Assembly: GCF_035621475.1 (NCBI RefSeq)
Contig: NZ_CP141799.1
Coordinates: forward strand, 3,212,501 to 3,276,500
Length of the DNA: 64,000 bases
Source: Pseudomonas paeninsulae
GTDB taxonomy: Bacteria > Pseudomonadota > Gammaproteobacteria > Pseudomonadales > Pseudomonadaceae
Direction of reading: 5' to 3'
Shown: positions 1 to 64,000 of the stretch, in pieces
Layout: the number at the start of each line of letters is the position of its first letter
Position numbering within the stretch: the stretch's first letter is position 1
Position numbers and translations under genes: made by a program
Notes under the pieces: generated by a model
The model's input: the letters and a program-made list of their open reading frames with translations, nothing else
The model's database searches: none
What the model was told of the DNA's origin: nothing

Positions 1-1
1 C

Positions 2-457
2 AGCCATCACCCGGCCAGCAATTTGCCGCGCAGCGAAGCCATGGGTGTGCAAATTTGCCTGATCGCCGGCACTGGTTTCTGCCTGGAGTCGCCCGTGCCG
101 GTAAGCTCGCCAACGTTGTACGCCGAGCTAAAATTGGCCGCCGGGGCCAGCCTGGTTATTCCCGCCGACCATCCGGAACGGGCCCTGTACCTGATCGATG
201 GTGAAGCGTTGTTGGACGATCAAGCGCTGCCGCGGCGTGGCCTGGCGATATTGCCCGAGGGCGAAGCTTTCACCCTCAGCGCCTGCGGCGAGAGCCACCT
301 GGTGCTGATCGGCGGCCAATCCCTGGGACCGCGGCGGATCAACTGGAACTTCGTCGCCAGCGACCCGGCGCTTATCGAGCAAGCCCGTGAGCGCTGGAAA
401 AACAACGACTGGCCCAAGGTGCCGGGAGAAACCTCGCGCATCGAACTGCCGCGCTAA
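2..457 (+). CDS. Pirin family protein, C-terminal part (5' end outside window)
   Basis: The frame is open from base 2 with no convincing start: the only nearby candidate is a TTG at 23 without a Shine-Dalgarno. The gene therefore almost certainly begins upstream. About 151 residues are visible and resemble the C-terminal cupin half of pirins (ends near RRINWNFVASDPALIEQA, then a WPKVPGE motif). Pirins are about 280-residue bicupins. The metal-binding His/Glu residues lie in the N-terminal half, which is not visible, so iron binding or quercetinase-type activity cannot be judged. Convergent with the hydrolase that follows. Confidence 0.8.
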   Translation, partial: SHHPASNLPRSEAMGVQICLIAGTGFCLESPVPVSSPTLYAELKLAAGASLVIPADHPERALYLIDGEALLDDQALPRRGLAILPEGEAFTLSACGESHLVLIGGQSLGPRRINWNFVASDPALIEQARERWKNNDWPKVPGETSRIELPR

Positions 458-505
458 CCGTGGCGAAGGCGCCAGCGTCCTTTACCTTGGCGCCGTCGTT
501 AGCGC
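451..505. terminator. Hairpin between convergent genes, possible bidirectional terminator
   Basis: Nested inverted repeats: outer arms GCGCTAAC (451-458) and GTTAGCGC (498-505); inner arms GGCGCCA (468-474) and TGGCGCC (488-494). It spans the pirin stop codon and the 3' side of the convergent hydrolase gene. There is no long T-tract, so termination is inferred from position and structure. Confidence 0.45.
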
Positions 506-510
506 GCCTG

Positions 511-1296
511 TCACTGCGCCGCGAACACCTCGTCGAACAGCTGGTTCATGGCCTTGTAGGCCCGTGCCGCCACCTGTGGATGGTACTCGTTGCGCCCCGG
601 CACATTGGCCTGCGGGTTGGTGAAGGAATGCACCGCACCGCCATAGCTGATCAGTTGCCAATCGGTGCTCGCCGCTTTCATCTCGGCGATGAAGCCCTCG
701 ACTTGCTTCGGCGGTACCGATGGATCGTCGGCACCGTGCAGCACCAGCACCGGCGCCTTGATGTTCTGCGCATCGAGCGGATTCGGCGTATCCAGGTTGC
801 CATGGAAGGACACGAAGCCTTGCAGATCGGCGCCCGAGCGGGCCAGTTCGAGCACCGCGCCGCCGCCGAAGCAGAAGCCGATGGCGCCCAGCTTGCCGGC
901 ATCCAAGGCGACCTGGGCCGCTTGCGCCTTGAGCACCTCGACCGCAGCCTGGGCGCGTTTGCGCATCAAGGCCCGGTCGCCGCGTACCGCACCGGCTGCT
1001 GCTCCCGCTTCCTCGGCGTTGGCCGGGCGCACCGCCTTGCCGTACATATCGGCCATGAACAGCACGTACTTATCACCGGCAATCAGCTCGGCCTGCTTCG
1101 CCGAGTTCTCGGTCACCCCCAGCCAATCCGGCACCATCATCAAGCCAGGCCGGGGCGTCGTCACCGCATCGTCATAGATCAGCATGCCCTCGAAGGCTTC
1201 ACCGTCGATCTGGTAAGGCACGGGTTTGACCACTACTGCGGCCTCGGCGAGGCCGACCAGACCAGCCAGTGCCACAGGTATAAGTGATGTGTTCAT
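511..1296 (-). CDS. Dienelactone hydrolase family protein, secreted
   Basis: 261 residues, alpha/beta hydrolase. Start set at the ATG at 1296, because AGGAG lies just upstream and a clear signal peptide (NTSLIPVALAGLVGLAEA) follows; an upstream in-frame start would bury it. Visible catalytic elements are those of dienelactone hydrolases: nucleophile Cys in GFCFGGG, Asp in LHGADDPSVPP and His in GGAVHSF, i.e. a Cys-Asp-His triad. The family hydrolyses small lactones or esters; the substrate here is unknown. The signal peptide implies a periplasmic location, unlike the cytoplasmic catechol-pathway enzymes. It follows htpG on the same strand behind a terminator, as in P. aeruginosa. Confidence 0.88.
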   Translation of the reverse strand: MNTSLIPVALAGLVGLAEAAVVVKPVPYQIDGEAFEGMLIYDDAVTTPRPGLMMVPDWLGVTENSAKQAELIAGDKYVLFMADMYGKAVRPANAEEAGAAAGAVRGDRALMRKRAQAAVEVLKAQAAQVALDAGKLGAIGFCFGGGAVLELARSGADLQGFVSFHGNLDTPNPLDAQNIKAPVLVLHGADDPSVPPKQVEGFIAEMKAASTDWQLISYGGAVHSFTNPQANVPGRNEYHPQVAARAYKAMNQLFDEVFAAQ

Positions 1297-1356
1297 CGAG
1301 TTGCTCCTGTTCAGTGGGTCACCCTCAAACAGTAGCGTCTGCCGCCGCGCAACCAA

Positions 1357-1386
1357 GAAAAAAGCCCGCTAAAGCGGGCTTTTTTC
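1357..1386 (-). terminator. Rho-independent terminator of htpG
   Basis: AAGCCCGCT (1362-1370) pairs with AGCGGGCTT across a short loop, flanked by A6 on one side and T6 on the other. It lies 14 bp after the htpG stop and can also work on the opposite strand. Confidence 0.9.
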
Positions 1387-1399
1387 ATTGCTACAGGTA

Positions 1400-3304
1400 T
1401 CAGGCCGATAGTTCGACCAGCAGTTTGTTGAGCCGCTGCACGTAGGCAGCCGGATCTTTCAGGCTATCACCGGCCGCCAGCGCGGCTTGGTCGAAGAGGA
1501 TGTGGCTGAGGTCGGCGAAACGTTCTTCGTCCGGCTCGGCATCCAGCTTCTCGATCAGCGGATGGTTGGGGTTGAACTCGAAGATCGGCTTGGACTCCGG
1601 CACTTTCTGCCCACTGGCTTCGAGAATCTGGCGCATCTGCAAACCCAGGTCCTGCTCGCCGATCGCCAGGATCGCCGGCGAATCGGTCAGGCGATGCGAC
1701 ACACGCACCTCGGCGACCTCCTCGCCCAGCGCGGTTTTCAAGCGCTCGACCAGGCCTTCTTTAGCCTTGGCGACTTCTTCTTGAGCCTGCTTGTCCTCTT
1801 CCGAGTCCAGTTTGCCCAGGTCCAGATCGCCACGGGCGACATCGACGAAGTGCTTGCCGTCGAACTCGGTGAGGTAGCTCATCAGCCACTCATCGATGCG
1901 ATCGGTGAGCAGCAGCACTTCGATGCCTTTCTTGCGGAATACTTCCAGGTGCGGACTGTTCTTCACCTGGGCGTAGGATTCGCCAGAGAGGTAGTAGACC
2001 TTGTCCTGGCCTTCCTTCATGCGGCCGATGTAGTCGGCCAGGGCCACGTTCTGCTCGCCCGCCTCGCTGCTGGTGGAGGCGAAACGCAGCAAACCGGCGA
2101 TCTTCTCCTTGTTGGCGAAATCTTCCGCCGGACCTTCCTTGAGCACCTGGCCGAAGTTCTTCCAGAACGCCTGGTACTGCTCGGGATCGTTCTTCGCCTG
2201 TTTCTCCAGCATGTCCAGCACGCGCTTGGTCAGCGCCGACTTCATCGAGTCGATTACCGGATCCTTCTGCAGGATCTCGCGGGAGATGTTCAGCGACAGG
2301 TCGTTGGAGTCGACCACACCCTTGACGAAGCGCAGGTACAACGGCAGGAACTCGTCGGCCTGGTCCATGATGAACACGCGCTGTACATACAGCTTGAGGC
2401 CCTTGGAGGCATCGCGCTGATACAGGTCGAACGGCGCGCGGCCCGGCACATAGAGCAACGAGGTGTATTCCAGCTTGCCCTCGACCTTGTTGTGGCTCCA
2501 GGCCAGCGGGTTGTCGAAGTCATGGGCGACGTGCTTGTAGAACTCCTGGTACTCCTCGTCCTTGATCTCGCTGCGTGGACGGGTCCACAGCGCGCTGGCG
2601 CGGTTGACGGTTTCCCACTCAGGCTCGGCCGGTTTGTCAGCCGCTTCACCCTGGTGCTCTTTCGGCAGCTCGATCGGCAGGGCGATGTGGTCGGAGTATT
2701 TCTTGATGATGTTGCGCAGACGCCAGCCGTCGGCGAACTCGTCCTCAGCCTTCTTCAGGTGCAGGACGATACGGCTGCCACGCTCGGCCTTTTCGATGGT
2801 CGCAACCTCGAAATCACCCTCGCCCTGCGACGACCAATGCACGCCCTCGCCTGCCGTCAATCCGGCACGACGGCTGAACACATCGACTTTATCGGCGACG
2901 ATAAACGCAGAATAGAAGCCCACACCGAACTGGCCGATCAGGTGAGAATCCTTCTTTTGATCACCCGAAAGGTTCTTCAGGAAGTCGGAAGTCCCCGACT
3001 TGGCGATGGTCCCAAGATGGGTAATCGCGTCCTCGCGGCTCATGCCAATGCCGTTGTCTTCGAGGGTGAGGGTATTAGCCTCTTTATCGAAGCTGACGCG
3101 AATCTTCAGCTCGCCGCCACCTTCCAGCAGTTCGGGCTTGGCCAGCGCTTCGAAACGCAGCTTATCCGCCGCATCCGAGGCATTGGAAATCAGCTCCCGA
3201 AGGAAGATTTCCTTATTCGAATACATCGAATGGATCATCAGGTGAAGCATTTGCTTCACCTCGGTCTGGAAGCCCAGGGTTTCTTTTTGAGTTTCCACAC
3301 TCAT
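1400..3304 (-). CDS. htpG: Molecular chaperone HtpG (Hsp90)
   Basis: 634 residues, the normal length for bacterial Hsp90. The N-terminal GHKL ATPase domain is clear: [12 protein letters not shown] carries the catalytic Glu/Asn region just after REL, then [10 protein letters not shown] and the [11 protein letters not shown] lid/glycine motif at about residue 125. Middle and C-terminal dimerisation domains follow ([12 protein letters not shown] near the end). Cytoplasmic ATP-dependent chaperone for folding and stress recovery. Transcribed alone, with a sigma-32 promoter upstream and a terminator downstream. Start ATG at 3304; the upstream GGAGTTAAACG supplies a GGAG ribosome-binding site. Confidence 0.98.
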
Positions 3305-3356
3305 GGTCGTTTAACTCCACATTGTTGACTAAGCCGAAATCCGGCGGATGTCATGC

Positions 3357-3384
3357 AGATGGGGGCAAGCTTTGAGATTTCAAG
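3357..3384 (-). promoter_or_regulatory. Sigma-32 (RpoH) heat-shock promoter of htpG
   Basis: On the minus strand CTTGAAA (3384-3378) is followed by a 13-bp spacer and CCCCATCT (3364-3357), nearly the RpoH consensus CTTGAA-N13/14-CCCCAT. It predicts a start near 3350 and a leader of about 45 nt before the htpG ATG. Confidence 0.85.
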
Positions 3385-3400
3385 TAGTTGGCCAAGCCTC

Positions 3401-4657
3401 TCAGGGTTCCAGCAGCTCGATCGTGCTGATTTCCTCGGGGCGCAAGGTGTAGCTGGCCGCGCCCGAACCACTCAGACGCTGACGGATGACGAGGCGCCCC
3501 TGCTGATCGACCCCCTGAAACCGCCCCTGCGCCGTATTACCACGCGCAGTCGATACGCGCATGCTCAGGTTCTCGTAGCGGCTTGGACTGCGCAGCAGAC
3601 CTTCCAGGCTAAAGCGCAGGCGCCGATCCAGCGGACGGCTGATACGCGCGCTGCTCGCCGTCTGCATTGGCATGGCTTGCGCCTGAAGCGCTGGCGTCAA
3701 GACTGTCCGCTCCGGTAATGGCGCAAAGCGATCGGCCTCAACCGCCCAGCCGCGGGATGTGCTCTTGTTCAGGCGCATGGGCAGACGTTGAGCCTGCCCA
3801 TTGATCTGCGCCTCGACGGTCAGTTCGAAACTGTCAGCCGGCAGCGGCAGCGCCGGCAAGTCACCCAACTGCACCGAACGAGTGGCAAAGCGCCGTTGCA
3901 GATAGTCCACGATGACATAGGCCAGGGTATCGCTCGAGTCGACATGCCGGTCGACCTTGCCGTCGCGATAACGCAGACCATTGCGGAACACTTCGACCCT
4001 GCCGCTCAGGGTGGTCTTGAATTGTGCAGGCAACACCAGATGAAAATCACCGGCCAGCTTGTTCGGCGGCAGGGGTTGCAAGTCCAGATGCAGGGTGTAG
4101 CCATGACTCAGCCGACGCGCCTCGGGCAGTTCCTGCTCTGGCAGTAACCAGCTCACTTCGATTTCCGGCAGCGGGCCTTGGTCGCCTGGCAACACGTCAA
4201 GGCGCAAGGCGCCGGTCACTGGCTGCGGCAGGCGGATAACCAGTTCGCGGCTAGCAAAAAAATCCTGGCCTTCACGCAGGCTGAGTACGCTGCCGAGCAA
4301 CTCGCCCTGCTGCGGCAGAAAAGGCTGGCCATGCAACTCGCCGTGCAACGCGATGGACAACTCCGCCGGGGCCTGCACCTCTGGCTTGAGCCACTGCAAG
4401 CTCAACAACGCATGCAGGCGCTGCGAATCCTGGCTGGCCAGCAAGCTCAAACCGACGATCAGCGGGATAAACCCCAGGGCGCTGAGGCCCAGAGCCTGAC
4501 GCGCACTGCGCCAGTGGCGCAGCACATACAGCAGGGTGAACGGCGGCAGCAGACTCGCCCAGCCCCAGAGCAGACCGGTGCCGAAAGCGCGCATCACCAG
4601 CCAGACCAGACCGGCCAGAATCAGCAGAAAACCACCGAGGATCAGCAACGCATCCAT
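3401..4657 (-). CDS. Conserved hypothetical membrane protein
   Basis: 418 residues, function not recognised. The N-terminus holds three hydrophobic helices within about the first 75 residues (ALLILGGFLLILAGLVWLVM, LLWGWASLLPPFTLLYVL, ALGFIPLIVGLSLLAS). A long hydrophilic, probably periplasmic, beta-rich region follows with no catalytic motif I can name. Start ATG at 4657. A comparable gene occupies this position next to htpG in P. aeruginosa, so it is conserved in the genus. The spacing does not suggest an operon with htpG, which has its own promoter inside the gap. Confidence 0.75.
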   Translation of the reverse strand: MDALLILGGFLLILAGLVWLVMRAFGTGLLWGWASLLPPFTLLYVLRHWRSARQALGLSALGFIPLIVGLSLLASQDSQRLHALLSLQWLKPEVQAPAELSIALHGELHGQPFLPQQGELLGSVLSLREGQDFFASRELVIRLPQPVTGALRLDVLPGDQGPLPEIEVSWLLPEQELPEARRLSHGYTLHLDLQPLPPNKLAGDFHLVLPAQFKTTLSGRVEVFRNGLRYRDGKVDRHVDSSDTLAYVIVDYLQRRFATRSVQLGDLPALPLPADSFELTVEAQINGQAQRLPMRLNKSTSRGWAVEADRFAPLPERTVLTPALQAQAMPMQTASSARISRPLDRRLRFSLEGLLRSPSRYENLSMRVSTARGNTAQGRFQGVDQQGRLVIRQRLSGSGAASYTLRPEEISTIELLEP

Positions 4658-4707
4658 TCACATTCCTTAACTAGATATACCGAGCGGATCGGGCCGCCAT
4701 GGCAGAC

Positions 4708-5154
4708 TCAAGGCTCGTCGACCTTGAAGTGCGCCCGCGCCGTGGCAATAGGCTCGGTTTGATTGGTTTGCCAGGCCGTAATTGCCACGTTGGCGACGCG
4801 TCGACCTTGCCGCCACACCTGGCACTGGGCATAGGTGTCACGATAATGACCGGCGCGCAGGTAATCTATCGAGAAGTCGATGATTTTCGGCAAATGTGGG
4901 ATGCCCATGAACATCAACAAATGGAGCATGGCGGCATGTTCCATGAAGCCGGCGATCACCCCGCCGTGCAACGCCGGCAGGATCGGATTGCCGATATTGC
5001 CCTGATTGGCCGGTAGGTAGAAAACCATGTCTTCACCCCGCCGCGGGCATTGCATACCGAGTAATTTGGCATACGGCATCAGGCTGATCAACGAGTCGTA
5101 ATCGCCACTTTCATGGGCCTGGGATAGCAACTGATTGAGCGTCAATTCACTCAT
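4708..5154 (-). CDS. PaaI-type hotdog thioesterase
   Basis: 148 residues with the single-domain hotdog fold typical of PaaI/YbgC-like thioesterases. The motif PALHGGVIAGFMEHAA contains the HGG turn and the acidic residue on the central helix; IDFSIDYLRAG matches the following strand pair. It would hydrolyse acyl-CoA or aromatic acyl-CoA esters; the substrate cannot be read. Its ATG overlaps the stop of the upstream thioesterase (ATGA, 5154-5151), so the two are translationally coupled and may work as a pair. Confidence 0.88.
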   Translation of the reverse strand: MSELTLNQLLSQAHESGDYDSLISLMPYAKLLGMQCPRRGEDMVFYLPANQGNIGNPILPALHGGVIAGFMEHAAMLHLLMFMGIPHLPKIIDFSIDYLRAGHYRDTYAQCQVWRQGRRVANVAITAWQTNQTEPIATARAHFKVDEP

Positions 5155-5627
5155 GCGCCAGCCCTCCGAATATCACTTTTGGGTTGTTTATCACCCAGGA
5201 CGCCCTTACCCATGCGCATGAAAGTGCCGACGACATGGGCAATCGGCTGCGTCGGGTCGTCCTGATAGGCATAACCGCGGGTGAAGATGATATTCGGCGT
5301 AACCCGGTAGCATTCGGCAAAACCGAACACGTCCTTGTTCGGCTCTGCCGGGTGCATGTAGTCGATACGCAGGTCGAGGGTTGGGCAAACCTCAAACGCA
5401 GCCAGCGCGCAAACAGTTGAAATGCCACAGGTGGTATCCATCAGGGTGGTTATCGCACCACCGTGAATCACCCCGGACTCCGGATCACCCACTATCTGCC
5501 TGCTATAGGGCAAACGCAGGGTCAAACCGAGGGGGCTGGCGTCATGCACCTGGATACCGAGCACCTGGCAATGACGCAGCGCCATCAAGAAGCGCTGCGC
5601 CTGCTCGAGAATGAGGATATTGCTCAT
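5151..5627 (-). CDS. PaaI-type hotdog thioesterase
   Basis: 158 residues from the ATG at 5627; a longer frame to 5732 lacks family similarity in its first 35 residues. The hotdog signature is GVIHGGAITTLMDTTCG, followed by LDLRIDYMHPAE. First gene of a two-gene unit with the overlapping thioesterase downstream. The pair look like diverged paralogues. Their substrates may be medium-chain or aromatic acyl-CoAs, but this is inference from the family. Confidence 0.87.
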   Translation of the reverse strand: MSNILILEQAQRFLMALRHCQVLGIQVHDASPLGLTLRLPYSRQIVGDPESGVIHGGAITTLMDTTCGISTVCALAAFEVCPTLDLRIDYMHPAEPNKDVFGFAECYRVTPNIIFTRGYAYQDDPTQPIAHVVGTFMRMGKGVLGDKQPKSDIRRAGA

Positions 5628-5936
5628 CGATTCAGCCCACCACAACGACACCAAGGGCGCGCATGATAGCCTCTCACCGGACCATGGCATATTAGCGCAG
5701 TACTGAGAGGCAGTGAAAAGACTCCCACCCACTGCGGCCGCCTCCCGGCGTCCGCAGCTAACGATGCGCTACGAACACGTAGAGTCGGTCTTGCGACTGC
5801 CTTTCGCTATGTTCACAACCTCTAAAGTTGAATCCCTAAACGCCATTGGCAGGGAACTTAGTCGCACAGGTCATACTCGAAGAGGCTATGCCTGAGGCAA
5901 CTCAGCCATCATAAATATCTACAAGGAATATTGACC
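5628..5936. other. Intergenic region, no gene seen
   Basis: About 310 bp between the thioesterase pair and the divergent lipoprotein gene. Short open frames are present but without family features. It should contain the promoters for both directions; I could not identify boxes with confidence. Confidence 0.5.
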
Positions 5937-6128
5937 GTGCAAAAACCATTTACCTATACCCTGCTGCTCGCTGCTGTCCTGGCCCTGGCCGCCTGCGAAA
6001 AAACGCCGGAAGACAAGATGGAGTCGGCCAAGGAATCCGTCTCGGAAGCGGCTGAATCCATGGGTGACGCGGCCAAAGATACTGGCGGTGCCATCAAGCA
6101 GAAAACCGAAGAAGTGATAGAAAACTAA
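5937..6128 (+). CDS. Small lipoprotein
   Basis: 63 residues. The GTG at 5937 is preferred because AAGGA at 5923-5927 sits about 9 bp upstream; a TTG at 5931 is too close to it. A lipoprotein signal ends in a lipobox (LALAAC). The mature part is a charged amphipathic helix rich in Glu, Lys and Ala (MESAKESVSEAAESMGDAAK), like short envelope lipoproteins with YtxH/apolipoprotein-like helices. Role unknown; probably periplasm-facing. Followed by a strong terminator. Confidence 0.75.
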   Translation: MQKPFTYTLLLAAVLALAACEKTPEDKMESAKESVSEAAESMGDAAKDTGGAIKQKTEEVIEN

Positions 6129-6195
6129 GCAGATCACCGGCAGATATCGAAAATGATCGCGGAACACGCCATCTGAGATGCCGGTGACCCGCTCA

Positions 6196-6232
6196 ACGAC
6201 AAGGCCCGCATAACGCGGGCCTTGTCGTTTCT
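6196..6232 (+). terminator. Bidirectional terminator
   Basis: A 14-bp stem, ACGACAAGGCCCGC (6196-6209) with GCGGGCCTTGTCGT (6215-6228), loop ATAAC, followed by T-rich sequence. It lies between the lipoprotein gene and the convergent MAPEG gene. Confidence 0.8.
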
Positions 6233-6239
6233 GCTGTAT

Positions 6240-6629
6240 TTACAAGGCTGGAGTCAGCATCAGCAATAGGCTGCACAGCAAGCCAAGCCCCCACACCAGG
6301 CTGCGTTGCCAGTGCATATCCGCCCAATAGAACAGCAGATACAGCACCCGCGAGACCACGAAAGTCAGCGCGAGCACATCCACCAGTACGCCATGGGTCT
6401 GGGTGACATGCGCCATCAGCACGCCCACGGCAAACAGCGGGAAGGCCTCGAAGCTGTTCAGGTGTGCAGCCAACGCCCGCGCCCCGAAACCAGTCAGCCG
6501 GGCTTGCTGGCTACGCGGCTGATGATTGTCATACACCCCGCTCTCCTGCTGCATGGCCCTGGCCACTGGCGCCTTGGCCAGAAAGATCAACAGCGCACTG
6601 ATAAAAACGCACCAGAATGGCAGGCTCAT
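6240..6629 (-). CDS. MAPEG family membrane protein
   Basis: 129 residues, the usual size for bacterial MAPEG proteins. Four hydrophobic helices are visible, with the family pattern of an Asn-His-Glu/FE segment in the second (AAHLNSFEAFPLFAVGVL) and RVLYLLFYWAD in the third. Eukaryotic members are glutathione transferases and leukotriene synthases; bacterial roles are mostly unproven. Its start overlaps the stop of the DUF599 gene (ATGA, 6629-6626), so both are probably one transcription unit in the inner membrane. Confidence 0.85.
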   Translation of the reverse strand: MSLPFWCVFISALLIFLAKAPVARAMQQESGVYDNHQPRSQQARLTGFGARALAAHLNSFEAFPLFAVGVLMAHVTQTHGVLVDVLALTFVVSRVLYLLFYWADMHWQRSLVWGLGLLCSLLLMLTPAL

Positions 6630-7363
6630 TCGCTTTTCTCCTTGGCGGGTTCGAACGTCGGGGTCTGGGTATAGACCATTACTTCCAACACATCGGAATG
6701 AAACTCCCGACGGTACAGCACCAGTACCACACCCGCGCTGAGCAACATGAATAACCAGGGATTGATAAACCAGGCCAGAACCGCCATGCCGAAGTAATAG
6801 GCGCGCAAGCCCTGGTTAAATTGATTGGCCGCCATCGAAATCACCCGCGCAGTACGCTCGGCAAACGCCTTGCGCTCCTGCGCGGTGACATCTCGCTCGC
6901 CGATCATCGGTGCCGAACCGATCAGAACCGCGGCAAAGTTGTATTGGCGCATGCACCAACTGAAGGTGAAGAAGGCATAGATAAACACCACGCCCAGACA
7001 CAACAGCTTGATCTCAGACATTTCCCGGCTGGCAGCCTGAATAAACGGCAGGTCGGCGAGCAGTGACACGGCGCGATCAGATGCCCCGAGCACAGTGAGG
7101 ATACCGGCCAGGATGAGCAAAGTGCTGGAGGCGAAGAAGGAGGCATTGCGCTCCAGATTGCCAATCACGCTGGCATCGGCAATGCGGTTCTCGCGCAGCA
7201 ACATGCGGCGCATCCAGTCCTCCCGATACAGATGCAGAACGCTGGCAAGGCAGGGCGTGGTTCGACCCTTGAACAAGGCGTAACGGGTGTAGCCGCCCCA
7301 GCACAACAGAAACCAAGAAATAGCGACTAGCTGTTGCCACACATAATTGTCGATAGCGTCCAT
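6626..7363 (-). CDS. DUF599 family membrane protein
   Basis: 245 residues with about four membrane helices (near the N-terminus, about 80-97, about 125-142 and about 195-225). The sequence has the DUF599 pattern: N-terminal WFLLCWGGYTRYA, RREWMRRML-like DWMRRMLLREN, and QFNQGLRAYYFGMAVLAWF. The function of this family is not known. First gene of a pair with the MAPEG gene. The ATG at 7363 begins MDAIDNYVWQQL, as expected for full-length members. Confidence 0.82.
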   Translation of the reverse strand: MDAIDNYVWQQLVAISWFLLCWGGYTRYALFKGRTTPCLASVLHLYREDWMRRMLLRENRIADASVIGNLERNASFFASSTLLILAGILTVLGASDRAVSLLADLPFIQAASREMSEIKLLCLGVVFIYAFFTFSWCMRQYNFAAVLIGSAPMIGERDVTAQERKAFAERTARVISMAANQFNQGLRAYYFGMAVLAWFINPWLFMLLSAGVVLVLYRREFHSDVLEVMVYTQTPTFEPAKEKSE

Positions 7364-7763
7364 GAATCCTCCCTATGCAGGGCAGGATTATAACCAGCAA
7401 GTTTCGAATTGACTGCCTTCACCGCTTAACTTGCATAACAGAAATTGGGCACGAAACAGCTTCATAGCACACGCGCAGCCGTTTAAAGCACCACGTCAAC
7501 CACGCCTCTTTATCGTGCTTATTTCAACGTCACCTGCCACTCCAGAATAGGCACCGGAAACTGTGCGTATTCGCCGTAGCTAGCGCTATTCAGTGGCTTG
7601 CAAAATGGGTATATCTGGTCAAAGCTGTGACAGGCTGCTTAGCATATATGTGCGCAGCGCACCAGACACAAACACCCATCATCCGTTAGACCGGCATTAG
7701 CCAACGAGCGCGACGCAATTGCCACTCTGACAGGAAGTCCCCCAGCAGCTAAGGAGAGCCGTT
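7364..7763. other. Intergenic region, no gene seen
   Basis: About 400 bp between the divergent DUF599 and chemoreceptor genes. No coding frame or structured RNA is recognised. The ribosome-binding site of the chemoreceptor (AAGGAGAG) is at 7751-7758. I looked for a sigma-28 box here, as found before aer, and found none convincing. Confidence 0.5.
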
Positions 7764-9512
7764 ATGTCCGTGCAACGTCTGTTTTCCCTTATTTTCACCA
7801 CTATCATCTTCTGCACCATCCTGCTCGCGGTGCTGGTAGTGCTGATGATCGTCAACCAGAGCCACCTGACCGAGAGCCAGGAAAATCGCTATCAGTCCTA
7901 CCTGCTGGCGGACGAACTGCGGCAGAGCTCCGATGACCTCACCCGCCTGGCCCGTACCTATGCGGTAACCGGCGAGGCACACTATGAACAGCAGTATTGG
8001 CAGGTACTGGATATACGTAATGGCAAGCTGCCCCGCCCGCAGCAACCCGAACGCCTGTACTGGGATTTCATCGCCGCCGGTCAACCGGCACCCAGGGCCA
8101 ATGGCGAAGCGCAACCGCTGCTGGAGTTGATGCGCCGCCAAGGCTTCAGCGCGGCCGAACTGACCAAGCAGGCCGAAGCCCAGGGCAATTCGGACACCCT
8201 GGTGCTGATCGAAACCGAGGCGATGAATGCGGTGAAAGGCCGCTTTGCCGACGGCCAGGGTGGCTTCACCCGCCAGGGACAACCCAATCTGGTCCTCGCC
8301 AGTCAGTTGATGCACGACACCAAGTACCACCAGGAAAAAGCCAAGATCATGCACCCGGTGGATGCGTTCTATGCGCTGCTGGATAAACGCACCGGCGATG
8401 CCGTGCTGCACTACAGCCAGATCGGTGAGCGCTACATGGCGGCCGTGACGGCGGTAGTGCTGCTGTTGGTGGTGATCTCCGTGCTGGGCATTTTTGCCAT
8501 CCGGCGCAAGGTGACCGGCGCCCTACTGCGCCTCAGTGATGAGGCGCGCAAGGTCGCCGACGGCGAACTGGGCACCCACCTCGGCGCGCAGAGTGGCGGT
8601 GAGTTTGGTGTGCTGTCGCACTCCTTCAGCCAGATGGTCGGCAAGCTGCGCGAAATCGTCAGCAACGTGGTGCACTCCAGCACCCAGCTGAGCGTTTCCG
8701 CCTCGCAATTGACCAGCACCACCACCTCCACTCAGCACAACCTCAAGCAGCAGGAACTGCACACCACCGAGGTTGCCGCGGCGATGACTGAAATGGCCGC
8801 CACCGTCCAGGAGGTCGCCCGCCACTCGAGTCAAACCGCCGAGGCTGCCCAACGCGCCGATCTCGCGGCGAACAGCGGTCAGCAGCTAGTCGGGCAGATG
8901 ATCGGCTCCATCAACGCCCTGTCCAAGGACATCGGCGAAGCCGCCGGCGTGGTGCAAAACCTGGCGCAGGACACCGCCAATATCGGCAGCATACTCGACG
9001 TGATTCGTGGCATTGCCGACCAGACCAACCTGCTGGCGCTGAATGCCGCCATCGAGGCGGCCCGCGCCGGCGAACAGGGCCGCGGCTTTGCCGTGGTCGC
9101 CGACGAAGTGCGTTCGCTGGCCAAACGCACCCAGGACTCCACCATGGAGATCCAGGGCATGATCGAGCGCCTGCAGGCAGGTGCACAGAGAGCCGCCGGG
9201 GTCATGAGCCAGAGCCGCAGCCAAGCCGAAACCGGGGCCAGCCAGGCCGCTGAAGCAGGTCATGCACTGCAGACTATTACCGACGCCAATCGCGAGATCA
9301 GCGAGATGGCTATCCAGATCGCCAGCGCGGCCGAACAACAGGCGACCGTGGCCCATGACATCAGCCAGCGCATCGAGATGATTCGCGACCTGGCCAGTAA
9401 TAACGCCGAGGGCTCCAACGAGGTCACCGAGGCCAGCCAGAGCCTGGCCGTATTGGCCGAACGCCTGCATGCCCAGGTGCGTCACTTCAACCTAGGCAAT
9501 GGCACTGCTTAA
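7764..9512 (+). CDS. Methyl-accepting chemotaxis protein
   Basis: 582 residues with the standard layout: TM helix (about 10-31), periplasmic ligand-binding region (about 32-228), second TM (about 229-248), HAMP domain (about 249-302) and a cytoplasmic signalling domain. The signalling hairpin tip is [20 protein letters not shown], followed by [18 protein letters not shown]. The ligand domain is helical with no signature I can assign, so the stimulus is unknown. Strong ribosome-binding site AAGGAGAG. Stands alone and ends at a terminator shared with braB. Confidence 0.95.
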
Positions 9513-9557
9513 CAGGCTTCGCCGCTAGAGAAACCCGTTTGCAGTTGAAACCAGCAG

Positions 9558-9592
9558 CGCCAGTGTCCCTCAGAGGAACACTGGCGTTGTGC
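9558..9592. terminator. Bidirectional terminator between chemoreceptor gene and braB
   Basis: CGCCAGTGT (9558-9566) pairs with ACACTGGCG (9578-9586), followed by TTGTGCTTT. It is placed between two convergent stop codons. Confidence 0.75.
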
Positions 9593-9593
9593 T

Positions 9594-10907
9594 TTAAGCC
9601 AGCACGCTCCGCGGCTTACCCAGGCAGCGGTCCAGCACTGCGACCAGCAGGAGCGTGACCAGCACCGGCACCAGCCAGCCCAGGCTCTGACCGGCCAGCG
9701 GCAATTTACTGAACAGCGCTGGTACCAGCTGACTGAAGCCTGCGGCGCCTAGCCCGTCGACCACTCCGAAGATCAGCGTCACCGCCATGACGGGCACGAA
9801 CACCCGGCGTGGAGATAGCCACAAGGAGTCGAGCAGGCTCAGGGCGATCAACACGATAGCCAGTGGATAGAGGCCGACCAGGACCGGGATGGAGAAGCTG
9901 ATCAACTGAGTCAACCCCTGGTTGGCGACGAGCAGACTGAACAGCCCAAAACTCACTACCACCACGCGGTAGGACACCGGCAGCAGACCGCTGAAGAACT
10001 CGCCACAGGCGGTCAACAGGCCTACGGCAGTGGTCAGGCAGGCCAGAGTGATTACCACTGCCAGCAACAGGCTGCCGGCGGTGCCGAAGGTGTGTTGCAC
10101 ATAGATGGTGAGAATCTGTACGCCATTCTGCGCCTCACCGGCGATGCCCTGGCTGGTCGCGCCGAGATAGAACAGCGCCAGATACACCAGCGACAACCCC
10201 GCGGCGGCGATCAACCCGGCGATCACCGAGTAGCGGGTTATCAGCTTGCTTTCAGTGATGCCGCGATCGCGGATAGCGGTGGCGATCACGATGCCAAATA
10301 CCAGCGCGCCCAGGGTATCCATGGTCAGGTAGCCCTGCAGAAAGCCCTGTACGAAGGGTGCAGCCTGGTAATCCGCAGCCGTCTGGCCGATCTCTCCAGC
10401 CGGCAGGATAAAGGCGGCAGCACCCAACACCAGCAGCGCGGCCAGCAGCACCGGGGCGATGTACTTGCCGATGCGCTCGACCAGCTGCCCCGGATTGAGC
10501 GAGAGAAACATCACCGCGGCGAAGTACGCCAGGCTATAGAGCAGCAGCGGCGTGCCATCATTTCCGGTGAAGGGCGCGATGCCCATCTCGAACGACACCA
10601 CGGCGGTACGCGGGGTGGCGAACAAGGGGCCAATCGCCAGGTACACCGCAACGGCGAACAGCACTCCGGCGCGCTTACCTAGGGGCGCTGTCAGCAGCGC
10701 CATACCACCGCCAACTCGAGCCAGCGCCACTATGGTGAGCAACGGCAACCCCACTCCGGTGAGCAGAAAACCCAGCGCCGCCAGGCCGATATTGTCGCCG
10801 GCAGCCATGCCCGCGCTAGGTGGGAAGATGATGTTGCCGGCGCCGAGGAACAACGCAAACGTCATAAAACCAAGGGCCAGGATGTCCGAGCCTTTCAAAC
10901 GATTCAT
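9594..10907 (-). CDS. braB: Branched-chain amino acid carrier BraB (LIVCS family)
   Basis: 437 residues from the ATG at 10907 (NRLKGSDILALGFMTF), which matches the known BraB/BrnQ N-terminus; an upstream TTG adds seven unsupported residues. About 12 membrane helices. The signature LGAGNIIFPPSAGMAAG near residues 25-42 is diagnostic of the LIVCS family, sodium-coupled importers of leucine, isoleucine and valine. Location between the sucCD operon and the genes toward htpG is the same as in P. aeruginosa, where this gene is braB (PA1590). Confidence 0.92.
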   Translation of the reverse strand: MNRLKGSDILALGFMTFALFLGAGNIIFPPSAGMAAGDNIGLAALGFLLTGVGLPLLTIVALARVGGGMALLTAPLGKRAGVLFAVAVYLAIGPLFATPRTAVVSFEMGIAPFTGNDGTPLLLYSLAYFAAVMFLSLNPGQLVERIGKYIAPVLLAALLVLGAAAFILPAGEIGQTAADYQAAPFVQGFLQGYLTMDTLGALVFGIVIATAIRDRGITESKLITRYSVIAGLIAAAGLSLVYLALFYLGATSQGIAGEAQNGVQILTIYVQHTFGTAGSLLLAVVITLACLTTAVGLLTACGEFFSGLLPVSYRVVVVSFGLFSLLVANQGLTQLISFSIPVLVGLYPLAIVLIALSLLDSLWLSPRRVFVPVMAVTLIFGVVDGLGAAGFSQLVPALFSKLPLAGQSLGWLVPVLVTLLLVAVLDRCLGKPRSVLA

Positions 10908-11147
10908 AGAGGCAAATACCACAGGCAAAGAGTCATGAGTTCCGAGGGTTTCCCGAGGGATCGGGGGAAACGTCGCCCTGCCGGTTGGACTGAGCCGCTG
11001 CTGCGCCGCTTATCGCTTGTGACGACCGAGGCGCGAATAGTTGTCAGCCTAACGAATTTTCCTGTGCTGCGGCAGGGCCGGAGGTCGGGCTGTCCAACCG
11101 GCGTACATAGCTGTCGCATCGGCAACAATTCTGTTGCCCGCAAATAG

Positions 11148-11173
11148 AAAAGGCCGCCCGAAGGCGGCCTTTT
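11148..11173 (-). terminator. Terminator of the sdh-suc operon
   Basis: AAAAGGCCGCC (11148-11158) and GGCGGCCTTTT (11163-11173) form an 11-bp stem with loop CGAA, about 17 bp after the sucD stop. Confidence 0.9.
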
Positions 11174-11189
11174 CAGGGGTCAGCAACGC

Positions 11190-12077
11190 TTAGGCGTTTT
11201 TGACTTCCCAACCGGTCAGCTCGGACAACGCCTTGCCGATTTCTGCCAGCGAACGCACGGTTTTAACGCCTGCGTCTTCCAGGGCAGCAAACTTCTCGTC
11301 TGCAGTGCCTTTGCCGCCAGAGATGATTGCGCCAGCATGGCCCATGCGCTTGCCTGCAGGGGCAGTTACACCAGCGATGTAGGAAACAACCGGCTTGGTC
11401 ACGTTTGCCTTGATGTAGGCAGCCGCTTCTTCTTCAGCCGAACCACCGATCTCGCCGATCATCACGATCGCTTCGGTCTTCGGGTCTTCCTGGAACAGCT
11501 TGAGGATGTCGATGAAGTTGGAGCCCGGAATCGGGTCACCACCGATGCCGACGCAAGTCGACTGACCGAAACCGGCGTCAGTAGTTTGCTTCACAGCTTC
11601 GTAGGTCAGGGTGCCGGAACGCGACACGATACCGACCTTGCCTGGCAAGTGAATGTGACCTGGCATGATGCCGATCTTACATTCGCCTGGAGTGATCACG
11701 CCTGGGCAGTTAGGACCGATCAGGACTACACCCAGCTCGTCGCACTTGACCTTGGCATCCAGCATATCCAGGGTCGGAATGCCTTCGGTGATGCAAACGA
11801 TCAGCTTGATGCCGCCGAATGCTGCTTCCAGGATGGAGTCCTTGCAGAAAGGAGCTGGAACGTAGATCACGCTGGCGGTGGCGCCAGTGGCGGCTACAGC
11901 TTCTTTCACCGTGTTGAAAACAGGCAGATCCAGGTGAGTGGTGCCGCCTTTGCCTGGTGTTACGCCGCCAACCATCTGGGTGCCGTACTCGATGGCTTGC
12001 TGGGTGTGGAAACTACCTTGCGAACCGGTAATACCCTGGCAGATAACTTTGGTGTCTTTATTGATCAGGACGCTCAT
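11190..12077 (-). CDS. sucD: Succinyl-CoA synthetase alpha subunit
   Basis: 295 residues. Rossmann CoA-binding domain at the N-terminus ([11 protein letters not shown], then [13 protein letters not shown]) and the phosphohistidine loop [17 protein letters not shown], where His is phosphorylated during catalysis. With SucC it converts succinyl-CoA to succinate, making ATP or GTP. Its ATG shares one base with the sucC stop (TAATG), so the two are translationally coupled. Last gene of the TCA block; the terminator follows. Confidence 0.98.
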
Positions 12078-13243
12078 TACTTGCCCTCCGCAGCTTTGAC
12101 AACTTGTTGAGCAGCGTCGGTCAGGCTGGTAGCCGCGATGATGTTCAACCCGCTCTCTGCCAGTACTTTAGCGCCCAGCTCAGCGTTGTTGCCTTCGAGG
12201 CGAACAACCACCGGGATTTTCACGCCGACTTCTTTCACTGCACCGATGATGCCTTCGGCAATCATGTCGCAACGAACGATGCCGCCGAAGATGTTGACCA
12301 ATACTGCAGCGACGTTGGTGTCGGACAGGATGATCTTGAACGCTTCGGTAACGCGTTCTTTGGTAGCACCGCCGCCCACGTCGAGGAAGTTGGCTGGTTT
12401 GCCGCCATGCAGGTTGACGATGTCCATAGTACCCATGGCCAGGCCAGCACCGTTGACCATGCAACCGATGTTGCCTTCCAGCGCTACGTAGTTCAGTTCG
12501 AACTTGGCAGCGTGCGCTTCGCGCGGATCGTCTTGCGACGGATCGTGGAAAGTCTTCAGCTTAGGCTGACGGTACATGGCGTTGGCGTCGATGTTGATCT
12601 TGGCATCGAGGCAATGCAGATCGCCGTCAGCCTTGATCACCAGCGGGTTCACTTCCAGCAGAGCCAGGTCGTGATCCTTGAACAGCTTGGCCAGACCTAC
12701 GAAGATCTTGGCGAACTGAGCAACTTGCTTGCCTTCCAGGCCCAGCTGGAATGCCAGCTCGCGGCCCTGGAACGGCTGTGCGCCGACCAGCGGATCGATA
12801 GTGGCCTTGAGAATTTTCTCAGGGGTGTCGTGAGCGATCTTCTCGATGTCCACGCCACCTTCGGTGGAAGCCATGAACACGATGCGACGGCTGGAGCGAT
12901 CGACTACTGCGCCCAGATACAGCTCTTTGGCGATGTCGGTGCAGGACTCAACCAGAATCTGGTTGACCGGCTGACCAGCGGCGTCAGTCTGGTAGGTCAC
13001 CAGACGCTTGCCCAGCCAGTTGGCGGCGAAGGCCTTGGCGTCTTCCCGACTCTTGACCAGCTTCACGCCGCCCGCTTTACCGCGGCCCCCGGCATGTACC
13101 TGAGCCTTGACGACCCACTCGGTACCGCCAATTTTGTCGCAGGCTTCTGCGGCTTCTTCCGGAGTGCTTACGGCGAAACCCTTGGATACGGGCAGGCCGT
13201 ATTCAGCGAACAGCTGCTTACCCTGATACTCATGGAGATTCAT
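12077..13243 (-). CDS. sucC: Succinyl-CoA synthetase beta subunit
   Basis: 388 residues, standard length. The ATP-grasp domain starts with [19 protein letters not shown] and contains [19 protein letters not shown] for nucleotide binding; the C-terminal ligase domain has [13 protein letters not shown] and [14 protein letters not shown]. Forms the heterotetramer with SucD. Separated from lpdG by about 207 bp holding a nested hairpin, a larger gap than elsewhere in the operon. Confidence 0.98.
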
Positions 13244-13293
13244 GCTTGTCTACCGTCTTCGTTAGGTATTGCGCATTCGGTGCTGCACTTGTG

Positions 13294-13338
13294 ATGCCGC
13301 ACCACCTGTGACTGCTTTCACGAGCAGTCCGGCGGCAT
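13294..13338 (-). other. Nested hairpin in the lpdG-sucC intercistronic gap
   Basis: Outer arms ATGCCGC (13294-13300) and GCGGCAT (13332-13338); inner arms GACTGCT (13310-13316) and AGCAGTC (13323-13329). There is no T-tract, so an RNA-processing or stability element is more likely than a terminator. Inference only. Confidence 0.5.
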
Positions 13339-13450
13339 TGCGCGCTTGAGCCAGGCTCTGCGCGGGCAACCCGCCTTGGTTCTTCTTGCAGCGTCGCCAG
13401 CACCGGTGGGCTGCAAACAGCATCCGGCGTGGCGACCTACAAACGACTAC

Positions 13451-14950
<1,500 letters not shown>

Positions 14951-16168
14951 TTAGATATCCAGCAGCAGGCGAGCCGGGTCTTCCAGCAAGTTTTTGATGG
15001 TCACCAGGAAGGTCACGGCTTCCTTGCCATCAATCAGGCGGTGGTCGTAGGACAACGCCAGGTACATCATCGGACGGATAACCACCTGACCGTTGATGGC
15101 CATCGGCCGCTGAAGGATGTTGTGCATCCCCAGGATGGCTGCTTGCGGCGGGTTGACGATCGGCGTCGACATCATCGAACCGAAGGTACCACCGTTGGTG
15201 ATGGTGAACGTACCACCGGTCATGTCGTCGATCGACAGTTTGCCGTCTTTGGCCTTTTTACCGAAGGTCGCGATGCCGCCTTCGATTTCAGCCAGGCTCA
15301 TCAGCTCGGCATTACGCAGTACTGGTACCACCAGGCCACGGTCGCTCGATACGGCAACACCGATGTCGGAGTAGCCGTGGTAGACGATGTCCGAGCCGTC
15401 GATCGAGGCGTTAACCGCGGGGAAACGCTTCAGCGCTTCGGTGGTGGCCTTGACGAAGAACGACATGAAGCCCAGACGCACGCCGTTGTGGGACTTCTCG
15501 AACAGATCCTTGTACTTCGAACGCAGCGCCATGACTTCGGTCATGTCGACTTCGTTGAAGGTCGTCAGCATGGCCATGGAAGACTGAGCTTCAACCAGAC
15601 GCTCGGCAACCTTGGCACGCAGACGGCTCATCGGTACGCGCTTCTCGACCCGGTCACCGACGGCGAGTACAGGTGCAGCGGCTGGTGTGGCAGGTTTGGC
15701 GGCAGGCGTAGCAGCCGGGGCATTCTTCTTAGCTTCAACCGCAGCGACCACGTCTTCCTTGGTCACCCGACCGCCCTTACCAGTGCCGGCAATGCTGTTC
15801 GGGTCGATGCCATTCTCTTCGGCCAACTTGCGCGCGGCCGGCGAGAGGATTTGCTCATCACCCGCAACACCCGGAGCAGCAGCGGCAGGCGCGGCAGCCT
15901 GAGCGGCGGCAGCCGGTACAGGAGCAGCAGCGCCTTCGCTCAAGGTCCCCAGCAGTTCGTTGCTGAGGACGGTGTCGCCTTCGTTCTTGACGATTTCGGC
16001 GAGGACGCCATCGGCCTCGGCCAGCACTTCGATCACTACTTTATCGGTTTCGATGTCGACGATCAGTTCGTCGCGCTTGACCGCATCGCCCGGCTTCTTG
16101 TGCCAAGTGGCCACGGTGCCGTCGGCAACCGATTCCGGGAAAGTAGGGGCTTTGATCTCGATAGCCAT
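14951..16168 (-). CDS. sucB: 2-Oxoglutarate dehydrogenase E2, dihydrolipoyl succinyltransferase
   Basis: 405 residues. One lipoyl domain (about 1-80, lipoylated Lys in [11 protein letters not shown]), an Ala/Pro-rich linker, a peripheral subunit-binding domain ([20 protein letters not shown], about 108-140), a second Ala/Pro linker and the catalytic domain. The acyltransferase motif [16 protein letters not shown] carries the active-site His and Asp near the C-terminus. Forms the 24-mer core linking SucA and LpdG. Ends in LLLDI, as usual for SucB. Confidence 0.98.
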
Positions 16169-16238
16169 TATGTGTGGTTCCTTAAATTCGATTTCTTCTA
16201 CGAGGCGGCCTCATCAGGCCGCCTCTTGCGCAAAGGCG

Positions 16239-19070
16239 TTAAACGGTGAAGGCGTCTTGCAGCAGTTTTTCCTGCTGTTCCGCGTGCATCGAAGCGTAAC
16301 CGCAGGCCGGGGCAGCTGAGCCTTCGCGGCCGGCGTACTCGAGGAACAGAGTCTTCTTGTACGCAGTGGCAACGCGGCGCATGTGATGCTGGCTGCAATA
16401 CCAGGCACCCTGGTTCATCGGCTCTTCCTGACACCAGACGATGTGTTTGAGGTGCTTGTACGCAGCGAGAGCTTCGGCCAGATCTTCTTCCGGGAACGGA
16501 TAGAGCTGCTCGATACGCACGATGGCGATATCTTCGCGAGCCTCGGCACGACGCTTCTCCAGCAGGTCGTAGTAAACCTTACCGCTGCACAGGATCACCC
16601 GATCGACCTTCTTCGGATCGATTGCATCGATCTCCGGAATCACGGTCTGGAACGAGCCTTCGGCCAGGTCTTCCAGGGTCGAGATGGCCAATTTGTGGCG
16701 CAGCAACGACTTCGGAGTCAGGGCGATAAGTGGCTTGCGCAGTGGGCGGATCATCTGGCGACGCAACATGTGGTAGACCTGCGCCGGAGTAGTCGGCACG
16801 CACACCTGGATGTTGTGCTCGGCGCTCAGCTGCAGGAACCGCTCGAGACGCGCGGAGGAGTGCTCCGGGCCCTGCCCTTCATAGCCATGCGGCAACAGCA
16901 TGGTCAGACCGCACAGACGACCCCACTTGTGCTCGCCGCTGGTGATGAACTGATCGATTACCACTTGGGCACCGTTGGCAAAATCGCCGAACTGGGCTTC
17001 CCAGATTACCAATGCATCCGGCTTGGTGGTGGCGTAACCGTATTCGAACGCCAGCGCTGCTTCTTCCGACAGCAGCGAGTCGTACAGGTCGAAACGCGGC
17101 TGGCCGCTGTACAGGTGCTTGAGCGGTACGTGCGAACCTGGTTCCTTCTGGTTATGCAGCACCGCGTGGCGGTGCGAGAAGGTGCCACGGCCAATGTCCT
17201 GGCCGGTCATGCGGATCGGGTGACCTTCGAACAACAGGGTGGCGTAGGCCATTGTTTCGGCGTAGCCCCAGTTGATCGACAGCGCACCGGCACCCATCTT
17301 CTGACGATCTTCAAGAATTTTCGCGACCTGGCGTTGGACAACAAACCCTTCCGGGATTTCCAGCAGCTTGGCGGACAGATCCTGCAAGGTCTTGAGGTCG
17401 AAGCGAGTATCGTGACGCGCGGTCCAGGTATGGCCCAGGTACGGGCGCCAGTCGACGAACAACTCCTTGTTCGGCTCCTTGACCAGACTCTTGACCACAT
17501 GCTGACCATTGTCCAACGCGGTGCGGTAGTCGTCGATCTTGCTTTGCACATCATCGGCAGAGTGACGCACAGCCGTGGTCAGCGCATCGGCATACAGCTC
17601 ACGGGTGGTGCGCTGCTTGCTAATCTGCTGGTACATCATCGGCTGGGTACCGCTCGGCTCATCGGCCTCGTTGTGACCGCGACGGCGGTAACAAACCAGG
17701 TCGATCACCACATCGCGCTTGTACTGCATGCGGTAGTCGACGGCCAGCTGGGTGACGAACAGCACCGCTTCCGGATCATCGCCATTCACGTGCAGGATCG
17801 GCGCTTGGATCATCTTCGCCACATCGGTGCAGTACTCGGTGGAACGCGAATCTTCCGGGTTACTGATGGTGAAGCCGACCTGGTTGTTGATCACGATGTG
17901 GATGGTGCCACCCGTCTTGAAACCACGGGTCTGCGACATCTGGAAGGTTTCCATCACCACACCCTGACCGGCGAACGCCGCGTCACCGTGTAGTGAAACC
18001 GGGAGAACCTTGTCGCCGTTGCTATCGTTGCGACGATCTTGACGAGCGCGCACCGAACCCTCGACCACTGGCGAAACGATTTCCAGGTGAGAGGGGTTGA
18101 ACGCCATAGCCAGGTGAACTTCGCCGCCGGCGGTCATAACGTTGGAGGAGAAACCCTGGTGATACTTGACGTCGCCGGAACCGAGGGAGGCCTGCTTCTT
18201 GCCCTCGAACTCGTCGAACAGTTCACGCGGGTTCTTGCCAAACGTATTGACCAGCACGTTGAGGCGACCACGGTGAGCCATGCCAATGACGATTTCCTTG
18301 GCACCATAGGAACCGGCACGCTGGATCATTTCATCGAGCAGCGGAATCAGGCTCTCGGCGCCTTCCAGACCGAAACGTTTGGTACCCGGGTATTTGGTGC
18401 CCAGGTATTTTTCCAGACCCTCGGCAGCAGTCAGTCGCTCCAGCAGATGACTCTGCACTTCAGGCGAAACACTCGGACGCCCGCGCACGCTTTCCAGGCG
18501 CTGGGCAAACCAGTTGCGCTGCTCGGAATCGACGATGTGGGTGAACTCGGCACCGATGGTGCGGCAATATGTCTGCTGCAAGGCCTCGTGAATTTCACGC
18601 AGAGTAGCCTCTTCCTTGCCGATGAACAGACCACCGGTGCGGAAGGTGGTGTCCAGGTCGGAATTGGTCAGACCATAGTGATTGATCGAAAGATCAGCCG
18701 GTGCATGCCGTTGCCACAGACCAAGCGGATCGAGCTGGGCAGCCTGATGGCCACGCATGCGAAATGCCTGAATCATGCGCAGGACTTCAACCTGCTTCTT
18801 TTCGTGCTCACTGCTCACGCTACCGGCGGACACCGGCTGGGCGCGACGCTGGTTTTTCGCCAGCAACACGAAGTGATCGCGAACCGTAGAATGCGATACA
18901 TCAGTAGCAGCGTTGCCATCTGCCGGCAACTTCTGAAAGTAGGTGCGCCACTCTTCGGGCACAGCGTTGGGATCGTGCAGGTAAAGCTCATAGAGCTCTT
19001 CCACATAGGCAGCGTTACCACCGGATAGGTGGGCACTGTTCCACATGCGCTGCATCACGCTTTCTTGCAT
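16239..19070 (-). CDS. sucA: 2-Oxoglutarate dehydrogenase E1
   Basis: 943 residues, normal for E1o. The N-terminal segment binds E2 (NAAYVEELYELYLHDPNAVP). The thiamine diphosphate region shows GMAHRGRLNVLVN, VNGDDPEAVLFV and CYRRRGHNEADEPS; the transketolase-like pyrimidine domain has GQDIGRGTFSHRHAVLH. Decarboxylates 2-oxoglutarate and succinylates the SucB lipoyl group. A 168-bp spacer after sdhB plus 80 bp of structured sequence separates it from the sdh genes, but the same strand and order suggest read-through. Confidence 0.98.
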   Translation of the reverse strand: MQESVMQRMWNSAHLSGGNAAYVEELYELYLHDPNAVPEEWRTYFQKLPADGNAATDVSHSTVRDHFVLLAKNQRRAQPVSAGSVSSEHEKKQVEVLRMIQAFRMRGHQAAQLDPLGLWQRHAPADLSINHYGLTNSDLDTTFRTGGLFIGKEEATLREIHEALQQTYCRTIGAEFTHIVDSEQRNWFAQRLESVRGRPSVSPEVQSHLLERLTAAEGLEKYLGTKYPGTKRFGLEGAESLIPLLDEMIQRAGSYGAKEIVIGMAHRGRLNVLVNTFGKNPRELFDEFEGKKQASLGSGDVKYHQGFSSNVMTAGGEVHLAMAFNPSHLEIVSPVVEGSVRARQDRRNDSNGDKVLPVSLHGDAAFAGQGVVMETFQMSQTRGFKTGGTIHIVINNQVGFTISNPEDSRSTEYCTDVAKMIQAPILHVNGDDPEAVLFVTQLAVDYRMQYKRDVVIDLVCYRRRGHNEADEPSGTQPMMYQQISKQRTTRELYADALTTAVRHSADDVQSKIDDYRTALDNGQHVVKSLVKEPNKELFVDWRPYLGHTWTARHDTRFDLKTLQDLSAKLLEIPEGFVVQRQVAKILEDRQKMGAGALSINWGYAETMAYATLLFEGHPIRMTGQDIGRGTFSHRHAVLHNQKEPGSHVPLKHLYSGQPRFDLYDSLLSEEAALAFEYGYATTKPDALVIWEAQFGDFANGAQVVIDQFITSGEHKWGRLCGLTMLLPHGYEGQGPEHSSARLERFLQLSAEHNIQVCVPTTPAQVYHMLRRQMIRPLRKPLIALTPKSLLRHKLAISTLEDLAEGSFQTVIPEIDAIDPKKVDRVILCSGKVYYDLLEKRRAEAREDIAIVRIEQLYPFPEEDLAEALAAYKHLKHIVWCQEEPMNQGAWYCSQHHMRRVATAYKKTLFLEYAGREGSAAPACGYASMHAEQQEKLLQDAFTV

Positions 19071-19226
19071 GCTTGGTCACCCTCGGTAAGGGGACACCAC
19101 CGGCGAAGAAACCGTTCAGGCTTCCGAAGTCTTGAAGCAGCGACTTCGGTAAAGCCACCACGGATCCCGCAGATAGTCCGGGCACCAGCCCGGATGCCCC
19201 TGCTGGTCGTCATATTTTTCAAAGTT

Positions 19227-19255
19227 AGAGCCACGGCTTTATGAGCTGTGGCTCT
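19227..19255 (-). other. Intercistronic hairpin between sdhB and sucA
   Basis: AGAGCCACGGCT (19227-19238) pairs with AGCTGTGGCTCT (19244-19255), 12 bp with one G-U pair and a 5-nt loop. On the minus strand it is followed by AACTTTGAAAAAT, not a clean U-tract. It could be a partial terminator or an RNA-processing site that sets sdh versus suc levels. Confidence 0.6.
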
Positions 19256-19318
19256 GGCTAAACTGCGACGTTGGCTTCAAACCAGGCGCCGCAGGGTGTC
19301 ACAGGTAGAACATTTGAA

Positions 19319-20023
19319 TCAGATACCGCTCTGCAACAACATGTTGCGTATGTGACCGATCGCCTTGGTTGGATTGAGACCCTTGGGGCAAACGTTCACG
19401 CAGTTCATGATGCCGCGGCAACGGAACACGCTGAACGGGTCATCCAATGCAGCCAGACGCTCTTCGGTCTTGGTGTCGCGGCTATCGGCCAGGAAACGAT
19501 ATGCCTGCAGCAACGCAGCGGGACCGAGGAACTTGTCCGGATTCCACCAGAACGACGGGCAACTGGTCGAACAGCAAGCACACAGAATGCACTCGTAGAG
19601 GCCATCCAGTTTCTCGCGTTCTTCCGGCGTTTGCAGGCGTTCGATAGCCGGAGCCGGCGTATCGTTCTGCAGATACGGCTGCACCTTCTCGTATTGCTTG
19701 TAGAAGATGCTCATATCGACGACCAGGTCACGAATGACTGGCAATCCAGGCAAAGGACGGATCACCAGCTTGCCACCCTTTACCACCGCCGATAGCGGGG
19801 TGATACAGGCCAGGCCGTTCTTGCCATTGATATTCATACCATCGGAGCCACACACGCCTTCACGGCAGGAGCGACGGTAGGAGAAGCCCTCATCCTGTTC
19901 TTTGATCAGCGCCAGCACGTCAAGAACCATGATGTCCTTGCCGCCAGTATCGATCTTGAAATCTTGCATGAACGGCGCAGCATCCTGCTCCGGGTTGTAA
20001 CGATAAACACTGACTTGCAACAT
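19319..20023 (-). CDS. sdhB: Succinate dehydrogenase iron-sulfur subunit
   Basis: 234 residues from the ATG at 20023 (MLQVSVYRYNP), which fits the family; a GTG nine bases upstream is less likely. Three Fe-S clusters are evident: SCREGVCGSDGMN with a later Cys for [2Fe-2S], CILCACCSTSCP for [4Fe-4S], and CRGIMNCVNVCPKGLNP for [3Fe-4S]. Passes electrons from SdhA to ubiquinone at the SdhCD anchor on the inner membrane. Eleven bases after the sdhA stop, within sdhCDAB. Confidence 0.98.
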   Translation of the reverse strand: MLQVSVYRYNPEQDAAPFMQDFKIDTGGKDIMVLDVLALIKEQDEGFSYRRSCREGVCGSDGMNINGKNGLACITPLSAVVKGGKLVIRPLPGLPVIRDLVVDMSIFYKQYEKVQPYLQNDTPAPAIERLQTPEEREKLDGLYECILCACCSTSCPSFWWNPDKFLGPAALLQAYRFLADSRDTKTEERLAALDDPFSVFRCRGIMNCVNVCPKGLNPTKAIGHIRNMLLQSGI

Positions 20024-20034
20024 ATCAGCCACCC

Positions 20035-21804
20035 TTAATAAGTCCGAATCATGGGTTCAAACGTCGGAACTGTCTTAGGCGAGAAGTTGACGGCACGTTT
20101 GGTCACGCGCTTTTCACCTGGGAAGTACAGGGAATGGCACAGCCAGTTCTCGTCATCCCGATCTTCGAAGTCTTCACGGGCGTGGGCACCACGGGATTCT
20201 TTGCGAACCTCCGCAGCCACCGCAGTCGCCTCGGCCACTTCGAGCAGGTTTTGCAGTTCCAATGCCTCGATACGCGCAGTGTTGAACGCCTGGCTCTTGT
20301 CCGCGATCTTGACGCTGGCGATCCGCTCACGCAGGCCGACCAGTTGCTCGATACCTTTCTGCATGTACTCGCCGGTACGGAATACCCCGAAATAGTTCTG
20401 CATGCAGGTTTGCAGCTCTTTACGTAGCGGCGCTACGTCTTCGCCGGTGGTGCGCTCGTTGACGCCCGACAGTCGCTTGAGCGACAGCTCAAGGTCAGTC
20501 TCGGTGGCCCCACGGTAATCGACACCTTCTTTCAGCACACGCTCCAGGTGTATACCTGCGGCGCGACCGAACACCACCAGGTCAAGCAGCGAGTTGCCGC
20601 CCAGACGGTTGGCGCCGTGCACCGACACGCAGGCCACCTCGCCTACGGCAAACAACCCTTCGATGATCTTGTCGTTGCCGTTGGCATCCTGGGTGATGGC
20701 CTGACCATGGATGTTGGTCGGTACGCCGCCCATCATGTAGTGGCAGGTCGGCACGACTGGAATAGGCGCAACCACCGGATCGACATGAGCAAAAGTCTTG
20801 GACAGCTCACAGATACCTGGCAGACGACTGTGCAGCACTTCTTCGCCGAGGTGATCGAGCTTGAGCATCACGTGATCGCCATCCGGACCACAGCCGTTGC
20901 CGGCGATGATTTCCTTGACCATGGAGCGCGCAACCACGTCGCGGCCAGCCAGGTCTTTGGCGTTCGGGGCATAGCGTTCCATGAAACGCTCGCCATGCTT
21001 GTTGATCAGATAGCCACCTTCACCACGGCAACCTTCGGTCACCAGGGTACCGGCACCGGCAATGCCGGTCGGGTGGAACTGCCACATTTCGATATCTTGC
21101 ACTGGCACGCCTGCACGCAGGGCCATGCCGATGCCGTCACCGGTATTGATCAGGGCATTGGTGGTAGAGGCATAAATGCGCCCTGCACCACCGGTGGCCA
21201 GCACTGTGGCCTTGGAGCGGATATACACGGTCTCGCCAGTTTCGATGCAAATGGCGATCACACCGACAATCACGCCATCCTGGTTCTTCACCAGATCGAC
21301 CGCGTACCACTCGTTGAGGAACGAGGTGCCGCTTTTCAGGTTGGCTTGATACAGGGTGTGCAGCAACGCATGACCGGTACGGTCGGCGGCGGCGCAGGTA
21401 CGCGCGGCCTGGCCACCCTTACCGAAGTCCTTGGACTGACCACCGAACGGACGCTGATAGATGCGGCCCTGCTCGGTACGCGAGAACGGCAGACCCATAT
21501 GCTCCAGTTCGAACACGGCTTCCGGACCGACGGAACACATGTACTCGATAGCGTCCTGGTCACCGATATAGTCGGACCCTTTGACGGTGTCATACATGTG
21601 CCAGCGCCAATCATCGTTTGGATCAGCCGAAGCGATGGCGCAAGTAATACCACCCTGAGCGGAAACAGTGTGCGAACGGGTCGGGAACACCTTAGTGACT
21701 ACAGCGGTCTTGTGGCCGCCTTGAGCCAGTTGCAGCGCAGCGCGCATACCCGCGCCGCCGCCACCAATAATGATGGCGTCATAAGAAAGAGTACGAATAG
21801 TCAT
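20035..21804 (-). CDS. sdhA: Succinate dehydrogenase flavoprotein subunit
   Basis: 589 residues. FAD dinucleotide-binding [17 protein letters not shown], the covalent-FAD His in [11 protein letters not shown], substrate-site [15 protein letters not shown], and the catalytic Arg region [16 protein letters not shown]. Ends with [16 protein letters not shown] [14 protein letters not shown]. Oxidises succinate to fumarate. Starts three bases after the sdhD stop, so tightly coupled in sdhCDAB. Confidence 0.98.
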
Positions 21805-21807
21805 GAA

Positions 21808-22176
21808 TCAGTTACCCCAAAAAATCTGCACGCCCCAGACGAAGAACGTGAACATGGCAATGCCACACGCCGCCTGGAACAGGAAACGCACACCAGTCGC
21901 CCACTTACCCAGTGCCATCGGCGTCAGGTAGTCGGTGGAAATCGTCCACATACCAACCCAGGCGTGCGCGCTGAGCGCTACCAGAGTCAGCAGACTGAAA
22001 ATGCGCATTGCGTTATTGGAGAACAGAGCATGCCACTCGGCATAACCCATGCCTGGGCTCGCTACTATATAGCCGAGCAGGAACAGCACATAAGCCGCGA
22101 GAACGACTGCAGACACACGCTGCGCCATCCAGTCATACAGACCTGAGCGCGAGAAATTCGTGACGTTGGTTACCAT
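21808..22176 (-). CDS. sdhD: Succinate dehydrogenase membrane anchor subunit D
   Basis: 122 residues, starting at the ATG at 22176 (VTNVTNFSRSGLYDWMAQRVSA). Three membrane helices. SRSGLYDWMAQRVSAVVLA carries the Ser/Arg near the quinone site, and LSAHAWVGMWTISTDYL includes the haem-proximal His and Asp-Tyr. Anchors SdhAB to the inner membrane and helps form the ubiquinone site. Overlaps the end of sdhC by seven bases. Confidence 0.96.
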   Translation of the reverse strand: MVTNVTNFSRSGLYDWMAQRVSAVVLAAYVLFLLGYIVASPGMGYAEWHALFSNNAMRIFSLLTLVALSAHAWVGMWTISTDYLTPMALGKWATGVRFLFQAACGIAMFTFFVWGVQIFWGN

Positions 22177-22556
22177 ATCCACACTCCCACCAATACGATC
22201 ATGATCGTCGAAACGACGAGAACGATTTTCGAGCCCAGCTTGCCGCCTTCCAGCGTCTCACCGATGCCCATGTCCATGATCAAGTGGCGTACTCCGGCCA
22301 CCAAGTGGTAAAGCAGAGCGGACAGCAATCCCCAGATCACGAACTTGGCCAGCGGGCTGGTCAGACATTCTTTCACCTCGGCGAAGCCTTCCTCTGATGC
22401 CAGCGACTTGTCGAGCCCATAAAGCAGCACGGCAATGCCGACGAAGAGAATGACACCGGATATACGGTGAAGAATGGACGTGTAAGCGGTGACTGGGAGT
22501 TTAATAGTCCTAAGGTCGAGGTTTACAGGTCGTTGGCTATTCACGGCTTTTATCAC
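22170..22556 (-). CDS. sdhC: Succinate dehydrogenase cytochrome b556 subunit
   Basis: 128 residues from the GTG at 22556 (VIKAVNSQRPVNLDLRTIKL), which aligns with the P. aeruginosa start and length; the frame stays open further upstream into the leader. Three membrane helices. SILHRISGVILF contains the quinone-site Ser and Arg; YHLVAGVRHLIMD contains the haem-ligand His. First gene of the sdh-suc operon, with a sigma-70 promoter and a hairpin in its leader. Confidence 0.95.
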   Translation of the reverse strand: MIKAVNSQRPVNLDLRTIKLPVTAYTSILHRISGVILFVGIAVLLYGLDKSLASEEGFAEVKECLTSPLAKFVIWGLLSALLYHLVAGVRHLIMDMGIGETLEGGKLGSKIVLVVSTIMIVLVGVWIW

Positions 22557-22631
22557 ACTGAGGGCCCTAACAATCAGGGCAAAGTTGTCGGGAAGTGCAC
22601 TGGTCAGGTACCCATCACCCAAGGAGTGACA

Positions 22632-22665
22632 ACCACCAGAATGAGGGCCCAAAGCCCTTGGTGGT
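22632..22665 (-). other. Hairpin in the sdhC leader
   Basis: ACCACCA (22632-22638) pairs with TGGTGGT (22659-22665), with an inner GGGC/GCCC stem (22645-22648 with 22654-22657). It lies between the predicted transcription start and the GTG start codon, in the leader of about 110 nt. Regulatory role is unproven. Confidence 0.5.
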
Positions 22666-22674
22666 CGGGCGCAG

Positions 22675-22703
22675 AGTATAGACAGTTAGGTCGCTAATGA
22701 CAA
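22675..22703 (-). promoter_or_regulatory. Sigma-70 promoter of sdhCDAB
   Basis: On the minus strand TTGTCA (22703-22698), a 17-bp spacer and TATACT (22680-22675). This is five of six matches in each box at the ideal spacing. Confidence 0.75.
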
Positions 22704-22816
22704 CGCAAAGGCCTATGCCTAATAGCGCATTGCGCACCCAATCCAAATGGCGTAGATAGCGCGATTTCCCGCAATAAATAGCCCGCAAACCCTTCTGCTG
22801 CCTGGGTTTTCCCAAA

Positions 22817-22844
22817 TTGACTTTCGTATTTATCTCACTATAGT
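22817..22844 (+). promoter_or_regulatory. Sigma-70 promoter of gltA
   Basis: TTGACT (22817-22822), a 16-bp spacer and TATAGT (22839-22844). It predicts a start near 22851 and a leader of about 53 nt before the gltA ATG. Divergent from the sdhC promoter with about 114 bp between the -35 boxes. Confidence 0.75.
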
Positions 22845-22903
22845 GATGCGGGCCCTGCGTGGGGGGCCGTCAGATGATTTCAAGCATAATTAGGAGGCCA
22901 CAC

Positions 22904-24178
22904 ATGGCTGACAAAAAAGCGCAGTTGATCATCGAGGGCGCAGCCCCCGTCGAGCTGCCCATTTTAACCGGCACCGTTGGTCCCGATGTAATTGACGTGC
23001 GGGGCTTAACCGCCACGGGCCGTTTCACCTTTGATCCTGGTTTCATGTCCACCGCCTCTTGCGAGTCGAAGATCACCTATATAGATGGTGATCAGGGCAT
23101 CCTGCTGCACCGCGGATACCCCATCGAGCAGCTGGCCGAGCAATCCGACTACCTGGAAACCTGCTATCTGCTGCTCAACGGCGAATTGCCTAATGCAGAA
23201 GAAAAAGCCAAGTTCGTCAGCACCGTCAAGAACCACACCATGGTTCATGAGCAACTGAAGATCTTCTTCAACGGCTTCCGCCGCGATGCTCATCCGATGG
23301 CCATCATGTGCGGTGTGGTTGGCGCTCTTTCCGCCTTCTATCACGACTCCCTGGACATCAAGAACCCGCATCACCGCGAAGTCTCGGCCATGCGCCTGAT
23401 CGCCAAGATGCCAACCATCGCCGCAATGACCTACAAGTACGCCATGGGTCAACCGATGATGTACCCGCGTAACGACCTGAACTACGCGGAAAACTTCCTG
23501 CACATGATGTTCAACACCCCGTGCGAGATCAAACCGATCAGCCCGGTACTGGCCAAGGCGATGGACAAGATCTTCATCCTCCACGCCGACCATGAACAGA
23601 ATGCCTCGACATCGACCGTTCGCCTGGCTGGTTCCTCGGGCGCCAACCCGTTCGCCTGCATCGCCGCCGGTATCGCCGCACTCTGGGGCCCGGCTCACGG
23701 CGGCGCCAACGAAGCAGTACTGGCGATGCTGGATGAGATCGGCGACGTGTCGAATATTGACGTCTTTATCGCCAAGGCGAAGGACAAGGACGACCCGTTC
23801 AAGCTGATGGGCTTTGGTCACCGCGTCTATAAAAACCGTGACCCGCGCGCTACCGTAATGAAGCAGACTTGCGATGAAGTCCTGAAAGAGCTGGGCATCA
23901 CCGATGATCCGCAGCTGGAACTGGCCATGCGCCTGGAAGAGATCGCTCTGACCGATCCGTACTTCATCGAACGTTCGCTGTACCCGAACGTCGACTTCTA
24001 TTCGGGCATCATCCTCAAAGCGATCGGTATTCCGACCAGCATGTTCACCGTGATCTTCGCCCTGGCGCGGACCGTCGGCTGGATCTCGCACTGGAAAGAA
24101 ATGCTCTCCAGCCCGTACAAGATTGGCCGCCCACGCCAGCTATATACCGGCTATACGCAGCGTGACATAAAGAAATAA
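22904..24178 (+). CDS. gltA: Type II citrate synthase
   Basis: 424 residues from the ATG at 22904, chosen because AGGAGG lies at 22892-22897; an upstream in-frame start would add 15 residues and ignore this site. Catalytic His in [12 protein letters not shown], the acetyl-CoA/His motif [15 protein letters not shown], and [14 protein letters not shown] with the citrate-binding Arg; the catalytic Asp lies in [12 protein letters not shown]. Condenses oxaloacetate with acetyl-CoA. The allosteric hexamer type is expected for this long form. Followed by a terminator. Confidence 0.98.
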
Positions 24179-24201
24179 ACGTCGGGCTTCATCGATGCAC
24201 T

Positions 24202-24230
24202 AAAAAGGCTGCCACTGGCAGCCTTTTTTA
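24202..24230 (+). terminator. Terminator of gltA
   Basis: AAAAAGGCTGCC (24202-24213) and GGCAGCCTTTTT (24217-24228) with loop ACT, ending in a T6 run. Placed 23 bp after the gltA stop and before the convergent START gene. Confidence 0.9.
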
Positions 24231-24243
24231 CATCCCGACTTAT

Positions 24244-24852
24244 TCAAGGGTGAATGAGTCGCCGCCGCAGCGCTTCGAGCGTGTTGTAGGGCGCATCCAC
24301 CACAAAACTACCGGCCAGCCAGGACGGTACACGGCCTCCCGGCTCGCTATGCATCTGGTAAATCACCTCGACCTCACCCGTCGTTTTCGGGATAAACGCC
24401 CAATAGCCTTCGGCCTTGCTCACCCGAACCAAGCCCTTCTGCTCCGGGAGGTAATCGGCAACGCCGCTGAGAATACGGGTGACACTGCCATCGGCACCTT
24501 GCCGGGTGGTCACCCGCAACACTGCATCGCGCGGCCTCACCGGCCACGGCATATTGAAACGACTATAGATCCAGCTTTGCGCGCCCTCATGCTTGAGCAG
24601 TTTTTGCTCTCGACACGCATAGATCCAGGCGCAGGAACCGCTGACATCCTCCTGCAACGCCAACAAGGTCGGCATACCCGCCTTGAGCCTGACGACGCCG
24701 CGGTACGCCTGGTACGTTGAACCCGGCACCTTGCTCAGGAACACCTGGATACCCGCCTGATCCTTGACCAGACGCCAGCTCTCGGCCTGCAAGGGACAGC
24801 CCACCACCAGCAGCGTACTTACGCATAAAAGCATGCCCGTCAACGACCTCAC
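24244..24852 (-). CDS. START domain-containing exported protein
   Basis: 202 residues starting at GTG 24852, which has GGAGG about 8 bp upstream; an internal ATG at 24834 has none. A signal sequence ends near LLVVGC or PLQA, so it is either a lipoprotein (LVVGC lipobox-like) or a soluble periplasmic protein. The body matches START/polyketide-cyclase-like lipid-binding folds (WRLVKDQAGIQVFLSKVPGS, then RDAVLRVTTRQ, ending EALRRRLI). Ligand unknown. Conserved next to gltA in Pseudomonas. Confidence 0.82.
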   Translation of the reverse strand: MRSLTGMLLCVSTLLVVGCPLQAESWRLVKDQAGIQVFLSKVPGSTYQAYRGVVRLKAGMPTLLALQEDVSGSCAWIYACREQKLLKHEGAQSWIYSRFNMPWPVRPRDAVLRVTTRQGADGSVTRILSGVADYLPEQKGLVRVSKAEGYWAFIPKTTGEVEVIYQMHSEPGGRVPSWLAGSFVVDAPYNTLEALRRRLIHP

Positions 24853-24911
24853 ATTGCCAACCTCCCGCCTAGACCGCTCCCTCAGCTCGCCAGAGAGGTC
24901 TGCTGCTCCAG

Positions 24912-25184
24912 CTAGCCTAGCAGCTGGATTGCCTGTTGATTGCTCGAACCACAGACATCCAGCGCTGCTACAACCGCCGGATTGCCACGCTGAGTGGCCA
25001 GGTGCCGGTTGAGCGCCTCGACACCCTCACTCAGGCTGCCTTGTTGATCACCTAACAGAGGGTCGAGTCCGGCATCCTGCAATCGCTCATAGAGCAACGC
25101 CGTCAGCAGCAGAATCAATAACGCCCAGGGCAGAAACAGCAGCAGGCGCGTCTTAGCGGCTTGGCCTGGCACAAGGTGCACCAT
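24912..25184 (-). CDS. Small membrane protein, unknown function
   Basis: About 90 residues. One strong hydrophobic helix (LLLFLPWALLILLLTALLY, about 13-31) is followed by a polar periplasmic tail of about 55 residues ending AIQLLG. The ATG at 25184 is adjacent to AAGG; GTG codons at 25181 and 25172 are alternatives, so the exact start is uncertain. It begins 13 bp after the EAL protein gene stop and is probably co-transcribed with it. No family recognised. Confidence 0.55.
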   Translation of the reverse strand: MVHLVPGQAAKTRLLLFLPWALLILLLTALLYERLQDAGLDPLLGDQQGSLSEGVEALNRHLATQRGNPAVVAALDVCGSSNQQAIQLLG

Positions 25185-25197
25185 CCTTGCCGCAGCA

Positions 25198-27417
25198 TCA
25201 GGCCACGCGCGCTGACCAGGTTCCGAGCCAAACCAGCAAGTCCGCACAGGACATCGGCATGGCAAATAAACAGCCCTGCGCCTCCAGACAGTCGTGCTGC
25301 AAAATCCAGTCAGCCTGCTGCTGGGTTTCCACACCTTCGGCAATGACCTGCATGCCAACGCGCGCCGCAATCTTGATCACCGCTTCGGCAATCACGTGCT
25401 GATCGGCAACCTCGCCGATCTCCTCGACAAAACTGCGGTCGATCTTCAAGCGGTCGGCCGGCAGCAGACGCAAGTAGCTCAACGAGGAAAAGCCGGTGCC
25501 AAAGTCGTCGATGGCCACGGTGACGCCCATCTGCCGCAATGCCATCAATTGCTTACAGACCGTCTCGAAAGAGCGCATGGCCACCGACTCGGTGATTTCC
25601 ACCTCGACCTGTTGCGGCTGCACACCTTCCACCTGTAAATGATGGATAAAGCGCTCAATAAAATCGTGCTGTAACAGTTGCGGTGCAGAGACGTTGACGG
25701 CCACGCGAATCTGCGGATAGCCCGCATCATCCAACTGCCGGGCAGCCTGAAGCGCCAAGCGCAGGAGCAAATCACCCAGCGGTATGATGTAGCCCGTCGC
25801 CTCGGCCAGGGGAATGAAGGTTAGCGGCGGCACCATCTTGCCATCGGCCTGACGCCAACGAGCCAGCGCCTCGACCCCGGTGACGGCACGGCTACGCAGA
25901 TCAATCTGTGGCTGCAACTCTATACTGATGCGCCCGGCATCGACCGCATCGCGCAGTGACAACAGCATCCGATAGGACTCGGCATGGGCACTCTGCAAGC
26001 TGGGGTCATAAACTGCATGCTGGTTGTGGCCAAGCTGCTTGGCTTGTTTGAGCGTCAGACGGGCATCCTGCAACGCCACGCTGGCGCTGCCGGTGAAATC
26101 AGCCAGACGCAGGGTGACGCTGCTCAGGCTATGCACCTGACCAAGCTCATAGGGCCGGTTGTGACCACGAAATAACGCAACAATTTCCGCCGCACGCACC
26201 TGCGACTCAGGCCCGAGGATAGCGAACAAGTCGTCCCTGACCCGAGCAATCAAGACATCGCTGGAGAAGGCATCGCGCAGCTTTTTCGCCACCAGGCCGA
26301 GGATGAAGTCGCCATAACCGGTACCAAAAGCAGTATTGGCACCGGAAAAATTATCGATATCGATCAGCACCATGACCCACTCGGCTTTCGCCTCGCTCTG
26401 CAGCGTCATCTCAAGCAGACGGATCAATGCGTTGCGGTTGGGGATTTTCAGCAAATCGTCCTGGTACGCCATTTCCTCCAGACGACTGAACAAGGCAACG
26501 TTGTACAGGCTGCGACTGATGCTGGCGCTGAACACCTTGAGCAGCTCCAACTCGGTATCATCGAGCGTCCGCTCGGTGGCGATATAACAGGCGTAATCGG
26601 CCCCGGCCTGCAAGCGCGAGAAAAACAGCACTGTGCAGTTATCCAGGCGCAAGGTCTGCTGCTCATGCAGGCTGCGGCGCAAGGCAGCCGCCACTTTAGG
26701 ATCACCCAGACTGTCGAGATCGCCATCGATGCCACCGAAGAAGCGGCCGCTGGCGCTGACGACGCGCACCGCCGGCATGGAGCCCGGCTTTCCCTCATTT
26801 GCCCGCTCGCAGACTATGCCTTCGACCTGCAGATCGAGGAGCAAGGCGATTTCCGAGAGAATCTTGGCCGACAGTTCGCGGGTGTTCCTCGAGCAGAACA
26901 GCGAATTGCTCGACTCCACGATCATCTGCAAGCCGCGCCGCGCTCGAGCCACCGTGCGCAACTGGGAGTAGCCGCGAACACCTGCAGTCAACACCGTGAG
27001 CAAGCGTTCGGCGGTCAGTTCGCGCTTGCTCCAGTAATCGTTGATATCGTAATCACGCATAACCTCCCGCACCGGCGCCATCCCCGGCTCGCCAGTCAGC
27101 AAGACCACGCGCGTCTCGGCATTGCCGATCACCCCGCGCAGGGCCTTGACTAGGCGCAGGCCGGCATCATCGGCCTCCATCATCACATCGAGCAGAATCA
27201 GCGCGATATCTTGCTCTTTAGTCAACAACATCGAGGCTTCGCGATAACTGAAGGCTTGCTGCAATTCGATACGCCTGCCGAGAACTTCCAGTCCACTGAG
27301 GGCAAATGCAGTGGCGCGCTGAAAGTCGACATCACCGTCAATTGCCAGTACCCGCCAGACAGATTGTTCCGTGGTAATGGCAACTTCATCATCGAAAAAC
27401 ATCAACTGATCATCCAT
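25198..27417 (-). CDS. Response regulator with DUF3369, degenerate GGDEF and EAL domains
   Basis: 739 residues. Order: receiver-like domain (about 20-150, with ALILLDVMMEADDAG carrying the probable phospho-Asp), DUF3369 sensor-like region (about 155-325), GGDEF domain (about 340-480) and EAL domain (about 495-735). The GGDEF signature reads VRDDLF, so cyclase activity is unlikely. The EAL domain keeps EALARW, the metal/catalytic pattern EVEITES, DDFGTGFSSL and AEGVET, so it should be an active c-di-GMP phosphodiesterase. Cytoplasmic. No histidine kinase gene lies beside it, so its input partner is unknown. Start ATG 27417 lacks an obvious ribosome-binding site. Confidence 0.88.
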   Translation of the reverse strand: MDDQLMFFDDEVAITTEQSVWRVLAIDGDVDFQRATAFALSGLEVLGRRIELQQAFSYREASMLLTKEQDIALILLDVMMEADDAGLRLVKALRGVIGNAETRVVLLTGEPGMAPVREVMRDYDINDYWSKRELTAERLLTVLTAGVRGYSQLRTVARARRGLQMIVESSNSLFCSRNTRELSAKILSEIALLLDLQVEGIVCERANEGKPGSMPAVRVVSASGRFFGGIDGDLDSLGDPKVAAALRRSLHEQQTLRLDNCTVLFFSRLQAGADYACYIATERTLDDTELELLKVFSASISRSLYNVALFSRLEEMAYQDDLLKIPNRNALIRLLEMTLQSEAKAEWVMVLIDIDNFSGANTAFGTGYGDFILGLVAKKLRDAFSSDVLIARVRDDLFAILGPESQVRAAEIVALFRGHNRPYELGQVHSLSSVTLRLADFTGSASVALQDARLTLKQAKQLGHNQHAVYDPSLQSAHAESYRMLLSLRDAVDAGRISIELQPQIDLRSRAVTGVEALARWRQADGKMVPPLTFIPLAEATGYIIPLGDLLLRLALQAARQLDDAGYPQIRVAVNVSAPQLLQHDFIERFIHHLQVEGVQPQQVEVEITESVAMRSFETVCKQLMALRQMGVTVAIDDFGTGFSSLSYLRLLPADRLKIDRSFVEEIGEVADQHVIAEAVIKIAARVGMQVIAEGVETQQQADWILQHDCLEAQGCLFAMPMSCADLLVWLGTWSARVA

Positions 27418-27690
27418 GAAGGGTGCCCGCCTTGTTCATCTAATCGATGGGAGGAACACAACCGTTCCAAGCTGGCTGCAGCAGGAGTATAGACAGCAGA
27501 AAGCCAACCGCAGCCGCTTATTCGGCAAGCGAGTTGCGACCAATTAAGACCGTTATTTGCACACGACAACTGCAGTCGAGCGAGTTCAGCGCCAGCGGTC
27601 CCAGCGCTGGTAAAAACCTCAAGCGCCGTCGTGAGGCCGCCTCCAGGCGTCAAGCAAGAGCCTGGAGGCGCCGCGCAGCAAGCGAGAGCT

Positions 27691-28569
27691 TCAGGGCTTG
27701 TTCGGCACCTTTAGGCGGGCAATCAGGCTGGACGTATCCCAGCGCGCGCCGCCCATGGCCTGGACATCGGCATAGAACTGGTCGACCAGCGCCGTAACCG
27801 GCAGCTGCGCGCCATTGCTACGCGCTTCATCGAGCAGGATCGACAGATCCTTGCGCATCCAGTCGACGGCAAAACCGAAATCGAATTCGCCGGCCAACAT
27901 GGCCTGGTGACGGTTTTCCAATTGCCAGGATTGCGCGGCGCCCTTGCTGATGACCTCCATCGCCCCCTGTGCGTCGAGGCCTGCACACTGAGCGAAATGC
28001 AGCGCTTCGGACAAGCCCTGAACCAGGCCGGCGATGCAGATCTGGTTGACCATCTTGGTCAGTTGCCCGCTGCCGGCCGCGCCCATCAAGCGCACCATGC
28101 GCGCATAGGCCTGAATCACCGGTTCGGCACGCGCATAGACATCCGCTTCGCCGCCAACCATCACCGTCAGCGCAGCATTCTGCGCACCGGCCTGACCGCC
28201 AGACACCGGCGCATCGAGGAAGCCCAGTTGCAGCTCGCCGGCCATGACCGCTAATTCACGGGCGACATCGGCCGAGGCAGTGGTGTGATCGACCAACACA
28301 GCACCCGGCGTCATGCCGGCAAACGCGCCGTCCTCGCCCAACACCACGCCGCGCAGGTCATTGTCATTACCCACGCAGACCATCACCAGCTCGGCACCCT
28401 GGGTCGCTTCACGCGGGGTAGGCGCACTGCTGCCGGCAAACTCGGCCAACCACTGCGCAGCCTTGGCCGGCGTACGGTTATACACACACACTTGATGTCC
28501 GCTGCGTGCCAGGTGTCCCGCCATCGGATAACCCATTACGCCCAGCCCGATAAAGGCTACCTTCGCCAT
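27691..28569 (-). CDS. 3-Hydroxyisobutyrate dehydrogenase family NAD(P)-dependent enzyme
   Basis: 292 residues, start ATG 28569 with GGAGG upstream. Rossmann motif GLGVMGYPMAGHLARSGH, substrate-binding DAPVSGGQAGAQNAALTVM, and the catalytic Lys in GSGQLTKMVNQ. The family reduces or oxidises beta-hydroxyacids such as 3-hydroxyisobutyrate, tartronate semialdehyde or succinic semialdehyde. There is no valine-degradation neighbour, so the substrate is open. A comparable gene lies near gltA in P. aeruginosa. Confidence 0.9.
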   Translation of the reverse strand: MAKVAFIGLGVMGYPMAGHLARSGHQVCVYNRTPAKAAQWLAEFAGSSAPTPREATQGAELVMVCVGNDNDLRGVVLGEDGAFAGMTPGAVLVDHTTASADVARELAVMAGELQLGFLDAPVSGGQAGAQNAALTVMVGGEADVYARAEPVIQAYARMVRLMGAAGSGQLTKMVNQICIAGLVQGLSEALHFAQCAGLDAQGAMEVISKGAAQSWQLENRHQAMLAGEFDFGFAVDWMRKDLSILLDEARSNGAQLPVTALVDQFYADVQAMGGARWDTSSLIARLKVPNKP

Positions 28570-28701
28570 ACACACCTCCGAATTCAGGGATACTCAGCCT
28601 AACATGCGGCCTAGCCAGTCAGAAAAAGCTTCAGCCTCACTAGCAAGTGACCTGTACGGCTAGTCGACTAATGAAGCTAACCAGCAAACACCGGAGGACA
28701 T

Positions 28702-29244
28702 ATGGATCATTGGTTGGTAATCGACCTGGAAGCCACCACCGAAGAAGGGGGCTGGCCGCTGGAAGAAATGGAGATCATCGAGATAGGGGCCAGCCTGGTC
28801 AGCGCCGCAGGTCATGAGCTGGATCACTTCCAGCGTTTCGTGCGTCCAGCACGGCGGCCTCACTTGACCAGCTTCTGCCGCGAACTCACCCATATCAGCC
28901 AGGCCGATGTCGATGCCGCGGCGCCGCTGACCAGCGTCTGGCCGCAGTTCGAGCACTGGCTGCTGAGTCATCAGCCGCACCTGGTCGGTTGGGCCAGTTG
29001 GGGCGAGTACGACCGCCGCCAATTTGAGCAAGACTGGCAACAATGCCAGTTGGTCAGCTGCCTGAGCCAGATTCCCCACCTCAACCTCAAGCGGCGCTTT
29101 GCCGAAGCCCGCCAATTACCCCGCTCGCTCGGTCTCACTAGCGCCCTGCAACTGGCAGGCCTGCAATTCAGCGGCGAGCAACACCGGGCGTTGACCGATG
29201 CACGCAACACCGCCCGACTGCTGCCCTTGGTACTGCCGCTATAA
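28702..29244 (+). CDS. 3'-5' exonuclease, DEDDh family
   Basis: 180 residues; ATG 28702 follows GGAGGA. The exonuclease I motif is [12 protein letters not shown] (catalytic Asp-Glu), followed by [10 protein letters not shown]; Exo II Asp lies around WGEYDRRQF; Exo III is [14 protein letters not shown] with the His and Asp of DEDDh enzymes. It resembles KapD/ERI-1-like single-domain exonucleases acting on RNA or single-stranded DNA. Divergent from the dehydrogenase gene. Confidence 0.9.
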
Positions 29245-29324
29245 GGCCCCGCAAAGCAGATGACGCACCGCCGCAGCTTGGGCATACTTGCCGGCCTTTT
29301 TCAGCCCATTGCGAGGAATTGCAC

Positions 29325-29606
29325 ATGTTCAAGGTCAATGAATATTTCGGCGGCACGGTCAAATCCATCGCCTTCGGTATGGCTGAAGGCCCCGCCAGCA
29401 TTGGCGTGATGGCCCCCGGCGAATACGAGTTCGGCACCGACAAACTGGAAGTCATGCATGTGGTCGCCGGTGCCCTGACCGTTAAATTGCCAGGCAGCGA
29501 CAGCTGGGAGACCTTCACCAGCGGCAGCAACTTCACTGTGCCGGCCAACAGCAAGTTCCAGCTCAAGGTTGCCGTCGATACCGCCTACCTGTGCGAATAC
29601 CGCTAA
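29325..29606 (+). CDS. ppnP: Pyrimidine/purine nucleoside phosphorylase
   Basis: 93 residues, a single cupin of the PpnP (DUF1255) family. Start ATG 29325 follows GAGGAA at 29312-29317. Motifs include [24 protein letters not shown] and [13 protein letters not shown], and it ends with YLCEYR, very typical. Splits nucleosides into base and ribose-1-phosphate using phosphate. Followed by a terminator. Confidence 0.95.
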
Positions 29607-29624
29607 GGTATTAGTTGCAAGGAG

Positions 29625-29659
29625 ACCGGCCAGTTCAGATTGAGCTGGCCGGTTTTTTT
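29625..29659 (+). terminator. Terminator of ppnP
   Basis: ACCGGCCAG (29625-29633) and CTGGCCGGT (29645-29653), followed by a T7 run. Confidence 0.9.
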
Positions 29660-29675
29660 ATTGGCGATATATATC

Positions 29676-29700
29676 TGTAGGAGCCAGCTTGCTGTCGACG
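29676..29700 (+). repeat. Truncated Pseudomonas REP-like element
   Basis: GTAGGAGCCAGCTTGCTGTCGA resembles the widespread GTAGGAGCGAGCTTGCTCGCGA repetitive palindrome, with one arm decayed. Located between the ppnP terminator and the exporter gene. Confidence 0.5.
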
Positions 29701-29791
29701 ATGCTGTTCACACACTGTATCGCCAGGCCGCTGACCCATAGCGCCCGCAGCTACCAAACACATCAATTCCCTGATCATTTGGAACAACTGA

Positions 29792-30664
29792 ATGCCGCGC
29801 TCATCGCACTTCGCCCTGGTGATTCTGCCGATCATGCTGTTGCTGATCGCCATGACCTCGATCCAGAGCGGCGCCTCTCTGGCCAAGGGCATGTTCCCGC
29901 TGGTCGGCGCAACAGGCACCACCGCCTTGCGTCTGGGCTTGGCCGCCTTGATCCTGTGCGTATTGATGCGCCCCTGGCAGGCGCGCCTGACCCTGCGCTC
30001 GTGCCGCTCACTGGTGGCCTACGGTCTGGCTCTGGGCAGCATGAACCTGCTGTTCTATCTGTCGTTGCAGACCATCCCGCTGGGCATCGCCGTAGCCCTG
30101 GAGTTCACTGGGCCACTGGGCCTGGCTTTACTGTCTTCGCGGCGGCTGCTGGATTTCGTCTGGATCGCCCTGGCGGTCTTCGGCCTCTGGCTGCTGCTGC
30201 CCAGCGCGCAAGCCGACGTGCAGCTCGACCCGCTGGGCATGGCCCTGGCATTGGGCGCAGGCCTGTGCTGGGCGCTGTACATCATCTTCGGCCAGAAAGC
30301 CGGGGCCGAGCACGGCCGGCAAACCGTCGCCCTGGGCACCATAGTCGCCGCCTTGCTGGTCTTCCCGATTGGTGTGTGGCAAGCGGGCAGCAGCATGTTC
30401 TCGCTCGACCTGCTGCCCATCGCTCTGGGAGTCGCGGTACTGTCATCGGCGCTGCCATACAGCCTGGAAATGATCGCCCTGACCCGCTTGCCGGCGCGCA
30501 CCTTCAGCATCCTGATGAGCATGGAGCCCGCCATTGCCGCCCTCTCCGGCCTGCTGTTCCTCAGCGAACGGCTAAGCCTGAGCCAATGGCTGGCGATCGG
30601 CGCGATTATCCTCGCTTCGGCCGGCGCGGCAGCGACCTTCAGGCCGAAAGGCAAACCGCTCTAA
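29792..30664 (+). CDS. EamA-type exporter, RhtA-like
   Basis: 290 residues with ten hydrophobic helices in two EamA repeats. The N-terminus (LVILPIMLLLIAMTSIQSGA) and EFTGPLGLALLSSRR resemble RhtA, the threonine/homoserine exporter; LPARTFSILMSMEPAIAAL is the second-repeat signature. Inner-membrane efflux of amino acids or similar metabolites; the substrate is inferred only. Its stop overlaps by four bases the 3' end of the convergent ABC transporter gene. Confidence 0.85.
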   Translation: MPRSSHFALVILPIMLLLIAMTSIQSGASLAKGMFPLVGATGTTALRLGLAALILCVLMRPWQARLTLRSCRSLVAYGLALGSMNLLFYLSLQTIPLGIAVALEFTGPLGLALLSSRRLLDFVWIALAVFGLWLLLPSAQADVQLDPLGMALALGAGLCWALYIIFGQKAGAEHGRQTVALGTIVAALLVFPIGVWQAGSSMFSLDLLPIALGVAVLSSALPYSLEMIALTRLPARTFSILMSMEPAIAALSGLLFLSERLSLSQWLAIGAIILASAGAAATFRPKGKPL

Positions 30665-32442
30665 AGCGCTGGCTCGGCCTCTTCACTGCTGAACTGCAAC
30701 TCGGCCAGGCGCGCATACAGCGGGTTGCTGACGACCAGCTCGGCGTGTTTGCCAATCGCTATCAGTTTGCCCTGCTCGATCACCGCGATGCGGTCGGCGC
30801 TTTTCACCGTCGCCAGGCGGTGGGCGATCACCAGGGTGGTGCGCCCTTGCATCAAACGCGGCAGCGCCTGCTGGATCAGATGTTCGCTCTCGGCATCCAG
30901 CGCGCTGGTGGCTTCATCGAGCAGCAGAATCGGTGCATCCACCAGCAGCGCGCGGGCGATGGCCAGGCGCTGGCGCTGGCCGCCGGACAACCCCAGGCCG
31001 GCATCGCCCAGATGAGTCTGGTAGCCCTCGGGCAGCTGCATGATGAACTCATGGGCATGGGCGACCTTGGCTGCGGCTTCGACCTCGGCATGGCTGGCGT
31101 CGGTTCTGCCGTAGCGAATGTTGTCCGCCACCGAACCGAAGAACAGCGCCGGGTTCTGCGACACCAGGGCGAAGCAGCGGCGCAGCTCATGGGGATCGAG
31201 GCGCTCGATCGACTGGCCATCGATCAGGATGCGTCCCTGCTGCGGGTCGAAGAAGCGCAGCAGCAGATCGAACAGCGTGGATTTGCCGGCGCCCGACGGC
31301 CCGACCAGAGCCAGGGTTTCACCCGGCGCGACGTTGAGGTCGATGCCATCCACCGCAAAACTGCCTGGGCGTGACGGATAGGCGAAGCGCAGCCCCTGCA
31401 ACTCGATACGCCCTTGCACCGGCTGCGCCAGCACCAGGCCATCGGCAGTCGGCGGGGTGATTTCATTGCGCGCCTGCAGCAGTTCGGCGATGCGTTCGGC
31501 CGCACCGGCGGCGCGTTGCAACTCGCCGATCACCTCGCTGAGGGTGCCGAACGAGCCACCAACGATCAGGCTGTAGAAGACGAAAGCCGCCAGCTCACCT
31601 CCGGAAATTCGCCCGGCGATCACGTCCATGCCGCCGACCCAGAGCATCACCCCCACCGCGCCGAGTACCAGCACAATGACCACGGTGATCAGCCAGGCGC
31701 GCTGTTTGATGCGCTTGCGTGCGGTATCGAAAGCCGCCTCCGCCGACAGGCCGAAACGTCGCTTGTCTTCACTCTGGTGGTTGTAGGCCTGCACCGTCTT
31801 GATCTGCCCGAGCACCTCGCCGACATAGCTGCCGACATCGGCCACCCGGTCCTGGCTCAGGCGCGACAGCGCGCGCACTCGCCGGCCGAAAATAAGAATG
31901 GGCGCCACCACCAGCGGCAGCGCCAGCAGCACGATGCCACTGAGCTTGGGGTTGGTCACCACCAAGAGCACGCTGCCGCCGATCAGCATGATCACATTGC
32001 GCAGCGCCATCGACAGCGAGGAGCCAATCACCGACTGCAACAGCGTGGTGTCGGCGGTCAGGCGCGACTGGATCTCCGAACTGCGGTTGCTCTCATAGAA
32101 GCCCGGATGCAGATCGATCAGATGGTTGAATACCCGCTCGCGGATATCGGCGACGAAGCGCTCGCCGATCCACGACACCAGATAGAACCGGGTATAGGTG
32201 CCGATAGCCAAGGCCAGCACCAGCACGAAAAACAGCCCGATCGACTGCTGCAGTGCCTGCGGCGACTGAGTCGCCAGGCCTTGATCAACCAGCAGCTTGA
32301 TACCCTGGCCCATGGACAGGGTGATGGCGGCGGTAAACATCAGCGCCAGCAAGGCCCCGACCACGCGCCAACGATAGGGTGCGACGAAACGCCAGGCCAT
32401 GCGCAGGGCATTGCGCTGGCGGGAAGACAGGATCGAAACCAT
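30661..32442 (-). CDS. ABC exporter, fused permease and ATPase (MsbA/LmrA-like)
   Basis: 593 residues. Six-helix transmembrane domain (about 1-320), then a nucleotide-binding domain with Walker A GPSGAGKSTL, Q-loop SQNPALFF, signature LSGGQRQRLAIARAL and Walker B ILLLDEATSALD, H-loop IAHRLATV. Works as a homodimer. The family moves lipids, peptides or drugs outward; it is not the essential msbA by context, and no partner gene suggests its cargo. Confidence 0.92.
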   Translation of the reverse strand: MVSILSSRQRNALRMAWRFVAPYRWRVVGALLALMFTAAITLSMGQGIKLLVDQGLATQSPQALQQSIGLFFVLVLALAIGTYTRFYLVSWIGERFVADIRERVFNHLIDLHPGFYESNRSSEIQSRLTADTTLLQSVIGSSLSMALRNVIMLIGGSVLLVVTNPKLSGIVLLALPLVVAPILIFGRRVRALSRLSQDRVADVGSYVGEVLGQIKTVQAYNHQSEDKRRFGLSAEAAFDTARKRIKQRAWLITVVIVLVLGAVGVMLWVGGMDVIAGRISGGELAAFVFYSLIVGGSFGTLSEVIGELQRAAGAAERIAELLQARNEITPPTADGLVLAQPVQGRIELQGLRFAYPSRPGSFAVDGIDLNVAPGETLALVGPSGAGKSTLFDLLLRFFDPQQGRILIDGQSIERLDPHELRRCFALVSQNPALFFGSVADNIRYGRTDASHAEVEAAAKVAHAHEFIMQLPEGYQTHLGDAGLGLSGGQRQRLAIARALLVDAPILLLDEATSALDAESEHLIQQALPRLMQGRTTLVIAHRLATVKSADRIAVIEQGKLIAIGKHAELVVSNPLYARLAELQFSSEEAEPAL

Positions 32443-32576
32443 GGTTACTCGCTGCTGGGCGGGTCAGCCCTGAGGTTATAGAAGGCGCCGCATAGGCCGC
32501 GCGCAAGAACGTGTCCCAGCTAGATGGGGGCTAATCAGGCGCAGATCAAGCGGATCGTGCTGAAGGTTCAGTCCTA

Positions 32577-33011
32577 TCAGTCCTGTAGAAAACGCCGCGC
32601 GTGGTCGGCGTTCGGCAGTAGGCAGCTGTCATAACGACCGAACAGCCGATAGCGATTGAGCGCAATACGGTCGTAACACCAGTCGCGCACAGGCCGGGGG
32701 ATTACCCGCAACAATGCTAAAAATCGCCACAGACCAGGCAATTGCGCAAGGATGCGCAGTACCGCGTCCGAACGCACCAGCAATTCTCCCTCCTCGATAT
32801 AGGCCATGGTATCGAACTGCTCAGTGGGCAAGCCGAACCAGGCCAGCAGCGCCTGGCCCTGGACCGACTGCACCGAGGCCAGGCGAATGCGCTGCTGAGG
32901 GTCATGACGAATCAGAAACCTGACCCAGCCGTTGCACAGCTTGCACACGCCGTCGAACAGCACCACGCGTTCGCCCGGCTGGATAAAGGGAGGAAGTTTT
33001 TGATCCGTCAT
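32577..33011 (-). CDS. DUF393 thiol-disulfide oxidoreductase-like protein (DCC family)
   Basis: 144 residues. The family-defining motif VLFDGVCKLCNGWVRFLI places an Asp before a CxxC pair at about residues 19-27, as in DCC1-like proteins predicted to have a thioredoxin-related fold. C-terminal WCYDRIALNRYRLFGRYDSC is also typical. Physiological role unknown. Single gene; start ATG 33011. Confidence 0.88.
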   Translation of the reverse strand: MTDQKLPPFIQPGERVVLFDGVCKLCNGWVRFLIRHDPQQRIRLASVQSVQGQALLAWFGLPTEQFDTMAYIEEGELLVRSDAVLRILAQLPGLWRFLALLRVIPRPVRDWCYDRIALNRYRLFGRYDSCLLPNADHARRFLQD

Positions 33012-33181
33012 GTCCAGCTCCTGCGCCTGACCTGCCCAATACTACTCCCGTCAAGCCACGGTAATCTTGAGGTTGAACAGGCTCACCATGGCCACCAACC
33101 TCGTAACTGGCACGCCACGCAACTCGCTAGGCGCGTGGACTAGCGCCAAAGCAGTAGTTGTCGGCAAGGCAGCCTTGGCCA

Positions 33182-34297
33182 TCACCGGCCCACGGGATAG
33201 AGCAGCTCTTCCTTATAACCGGCCCACACCCGCACCACGTCGGGAAAGGCATCGTCCAACTGCACATCGCCGCTATCGACCAGCAATGGCCGGCCCTCGA
33301 GCGTGCCCAGCTTGCGCTTGGTCGCCACCACGCGCAGATGATCCAGGCCTATGGCGCGCAGCACGCGCGGGCTGATCTGCTGGTTGCCGCGGCCGATGAT
33401 ATGGCCCTGGCCGCCGATGGCGGTGACCAGCAGCCGCGCCGGATGCTCGGCCACCAACTCGAACAACTGCGCCTCGGTGACATCGAGGGCAATCACCTGG
33501 CCGTTTTCGAGCACATCGACGCCGAGCAGGCTGGTCTCCAGACCGAGGTTCTGCGCCAGACCGTACAGAGTCGAACCGGGGCCGAAGACGTAACGCACAT
33601 CCGCCTCCCAGCTGTCCTGCAGCCAGTCGGCCAGGTCGCTGAGCACCAGCTCTTCGGATTCCACTCCGCCCTGCTTGACCTGCTGCATATAACCGCCCTC
33701 TTGCGGCACGGTCAGCTCGCCATACCAGCGCGCCGTCACCTTGCCTTCGCGCAAGGCATGTTCGTCGATATCGCGCACCTCGCCGCTGGCCAGACGCACC
33801 AGGCCGCCCTCAATCAGCCGTGCGGCCAACTCGCCAGCGGCGCGCGGGCTGATGGCATAGACCCCGGACTGGATCTTCACCCCGGCCGGAATGCCCAGCA
33901 CCGGCTGCCCCTCGCGCGCGGCGGCGCAGATATCCCGCGCCGTGCCGTCGCCGCCGGCAAACAGAATCAGCGCAACGCCGGCATCCTGTAGTTGTTCGAC
34001 CGCCTTGTGGGTATCCGCCGCGCTGCTCACCCGTTCATTCAACTCTCCGACCACCCGGAAACTGAAGCCCATTTCGGCCAGCAGATCGGCGCCCATCGGC
34101 CCGGGAAAGGTCAGAAATTCCAGGCGCTCCTGCATCGCTCGCAGACACTCCAGCGCCGTGCGCGTACGCACTGCCGCCAGCGGTTGGCTGCCCAGGGCCA
34201 GGGCCTGTTCGGCCACGCCATCACTGCCCTTCAGCCCCGCGGGACCGCCAAGACCTGCCAGGGGATTGATAATCAAGCCCAGATGGAACCGCGACAT
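33182..34297 (-). CDS. ATP-NAD kinase family protein
   Basis: 371 residues from the ATG at 34297, preceded by AGGTG; a GTG two codons upstream is less likely. NAD kinase/diacylglycerol kinase fold with IINPLAGLGGPAGLKGSDG and the nucleotide motif LFAGGDGTARDI. Longer than the essential housekeeping NadK (about 295 residues), so it belongs to the separate AcoX-like/ATP-NAD kinase group. Phosphorylation of NAD is possible but not proven for this group. The same kind of gene is found at this position in P. aeruginosa. Confidence 0.82.
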   Translation of the reverse strand: MSRFHLGLIINPLAGLGGPAGLKGSDGVAEQALALGSQPLAAVRTRTALECLRAMQERLEFLTFPGPMGADLLAEMGFSFRVVGELNERVSSAADTHKAVEQLQDAGVALILFAGGDGTARDICAAAREGQPVLGIPAGVKIQSGVYAISPRAAGELAARLIEGGLVRLASGEVRDIDEHALREGKVTARWYGELTVPQEGGYMQQVKQGGVESEELVLSDLADWLQDSWEADVRYVFGPGSTLYGLAQNLGLETSLLGVDVLENGQVIALDVTEAQLFELVAEHPARLLVTAIGGQGHIIGRGNQQISPRVLRAIGLDHLRVVATKRKLGTLEGRPLLVDSGDVQLDDAFPDVVRVWAGYKEELLYPVGR

Positions 34298-34479
34298 AAA
34301 CACCTCGTTGTGTCCCAGAGTGTCTCAGGGGTCTTTTCAACCCACACGTTGTTTTGGCACAGTGAGCGCAGAGTCACTGGTGAACTGTATTTTTGACGGA
34401 ACTTCGTCGTTCGCTACTGTCAGAGCCCGTTCACCCGACTCTTTTAAACTGCACACACCACCTGACGAGGAGACCGTTC

Positions 34480-34659
34480 ATGAGCCCACAGCAGCAGACG
34501 CCAGACCCCCATGTTGCCCCTGAGCAGTCGCAACAGCCGGCAGGTGGCGCAATCATCGACGAGCAAGGCCAGGAAATCCCGATCACCGAGAACATGATCC
34601 AGCGCGCGTGCGAGGAGCTGGAAAAAGACCTGACCAAGCCCAATACCGACAAAGGCTGA
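34480..34659 (+). CDS. Small conserved protein, unknown function
   Basis: 59 residues starting at ATG 34480 with GAGGAG at 34467-34472. Pro/Gln-rich N-terminus and an acidic helical C-terminus (ITENMIQRACEELEKDL). No signal peptide or membrane helix, so cytoplasmic. The strong ribosome-binding site and following terminator support a real gene; a similar small gene sits beside the ATP-NAD kinase gene in other Pseudomonas. Confidence 0.7.
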   Translation: MSPQQQTPDPHVAPEQSQQPAGGAIIDEQGQEIPITENMIQRACEELEKDLTKPNTDKG

Positions 34660-34676
34660 TCGGCCAGTGTTACCCG

Positions 34677-34700
34677 ACCCAGGCAATGCCTGGGTTTTTC
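34677..34700 (+). terminator. Terminator after the small gene
   Basis: ACCCAGGCA (34677-34685) and TGCCTGGGT (34687-34695), followed by TTTTC. It could also stop transcription from pdxB on the other strand. Confidence 0.8.
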
Positions 34701-34728
34701 TTGGGCCACGGCCCAATAGTGCGATTAG

Positions 34729-34772
34729 TGGGTGGGCTGAAGCGCAACGCCGCCCGGTCCACCCTACCCGAC
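34729..34772. repeat. REP-like element
   Basis: GTGGGTGGGCTGAAGCGCAACGCCGCCCGGTCCACCCTAC-type sequence has GGTGGGC and GTCCACCC arms around a GC-rich core, the pattern of dispersed Pseudomonas intergenic repeats. It lies between the small gene's terminator and the pdxB stop. Confidence 0.5.
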
Positions 34773-34804
34773 CAGGTTGATTCGAGCCGTGAATAACAGT
34801 TCAA

Positions 34805-35947
34805 TCAACGCAACGTCGCCCCCAGCGCCTTGATCATCTGTACCAGTTGCGGCGCATCGCCTTGCAGCTTCACGCTCAGCCCATCGATCTCGCGGCGCAT
34901 CGGGTAATGTTTGCGCAACGCATCGAAGGCCGCACGCTGGCTGGCCGTTTCACCCTGCAGGCTGCGGCGAAAGTCCGCATCGTCGCGCCGCGGGTCATAG
35001 ACCGCGCGACACACAGTCGCCAACGCCCAGGCCGGATCGGCGCCGGCATCCAGGCTCAACTCAGATAGCCAGGGCGCCGGCATCAACTCGTCGAGGTTGA
35101 CCGTCGGCGGCCAGCCGAAATGCGCGCAAACCGCCGCATAGATCTGCGCCGTGCCGCGCAGCTTACCGTCCAGGCTGTAGCCGGCGACATGCGGGGTGGC
35201 GATGCGGCACCGGCCGGCCAACTCGACATCCACCTGCGGCTCGCCTTCCCAGACATCCAGCACCACCTGCAGATCATCGCGCCGCTGGAGCAACTCGCGC
35301 AGCGCCGGGTTATCCACCACCGCGCCGCGGCTGGCATTGATCAGCCAGGCGCCCGCCTTGAGCTGGGCCAGGCGCCGCGCATCGAACAGATGATGGGTCG
35401 GTTGCGCGCCGCCGCGCTCGAGCGGGGTGTGCAGGCTGAGCACATCGCACTCGGCGAGCACCTGTTCCAGACTGACGAAATCACCGCCTTCGGCGAGCTG
35501 GCGCGGTGGGTCGCAGACCAGCACACGCCAGCCCAGGCCGCGTAACACCTCGACCAGACGCCCGCCCACCTCGCCGGCACCGACCACCCCGTAGGTGCGT
35601 GTCGCCAGCTCGACGCCCTGTTGCTCAGCCAGCAGCAGCAAGCTGCCGAGCACATAATCGACCACGCCGCGCGCATTGCAGCCAGGCGCACTGGCCCAGC
35701 CGATGCCGGCCTGGGCCAAGTAATCGAGATCGAGATGGTCGGTGCCGATGGTGCAGGTGCCGACAAAGCGCACCGCGCTGCCTGCGAGCAACGCACGGTC
35801 GACCCGAGTGACCGAACGCACTAGCAGCAGTTCGGCATCGGCTACGGCCGCCGCCTCGATACCGCGACCGGGCAAGCGGCGAACCTCGCCGAATCCGGCA
35901 AAAAACTCATCGAGCAGGGGAATGTTCTCATCCGCGACTATTTGCAT
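34805..35947 (-). CDS. pdxB: Erythronate-4-phosphate dehydrogenase
   Basis: 380 residues from ATG 35947 ([20 protein letters not shown]), the standard PdxB start. D-2-hydroxyacid dehydrogenase fold: NAD motif [20 protein letters not shown], catalytic Arg in [10 protein letters not shown], Glu in VWEGEP and His in [12 protein letters not shown]. The C-terminal PdxB dimerisation domain is present. Second step of pyridoxal-5-phosphate synthesis by the DXP-dependent route. Confidence 0.96.
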
Positions 35948-36083
35948 GATCGGCTCCATACGTCAGGCCGTCATTCTAACCCGTCGGCGCCCTTGTCGGC
36001 AGCGCGCTAAAACAGGCCATATCCCGCTTTCCTGACCGAAGCGTCAGCGCGTAGACTACGCGGTTTTCCCGGAGAGCCAGCGG

Positions 36084-37475
36084 ATGACCTCTATGCCTGC
36101 CGTATCGCGCCTGCAGCGCGTGCGCACCGAGCTGCGCACCCTGCTGGTGCTGGCCACGCCGATCATCATTGCCCAGTTGGCGCATACCGCCATGGGCTTC
36201 GTCGACACGCTGATGGCCGGCCGGGTCAGCCCCAAAGACCTGGCCGCGGTGGCGCTCGGCAACTCGATCTGGGTGCCGGTATTCCTGCTGATGACCGGCA
36301 TTCTGCTGGCGACCACATCCAAGGTGGCGCAGCGTTTCGGCGCCGGCCAGCAGGCCGAGATCGGCCCATTGGTGCGCCAGGCCTTGTGGCTGGCGCTGGC
36401 GGTTGGCGGCGCTGCCGCGATCCTGCTGTGGAACGCCGAAATCGTCCTGCAGCTGATGAATATCGAGCCCAGCCTGATCGAACCCTCCATGGGTTATCTG
36501 CGCGCGGTGGCCTGCGGTTTCCCGGCAGTGGCGCTGTACCACGTGCTGCGCTGCTTCAGCGACGGTCTCAGCCATACCCGCCCGAGCATGGTGCTGGGGG
36601 TACTCGGTTTGCTGCTGAATATTCCGGCCAACTACATCTTTATCTACGGCAAGTTCGGCCTGCCAGCCATGGGCGGGGTCGGCTGCGGCTGGGCCACCGC
36701 GCTGGTGATGATCTTCATGCTGCTGGGCATGCTCTGGTGGGTGAAGTGGGCGCCCTTCTATAAACCTAGCCAGCTGTTCAACCGTTTCGAGTGGCCACAG
36801 TGGGCGGTGATTCGGCGTCTGCTGGAAATCGGCGTGCCGATCGGCATTGCGGTGTTCGCCGAAGTGAGCATCTTCTCGGTGATCGCCCTGCTGATCGGTG
36901 GCCTCGGCGCCAGCGTAATCGCCGGCCACCAGATCGCCCTCAACTTCACCTCCATGGTGTTCATGATCCCCTACTCCCTGGGCATGGCCGCCACCGTGCG
37001 CGTCGGCCAGATGCTCGGGCGCGGCGATCCGCGTCAGGCGCGTTTCGCTGCGGGCGTGAGCATGGCCACGGCGCTGGGCTATGCCTGCCTGTCCGCCAGT
37101 TTGATGTTGCTGCTGCGCGAGCAGATCGCGCAGATCTACACCGCCGACCCGACGGTGATCGCCCTGGCATCCGGCTTGATCGTGTATGCCGCGCTGTTCC
37201 AGTTCTCCGATGCGATCCAGGTCACCGCGGCTGGCGCCCTGCGCGGCTACCAGGACACCCGCATCACCATGTTGCTGACCCTGTTCGCCTACTGGGGCAT
37301 TGGCTTGCCGGTGGGTTACGCCCTCGGCCTGTCCAGCCTGTTCGGCGAGCCCAGCGGCCCGCGCGGGCTGTGGCAAGGTTTGATCGTCGGCCTGACCTGC
37401 GCCGCCATCATGCTGGCGATTCGTCTCACCGGCAGCGCGCGCAAACGCATCCGAGCCGCTAAGATGGCGCGATGA
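36084..37475 (+). CDS. MATE family efflux pump (NorM/PmpM-like)
   Basis: 463 residues, 12 membrane helices. N-terminal LATPIIIAQLAHTAMGFVDTLMAGR is the MATE signature, and GVPIGIAVFAEVSIFSVIALLIG starts the second bundle. Cation-coupled inner-membrane export of drugs or toxic metabolites. Start ATG 36084 after GGAGAG. Its last four bases overlap the start of the DUF3080 gene (ATGA), so the two are translationally coupled. Confidence 0.93.
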   Translation: MTSMPAVSRLQRVRTELRTLLVLATPIIIAQLAHTAMGFVDTLMAGRVSPKDLAAVALGNSIWVPVFLLMTGILLATTSKVAQRFGAGQQAEIGPLVRQALWLALAVGGAAAILLWNAEIVLQLMNIEPSLIEPSMGYLRAVACGFPAVALYHVLRCFSDGLSHTRPSMVLGVLGLLLNIPANYIFIYGKFGLPAMGGVGCGWATALVMIFMLLGMLWWVKWAPFYKPSQLFNRFEWPQWAVIRRLLEIGVPIGIAVFAEVSIFSVIALLIGGLGASVIAGHQIALNFTSMVFMIPYSLGMAATVRVGQMLGRGDPRQARFAAGVSMATALGYACLSASLMLLLREQIAQIYTADPTVIALASGLIVYAALFQFSDAIQVTAAGALRGYQDTRITMLLTLFAYWGIGLPVGYALGLSSLFGEPSGPRGLWQGLIVGLTCAAIMLAIRLTGSARKRIRAAKMAR

Positions 37476-38554
37476 TCACCAGAACCCTTGCCCTGCTTAC
37501 CCTCCTCATCCTGTCGGCCTGCCAACCGGCCGATGATGGCCTGGCCCTGCAGGCGGATTACCTGAAACGCCTGAACAATGCCGTCGAGGGCGATGCCGTC
37601 GTGGTCTTCGACAAGGCCCAGCTGACCCGCTATCGCTTGCCGCCGCGCCGTGAGCGTGTGGTGGATATCCCCGAGGTACGCATCGGCCTGCTCGATCTGC
37701 TGATCGACGTGCGCCGCTGCCCCGCCCTGCAGCAGCAGATCAGCTTGCGTAACAGCATCCTCGGCAAGCAGTTGGTACCCAGTAGCCGCCTGGGCTATGA
37801 AGGCGATCTATTGCGCGCCATCGATGCTTGCCTGGCGCGTCTTGCGGACGAGCAAGATCCGCAGCTGCACGGCACACTCAGCAACCTGGCCCGGGAGAAA
37901 CGCGCCCAGCTGCCCAGCGTGTTCTGGAATGCGCTGAACGCCAGCCAGGAAGTCGAACGTTACCTGCGCTTTGCCGATCAGGCCCTACCGACCGCCCCCA
38001 GCGAGGACAATGCCGCCCTCGCTGCCCTGGCCCAATTGGCCGCCATGGCCAATGCCCTGCCGCAAACCCTGCCACCGCCAACAGCCGAGCTCGACCCGCT
38101 GTTCTTCGCCCTGCATGCCAGCCCCCAGGGCGGCCAGTTGATCAGCAGCCTGGCCAGCCTGACCCACACCCTCAATCAGGGCAGTCGCCTGCTCGAAGAA
38201 CGCCAGCAACAACGGCCCATCTGCCCGCAGGGGCAAGCGACAGCGCGCGGGCGCATTCTGCAGAACATCTTCGTCAAGTATTACGCCGGCGGTTTGCAGC
38301 CCTATCTGGCCCAGGTGCACCAGCGCGGTCAAACCTGGAACAACAGCCTGCGCCAGCTCAGCGCAGCAGCCGAGGTGCCGGCGGCCACGCGCAACTACCT
38401 GCTGAACCTGGCTGGCCCCGAACAATCCTTGTGGGTTGATTTTCAAGCCGCCACCACCCGGCATATACACGCCTGGCAGACCAGTCTGAAAAGCTGTGGT
38501 CTGGCGCCCGGTCAGTCCGGGTGGAATGGCGAGGCCGCCAACGCCGACCAGTAG
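37472..38554 (+). CDS. DUF3080 family lipoprotein
   Basis: 360 residues. Lipoprotein signal with LLILSAC lipobox at about residue 17, then a largely helical periplasmic body. Characteristic of DUF3080: LNNAVEGDAVVVFDKAQLTRYRLPP near the N-terminus, RNSILGKQL and NIFVKYYAGGLQPYLAQV. Function unknown. Coupled to the MATE gene by a 4-bp overlap; its 3' 43 bp overlap the convergent glutamylcyclotransferase gene. Confidence 0.88.
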   Translation: MITRTLALLTLLILSACQPADDGLALQADYLKRLNNAVEGDAVVVFDKAQLTRYRLPPRRERVVDIPEVRIGLLDLLIDVRRCPALQQQISLRNSILGKQLVPSSRLGYEGDLLRAIDACLARLADEQDPQLHGTLSNLAREKRAQLPSVFWNALNASQEVERYLRFADQALPTAPSEDNAALAALAQLAAMANALPQTLPPPTAELDPLFFALHASPQGGQLISSLASLTHTLNQGSRLLEERQQQRPICPQGQATARGRILQNIFVKYYAGGLQPYLAQVHQRGQTWNNSLRQLSAAAEVPAATRNYLLNLAGPEQSLWVDFQAATTRHIHAWQTSLKSCGLAPGQSGWNGEAANADQ

Positions 38555-38967
38555 GCTTCGGAGAGGAACTCACGACCCTGCAGCAGATGCGCCAGGTAGT
38601 CGGCGCTGGGCAGCAGGCCATCCTGACGAAAGGCCGGATTGGCGATATACACCCAGGCAGGCTGTACGCCCTGGGCAGTGACAATCGCTAGGCGCTCGCG
38701 ACTGTAATAAATCGGTGTACCCTCGAACGGGTCAAGCTTGGCGATCTCATCCAGTTCGGCCAGTCGGTAGAGCACGCCCTCCACCACGCCATCGCGCTGA
38801 TAGCGGATATTAGCGTAGGCACGACCCGGAGCACGATCCATCGCGCGCTTGTTGAAACACAAGGCATAGCCGATCAAGCGTCCCGGCAATACCTCGCTCA
38901 CCCGCAAGCCACGGGCCTGCATGCGCGCCGGGTTCATGTTCGAGCCGTAGGCGAAGTACCAGCCCAT
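38512..38967 (-). CDS. Gamma-glutamylcyclotransferase-like protein
   Basis: 151 residues. The GGCT fold is shown by YFAYGSNMNPARM at the N-terminus (substrate loop) and LDPFEGTPIYYSRE, which carries the catalytic Glu. Family members release 5-oxoproline from gamma-glutamyl peptides or amines; the exact substrate is unknown. Two bases separate it from the tusA stop, indicating co-transcription. The 3' end overlaps the DUF3080 gene in antisense. Confidence 0.9.
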   Translation of the reverse strand: MGWYFAYGSNMNPARMQARGLRVSEVLPGRLIGYALCFNKRAMDRAPGRAYANIRYQRDGVVEGVLYRLAELDEIAKLDPFEGTPIYYSRERLAIVTAQGVQPAWVYIANPAFRQDGLLPSADYLAHLLQGREFLSEAYWSALAASPFHPD

Positions 38968-38969
38968 CG

Positions 38970-39221
38970 TCAGTCGGCCTTTTTCCGGATCAAATACAGG
39001 TAGGTACCCGCCTCTTCGCTCTGCTCGAGCAGTTCATGGCCGAGAAACACGCAGAACTTGGGAATGTCGCGTCGGGTCGAGGGATCGGTGGCGATCACCT
39101 TGAGCAGGCCACCAGCCGGCAGATCGCGCACCTTGTTGTGCAGCATCATCACCGGCTCGGGGCAGTTCAGCCCAGTGGCGTCGAGGGTGTCATCGAGAAT
39201 GGCGTCGGATTGCAGGGACAT
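38970..39221 (-). CDS. tusA: Sulfur carrier protein TusA
   Basis: 83 residues from ATG 39221. The motif [19 protein letters not shown] contains the CPxP catalytic Cys, and [14 protein letters not shown] is the usual second half. TusA carries sulfur from IscS to 2-thiouridine synthesis in tRNA and to other sulfur pathways in the cytoplasm. First gene of a likely two-gene unit with the glutamylcyclotransferase. Confidence 0.95.
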
Positions 39222-39352
39222 CGGCTGGCTCCAAAAACAGGCGGCTATTGTCGCGCAAAGCGGCCCCTCAGGCCACCCGCCCCGCTCATGCGCCAAGGCG
39301 AACCCGAACTAGCCTGTTACAGGTAGACCCACACGCGGCGCAGGTGGCGCAA

Positions 39353-39553
39353 ATGTCCGCACCCAACCAACCCCGCAACTGGTGCCTGGTGCGCCTGGAC
39401 GACAATGGCAACGAATTCGTCGTGCGCGCCGACCTGACCCGCACCGCCGCCGAAGCCCTGGTGCGGCAATTCGAGGCGCGCGGGCACAAGCAGAGCTATT
39501 GGGTCAGGCAACAGCAGCCCCGTAGCCCGGATGAAATCCGGGAAGATCGTTGA
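39353..39553 (+). CDS. Small SPOR-like hypothetical protein
   Basis: 66 residues from ATG 39353; the frame is open to the 5' side but only this part looks conserved (RNWCLVRLDDNGNEFVVRAD, then AAEALVRQFEARGHKQSYWV, reminiscent of a SPOR/sporulation-related repeat). No good ribosome-binding site is visible, which lowers confidence. The last dozen codons (SPDEIRED) are encoded by a REP-like palindrome, so the present C-terminus seems to result from repeat insertion. Confidence 0.55.
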   Translation: MSAPNQPRNWCLVRLDDNGNEFVVRADLTRTAAEALVRQFEARGHKQSYWVRQQQPRSPDEIREDR

Positions 39554-39582
39554 GGCCGCCCCCAGCTTTCATCCGGGTTACG
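39521..39582. repeat. Inverted pair of REP-like elements
   Basis: Copy one: CGTAGCCCGGATGAAATCCGGG (39521-39542), with perfect arms CCCGGAT/ATCCGGG. Copy two, in opposite orientation, ends in TTTCATCCGGGTTACG (39567-39582). This is the paired arrangement typical of mobile REP doublets. It overlaps the 3' end of the small gene before it. Confidence 0.7.
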
Positions 39583-39630
39583 ACGTTCCAGAATGGCGTG
39601 GCCCAGCAGAGGCATTGACGGTGGCCCTGG

Positions 39631-40686
39631 TTACTTGCTCAACCGGCGCAGATGGCAGGTCACTTCCTCGCGGTCGTGATAGAGCTGCTTGCAGGCAATC
39701 GACACCTTGATCTTGCGCTCGGCAAAGCCATCTTCCAGGCGCTGCAGCAGACGACGCACTTCGGCGTAGCGCTGCTTCATCGGCAATTTAAGGTTAACCA
39801 CCGCCTCACGGCACAGGCCTTCGCCGATCCAGGTTTCCAGCAAGGCGGCGCTGCGCGCCGGCTTCTCGACGATGTCGCAGACCATCCAATCCACCGGTTG
39901 GCGTGGCTTGTAGAGGAAGCCATCGACCATCAGGTGCTGCACCAGGCCGGTCTCCATCAGGCTTTCGGCCATCGGGCCGTTGTCGATGGCAGTCACCAGC
40001 ATGCCGCGTTTGACCAGCTGGTAGGTCCAGCCGCCGGGCGCGGCGCCGAGGTCGACGCCGGTCATGTCGCCCGACAGGCGCTCGTCCCACTCTTCGCGCG
40101 GAATAAAGGTGTGCCAGGCCTCTTCCAGCTTGAGGGTCGAGCGACTCGGCGCTTCGCGGGGGAACTTCAGGCGCGGAATACCCATGGGCCAGATGGCCGA
40201 GTTATTGCTCTCGGCCAGGCCGACGAACACCTCGCGACCGCTCTTGAAGGTCAGCAGCAAACGCGGTTTGTGCGGGTCTTCCACCAGTTTGCCTGCCTTG
40301 CTCAGGGCATTGCGCAGCGGCGCCTCGAACTTCTTGCAGAAGTTCGACAGTTCCTTGCCATCGTTGGTGTCGAGCACTTCCAGCCACAGGCTGCCGAAGG
40401 TCGGCAAGTCCGCCAGATGGGCCAGCAACACGCTGATGCGATCCAGCTCCGGCAGGTTGATGAACACGCCACGCGCCCATTGCCGCGGAAAAATCAGCTG
40501 ACTGAAACGCACGCCGCGCATCAGGCGCTCGGCGCCGTCCGCCTCGGTGCAGATAAATTCGGCGCAGGCCGTGCTCGGCTTGGCCTTGGCGTAACCGGCC
40601 ACATCCAGGCGTGCGGCATGCTCGGCGATCTCCGCACACACCTCGTTCTCGAACCCGGGGCGGCAATGCAGTAACAAAGTATTCAT
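39631..40686 (-). CDS. rlmM: 23S rRNA 2'-O-ribose C2498 methyltransferase
   Basis: 351 residues from ATG 40686 (NTLLLHCRPGFENEVCAEI), the family start. N-terminal THUMP-like region, then a Rossmann methyltransferase with SAM motif VDLGAAPGGWTYQLVKRG and the later catalytic Lys region VVNLKLPMKQRY. Methylates C2498 of 23S rRNA before ribosome assembly. Single gene on the minus strand, divergent from acnA. Confidence 0.95.
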   Translation of the reverse strand: MNTLLLHCRPGFENEVCAEIAEHAARLDVAGYAKAKPSTACAEFICTEADGAERLMRGVRFSQLIFPRQWARGVFINLPELDRISVLLAHLADLPTFGSLWLEVLDTNDGKELSNFCKKFEAPLRNALSKAGKLVEDPHKPRLLLTFKSGREVFVGLAESNNSAIWPMGIPRLKFPREAPSRSTLKLEEAWHTFIPREEWDERLSGDMTGVDLGAAPGGWTYQLVKRGMLVTAIDNGPMAESLMETGLVQHLMVDGFLYKPRQPVDWMVCDIVEKPARSAALLETWIGEGLCREAVVNLKLPMKQRYAEVRRLLQRLEDGFAERKIKVSIACKQLYHDREEVTCHLRRLSK

Positions 40687-41132
40687 CGGTGATCTCCTCA
40701 AGGCGCGCATCATAACGGAGTCGGGAACCCGGGGCGCACCTGACCTGTCCAGTTAAGCGAGCGCTTGATTTCGCCGGTTGCCGCTTTTACGCCATGCTCG
40801 CCGGACGCCAAAGCCTCACGACCAAGGCACCCGGCATATGCCTACAGCTGCATCCATGGGCTCACCTACGGACTTACGGCACACCCCACATCCTTGTAGG
40901 CGGCGCGCCCCGCGGCGATGCGGGTCGCCGGAGCGCTGAACACACAAGCATCGCCCCGGGTCGGGCCGCCTACTGGTTCTGACTGGATCTGGCGATGGGG
41001 GTAATGGCTGAGTGAGCAAATGCCACCCGGCCATAAGACCTATGACATGGCAAGCCTCGCCAAGCAGAGCTAGCTTGAAGACTCTGCAGCAAACAATCCG
41101 GTTTGCACCGTGCAAGCCACAGGAGACGCGCA
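40687..41132. other. Intergenic region with a REP-like hairpin
   Basis: About 445 bp between divergent rlmM and acnA. It contains arms GTAGGCGGC (40896-40904) and GCCGCCTAC (40965-40973) around a GC-rich core with GCGATGCGGGTCGCCGG, a REP-like block. The acnA ribosome-binding site AGGAGA is at 41121-41126. No coding frame with family features was seen. Confidence 0.55.
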
Positions 41133-43874
<2,742 letters not shown>

Positions 43875-43880
43875 GCCTGA

Positions 43881-43916
43881 ATGGGCGCCGGTGTCTGTCG
43901 GCGCCCATTGTTTATC
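43881..43916 (+). terminator. Terminator of acnA
   Basis: AATGGGCGCCG (43881-43891) and CGGCGCCCATT (43900-43910) form an 11-bp stem with an 8-nt loop, followed by GTTTAT. Lies between acnA and the end of algA and may act in both directions. Confidence 0.7.
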
Positions 43917-43976
43917 CGCTGTCCCTGTCCCCTGCGGAGCAATACCCAGGCTCCGAGTAGCGCTACACCTGGTCGC

Positions 43977-45410
43977 TCATGGCGCTGAGTGGACGCTGCG
44001 TCCGTAAACATCCTCGAGCCGCTCGATATCGTCCTCACCCAGGTAGCTGCCGGATTGCACCTCAATGATTTCCAGGGCGATCTTTCCGGGATTCGCCAAC
44101 CGGTGTACCGAGCCAATGGGAATGTAGGTGGACTGGTTCTCCGTGAGCAGAAAGGTTTTCTCGCCACAGGTCACCATCGCCGTGCCGGAGACTACGACCC
44201 AGTGCTCCGCACGGTGGTGATGCATCTGTAAGGACAGCTGTGCCCCCGGTTTCACCGTGAGGTGCTTGACCTGGTGACGGCTGCCCGCATCGATCGAGTT
44301 GTATCCACCCCAGGGACGGTACACCTGGCAATGGCTGCGGGTTTCCTGGCGGCCAGCGGCGTCCAGGGCGTTTACCAGCTTCTTCACATCCTGCACGCAA
44401 TCCTTGCGGGCGATCATCACCGCGTCCCTGGTTTCCACCACGACCACATCGTCCATGCCGAGCAAGGTCACCAGTTTCGAGTTGCCGTGGACGTAGCAGT
44501 TATGGCTGTCCTGTACCAGCACATCGCCCTTGAGGGCGTTGCCATCCGTATCCTTGGCGACGACATCCCATAACGACGACCAACAGCCGACATCACGCCA
44601 ACCGGCGGAGAGCGGGACCACACAGGCCCGCGAAGTTCTCTCCATCACCGCATAGTCGATGGAGTTGTCCGGGCAACACTCAAACGTCTTGGCATCGATT
44701 GCCATCGCCCCATGGTCGACCTGACTACGCTCCAAGGCCAACACACAGGTATCGTAAATATCCGGTTCGTAGTTACGCAGCTCATGCAGATAACGGCTGG
44801 CGCGGAACAAAAACATGCCACTGTTCCAGTAATAGCTACCGGAGCGGACGAACTCGCTGGCGCGAGCAATATCCGGTTTCTCGATGAACTGCTCGACCCG
44901 GTACGCGCCCGGGATCAGCGCATCAGTATCCTCGCCGCGTGCGGCCTTGATATAACCGAACCCGGTTTCCGGCCGTTCGGCGGGTATGCCGAATAGCACC
45001 ATGTCGCCCTCTTCTGCTGCCGCACGGGCCACCTCCAGCGCCTGACGCAGAGCGGCTACATCGCTGATCAAGTGATCGGCCGGCAGCACCAGCAACAACT
45101 CATCGCGATTGTCGGCCAGCACCTTTAGCGCAGCCAGCGCCACAGCCGGCGCGGTATTACGACCAAACGGCTCCATCAATATGGCCTGTGCGCTCACATC
45201 GATGGCGCTGAGCTGTTCGTTGATGATGAAGCGGTGTTCCTGATTGCAGACAATAATCGGCCGCTCTACGCCCTCGAACCCCAGACGTTGCACCGTCTGT
45301 TGAAACAGCGTGTGTTCCCCGGCCAAAGCCAGGAACTGCTTGGGATAGAGCTTGCGGGACAGCGGCCAGAGCCGCGACCCGCTACCGCCAGACAAAATCA
45401 CCGGAATCAT
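43977..45410 (-). CDS. algA: Mannose-6-phosphate isomerase / mannose-1-phosphate guanylyltransferase
   Basis: 477 residues, bifunctional. The guanylyltransferase domain comes first (about 1-350): pyrophosphorylase loop GGSGSRLWPLSRKLYPKQFL, EPFGRNTAPAV and the sugar site QFIEKPD. The C-terminal cupin isomerase domain has LSLQMHHHRAEHWVVVSGTA with metal-binding His residues. Makes mannose-6-P from fructose-6-P and then GDP-mannose for AlgD. Last gene of the alginate operon, here directly after algL rather than algF. AGGAG lies upstream of ATG 45410. Confidence 0.95.
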   Translation of the reverse strand: MIPVILSGGSGSRLWPLSRKLYPKQFLALAGEHTLFQQTVQRLGFEGVERPIIVCNQEHRFIINEQLSAIDVSAQAILMEPFGRNTAPAVALAALKVLADNRDELLLVLPADHLISDVAALRQALEVARAAAEEGDMVLFGIPAERPETGFGYIKAARGEDTDALIPGAYRVEQFIEKPDIARASEFVRSGSYYWNSGMFLFRASRYLHELRNYEPDIYDTCVLALERSQVDHGAMAIDAKTFECCPDNSIDYAVMERTSRACVVPLSAGWRDVGCWSSLWDVVAKDTDGNALKGDVLVQDSHNCYVHGNSKLVTLLGMDDVVVVETRDAVMIARKDCVQDVKKLVNALDAAGRQETRSHCQVYRPWGGYNSIDAGSRHQVKHLTVKPGAQLSLQMHHHRAEHWVVVSGTAMVTCGEKTFLLTENQSTYIPIGSVHRLANPGKIALEIIEVQSGSYLGEDDIERLEDVYGRSVHSAP

Positions 45411-45452
45411 GATTGTCGCTCCTATGAGCGTTTCAACACTGCCAGATTGAAG

Positions 45453-45490
45453 GTTCAGCGCTGCAGACTAGGCTCCGACTTGCGCTGAAC
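45453..45490 (-). other. Hairpin in the algL-algA gap
   Basis: GTTCAGCGC (45453-45461) and GCGCTGAAC (45482-45490), a perfect 9-bp stem with a 20-nt loop, in the 186-bp space where algI, algJ and algF would normally be. No T-tract. It may be an RNA-processing element or a trace of the event that removed the genes. Confidence 0.55.
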
Positions 45491-45596
45491 ATTCCCGCTG
45501 GATGGGGCCGAGTAGTCCTCCTGACTGCATGGCCGGTTGCCGGGAATTACCCGGATAGCAAAGCGGCACCTCCCAGTGCCAATCAAGGAGCCCGGC

Positions 45597-46697
45597 TCAA
45601 TCAGCTGGGTTCCGCAGGTTCTGCTGACTGGCGAACAGCTGGGTGATATCACCGCCCAAGCGGTAGGTTGTCAGCGGCTCGAGCGAGCGTCGCCATTTAT
45701 CAGTACTGGCCGCGCAGCGATAGAGGGCACAGTAGGGCTCAAGCCAGGCGAACTTACCGTCTTCCTGCAGATCCTCCAGCTCCTGGGCGAAGCCAGTCTC
45801 GTCCTCAAACAGCTGAGGATCCTGCATGCCCTGCTCCACGCGCATGGCCAAGCGCTGAATGGCCTTAGCGTTCGCCTCGCGCAGATCGATGCCATTGACC
45901 TGGGCGAAGGCCATCAGCATCAACAACGGCCCCAGGCTGTAATTGTGATAAGCCAGCGCTCGGGTTTCCCGGCGCAGCTCATTAGGCAGGTAGCCCTGGG
46001 CATTCACCTGGGAAATGCCGATACGCAACTGGGCCACAGCCCAATCGAACAGGTCGCGGCGGTCGAGCACTACGGCAGTCGCCATCACCGCCCAGGCGGC
46101 CCAATACTGATGGTTGTTCAAACGCTCCAGCGGCTGCTCGCGCCAATCGCGCACCACCTGGTCGCCGAGACGGGCCAGCCACTCCTCGATAGGCCGGGTC
46201 TCAGCCTCGCGTCCACGCAGCGGTTGTGAGCGCGAGTACTTAAGGCGCAGATAGGCCGAGGCAATGCTGCCCAGCGCCCATTTACGCAGCGACTTGCCGC
46301 TGTGGCTGTACTGCTGGCTCAGCAACGCTTGGGCCTTGGCCCATTGCCCCAGCCACTCCAGGGCACAGTCGACATGCCCCTGGCGGCCGAGACGCAGATA
46401 AGCCGCGACCTGCTTGTTGACGGTTTTCTCCAGCACTTTGATTTCGTCCGCCTGCTTCTGGTAGCGCGCGTTCGTCTCTGGATTGAGCTGATCGCGCGCC
46501 GAACCAGAGCCCTCATACTTGCTCGGCACGTTGAGGTCGCCCACGTAGGGCCGGGCCACCGCCGGACATGTCTTCGCCTCACCCTTCTTCAGCGTCGCTT
46601 CCAGGTAGTACCCGGCCGGTGGCTGCAACTGTGCGGCCACTGCGGCAGTCGGCAACAGGGCCATGAGCAGCAGCACGTAGCACCCGCGACGCGGCAT
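45597..46697 (-). CDS. algL: Alginate lyase
   Basis: 366 residues; ATG 46697 overlaps the algX stop by one base (TGATG), with an in-frame GTG just before it as alternative. Signal peptide ends near AVAAQ. PL5-family elements: DLNVPSKYEGSGSARD with the charge-neutralising Lys, RLNNHQYWAAWA with catalytic Asn and His (about 195-196), and ALAYHNYSLGPL with the Tyr at about 250. Periplasmic enzyme that cleaves stray polymannuronate, needed to avoid toxic build-up during export. Confidence 0.94.
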   Translation of the reverse strand: MPRRGCYVLLLMALLPTAAVAAQLQPPAGYYLEATLKKGEAKTCPAVARPYVGDLNVPSKYEGSGSARDQLNPETNARYQKQADEIKVLEKTVNKQVAAYLRLGRQGHVDCALEWLGQWAKAQALLSQQYSHSGKSLRKWALGSIASAYLRLKYSRSQPLRGREAETRPIEEWLARLGDQVVRDWREQPLERLNNHQYWAAWAVMATAVVLDRRDLFDWAVAQLRIGISQVNAQGYLPNELRRETRALAYHNYSLGPLLMLMAFAQVNGIDLREANAKAIQRLAMRVEQGMQDPQLFEDETGFAQELEDLQEDGKFAWLEPYCALYRCAASTDKWRRSLEPLTTYRLGGDITQLFASQQNLRNPAD

Positions 46698-48088
46698 CAC
46701 TCGACTGATGCCTGTGCGGTGCGCAGGCCGGGACGGCCTTCGTCACTTTTCACCCGGCACAACGTGGTGTTCAAGCGGCCATGAGCGGACACGCCGCCCA
46801 GCGGCCGCACAGTGAGGGAGAGGAAGGTCAACTCATCCCAGTCGCCATCTTCACGCAGTTCCAGCAGAAAACGGCCCCGATCGCCAGGAGCACGCTTGAA
46901 CGTCAGGGTTTCCTGGCGGCCATTCATGAAGGTCAAGGTGGCGCTCAACTGTTGCACGGCCGGGTCGTCAAGTTGGAGATCAATGCGAAAATCGCTGCTG
47001 TGAATCGGCAGCACGCCACTGGTACCGTTGAATAGCACCTGATTAGCACCGGCTTGCAACGTGATGGAGCTTTGCAGCAACGCCCTATGCCCGCTACAGC
47101 CGTTACTCACGGCGGGAACAGCCTGACGATAGAAATTACGACGATTGAGACTGCTGGAGTCCCCCAGCTCCCAGATCAGCAGTTTCGGTGGCTGCTGTTG
47201 AAACGACTCGCTCTGCAGGTAGTGCAGCAAAGCACTTTCATGGCCACTGCCGGGTTGCGAGGCGTTGTGCACAGGGGTCCCCAGGTGCTGTTCGAGAAAG
47301 CCGGCGAAGTTGAGCGAATCCGCACTATTGCTGCTGCCGACCAGAACCACCTGCGCCGGCGCTGACTGGTTCGGCGAGGTGGGCGCGGTGATAAAGCGTT
47401 GCACGTACTGACGGGCGTACCCGGCGCCGCACAGTCGTTGGGCAACTTTCTGTAGCGAACCGCTACGCGCCATCAAGCCCGCCGGTCTGCTCTGGTATTG
47501 CCCCTCTGGGAGCTGGTCAAACAGCGGAATTTTCTTTGCTGTCTCCGCCACCAAGCGCGCGGTGCGCTCCGCCCCTTGCGGGGTCCAATGCTGGTCAGCC
47601 TTGAAAAAGAAGTCGGGACTATCTGCCGGGGGCTGTAGCAGGCTGACAAGGTCAGGCACCCAGATATCCAGATCACGCAAACGCGCCAGAGCGGCACGAT
47701 AGTTTGCCTGGGCCCTGGCCTGATCAAAGCCCGCGCGCTGGACCGGGGTCAGTTTATCGGCATGCAATAAACCACGGCTGGGCGGGTACACCAGCAGTAG
47801 CTCGACGCCGCTGTGCTTGAGTGCATTGCGCAGGCGTTTGAGTTGTTTGTAACTCTGTGGGTTGAGGCCGAACTCGCTGCGCAGGTCCTGGGTACTGCTG
47901 AACATCCAGCCATCCTGCGCCTCGAGCAGTCGACCATAACCGCTCAACCCCTCGGCCTGGTAGACGCGAGTATCGGCAGCCGCCGGGCACAGCTGGCAAC
48001 AGGCCTCGGCCTGGTAAGTCGGCGCAGCGTAGAGGTTGCTGGCGCCGGCCAACAGGAAGACGCCGAAAAGCATGCATGCCCGGTTCAT
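46697..48088 (-). CDS. algX: Alginate biosynthesis protein AlgX (SGNH-like acetyltransferase and carbohydrate-binding module)
   Basis: 463 residues from ATG 48088, which has AAGGAG upstream. Signal peptide to about residue 21. SGNH-like domain: the Asp-His pair is KADQHWTP (Asp165, His167) and the nucleophile region VVLVGSSNSADS (about 248-257), equal to the catalytic Asp/His/Ser of P. aeruginosa AlgX. A C-terminal carbohydrate-binding module follows (about 340-455). In known systems it acetylates mannuronate with acetyl groups delivered by AlgI, and it is a structural part of the secretion complex. The absence of algI here makes the enzymatic role doubtful. Confidence 0.93.
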   Translation of the reverse strand: MNRACMLFGVFLLAGASNLYAAPTYQAEACCQLCPAAADTRVYQAEGLSGYGRLLEAQDGWMFSSTQDLRSEFGLNPQSYKQLKRLRNALKHSGVELLLVYPPSRGLLHADKLTPVQRAGFDQARAQANYRAALARLRDLDIWVPDLVSLLQPPADSPDFFFKADQHWTPQGAERTARLVAETAKKIPLFDQLPEGQYQSRPAGLMARSGSLQKVAQRLCGAGYARQYVQRFITAPTSPNQSAPAQVVLVGSSNSADSLNFAGFLEQHLGTPVHNASQPGSGHESALLHYLQSESFQQQPPKLLIWELGDSSSLNRRNFYRQAVPAVSNGCSGHRALLQSSITLQAGANQVLFNGTSGVLPIHSSDFRIDLQLDDPAVQQLSATLTFMNGRQETLTFKRAPGDRGRFLLELREDGDWDELTFLSLTVRPLGGVSAHGRLNTTLCRVKSDEGRPGLRTAQASVE

Positions 48089-48092
48089 TTCA

Positions 48093-49622
48093 TCACTCCT
48101 TACTTGCCAAGCTGCCAACGGGCTCGATCAGCACCGCCTGTTGTTGGCGCAGCAGAATGTCCATTATTTCGCTCTGACGCTCGCCCAGCAGCCCCGAGAA
48201 GGTGATGCCTGAGGCTTTCTGCGGAGCGAGGATGGTCAGCTTGTAGAGTTCGAGCTTGCTCGGCGAATGCACGGAGACCGGACTTGAACCGTTGCCGACC
48301 ATTTGTCCGCCGACTATGCGCATCGACAGTCTGGCCTCGTAGGGGTCCTCCTCGAGATTGCGCTCGCTGCCACTCAAGTCCTTGATATGGCCATAGACAC
48401 CGGTCAGGTGGTTGGCCACCAGGATGTTCTCGTAGAGACTGACATCGAGGCTGTTACGCACTCGGATGCCGTGCCGACGGTTACTCATGCTACGGTTCTG
48501 CCACAGCAGGTTGTTCGAGCTTTCGTACAGGGTGATGCCGTCGGATTGGTTCTTGTAGGTCTCGTTGAAGGCGATCAGGTTGTTCGCGCTGCTACGGTCG
48601 AGGACGATGCCAGAGAGCTGGTTGTCGTAGGACTTGTTGCTGAAAATCCAGCTGTCATTGACCTCACGGGAAAGGATGATGCCGTGCTTCTTTCTGGTTC
48701 CGAACGCCTGGTTCTCGGCGATGATCAACCGCCGCGAGCGGTCATGCGGGTCGATGCCGTAGACGATGCTGTTTTCATAGGTGTTGCCGCGGATCACCAC
48801 GTCGTCGGCTTCATAGCAGTAGAAGCCGTACCACATGTCGATAAAGCGCGAGTTGAGTAACCAGCCGGTCGGCCGTGCGCGCTTCATCTTCGGCGCCATA
48901 CCCGGGCTGTACTGCGAGATGCTGAAGCCGTAAGCCTTACTCGCCTCGTAGCCGAAACTGCTGATGACGCTGTCGGTTACGTAAGTCTCGGTCCCGCCCC
49001 AGGCCAGGAAGTACGGGCGAAATTCCTTGACGTCGCGCCAGTAGGCCGGCGTGCCGTCCTTCTCGCGCCAAGCGGTGACCTTGGTGTCGGTGATGAACAC
49101 TCGACCATCATTGACCAGGAAAGCGCCCGCCTCCTGGGACAGGCGAAGTTCTTTGGTATCTCGGTCAATGTGCAGCGTGGCACCCGGGCGCACGATGATC
49201 GGCAGACGCGCCAGGTAAATACCCGGCGCGGTCTCGGCGAAAGCGGATGTCGGCAACTGCCGCGCCAGCGCCGCGCTATTCATGTAGCCCTGCTCGATGA
49301 AGATCGCCTGAGGCATGCGTTTTTGCCGCACCACCCACTCGCGCAAGCGATCCTTACCGCCGATGAACTCGTCCAATGAGTTCTCGTGCAACATCCCTTT
49401 GATTACCGCCCTGCCTGCAGGTTTTTTCTGGATCTTTGCCTGCACTGCAGTTGCGGTGTAGCCGGACAGATCGGGTAGAACCGGGGGCTCCAATTGGAGC
49501 GAGCTGCCCGATTCGGCACTGATCCTATAGTCTCCAGGTAGCGGCGCGAGGGTATCCGCCTGGGACAGGGCGCAGGCAAAAACGCCTGCCAGAGGCAACG
49601 CCAGCTTGATTAATGCGTGCAT
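48093..49622 (-). CDS. algG: Mannuronan C5-epimerase
   Basis: 509 residues, slightly shorter than P. aeruginosa AlgG. Signal peptide to about residue 22, then a right-handed parallel beta-helix with many Asn/Asp-rich turns (NNLIAFNETYKNQSDGITLY, LLWQNRSMSNRRHGIRV). The catalytic DPHD motif is at residues 291-294. Converts D-mannuronate to L-guluronate in the periplasm and guides the polymer to AlgE. AGGAGG precedes ATG 49622; the stop is four bases before algX. Confidence 0.95.
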   Translation of the reverse strand: MHALIKLALPLAGVFACALSQADTLAPLPGDYRISAESGSSLQLEPPVLPDLSGYTATAVQAKIQKKPAGRAVIKGMLHENSLDEFIGGKDRLREWVVRQKRMPQAIFIEQGYMNSAALARQLPTSAFAETAPGIYLARLPIIVRPGATLHIDRDTKELRLSQEAGAFLVNDGRVFITDTKVTAWREKDGTPAYWRDVKEFRPYFLAWGGTETYVTDSVISSFGYEASKAYGFSISQYSPGMAPKMKRARPTGWLLNSRFIDMWYGFYCYEADDVVIRGNTYENSIVYGIDPHDRSRRLIIAENQAFGTRKKHGIILSREVNDSWIFSNKSYDNQLSGIVLDRSSANNLIAFNETYKNQSDGITLYESSNNLLWQNRSMSNRRHGIRVRNSLDVSLYENILVANHLTGVYGHIKDLSGSERNLEEDPYEARLSMRIVGGQMVGNGSSPVSVHSPSKLELYKLTILAPQKASGITFSGLLGERQSEIMDILLRQQQAVLIEPVGSLASKE

Positions 49623-49646
49623 ACATCCTCCTGACAGGCGCCGGGT

Positions 49647-51134
49647 TCAGAAACGCCAGATAGCGTCTACAAAGACACGGTGCATATACGAATCAACATC
49701 GGAGCCGTAGGCATTGCCGGGTTTGAATACGCCGCCGCGTAAGCGCACCAGCGCCGAAGGCTCATCAATTGACTGGCTCATGGAGGCCGGAAGCAGGCCC
49801 TCTTTGAAGTACCGGGTAAGGATCAGATCGACTTCCTGACCCACGTCTTTTTCGCCATCTTTTAGCGAGCGGTTGATGCCGTTGTCATTGACCCGAGCGT
49901 TGACGCCGCTGTTACCGAGGGGCTGGTGGTCATCGACCCGCCAGAACTTGTGGTAAATCAGGCTGGCGTCGTAATCCTCACGCAGCTGCCAGGAGCCAAA
50001 CAGCGTCGCGACCTGGAGATTGCTCAGTTCGCTGCGAAAGGCCTCACCGAAACGATTTGCGCGTGAGCGAGTACCGGTGTAATTGGAGCGATTGCTCTCC
50101 AGGCCGGTTTGTTCATAGTTCTCCGAGCCGTCGTCACCACCGCCGCCACTGCCACGGGCATAGGCCGCGCCGACTTGCCAAGTGGGATCCAGTCGCAGAC
50201 GGATACCCAGGTCGGTGGCCCAAGCATTGACGTCTCCGCTTTGCTTACCGGTAGCGATTGTCTGGCCGCCGACAGTGCTGCTGTTCAGCGTGTCGCGGTC
50301 ACCGGTAAGCCAGGTGGCGCTGGCCCAGTAGTTGAGCGGGTTCTGGTTGCGGTAGTTGTAAGCATCGCTGTTGGCTTCCAAGCCCAGCCAGGTAAGGTTG
50401 CCGGTACTGGTCTTGTCGAGTTCGTCGACGCGCTCACCCGGGCGGGGCAAGTTGCCGTCATCGCGGCTGTGGTGCGCGCGGATGCCGACCCATTGGCCCG
50501 GTTGCCACTGGGTCGAGATATCGCCATACAGATGCAGGCGATCTTCATCCTCTGGATCCAGCTCGTCGAGGTCTGTGCGGTAGTCGCTGAAGCGCTCGGC
50601 CACACCCACGTTGGAACGCAGCAAGGTAGTGTCGAAGGTCCAGTTCAACGCCTCGATGTTGGTGTCACGCCACAGGCCGTCTTCGGTGCGCAGGCGCTGG
50701 CGTCCTAAGCGCAACTGTTCACCTGGGTAGGCGGTTAAACCGGAATAGCCGATCCAGAATTCATGCAAGGCCAGGAAGCTCTTGTCCGGCTGGCGACCGT
50801 TGTTGCCACTGCTGCCGGACTCGCTGTCGAGATCGGTGCGTTGCAAGGTATCGGTTTCGATGATGTCGGTCGCGGTCACCGCCCGGCCCATGGCGAAGGC
50901 GCTCCAGTCACCGCGCTGGCCATAGAACCAAGGCCGTACGTCTAGACCTATGCCTTGTACATCGCCCTCCCGACGCGTACCCAGGTCGCGATCATCCTCG
51001 GACTGTCCGGTAAGCTTGATGTCCAGGCCGAAGCTCTTGTCCGGACCGAGCGCCGCCAGCAGCGTTTCACTCGAGAGCAACGAAACACTCAGGAGCACCC
51101 CTGCACCAAAACCGCGAGTAATTTGCGTCTTCAT
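49647..51134 (-). CDS. algE: Alginate outer-membrane export porin
   Basis: 495 residues. Signal peptide (about 1-28), then alternating beta strands of an outer-membrane barrel, ending in the C-terminal aromatic signature [30 protein letters not shown] and [17 protein letters not shown] match AlgE-family strands and loops. Forms the anion-selective pore for alginate release. Its ATG overlaps the algK stop (ATGA, 51134-51131). Confidence 0.94.
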
Positions 51135-52510
51135 AGCACGTCCATTCCTTTTTCCAGCGATTGAAAAGCACTGAGTCCCGCAGGATTGATTTGCCGTGTC
51201 TGCTGCTCTTCTTCGAGTATTTGCCTGGCTTTTTGGCGTTCGGCCGGAAGCATGCTCTGCTCCAAATTGCTGAGCAGTTCGCTCGCCTCAGGCACGGCCC
51301 GACTGAGCGCCATTTGTGCGAAGACATAAGCGTTGACACGGTTCACCTTGACCCCTCGGGACTCACTGAACAGCTGCGCCAAAGCATAGTCGGCGCGGCG
51401 ATGCCCGGCACGCGCGGCCAGCAGGAAATGATCGACAGCTTTTTGCGGATACACCTCGCCGAAGTAACCGCGACGGTAGATCTGCCCCAGGTAGAAATGC
51501 GCCGTCGGTTGCTCATCGGCCGCACGCAGCAGGTGCCGCTCTGCCAGCTGCGGGCTCTGCTCAAGTCCCCGGCCACCGTAGTACAAACGCCCGGTGAGCA
51601 GCTCGGCACGACTGTCACCGGCCTCACGGCCACGCTGCAGATAGCCAAGCATCTGTGTGGAATCGCCCAGGACCGGGTAATCGAATAGCAACTTGGCGAG
51701 CGAGGCCCAGGCTAGTGGGTAAGCAGGGGCGATTTCCCGCAGCAGCGCGTAGGCATTACTCAGATCCACCGGCGCGGGAATGCCCGGATCGACCAGCGTC
51801 AACGCCACGGACTCGACGCGACTCGGGGTCACCCAACGAATGGCGTAAGCCGTACGCAATTGCTCAAGCAAGGCAGCTTGCGCTTGCGGCTGATCGCGCA
51901 GGCGATTGACCGTGGCCAGCTCGTTGTAGCAGACACCCTGCTGGCTCAGGAGCAACCGACACGTCTGCTCGATCTCGGTGAGGTGAGTGATATAACTACC
52001 GTCACTGCGGTAGATAAGGATCTGCGCCAGCTCGGCCTCCACTATGCCCTGCCCGCGCCAGACGTTGACCTGCTGCTGCGGATCGACTGAAGGTGACAGC
52101 TGTGGGTAACTCACATAGAGCAACGTCAGCGGCACCACGGCGCTGTACTCACCCTGCTCGATGGCCTGGCTCAGCAGCTGTTCGGCCTCTTTCAGCTGGC
52201 TATCGCTCGCGCCATCCTGGCGCGAGAGCAACCGACCGAGCCTGGACTGCGCCTTCGGCGAATGCAGCGCGGCCTGGCGGTAAAGACGTTCAGCCTGCTC
52301 GATCTGCCCTGGGTCACGGCTGCCGAACTGCATATCACCGAGGGCGATCTGCGCATCCACATAGCCCATCTGTGCCAGTTGTTCATACTGCTGGCGGGCA
52401 CTCGCGCTATCGCCACGCTGCTGGGCCTCCTTGGCCAGCTGCTGGTCTGGCAGGCCGGCGCAACCCTGCAGCGTGGCCAGCAGTGCAAAGTAGAGCAAAC
52501 CGCGCTTCAT
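51131..52510 (-). CDS. algK: Outer-membrane lipoprotein AlgK
   Basis: 459 residues. Lipobox LATLQGC at about residue 17, followed by a superhelix of Sel1/TPR-like repeats (for example [57 protein letters not shown]). Scaffold that helps place AlgE and links it to AlgX in the periplasm. Coupled to alg44 upstream (ATGA overlap at 52510-52507) and to algE downstream by a second ATGA overlap. Confidence 0.94.
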
Positions 52511-53682
52511 TTGCCTGCAGCCATGATTTTTTCAATCAACAAGTTGCCCGACAGGCCGTCAATGGTCACCTCAACTGGACGCCCGGCGACCTCAGCACTC
52601 AGGGGCTCATCGGTGATGATCGAGACACGGATATCCGACGCCAGACTGCCCTGTTGTAGAGATACAGTGCTGATCTTGCCGTTGCGCGCAGCGCTCTCGC
52701 CGGATACTTGCACGAGCACGCGAATGCCCGGTTGCACCTTGCTAAAGGCTTTGTAAGGGAAACGCGCATCAATGGTCGCCTCCCCTTTCAGCGGAACCAA
52801 CTCAAATACCGGCACCCCTTTGCTGGCCGACTGGCCATCACCGACATACTGCGCAACCACTCGGCAATCACAAGGGCTGGTCAGGGTGCCCTGCAAGGTC
52901 TTGCTGAACAGGCGTTCGATGTTTTCCGGGGTCATCTGCTCGGCTGGCAGGCTGTTCTTCAGCACATCCAACATGGTCGCGGAGAACGTCGCCAGTGGCG
53001 CGCCCTTGGCCACCTCGCTGCCGACCTTGACCAGACCGACCTGCAACACGCCTTCACGGGGCATGCTGACCTGCTGACTCGGCAGGCTGACCATGGCCGA
53101 ATCGGCATGGGTGACGTAATACAGGTTATAGAGTTGGTTGAGGATGTAAGCACAAGCCCCGACACCGATCAGAAAGATCAGCACACTGAAGGTGAGCGCT
53201 CGTAGCCGTGAGAAAAAGCCCATGGCTCCCCCACCCTTACCCTTGCGCGCCGTAGCAAAATTGTCGCGTTGCAGGGTACCGAGCATGTCACCCATGGTGA
53301 TCATCTCGCCGCTGGTGTAAGAGGTGATCAGGTAGCGCAGAGCCGCGATCTCACGCGGGCGCAACTGATGAAATTCACAGCCGACACGCTGGCCTTCGGC
53401 GGAAATCGAACGAACCTGGAACTCCACATCGATGGTCATGCTCAGCCCGTCGATGTGAAACACCAGCGCACCTTTGTGATGGCCGCCCAGCTTCATCGGC
53501 AAGCTGCTTTGAATGAAGCTGAAGCCACCGGCGGACAAGTCCAACAGCTCGCTCTCAAACATGTCCCGGTCAGAGCCCAGGAAACGAATCCTCGCCGGCA
53601 TTTTCAGGCGCGCATACTGACGCTGTGCTTCCGATTCATGGACGACATTGGTATTGCTGGCTGCAACGGTCGCTACGCTCAT
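52507..53682 (-). CDS. alg44: Alginate co-polymerase Alg44, c-di-GMP receptor
   Basis: 391 residues from ATG 53682, preceded by AGGGA; upstream in-frame codons overlap the alg8 end and lack support. The N-terminal PilZ domain keeps both c-di-GMP signatures: RxxxR at residues 21-25 (RQYAR) and DLSAGGF at 48-54. One membrane helix (LTFSVLIFLIGVGACAYIL) and a periplasmic membrane-fusion-like part follow. Activates the Alg8 synthase on binding c-di-GMP. Lies 70 bp after alg8. Confidence 0.95.
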   Translation of the reverse strand: MSVATVAASNTNVVHESEAQRQYARLKMPARIRFLGSDRDMFESELLDLSAGGFSFIQSSLPMKLGGHHKGALVFHIDGLSMTIDVEFQVRSISAEGQRVGCEFHQLRPREIAALRYLITSYTSGEMITMGDMLGTLQRDNFATARKGKGGGAMGFFSRLRALTFSVLIFLIGVGACAYILNQLYNLYYVTHADSAMVSLPSQQVSMPREGVLQVGLVKVGSEVAKGAPLATFSATMLDVLKNSLPAEQMTPENIERLFSKTLQGTLTSPCDCRVVAQYVGDGQSASKGVPVFELVPLKGEATIDARFPYKAFSKVQPGIRVLVQVSGESAARNGKISTVSLQQGSLASDIRVSIITDEPLSAEVAGRPVEVTIDGLSGNLLIEKIMAAGK

Positions 53683-53752
53683 AAAAATCCCTCCCGAACT
53701 CCAATGAAAACCCAGCGGAACTGGTCTCGATGCCTCTCCCGTTCCCAATCCA

Positions 53753-55234
53753 TCAAACGACACTCATCAATACGGCCAGGAACACGCTAACCGCGGAAAA
53801 CGTCATGGCCCGTGACGACCAGCTGTTGAACCAACGCTGATAGCGCTGCAAGCCTCGATCCAGCTTGGTGTCCTGGCGTGTCCAGGACTGCCTATCGAGG
53901 CGGAAGAAGACGTACACCTTCACCATCGCGCCGACGATCTGGTTGTAATAAAGGATCAAGGGGAACGCCGGTCCTACCCGGTGCCCGGACGCCAGCAACA
54001 GCAGCGTCAGCAGCAGCCGGGTGAGCCCGATCCACAGCAGGTAGATCAGCAGAAACACGATGTTGTATTTGATGCTGGCCAGGATCGCCACCACGGGCCC
54101 GAGCAGGCTGGTCCACATCGATACGCGTTGATCGAACAGCACCACACAGGTAAACCAGCCCAGGCGCCCAGGGCCAAGGTGCAAGGCGCGGGAGTTCTGC
54201 CGCAGGTTATTGCCGTACCAGCGGAACATCAGCTTGCGACTGGCCTTGAGGAAGCTTTTCTCCGGTGGGTGCTCCACGGTGTGGATCGCCGCGTCCGGCA
54301 CGTAGAAGGTGTCGTAACCGAGGCGCATCAGGCTGTACCAACTGGACTTGTCGTCGCCGGTGAGAAACTTGAAACGCCCCAGCCGCCAGTGATCCAGCGC
54401 GTCACTTTCAACATCGGCAATAAACCCCGGGTTGGTCACCACCCGCGCTCGAAATACCGACATGCGCCCGGTCAGCGTCAACACCCGCTTGGACAACGCC
54501 ATCGAACACATACTGATGTGGCGCTGGGCAAAGCGCAGCTTGTGCCACTCGCTCATGATGTAACTGCCGCGCACCTCGCAGAACTCGTTAGTGGTCAGCC
54601 CACCGACGCTGGGGAACAGCTTGAAATATGGCGCCGTGGCCTTGACTACCCCAGGCGTCAGCACGGTATCGCCGTCAACCACCGCCACCACCGCATCGTC
54701 ATCCGGCAGATGCCGGGAAATAGCGCGAAAACCGTAGGCCAGTCCATCACGCTTGCCCGTTCCGGCGATGCGTACGAAATCGAGCTTTACCCGCTCGGGC
54801 GGGTTGAGTTTGCTCCACAGGCTTTTGATCAGCAGCTCATCGGCCATTTCCACCAAGGAGCAAACCACCGTGGTTGGATAGCCGCAACCGATGGCCTCTT
54901 CGAGCACCGAGCGGTAGACCTGTGCGGTAGTCAGGGCGTCGATGCGGAAGCTGGTCACCAACAGAAAGACATGGGAGGGTTGCGCCGCTTCACCCAACTT
55001 GCGCGCTTGCCTACGGTAGTGAGGGAATACCAGGTATAGAAAGATCAGCCCGCGCACATAATGGATAGCGCCCATGGAGTAGCGCCAAATCCCAACCGCA
55101 CCGAGCAGCAGGATGAAGTCTTTCGACTCCGAGTCGAACACCGTTTGTGGCAGCGCCAGCGCCAGCAGCATCAGCGCCAAGCAGTAGAAAAGCCAGCCTG
55201 AGCATTCGCGCAGAAATCGTCCGAACCCATGCAT
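53753..55234 (-). CDS. alg8: Alginate polymerase Alg8, GT2 glycosyltransferase
   Basis: 493 residues from ATG 55234, chosen for the GGAGGGA upstream and the match to the known start ([11 protein letters not shown]). Membrane helices at both ends and a GT2 domain between: [10 protein letters not shown] gives the DxD metal site (about 187 and 189), and [10 protein letters not shown] the catalytic Asp-Asp-Lys (about 294-296), one residue off the P. aeruginosa numbering. Polymerises GDP-mannuronate and exports the chain across the inner membrane with Alg44. 74 bp after algD. Confidence 0.96.
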
Positions 55235-55308
55235 ACGCTTGTGTCCCTCCACGTCCATTCAACCGCTGAGGGCGAAGGGTGATTTCACCTATGCCCAGCG
55301 CGCAACGC

Positions 55309-56619
55309 TTACCAGCAGATGCCTTCCATCGACTCGTTGCTGGTCTGCGGCATAAAACCCACCAAATCGACGATTTTCTTCCCTGCTGGCAGGTTGCCGA
55401 CAACGCTGGCGAACTGCGGGTCGTTGTTGCCAATCACGATGACATCTGCCTGCTCCAGCACATCCGCGAGGTCGGCGCATAACAGCGATGAGACATGCGG
55501 AATCTTCGCTTCGATGTACTCCTTGTTGGCGCCATGCACCCGGGCGTACTCGACGTTGCTGTCGTAGATGCGCAGGTCATAACCCTTGCCGATAAGCATC
55601 TCGGCCAGCTCCACCAGCGGGCTTTCGCGCAGGTCATCGGTGCCGGACTTGAAGGAGAGGCCAAGCAGGCCAATGCGGCGCTTGTCATAGCTGGCGATGA
55701 TGTCGAAGGCTCTTTCCACCTGCATCCGATTGCTGCGCATGATCGAGTGCAACAGTGGATGTTCGATGTCGAGCTGACTGGCGCGATAGGTCAGCGCGCG
55801 CACATCCTTCGGCAAGCAGGAACCGCCAAAGGCAAAGCCAGGGCGCATGTAGTACTTGGAGAGGTTGAGCTTGTGGTCCTGGCAAACTACCGCCATCACC
55901 TCTCGACCATCGACGCCCACGCCCTTGGCGATGTTACCGATCTCATTGGCAAAGGTGACCTTGGTGGCATGCCAGGCATTGCAGGTGTACTTGATCATCT
56001 CCGCCACTTCGATGCTACGGCGGATGATTGGCGCGTCCAGCTCGCTATAAATAGCCTCCAGCAGATCGCCGGATGCCTTATCCAGCTCGCCGATCACCGT
56101 CATCGCCGGGAAGTCGTAATCCTGGATGGCCGTGCTTTCACGGAGGAACTCCGGATTTACCGCAACGCCGAAGTCGACCCCAGCCTGCATCCCCGAATGC
56201 TGTTCCAGCATCGGAATGACCACACCTGTCACCGTACCCGGCAGTACCGTACTGCGTACCACGATGGTGTGGCGGCCTGCCTTTTCCGGTAACACGCGAG
56301 CGATCTGCTCACACACCTGGGCAATATAGGACACGTCCAGATCACCGTTCTTCTTGCTCGGCGTTGGTGCCGCGATAAACGACACGTCCGTACTCATCAC
56401 GGCATCACGCACATCGAGGGTGCCACGCAGATTGCCACTCCTGACACCCTTCAGTAGAAGCGCTTCCAGGCCTGGCTCGACAATCGGCGACTGGCCATGG
56501 TTGATCAGTTCTATTTTAAGCGGCGTGACATCTACCCCAACGATCTGATGACCGCGTGCAGACAGGCATCCCGCACAGACGGCACCCACATACCCAAGGC
56601 CAAAAATACTGATGCGCAT
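55309..56619 (-). CDS. algD: GDP-mannose 6-dehydrogenase
   Basis: 436 residues from ATG 56619 with AAGGAG upstream, exactly the P. aeruginosa length. Rossmann NAD motif GLGYVGAVCAGCLSARGH; the catalytic Cys268 in FAFGGSCLPKDVRAL; Lys in MIKYTCNAWHATKVTFANE. Oxidises GDP-mannose to GDP-mannuronate, the committed step. First gene of the operon, so its upstream region controls the whole set. Confidence 0.97.
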   Translation of the reverse strand: MRISIFGLGYVGAVCAGCLSARGHQIVGVDVTPLKIELINHGQSPIVEPGLEALLLKGVRSGNLRGTLDVRDAVMSTDVSFIAAPTPSKKNGDLDVSYIAQVCEQIARVLPEKAGRHTIVVRSTVLPGTVTGVVIPMLEQHSGMQAGVDFGVAVNPEFLRESTAIQDYDFPAMTVIGELDKASGDLLEAIYSELDAPIIRRSIEVAEMIKYTCNAWHATKVTFANEIGNIAKGVGVDGREVMAVVCQDHKLNLSKYYMRPGFAFGGSCLPKDVRALTYRASQLDIEHPLLHSIMRSNRMQVERAFDIIASYDKRRIGLLGLSFKSGTDDLRESPLVELAEMLIGKGYDLRIYDSNVEYARVHGANKEYIEAKIPHVSSLLCADLADVLEQADVIVIGNNDPQFASVVGNLPAGKKIVDLVGFMPQTSNESMEGICW

Positions 56620-57576
56620 CGCTAATCTCCTTTCGCAGATTAAACAAACCGCACAGCACGCGACGATGAACACTCACCTCGAACGAAATGCAAAAGCACG
56701 GCAGATAAATTTCCCAATGAACTAATAAAGCATGAGCCTTATTACTTCCTGAACGCACAACACCTCTAACATGGCTGAACAAAAGGCAAACTTCGCACCC
56801 ACCGTCATACTCAACAGACACCTATTAATAAGACAAGCACCCGTAAAGACAAAACAATTGGCGTCAAATAAAAAACTTGCCAAAAAAAACAATACACATG
56901 GCCTTAGCCAGCGACTTCAATGCAGCAAGAAGATGCACAAAAATCCAAAGCGGAAAAAAGGGAACACTCCGTGCCTTGGCCCTGCTAGCGCTTTGAAATT
57001 CTGGACCATGATTTTAATCTGCGCAAATACTTATAGTGCCAAAGATAAGGCGACAAATAACTAACGCAAAAAATCTCTACAAATATCAGAAGCGCCTCGC
57101 CAGCCTTGAGGCCAATGTAACGGTGGCAACTCCGCCACGAAGGCAATGCAATAGCGCAACTTTCAACCTGGGGCATTTACCCAGGCGTTAACCAATCTTC
57201 AGGCACTCTACGGTAAATACACCCCTGTTTGCCGTTTAGCCTAATCGAAGCGGTTTCGATAGCGCCGCCCAATTGACGTGTAGCTCTCCGCGTAGGGTGC
57301 GCTCAATTGATCTGCACTCAATGGCCTGACCAGGGCACCGCTCCGGCTCAAGTCGGGGCTGCTTTGCTCTGCTCACAAGCGCTGCACTCCCCCTACAAAC
57401 CGAGAATCCCTCGGGGTATCGACCCTGCAGCGAGGGCGCGATGAGCCGCGTGGTTTGCACGGTTTAGCAACGGCAATTCAACCCGTCTCAGGGTGCCCAG
57501 CCAGGGCAGCAGCAAGGGTTAGCTGAGTGTTCGCCAACGCCTTGAAACTGGTTACACTGCGCCGCAAACAAACGGC
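56620..57576. other. AT-rich upstream region of algD
   Basis: Nearly 1 kb without a convincing gene. From about 56640 to 57100 it is clearly richer in A and T than the surroundings, with A-runs such as at 56880-56888. It should hold the algD promoter and regulator sites. I find no exact GAACTT AlgU box on the minus strand. One-mismatch boxes exist (GAATTT near 57002, GAAGTT near 56795) but without a convincing -10. A 97-codon open frame at 56771-57064 looks like chance. Confidence 0.6.
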
Positions 57577-57603
57577 TCAACTTTGCCGGATAGACGCCGA
57601 TAG
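57577..57603 (+). promoter_or_regulatory. Sigma-28 (FliA) promoter of aer
   Basis: TCAACTTT (57577-57584), an 11-bp spacer and GCCGATAG (57596-57603), against the consensus TAAAGTTT-N11-GCCGATAA (six and seven of eight matches). It lies 27 bp upstream of the aer start codon, which suits a flagellar/chemotaxis class gene. Confidence 0.7.
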
Positions 57604-57630
57604 CCGTCGTACGCCTTACGGAAGAACACC

Positions 57631-59196
57631 ATGAAAAATAATCAGCCCATCACCCAACGCGAACGCACCTTTTCGGCCCAGCAACGCTTGATTTCCACCA
57701 CCGATGCCAAAGGCCAGATCACCTATTGCAACGAAGCGTTCGTCGAAATCAGTGGCTTCAGCCACGGCGAGTTGATGGGTGCACCACACAACCTTGTGCG
57801 TCACCCGGATGTGCCGTCGGCCGTGTTCGCCCACATGTGGAACACCCTGAAGCAGGGTCGCCCCTGGATGGGCATCGTCAAGAACCGCAGCAAGAATGGT
57901 GATCACTACTGGGTCAATGCCTACGTCACGCCGGTACTGGAAAAAAACCAGGTGGTTGGCTACGAGTCGGTGCGGATCAAACCGACCGCCGAACAAGTGC
58001 ACCGCGCCGAAGCCCTGTACAAGCGCATCAACAGCGGCAAGTCCGCCGTGCCCAGCCGTGACCAATGGTTACCGACCCTGCAAAACTGGCTGCCCTTTAT
58101 CCTGATCAGCCAGATCGGCTTTTTGATCGGTACCTGGCTCGACTCCAGCTGGGGCTTTGCCGTCGCCGCCCTGCTCTCGATACCGCTTGGGCTGATCGGC
58201 CTCAACTGGCAACAACGCGGGCTGAAGCGCCTGTTGCAACTGGCCGACCAAACCACTTCCGACCCGCTGATCGCACAGATGTACACCGACAGCCGCGGCA
58301 CCCAGGGCCGCCTGGAGATGTCCCTGCTCGGTCAGGAAGCACGCCTGAAAACCTGCCTGACGCGCCTGCAGGACAGCGCCGAGAACCTGGCCAAACAGGC
58401 CAAACAGGCCGATACCCTGGCCCACAGCAGCTCGGCCGGGCTGGATCGCCAACGCCAGGAAACCGAACAGGTCGCCACTGCGGTCAACCAAATGGCTGCC
58501 ACCACCCTGGAAGTCGCCAGTAACGTCGCCCGCACCGCCATCGCCACCCAGGAAGCCAATCGCCTGACCAGCGAAGGCCGCGCCATTACCGCGGAAACCC
58601 GCGCGGCCATTCAGCGCCTCTCGCAGTCGGTCGGTGATACCGGCGAAACCGTCACCCGCCTGGCCAAGGACAGCAACGAAATCGGCGGCGTGGTCGATGT
58701 GATCAAAGGCATCGCCGACCAGACCAACCTGCTCGCCCTCAACGCCGCCATCGAAGCCGCCCGCGCCGGTGAAATGGGTCGAGGCTTTGCCGTGGTAGCC
58801 GACGAAGTCCGCTCGCTGGCACAACGCACCACCGAATCCACCGGGCAAATACACCAGCTGATCGCCAAGCTGCAGCGCACCGCCGAAGAAGCGGTGATGA
58901 CCATGGAAATCGGCCGCAAGCAAGCCGACGACGGCGTCGAACGTGTGCAACAGGCCGACCAGGCCCTGGCCGGGATCAGCGACGCGGTCGCCAATATCGC
59001 CGACATGGCCAACCAGATCGCCGCCGCAGCCGAAGAACAAAGCTCGGTCGCCGACGAAATCAACCGCAACATCACCAACATCGCCCAACTGTCCGACCAA
59101 ACCGCCAGCGAAGCGCAAAGCTCCGCCGTGCTCAGCCAAGCACTCACCGCCACCGCGCAAGGGCAGTACTCGCTGGTCGAACGCTTCAACCGCTAA
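57631..59196 (+). CDS. aer: Aerotaxis receptor Aer, PAS-type chemoreceptor
   Basis: 521 residues. The N-terminal PAS domain (about 8-125) has the Aer motifs [19 protein letters not shown] and [17 protein letters not shown], expected to bind FAD. A short hydrophobic hairpin (about 150-190) anchors it to the membrane with no periplasmic domain; then HAMP and the MCP signalling region ([37 protein letters not shown]). Senses redox or oxygen status and signals to CheA/CheW. In PAO1 aer adjoins acnA; here the alginate operon lies between them. Confidence 0.94.
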
Positions 59197-59560
59197 ACGC
59201 AAACAGCCGCCGAGCAGACTCGGCGCGCCCTCCCCCCGTCCCAGCGCCTCCCGTAGCGGCCTGCTTGTGACCCACATGGATGCGGGTCATGCAGTAAGCA
59301 ATAAGCGACCCGCCATGAACGGGAAGCAGTTAGGGAAAATGTCGGGAACATTATCGATATCGGCTTCTGCCTGGCGATCCTGCGATCCCGCTCCCCACTG
59401 ATCGCAAGGACGCCGCATCGCAGCAAGCCGACCGCTATCACCGCCCAGCCCCAAGCTGCGGGCAACCTCAAGTCTATGTGTGCTAGCGAACAGACTTACC
59501 CTCGCCTTATTTGCAATCTTCTGGCACGTCGAACTTGCAGCGATGACTCAGCCCAAGAAG
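59197..59560. other. Intergenic region, nothing recognised
   Basis: About 365 bp between aer and the insertion sequence. It includes a short GACCC...GGGTC hairpin near 59269-59288. No coding frame with family features. Confidence 0.5.
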
Positions 59561-59564
59561 TTAG

Positions 59565-60687
59565 GGAAACTCTGAAAAAAGACTTCCCGAATCTAGTGGA
59601 ATACGACCATCCGTGTTTTCGAGTAAACCAATGAAGCAGATCTCCTTCGCCGATGCTGAGTACGCTGGTAAGCGTAAGCAAAGCCGTCGTGAACGCTATC
59701 TGATCGAGATGGATCAGGTGGTGCCGTGGGAAGGCTTGATTACGTTGATTGAAGCGCATGAGACGAAGGGTGAAGGTGGACGGCCGCCCTACCCGCTGAT
59801 GGCGATCTTGCGTGTGCGCCTGATGCAGAACGGGTTCGGCTACAGCGATTCGGCGATGGAAGAGTCGCTCTACGAGGCTACGATTTTGCGCCACTTTGCC
59901 GGGCTGAGCCTGAAGCGCATCCCGGATGAAACCACCATCCTCAACTTCCGCCGTCTACTGGAGAAACACGACCTTGCCGCCGGGATTCTGAGCGTCATTA
60001 ATGATGACCTCGGCGACCGCGGCTTACTGCTGCACCACGGCACCATCGTCGATGCCTCGATCATCCATGCACCCAGTTCGACCAAGAATAAGGAAGGCAA
60101 GCGCGACTCTGAGATGCATCAGACCAAGAAAGGCAACCACTACTATTTCGGCATGAAAGCGCACATTGGTATGGATGCCGATTCGAGCCTGGAGCACAGC
60201 GTGCTGGGTACCGCCGCCAATGTGGCTGTGGTGACTCAGGTCGACCGATTACTGCATGGTGAGGAAACTCACACGGCCGGTGATGCCGGTTACACCAGTG
60301 TCCACAAGCGGCCCGAACATGAAGGCCGGATAATGATTGGGTCGATTTCCGCCCGTCCCAACTCGTACAAGAAGCACGGCAAGAAAAGCCTGATTGGCCG
60401 AGTTAAACGCAAGATCGAATACACCAAGCGGCGCTTTCGCGGCTTGGTGAAAAATACCGCCCAACAGGTCACGCTGTTTGCGCTATCGAACCTGTGGATG
60501 GCGCGCAAACAGTTAATGATTGCAGGAGAGGTGCGCCCGTAAGGCGGAGAATTAACCCTGCGAAGCGCCTCTCAAGGGTAAAACTATGTATTTGCAGGTG
60601 GAATATGATCTGATTTTCGATTGAGGCGATATCTTTTCGAGTCGTTGAGTAAACCAATCCGGAAATTGAGGCTACTTCAGGCCTTCC
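59565..60687 (+). mobile_element. Complete IS5-family insertion sequence
   Basis: 1123 bp. Left end GGAAACTCTGAAAAAA (from 59565) and right end, read inward from 60687, GGAAGGCCTGAAGTAG: imperfect terminal repeats sharing GGAA and CTGAA. Both outer flanks are TTAG (59561-59564 and 60688-60691), a 4-bp target duplication of the YTAR type known for the IS5 group. One transposase gene inside, intact. Confidence 0.85.
59631..60542 (+). CDS. IS5-family transposase
   Basis: 303 residues from ATG 59631 (KQISFADAEYAGKRKQSRRE). DUF772-type N-terminal domain (RPPYPLMAILRVRLMQNGFG) and a DDE catalytic domain: first Asp in IVDASIIHAPS, second in GDAGYTSVHKR, Glu in RKIEYTKRRF. Seems full length and without frameshift, so probably active. 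It lies inside matched terminal repeats. Confidence 0.95.
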   Translation: MKQISFADAEYAGKRKQSRRERYLIEMDQVVPWEGLITLIEAHETKGEGGRPPYPLMAILRVRLMQNGFGYSDSAMEESLYEATILRHFAGLSLKRIPDETTILNFRRLLEKHDLAAGILSVINDDLGDRGLLLHHGTIVDASIIHAPSSTKNKEGKRDSEMHQTKKGNHYYFGMKAHIGMDADSSLEHSVLGTAANVAVVTQVDRLLHGEETHTAGDAGYTSVHKRPEHEGRIMIGSISARPNSYKKHGKKSLIGRVKRKIEYTKRRFRGLVKNTAQQVTLFALSNLWMARKQLMIAGEVRP

Positions 60688-61046
60688 TTAGAGCCATAGG
60701 CAAATCATCGTTCTTCTTTGGCCTAACAAGGCGGGCTTTATTTTATTAATTGTGTTTAACGCTATATACAGTGCATCTATTACGAAGCAGGTTCTGCAAT
60801 CTGCCCTGTATTCTTGAGCACTCGAAAATACTGAAAAATAGCACTTACTTAAGATCACCCTGCCGCTGGTGACATTGTGTCGCATTCAACTTTTGCAACC
60901 GCAGGGTTATTTGAATTCGTTTTTATGGCAATGTGCCGATGAACGGTAAATTTAAATATTGATCGCCACTTCTATTATTTGCTCATTATATTTTTTAAGC
61001 CTAAGCTGCAATGTCAATTATGACATCTGCATTTATAGGCCATAAT
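60543..61046. other. IS right end and AT-rich spacer
   Basis: To 60687 this is the 3' non-coding part of the insertion sequence. The remaining 355 bp are AT-rich and hold no recognised gene; they must contain the promoter of the autotransporter gene, but I see no strong box. Confidence 0.5.
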
Positions 61047-63140
61047 ATGAAAATCAGCTTAATTTCTCTAGCGGTGGCAGCTGCCATTGTGGCTTGGGCA
61101 CCAATTAGTTTGGCTCGCCAGACTGTCGCGCCTCTAGGCGTAGTCGGAGCGGAAGGTGAGCTGAATGGTGTAGATACAACGGGTGGTGCCACATTGACCA
61201 TTACCGACGGCCAGAATATCAATACTAATAACGATCTTGGCGGTGCTTTTACCACTGATGCCCACCAAACGGGTGACCTCCTGTTCCTTGGCGACTCGAC
61301 CGTAACCGGCTCTACTGGTCAACCGGGGGTGCTGTTCCTCAATATCAGTGCCGGCGCTACTGGTAAAGAGGTAACCTTCAATGGCGATGTTCATGCAACT
61401 ACAACCCAGATTAGTGAGACCGGGACCATAAACTTCAATGGTGACGTTATCTCAGCCCCTGTGTTTGTCGGTGATGGTTTCCTTAATCTCGGTGCCGGCC
61501 ACTTGCTGACTGGTGCCATTACGACCAATACCGCAAATACCGGTACCTTGACGCTGAATAGCGGCAGTAATGTAAACGGCGCCATTGGTGGTGCAAGTGG
61601 GCTGAAGCAAATCATTGTATCGGGCGGTAATGCGTCCATTACCGGTGCGGTGCAAGCTCAAGGCTTCAGCCTCGGCGCGAACACCTTGAACATTACCGGG
61701 GCCTTGACCACTAACGCCAACGGCACGATTGCGACCACGCTTGCCGGTAATACCGTGTACGGTAATATCCAGCCGTCCGGCTCCTCGAATATTAATGCCG
61801 CCGGCATTACGGTGATCCCAACCGTATCTGGAGTATTGACCCCCGGCACGACGTTCAGGATTGTTGGCGGTCTCTCCGGCACCAACGGGGCGAACGTGAC
61901 TGTCCTCAACACCAACCCGCTGTACACCTTTTCCAGCGTGCCTACGACCACTGGCGACGTACTCATAACGGTTGAGTCGGTCCGCTTGGGCTCGCCTGCT
62001 GCCGACACAACAGCAGGGGCATTGCTGGGTGCGCCGGCTCCAGCAGGTTCCGCTTTGCTTGTCACTCAGGCCGCAGTCCTTGCTCTTCCCAATGCACCCG
62101 CCGTCAAGAATGCCCTGGCTCAGCTGGCCCCCAGCAGCACTAATCTGGCAGCACCTTGGGTTGCAGGGCAGGCGACGCGTCTTATGGAAGACATGTTGCT
62201 GAGTCGGGTGGACGAGATCCAGGACATTTGTTGTGACGCCAACTGTGAGCCCAATAAGCCCCAAGAAGTGCGTAAGTGTGAAGGTGACGAGCAACAGAAC
62301 AACTCGTGGGTTAAGAGTTTTGGTAGTTTAGGCAATCAAAATGAGGTGAATGATAGTAACGGCTACGACACTAAGACCTATGGCCTGGTGCTGGGCTATG
62401 ACCGGCCGGTGAGCGCCGACACCCGCATTGGTGTAAGCGCTGGTTATGCAAATAGCACAATTGACGGGAACGGTTCCTCTAGTGAGACAACAATAGATTC
62501 TTACCAACTGACGGGTTATCTCAACTACACGCCAGGCCCTTGGTATGTACAGGGTGCTTTGACAGCCGGGATAGACCAATATGAAGGGAAACGCCAAATC
62601 ATATTCCCAGGCGTGAATCGCGTCGCGAAATCTGACTACGATGGCCAGCAGTACACCGCGCTCGTCTCGGCAGGCAAACATTTTTACTTTGACCACGCGG
62701 TCACTGTTACACCGTTCGCGTCATTGCAGACATCGCTTATCAAAGTCGACAGTTATACCGAGCGCGGTGCTGGTGACGTGAATCATCGTGTGGATGACCA
62801 AGATTACAACCTTACTCAATCAGGCTTGGGCGTGAAGATCGAACGCATCATTCAATCCGGTGCTCGCACCTATTCCCCTGAGGCTCATGTCAAGTGGTTG
62901 CATGATTTCAGCGATACAACCACGGAGCAGAGCGCAGTGTTCACGGGTGGTGGCGCAGTGTTTAACGTGGAAGGGATAGAGCAGGATCGGGATCTGTACA
63001 ATGTCGGCGCGGGTATTACATTCCTGTCCTGCAATTGCGATAACAACTCTTGGACAGTCAAAGGGCAATACGACTACAAGTGGAATGATAGTGAATACTC
63101 GTCAAATCAATTGTCACTCATAGCGAGTCTCAAATACTGA
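61047..63140 (+). CDS. Autotransporter (type Va) with cysteine-bearing linker
   Basis: 697 residues from ATG 61047, chosen because a signal peptide (KISLISLAVAAAIVAWAPISLA) begins there; ATG 61011 would precede it by 12 residues. The passenger (about 25-350) is Gly/Thr/Asn-rich with short repeating strands (beta-helix type, e.g. TLTLNSGSNVNGAIGG). A linker helix (about 355-395) leads to a C-terminal barrel domain (about 430-697) ending in SLIASLKY. Six cysteines: 395, 396, 400 and 411 in the linker and 662 and 664 in the barrel, with none in the passenger, unusual for this class. No protease or adhesin motif recognised. Lower GC than the core genes, suggesting acquisition. Confidence 0.85.
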   Translation: MKISLISLAVAAAIVAWAPISLARQTVAPLGVVGAEGELNGVDTTGGATLTITDGQNINTNNDLGGAFTTDAHQTGDLLFLGDSTVTGSTGQPGVLFLNISAGATGKEVTFNGDVHATTTQISETGTINFNGDVISAPVFVGDGFLNLGAGHLLTGAITTNTANTGTLTLNSGSNVNGAIGGASGLKQIIVSGGNASITGAVQAQGFSLGANTLNITGALTTNANGTIATTLAGNTVYGNIQPSGSSNINAAGITVIPTVSGVLTPGTTFRIVGGLSGTNGANVTVLNTNPLYTFSSVPTTTGDVLITVESVRLGSPAADTTAGALLGAPAPAGSALLVTQAAVLALPNAPAVKNALAQLAPSSTNLAAPWVAGQATRLMEDMLLSRVDEIQDICCDANCEPNKPQEVRKCEGDEQQNNSWVKSFGSLGNQNEVNDSNGYDTKTYGLVLGYDRPVSADTRIGVSAGYANSTIDGNGSSSETTIDSYQLTGYLNYTPGPWYVQGALTAGIDQYEGKRQIIFPGVNRVAKSDYDGQQYTALVSAGKHFYFDHAVTVTPFASLQTSLIKVDSYTERGAGDVNHRVDDQDYNLTQSGLGVKIERIIQSGARTYSPEAHVKWLHDFSDTTTEQSAVFTGGGAVFNVEGIEQDRDLYNVGAGITFLSCNCDNNSWTVKGQYDYKWNDSEYSSNQLSLIASLKY

Positions 63141-63495
63141 TGTAATGTAGCTGGAACAGGCCTTGATTCTTGCTACGGAGTGTTATCGCATAGATCAAGG
63201 CCTGGCCATTTATTACAAGAAGTGCGGTAGGAATGTCAGCCACCTACACCCGATGCCAGGTTAGTTGTCGCCTCAGCTGATTTATCAAAACGATAGATAG
63301 ATTGGGGGCGTCAAAGAGAGCCGCCTCGATCTGGTAACATTGAACCTTGGCCTGCTTCCGGTAATGCGGAATCTTTTGGTGAAAGAGCCTGGAGTCAACC
63401 GGTAACTGGCCCTCTGCCTATCGTTTCAAGCGTTGTACTTATTCTATGAGTTCAAGGGGGGGATTACCAAGGGTACAAAGCCTTTATTTCCCCTC
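63141..63495. other. Spacer with a long-armed hairpin
   Basis: About 355 bp between two convergent genes. CAGGCCTTGAT (63157-63167) and ATCAAGGCCTG (63194-63204) form an 11-bp stem with a 26-nt loop just after the autotransporter stop; there is no U-tract. The rest shows no coding frame with family features. Confidence 0.55.
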
Positions 63496-63531
63496 TTACA
63501 AGAAAGGACCCAATCGGGTCCTTTCTTGTAA
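63496..63531 (-). terminator. Terminator of the ice-binding protein gene
   Basis: A perfect 16-bp stem: TTACAAGAAAGGACCC (63496-63511) and GGGTCCTTTCTTGTAA (63516-63531), loop AATC. It follows the minus-strand stop by 27 bp. Confidence 0.8.
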
Positions 63532-63558
63532 CGGCTTTCACACTATATATTGCGTATC

Positions 63559-64000
63559 TTACGGAGCAGGTTCTGCAACCACATTCTGCTGTAAGGTAAC
63601 CGCGGTATGCGCTAACAGTCGGCCATTAACCGTTGTACCGGTTTTGATGGTAATACCTTTTGCAGCGAGTATGACGCCTTCGAAGTGCGCATTCGTTCCG
63701 AGGGCTACGCTGGTACCGCCACCGACCTGCCAGTAGATGTTCTTGGCCTGTGCACCACCCGCCAAGACGATACTGCTGCTGTTAGCCTGGGTAAGATCAC
63801 CCGCTATCTGGAAAATCCAGACATCATTCGGACCACCCGAGAGGGTGACATCAGTGGAGATCAAAACATTGGAACTCCATTTGTAAAGGCCTGGATAGAG
63901 TGTCTTGCCACTGATATCGCCGGCATGCAATTCAGTATGGTCAGGCACTGTTCTGCCAGCGGCATCTGCGTAAGCGGTTCCCAAGTCAAGTACCGCGTTG
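63559..64000 (-). CDS. DUF3494 ice-binding protein, C-terminal part (5' end outside window)
   Basis: The frame stays open to the window edge; a TTG at 63984 is not a credible start because conserved sequence (NAVLDLGTAYADAAGR) continues beyond it. About 146 residues are visible. DUF3494 hallmarks: GDISGKTLYPGLYKWSS, VTLSGGPNDVWIFQIAGDL, AQAKNIYWQVGGGTSVALG and TVNGRLLAHTAVTLQQN, i.e. the C-terminal half of the discontinuous beta-solenoid with its flat ice-binding face. Such proteins are secreted or surface-bound, inhibit ice growth, and are often spread by horizontal transfer among cold-living microbes. The N-terminal signal and any anchor domain are not visible. Confidence 0.9.
   Translation of the reverse strand, partial: NAVLDLGTAYADAAGRTVPDHTELHAGDISGKTLYPGLYKWSSNVLISTDVTLSGGPNDVWIFQIAGDLTQANSSSIVLAGGAQAKNIYWQVGGGTSVALGTNAHFEGVILAAKGITIKTGTTVNGRLLAHTAVTLQQNVVAEPAP

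Follow-up and report, generated by a model that had tools for sequence, protein, structure and literature searches.

Alginate is acetylated by AlgX, which is believed to have a second role in the export machinery; without AlgX no alginate is made, and unacetylated alginate has other gelling and enzyme-susceptibility properties. According to the available passages of two reports, residues D174, H176 and S269 of Pseudomonas aeruginosa AlgX are required for O-acetylation (PMC4148444, PMC9487903), and the substitutions Y275A and Y328A lower it (PMC9487903). Further alginate-type loci have been described in the genus: the S5 Fig legend of a study on P. resinovorans 136 records a partial duplication of the alginate operon with the acetylation machinery lost (PMC7112194), the available text on P. 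alcaliphila 34 mentions two alginate clusters without giving detail (PMC3587930), and P. alkylphenolia is credited with the epm cluster (Lee et al. 2014, cited in PMC5890197). The partial duplication of P. resinovorans 136 is very likely the same operon as the one described here.

The window, by which we mean the whole stretch of 64,000 nucleotides analysed (Pseudomonas paeninsulae, contig NZ_CP141799.1, positions 3,212,501 to 3,276,500), contains an alginate operon in the order algD-alg8-alg44-algK-algE-algG-algX-algL-algA, with every gene on the minus strand. This order and the gap of exactly 186 bp between algL and algA (45411-45596) agree with the initial annotation. The operon is a second, divergent alginate operon (alg2) and not the sole one of the organism, whose 5.35-Mb genome carries a complete canonical operon (alg1) approximately 2 Mb from the window. 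Protein identity between the two ranges from 42% (AlgX) to 79% (Alg8). The features of alg2 and its neighbours are as follows:

41103..43874, plus strand: acnA, left neighbour of alg2
43977..45410, minus strand: algA2, mannose-1-phosphate guanylyltransferase/mannose-6-phosphate isomerase, 70% identity to alg1
45411..45596, no strand: algL-algA gap, the site of algI/J/F in alg1; remnant not found
45597..46700, minus strand: algL2, alginate lyase, 51% to alg1, NNHxYW and RALAYHNY retained
46697..48118, minus strand: algX2, SGNH acetyltransferase-like protein with CBM, 42% to alg1 AlgX
48093..49622, minus strand: algG2, C5-epimerase, 62% to alg1, DPHDR retained
49647..51134, minus strand: algE2, alginate export porin, 68% to alg1
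51131..52510, minus strand: algK2, TPR lipoprotein, 51% to alg1, NCBIfam AlgK 567 bits (cut-off 700)
52507..53763, minus strand: alg44-2, PilZ and HlyD-like co-polymerase, 52% to alg1, RxxxR and DxSxxG retained
53753..55258, minus strand: alg8-2, glycosyltransferase-2 polymerase, 79% to alg1, DGD and GDD motifs retained
55309..56673, minus strand: algD2, nucleotide-sugar dehydrogenase, 74% to alg1 AlgD, GGSCLPKD retained
57631..59196, plus strand: PAS and MCP chemotaxis gene, right neighbour of alg2

Family models supported AlgE (alginate export), Alg44 (PilZ), AlgX, AlgL and AlgA, and the window AlgX, AlgL and AlgG matched solved structures bearing the same names; for AlgD the family model reached the nucleotide-sugar dehydrogenase subfamily only, and for AlgK the best family match was AlgK, yet below the NCBIfam cut-off. 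The operon holds the precursor genes for GDP-mannuronate (AlgD, AlgA), the synthase (Alg8/Alg44, with a PilZ domain and the motifs DGD, GDD, RxxxR and DxSxxG, which we take to be features of a c-di-GMP (PilZ)-type synthase) and the periplasmic and outer-membrane parts AlgK, AlgE, AlgG and AlgL; the acetylation module AlgI/AlgJ/AlgF is absent from it. That no frame in the gap resembles these three proteins had been noted from the sequence, and both protein and nucleotide comparisons bore this out. When AlgI and AlgF of the same genome were compared with the whole window (E≤10), nothing better than E 0.10 was obtained, and AlgJ gave a match to its homologue AlgX (E 2e-19), the remainder being at E 0.10 or worse; comparison of the gap with the algL-algA stretch of alg1 yielded no convincing similarity (E 0.11 at best by tblastx, E 1.4 by blastn). 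A collapsed assembly was ruled out as the source of the junction, because 11 further genomes have the same junction (119-208 bp when measured from tblastn end to tblastn end, which gives 189 bp for the window).

In alg1 of the window genome, algI, algJ and algF are located between algL and algA. The sole MBOAT/AlgI match of the genome (C1:1208293-1208952) and its one AlgF match lie within alg1, as does AlgJ (C1:1206-1209 kb). Intact algI/J/F elsewhere in the genome, named in the initial annotation as a refutation of its reading, are thus present in alg1, and the organism as a whole is therefore very likely able to make acetylated alginate. Consequently, the unacetylated alginate that had been proposed probably does not apply to the whole organism; for alg2 by itself the proposal gained support from the I/J/F-free loci and the loss of the AlgX catalytic triad documented below, though in the window itself AlgX keeps the triad and could be supplied by AlgI/J/F of alg1.

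With the window AlgX as query, AlgX at 49% identity or more was found in at least 8 of the 298 genomes of a genus sample; the next best matches listed were at 44-45%, and those fetched were alg1 operons. A family sample gave a match in at least 6 of 398 genomes, two of them common to the genus sample, and an order sample gave any AlgX-type match in 16 of 244 genomes, the best listed outside the family being at 39%. Among the 320 other genomes of a class sample none had an AlgX match (the window genome alone, 1/321). The best four to six candidates per genome were scored in these searches, and the alg2 counts are lower bounds. An origin of alg2 in another order or class was considered and rejected, no closer relative having been found in the order and class samples. 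A scan of named genomes added Pseudomonas sp. CC6-YY-74 (95%) and P. taeanensis MS-3 (80%), and among the protein matches of AlgX2 are Metapseudomonas resinovorans and a number of Pseudomonas strains.

Comparison of the locus across relatives, as the initial annotation had suggested, covered 12 alg2 loci (8 from the 298-genome genus sample and 4 more from the family sample) in two genera, and all 12 share the order D-8-44-K-E-G-X-L-A without I/J/F. All 12 genomes also have algI/J/F in alg1, with family matches in the eight tested; alg1 was complete in 11, and of the twelfth (G211) just the A-F-J-I end is visible, where the contig stops. In CC6-YY-74 (L035/L107), algK2 is split over two frames; algE1 (L108) too is split over two frames, which may indicate a sequencing error, the other possibility being genuine breaks. 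Two genomes, G204 (L083, L084) and G975 (L113, L114), carry two complete operons each, both with algI/J/F, which is another, different kind of duplication.

The alg2 operon lies between acnA and the PAS-MCP gene (aer-like, and presumably aer itself) in 7 of the 12 genomes, which belong to two genera. Where same-genus relatives have no alg2, acnA adjoins the PAS-MCP gene in 9 of 12 (186-1201 bp by match ends); the corresponding distance in the window is 13.8 kb. In the remaining five genomes with alg2, the operon was flanked by neither of these genes, and the neighbours at this second site, obtained as ORF lists for G046 only, gave no functional hint. All five second-site genomes have one further AlgF match, which is weak (E 3e-14 to 3e-17), and no second MBOAT match (G046 C1:5795 kb, G058 C4:114 kb, G178 C11:574 kb, G211 C26:12 kb and G262 C1:2861 kb). 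Just past the PAS-MCP gene at the insertion site, the window contains an IS5-family transposase (59613-60542), followed by a 709-amino-acid ORF with an autotransporter beta-domain (61011-63140).

In concatenated trees alg2 formed a single clade lying outside the alg1 of all Pseudomonadaceae sampled, and single-gene trees gave one alg2 clade in 7 of 9 cases, algD and algE being the exceptions. An AlgX tree with additional database rows (P0069 and P0070 excluded; P0014 dropped as a copy of L038) agrees with this placement. Tree tests, which used 25 of the 48 operons with algD omitted and have a single long outgroup as their weakness, rejected a recent duplication of the window genome's own alg1 (p-AU 0.001), a grouping of alg2 with the alg1 of its own lineage (p-AU 5e-07) and a placement of the genus g3 alg1 outside (p-AU 0.0009). 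I/J/F are present in the outgroup operon, where they lie between G and X, which makes it probable that the ancestor possessed them and that alg2 lost them. In P. taeanensis, alg1 (L044) groups apart from the alg1 of the window genome, though acnA and alg2 are close, and alg1 may have been exchanged in this species; a second AlgI and AlgF were also seen there at C1:1164-1167 kb.

The divergence of alg2 is unevenly spread over its proteins. Of the columns that do not vary across 34 alg1 operons and 2 outgroup operons (L040, nearly identical to L039, omitted; the value of 170/253 for algD of g3 stems from a cut gene, L080), the window AlgX breaks 20 of 83 (24%), and the remaining eight window proteins break 2-9% apiece; the share broken in any alg2 row was 39% for AlgX, 26% for AlgK and 6-15% for the others. 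AlgX in five I/J/F-bearing alg1 subclades, of lesser size and depth than alg2, had 0-5% of the invariant columns broken. AlgX is highly variable in alg1 as well, and 20 of 92 AlgE invariant columns are broken in the window-like alg1 subclade; AlgX is therefore not the sole protein able to shift. Intactness of the remaining genes and their catalytic residues, claimed at the outset, was upheld: all nine window genes are open, and the motifs of AlgG, AlgL, Alg8, Alg44 and AlgD are retained in 11 of 11 alg2 rows. Furthermore, comparison of five genome pairs, including one from a single species, gave a dN/dS of 0.05-0.43 for the alg2 genes and of 0.14-0.33 for AlgX2 (above alg1 AlgX in three of the four pairs with both computed), and on these values the operon, AlgX2 included, is under selection.

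The Asp175/His177/Ser263 triad is retained in the window AlgX2, which carries the changes Y275 to L, Y328 to S and W400 to T (P. aeruginosa AlgX numbering). Outside alg2, Asp-His-Ser was present in 77 of 77 rows and 72 of 72 clusters at 97% identity, 36 of these rows coming from operons confirmed to have I/J/F; inside alg2, it was intact in 4 of 32 clusters (the window, CC6-YY-74, P. taeanensis and M. resinovorans) and broken in 28 (DNS 14, DHG 6, DYG 3, DNG 2, and DYR, DHN and GNG 1 each). Loss of the triad is confined to the alg2 clade in this sample. The changes vary, with His replaced by Asn or Tyr, Ser by Gly, Asn or Arg, or several residues together, and P0028 (GNG) is the only cluster with all three changed. 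Eleven clusters have a known operon context (4 intact, 7 broken); the other 21, P0028 included, are database proteins assigned by the AlgX tree alone, in which P0028 falls within alg2 and P0027, with an intact triad, is basal to alg1. On the tree, at least eight triad losses are required if there was no regain; Fitch parsimony permits a regain of His, so that the direction is unfixed. Among the 37 alg2 rows used for residue counts (one of 38 dropped as identical), W400 is replaced by T in all 37, although every one of the 77 rows outside has W, and 35 have lost Y275, the window among them; Y328 is invariant in alg1 (34/34) and present in 16 of 43 other AlgX. We assume that W400 lies in the sugar-binding part of AlgX, and the CBM family match in the window AlgX2 is in line with this.

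Taken together, we favour, with a probability of about 0.6, the reading that alg2 is an ancient, maintained operon for an unacetylated, AlgG-epimerised alginate, with AlgX2 kept as a scaffold. The operon, which we infer to be expressed, would supply GDP-mannuronate and polymerise it with a c-di-GMP-type PilZ co-polymerase; the polymer would then be epimerised by AlgG2, stray chains would be cleared by the lyase AlgL2, and the remainder would be exported. With no acetyl-donor module in alg2, the product would most likely be unacetylated. AlgX2 may persist as a structural component of the export complex, with selection on its acetyltransferase site relaxed or absent across most of the clade, and a cell with both operons could produce two alginates of different chemistry. 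A more specific version, in which loss of the acetyl donors freed AlgX from catalysis and left a scaffold pseudoenzyme whose triad was lost repeatedly and independently, with two alginates per cell, stands in our estimate at even odds. As for regulation, an exact GAACTT-N16/17-TCnnA, which we take to be the sigma-22 (AlgU) consensus, was found upstream of algD in 8 of 20 alg1 loci and in none of the 12 alg2 loci, nor at the window genome's own alg1; a looser score exceeded shuffled sequence in 6 of 20 and 0 of 12, respectively (20 of 34 alg1 loci tested, four with shortened upstream sequence).

Because the triad of the window AlgX2 is intact, acetylation in trans via the alg1 AlgI/J/F is possible in the window species. 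Extended to the whole clade, this would mean that alg1 AlgI/J/F feed AlgX2 and that alg2 is a dosage or differently regulated copy; the presence of algI/J/F at alg1 in every alg2 genome fits such an arrangement, but the loss of an intact triad from 28 of 32 AlgX2 clusters, as against 0 of 72 outside, together with the altered Y275, Y328 and W400 of the window protein, makes it rather unlikely. The uniform replacement of W400, in the C-terminal domain, could instead point to another uronic-acid polymer, or to an AlgX2 that takes another donor or acceptor; AlgG2, AlgL2, Alg8-2 and AlgD2, however, retain the alg1 motifs, and we regard this as improbable. Least probable of all is that alg2 is a decaying relic, its missing I/J/F and AlgX changes marking early pseudogenisation: its rarity in the genus sample and the split algK2 of CC6-YY-74 would fit, but the split algE1 of that strain may mean sequencing error, and open genes, low dN/dS, retained catalytic motifs and a gene order common to two genera argue against it.

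The alg2 clade, in which AlgX persists but has often lost its active site, provides a clean way to separate the catalytic from the export role and supplies candidate scaffolds for an unacetylated alginate of bacterial origin; the presence of an alginate operon is not enough to tell which alginate a genome encodes. Compared with the canonical Pseudomonas algD-algA operon, alg2 has the nine orthologous genes in the same order at 42-79% identity, but differs in being without algI/J/F, in forming a sister clade to all sampled alg1 and in its altered AlgX site. From what is available on it, the epm cluster of P. alkylphenolia resembles alg2 in being an additional, alginate-like exopolysaccharide cluster. 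A cluster of G113 (L076), possibly of the epm type, is far more divergent, has another gene order and carries algI/J/F, unlike alg2; the window operon is thus not a divergent cluster with algI/J/F homologues of this kind. In the literature searched, which covered few subscription papers, we found no account of an alg2 clade or of AlgX decay. The report on P. resinovorans 136 concerns one genome, and the clade, the AlgX active site and the insertion site are absent from its available passages (PMC7112194). An I/J/F-free second operon was therefore already known from P. resinovorans, and what is new here is the decay of the AlgX triad within an alg2 clade.
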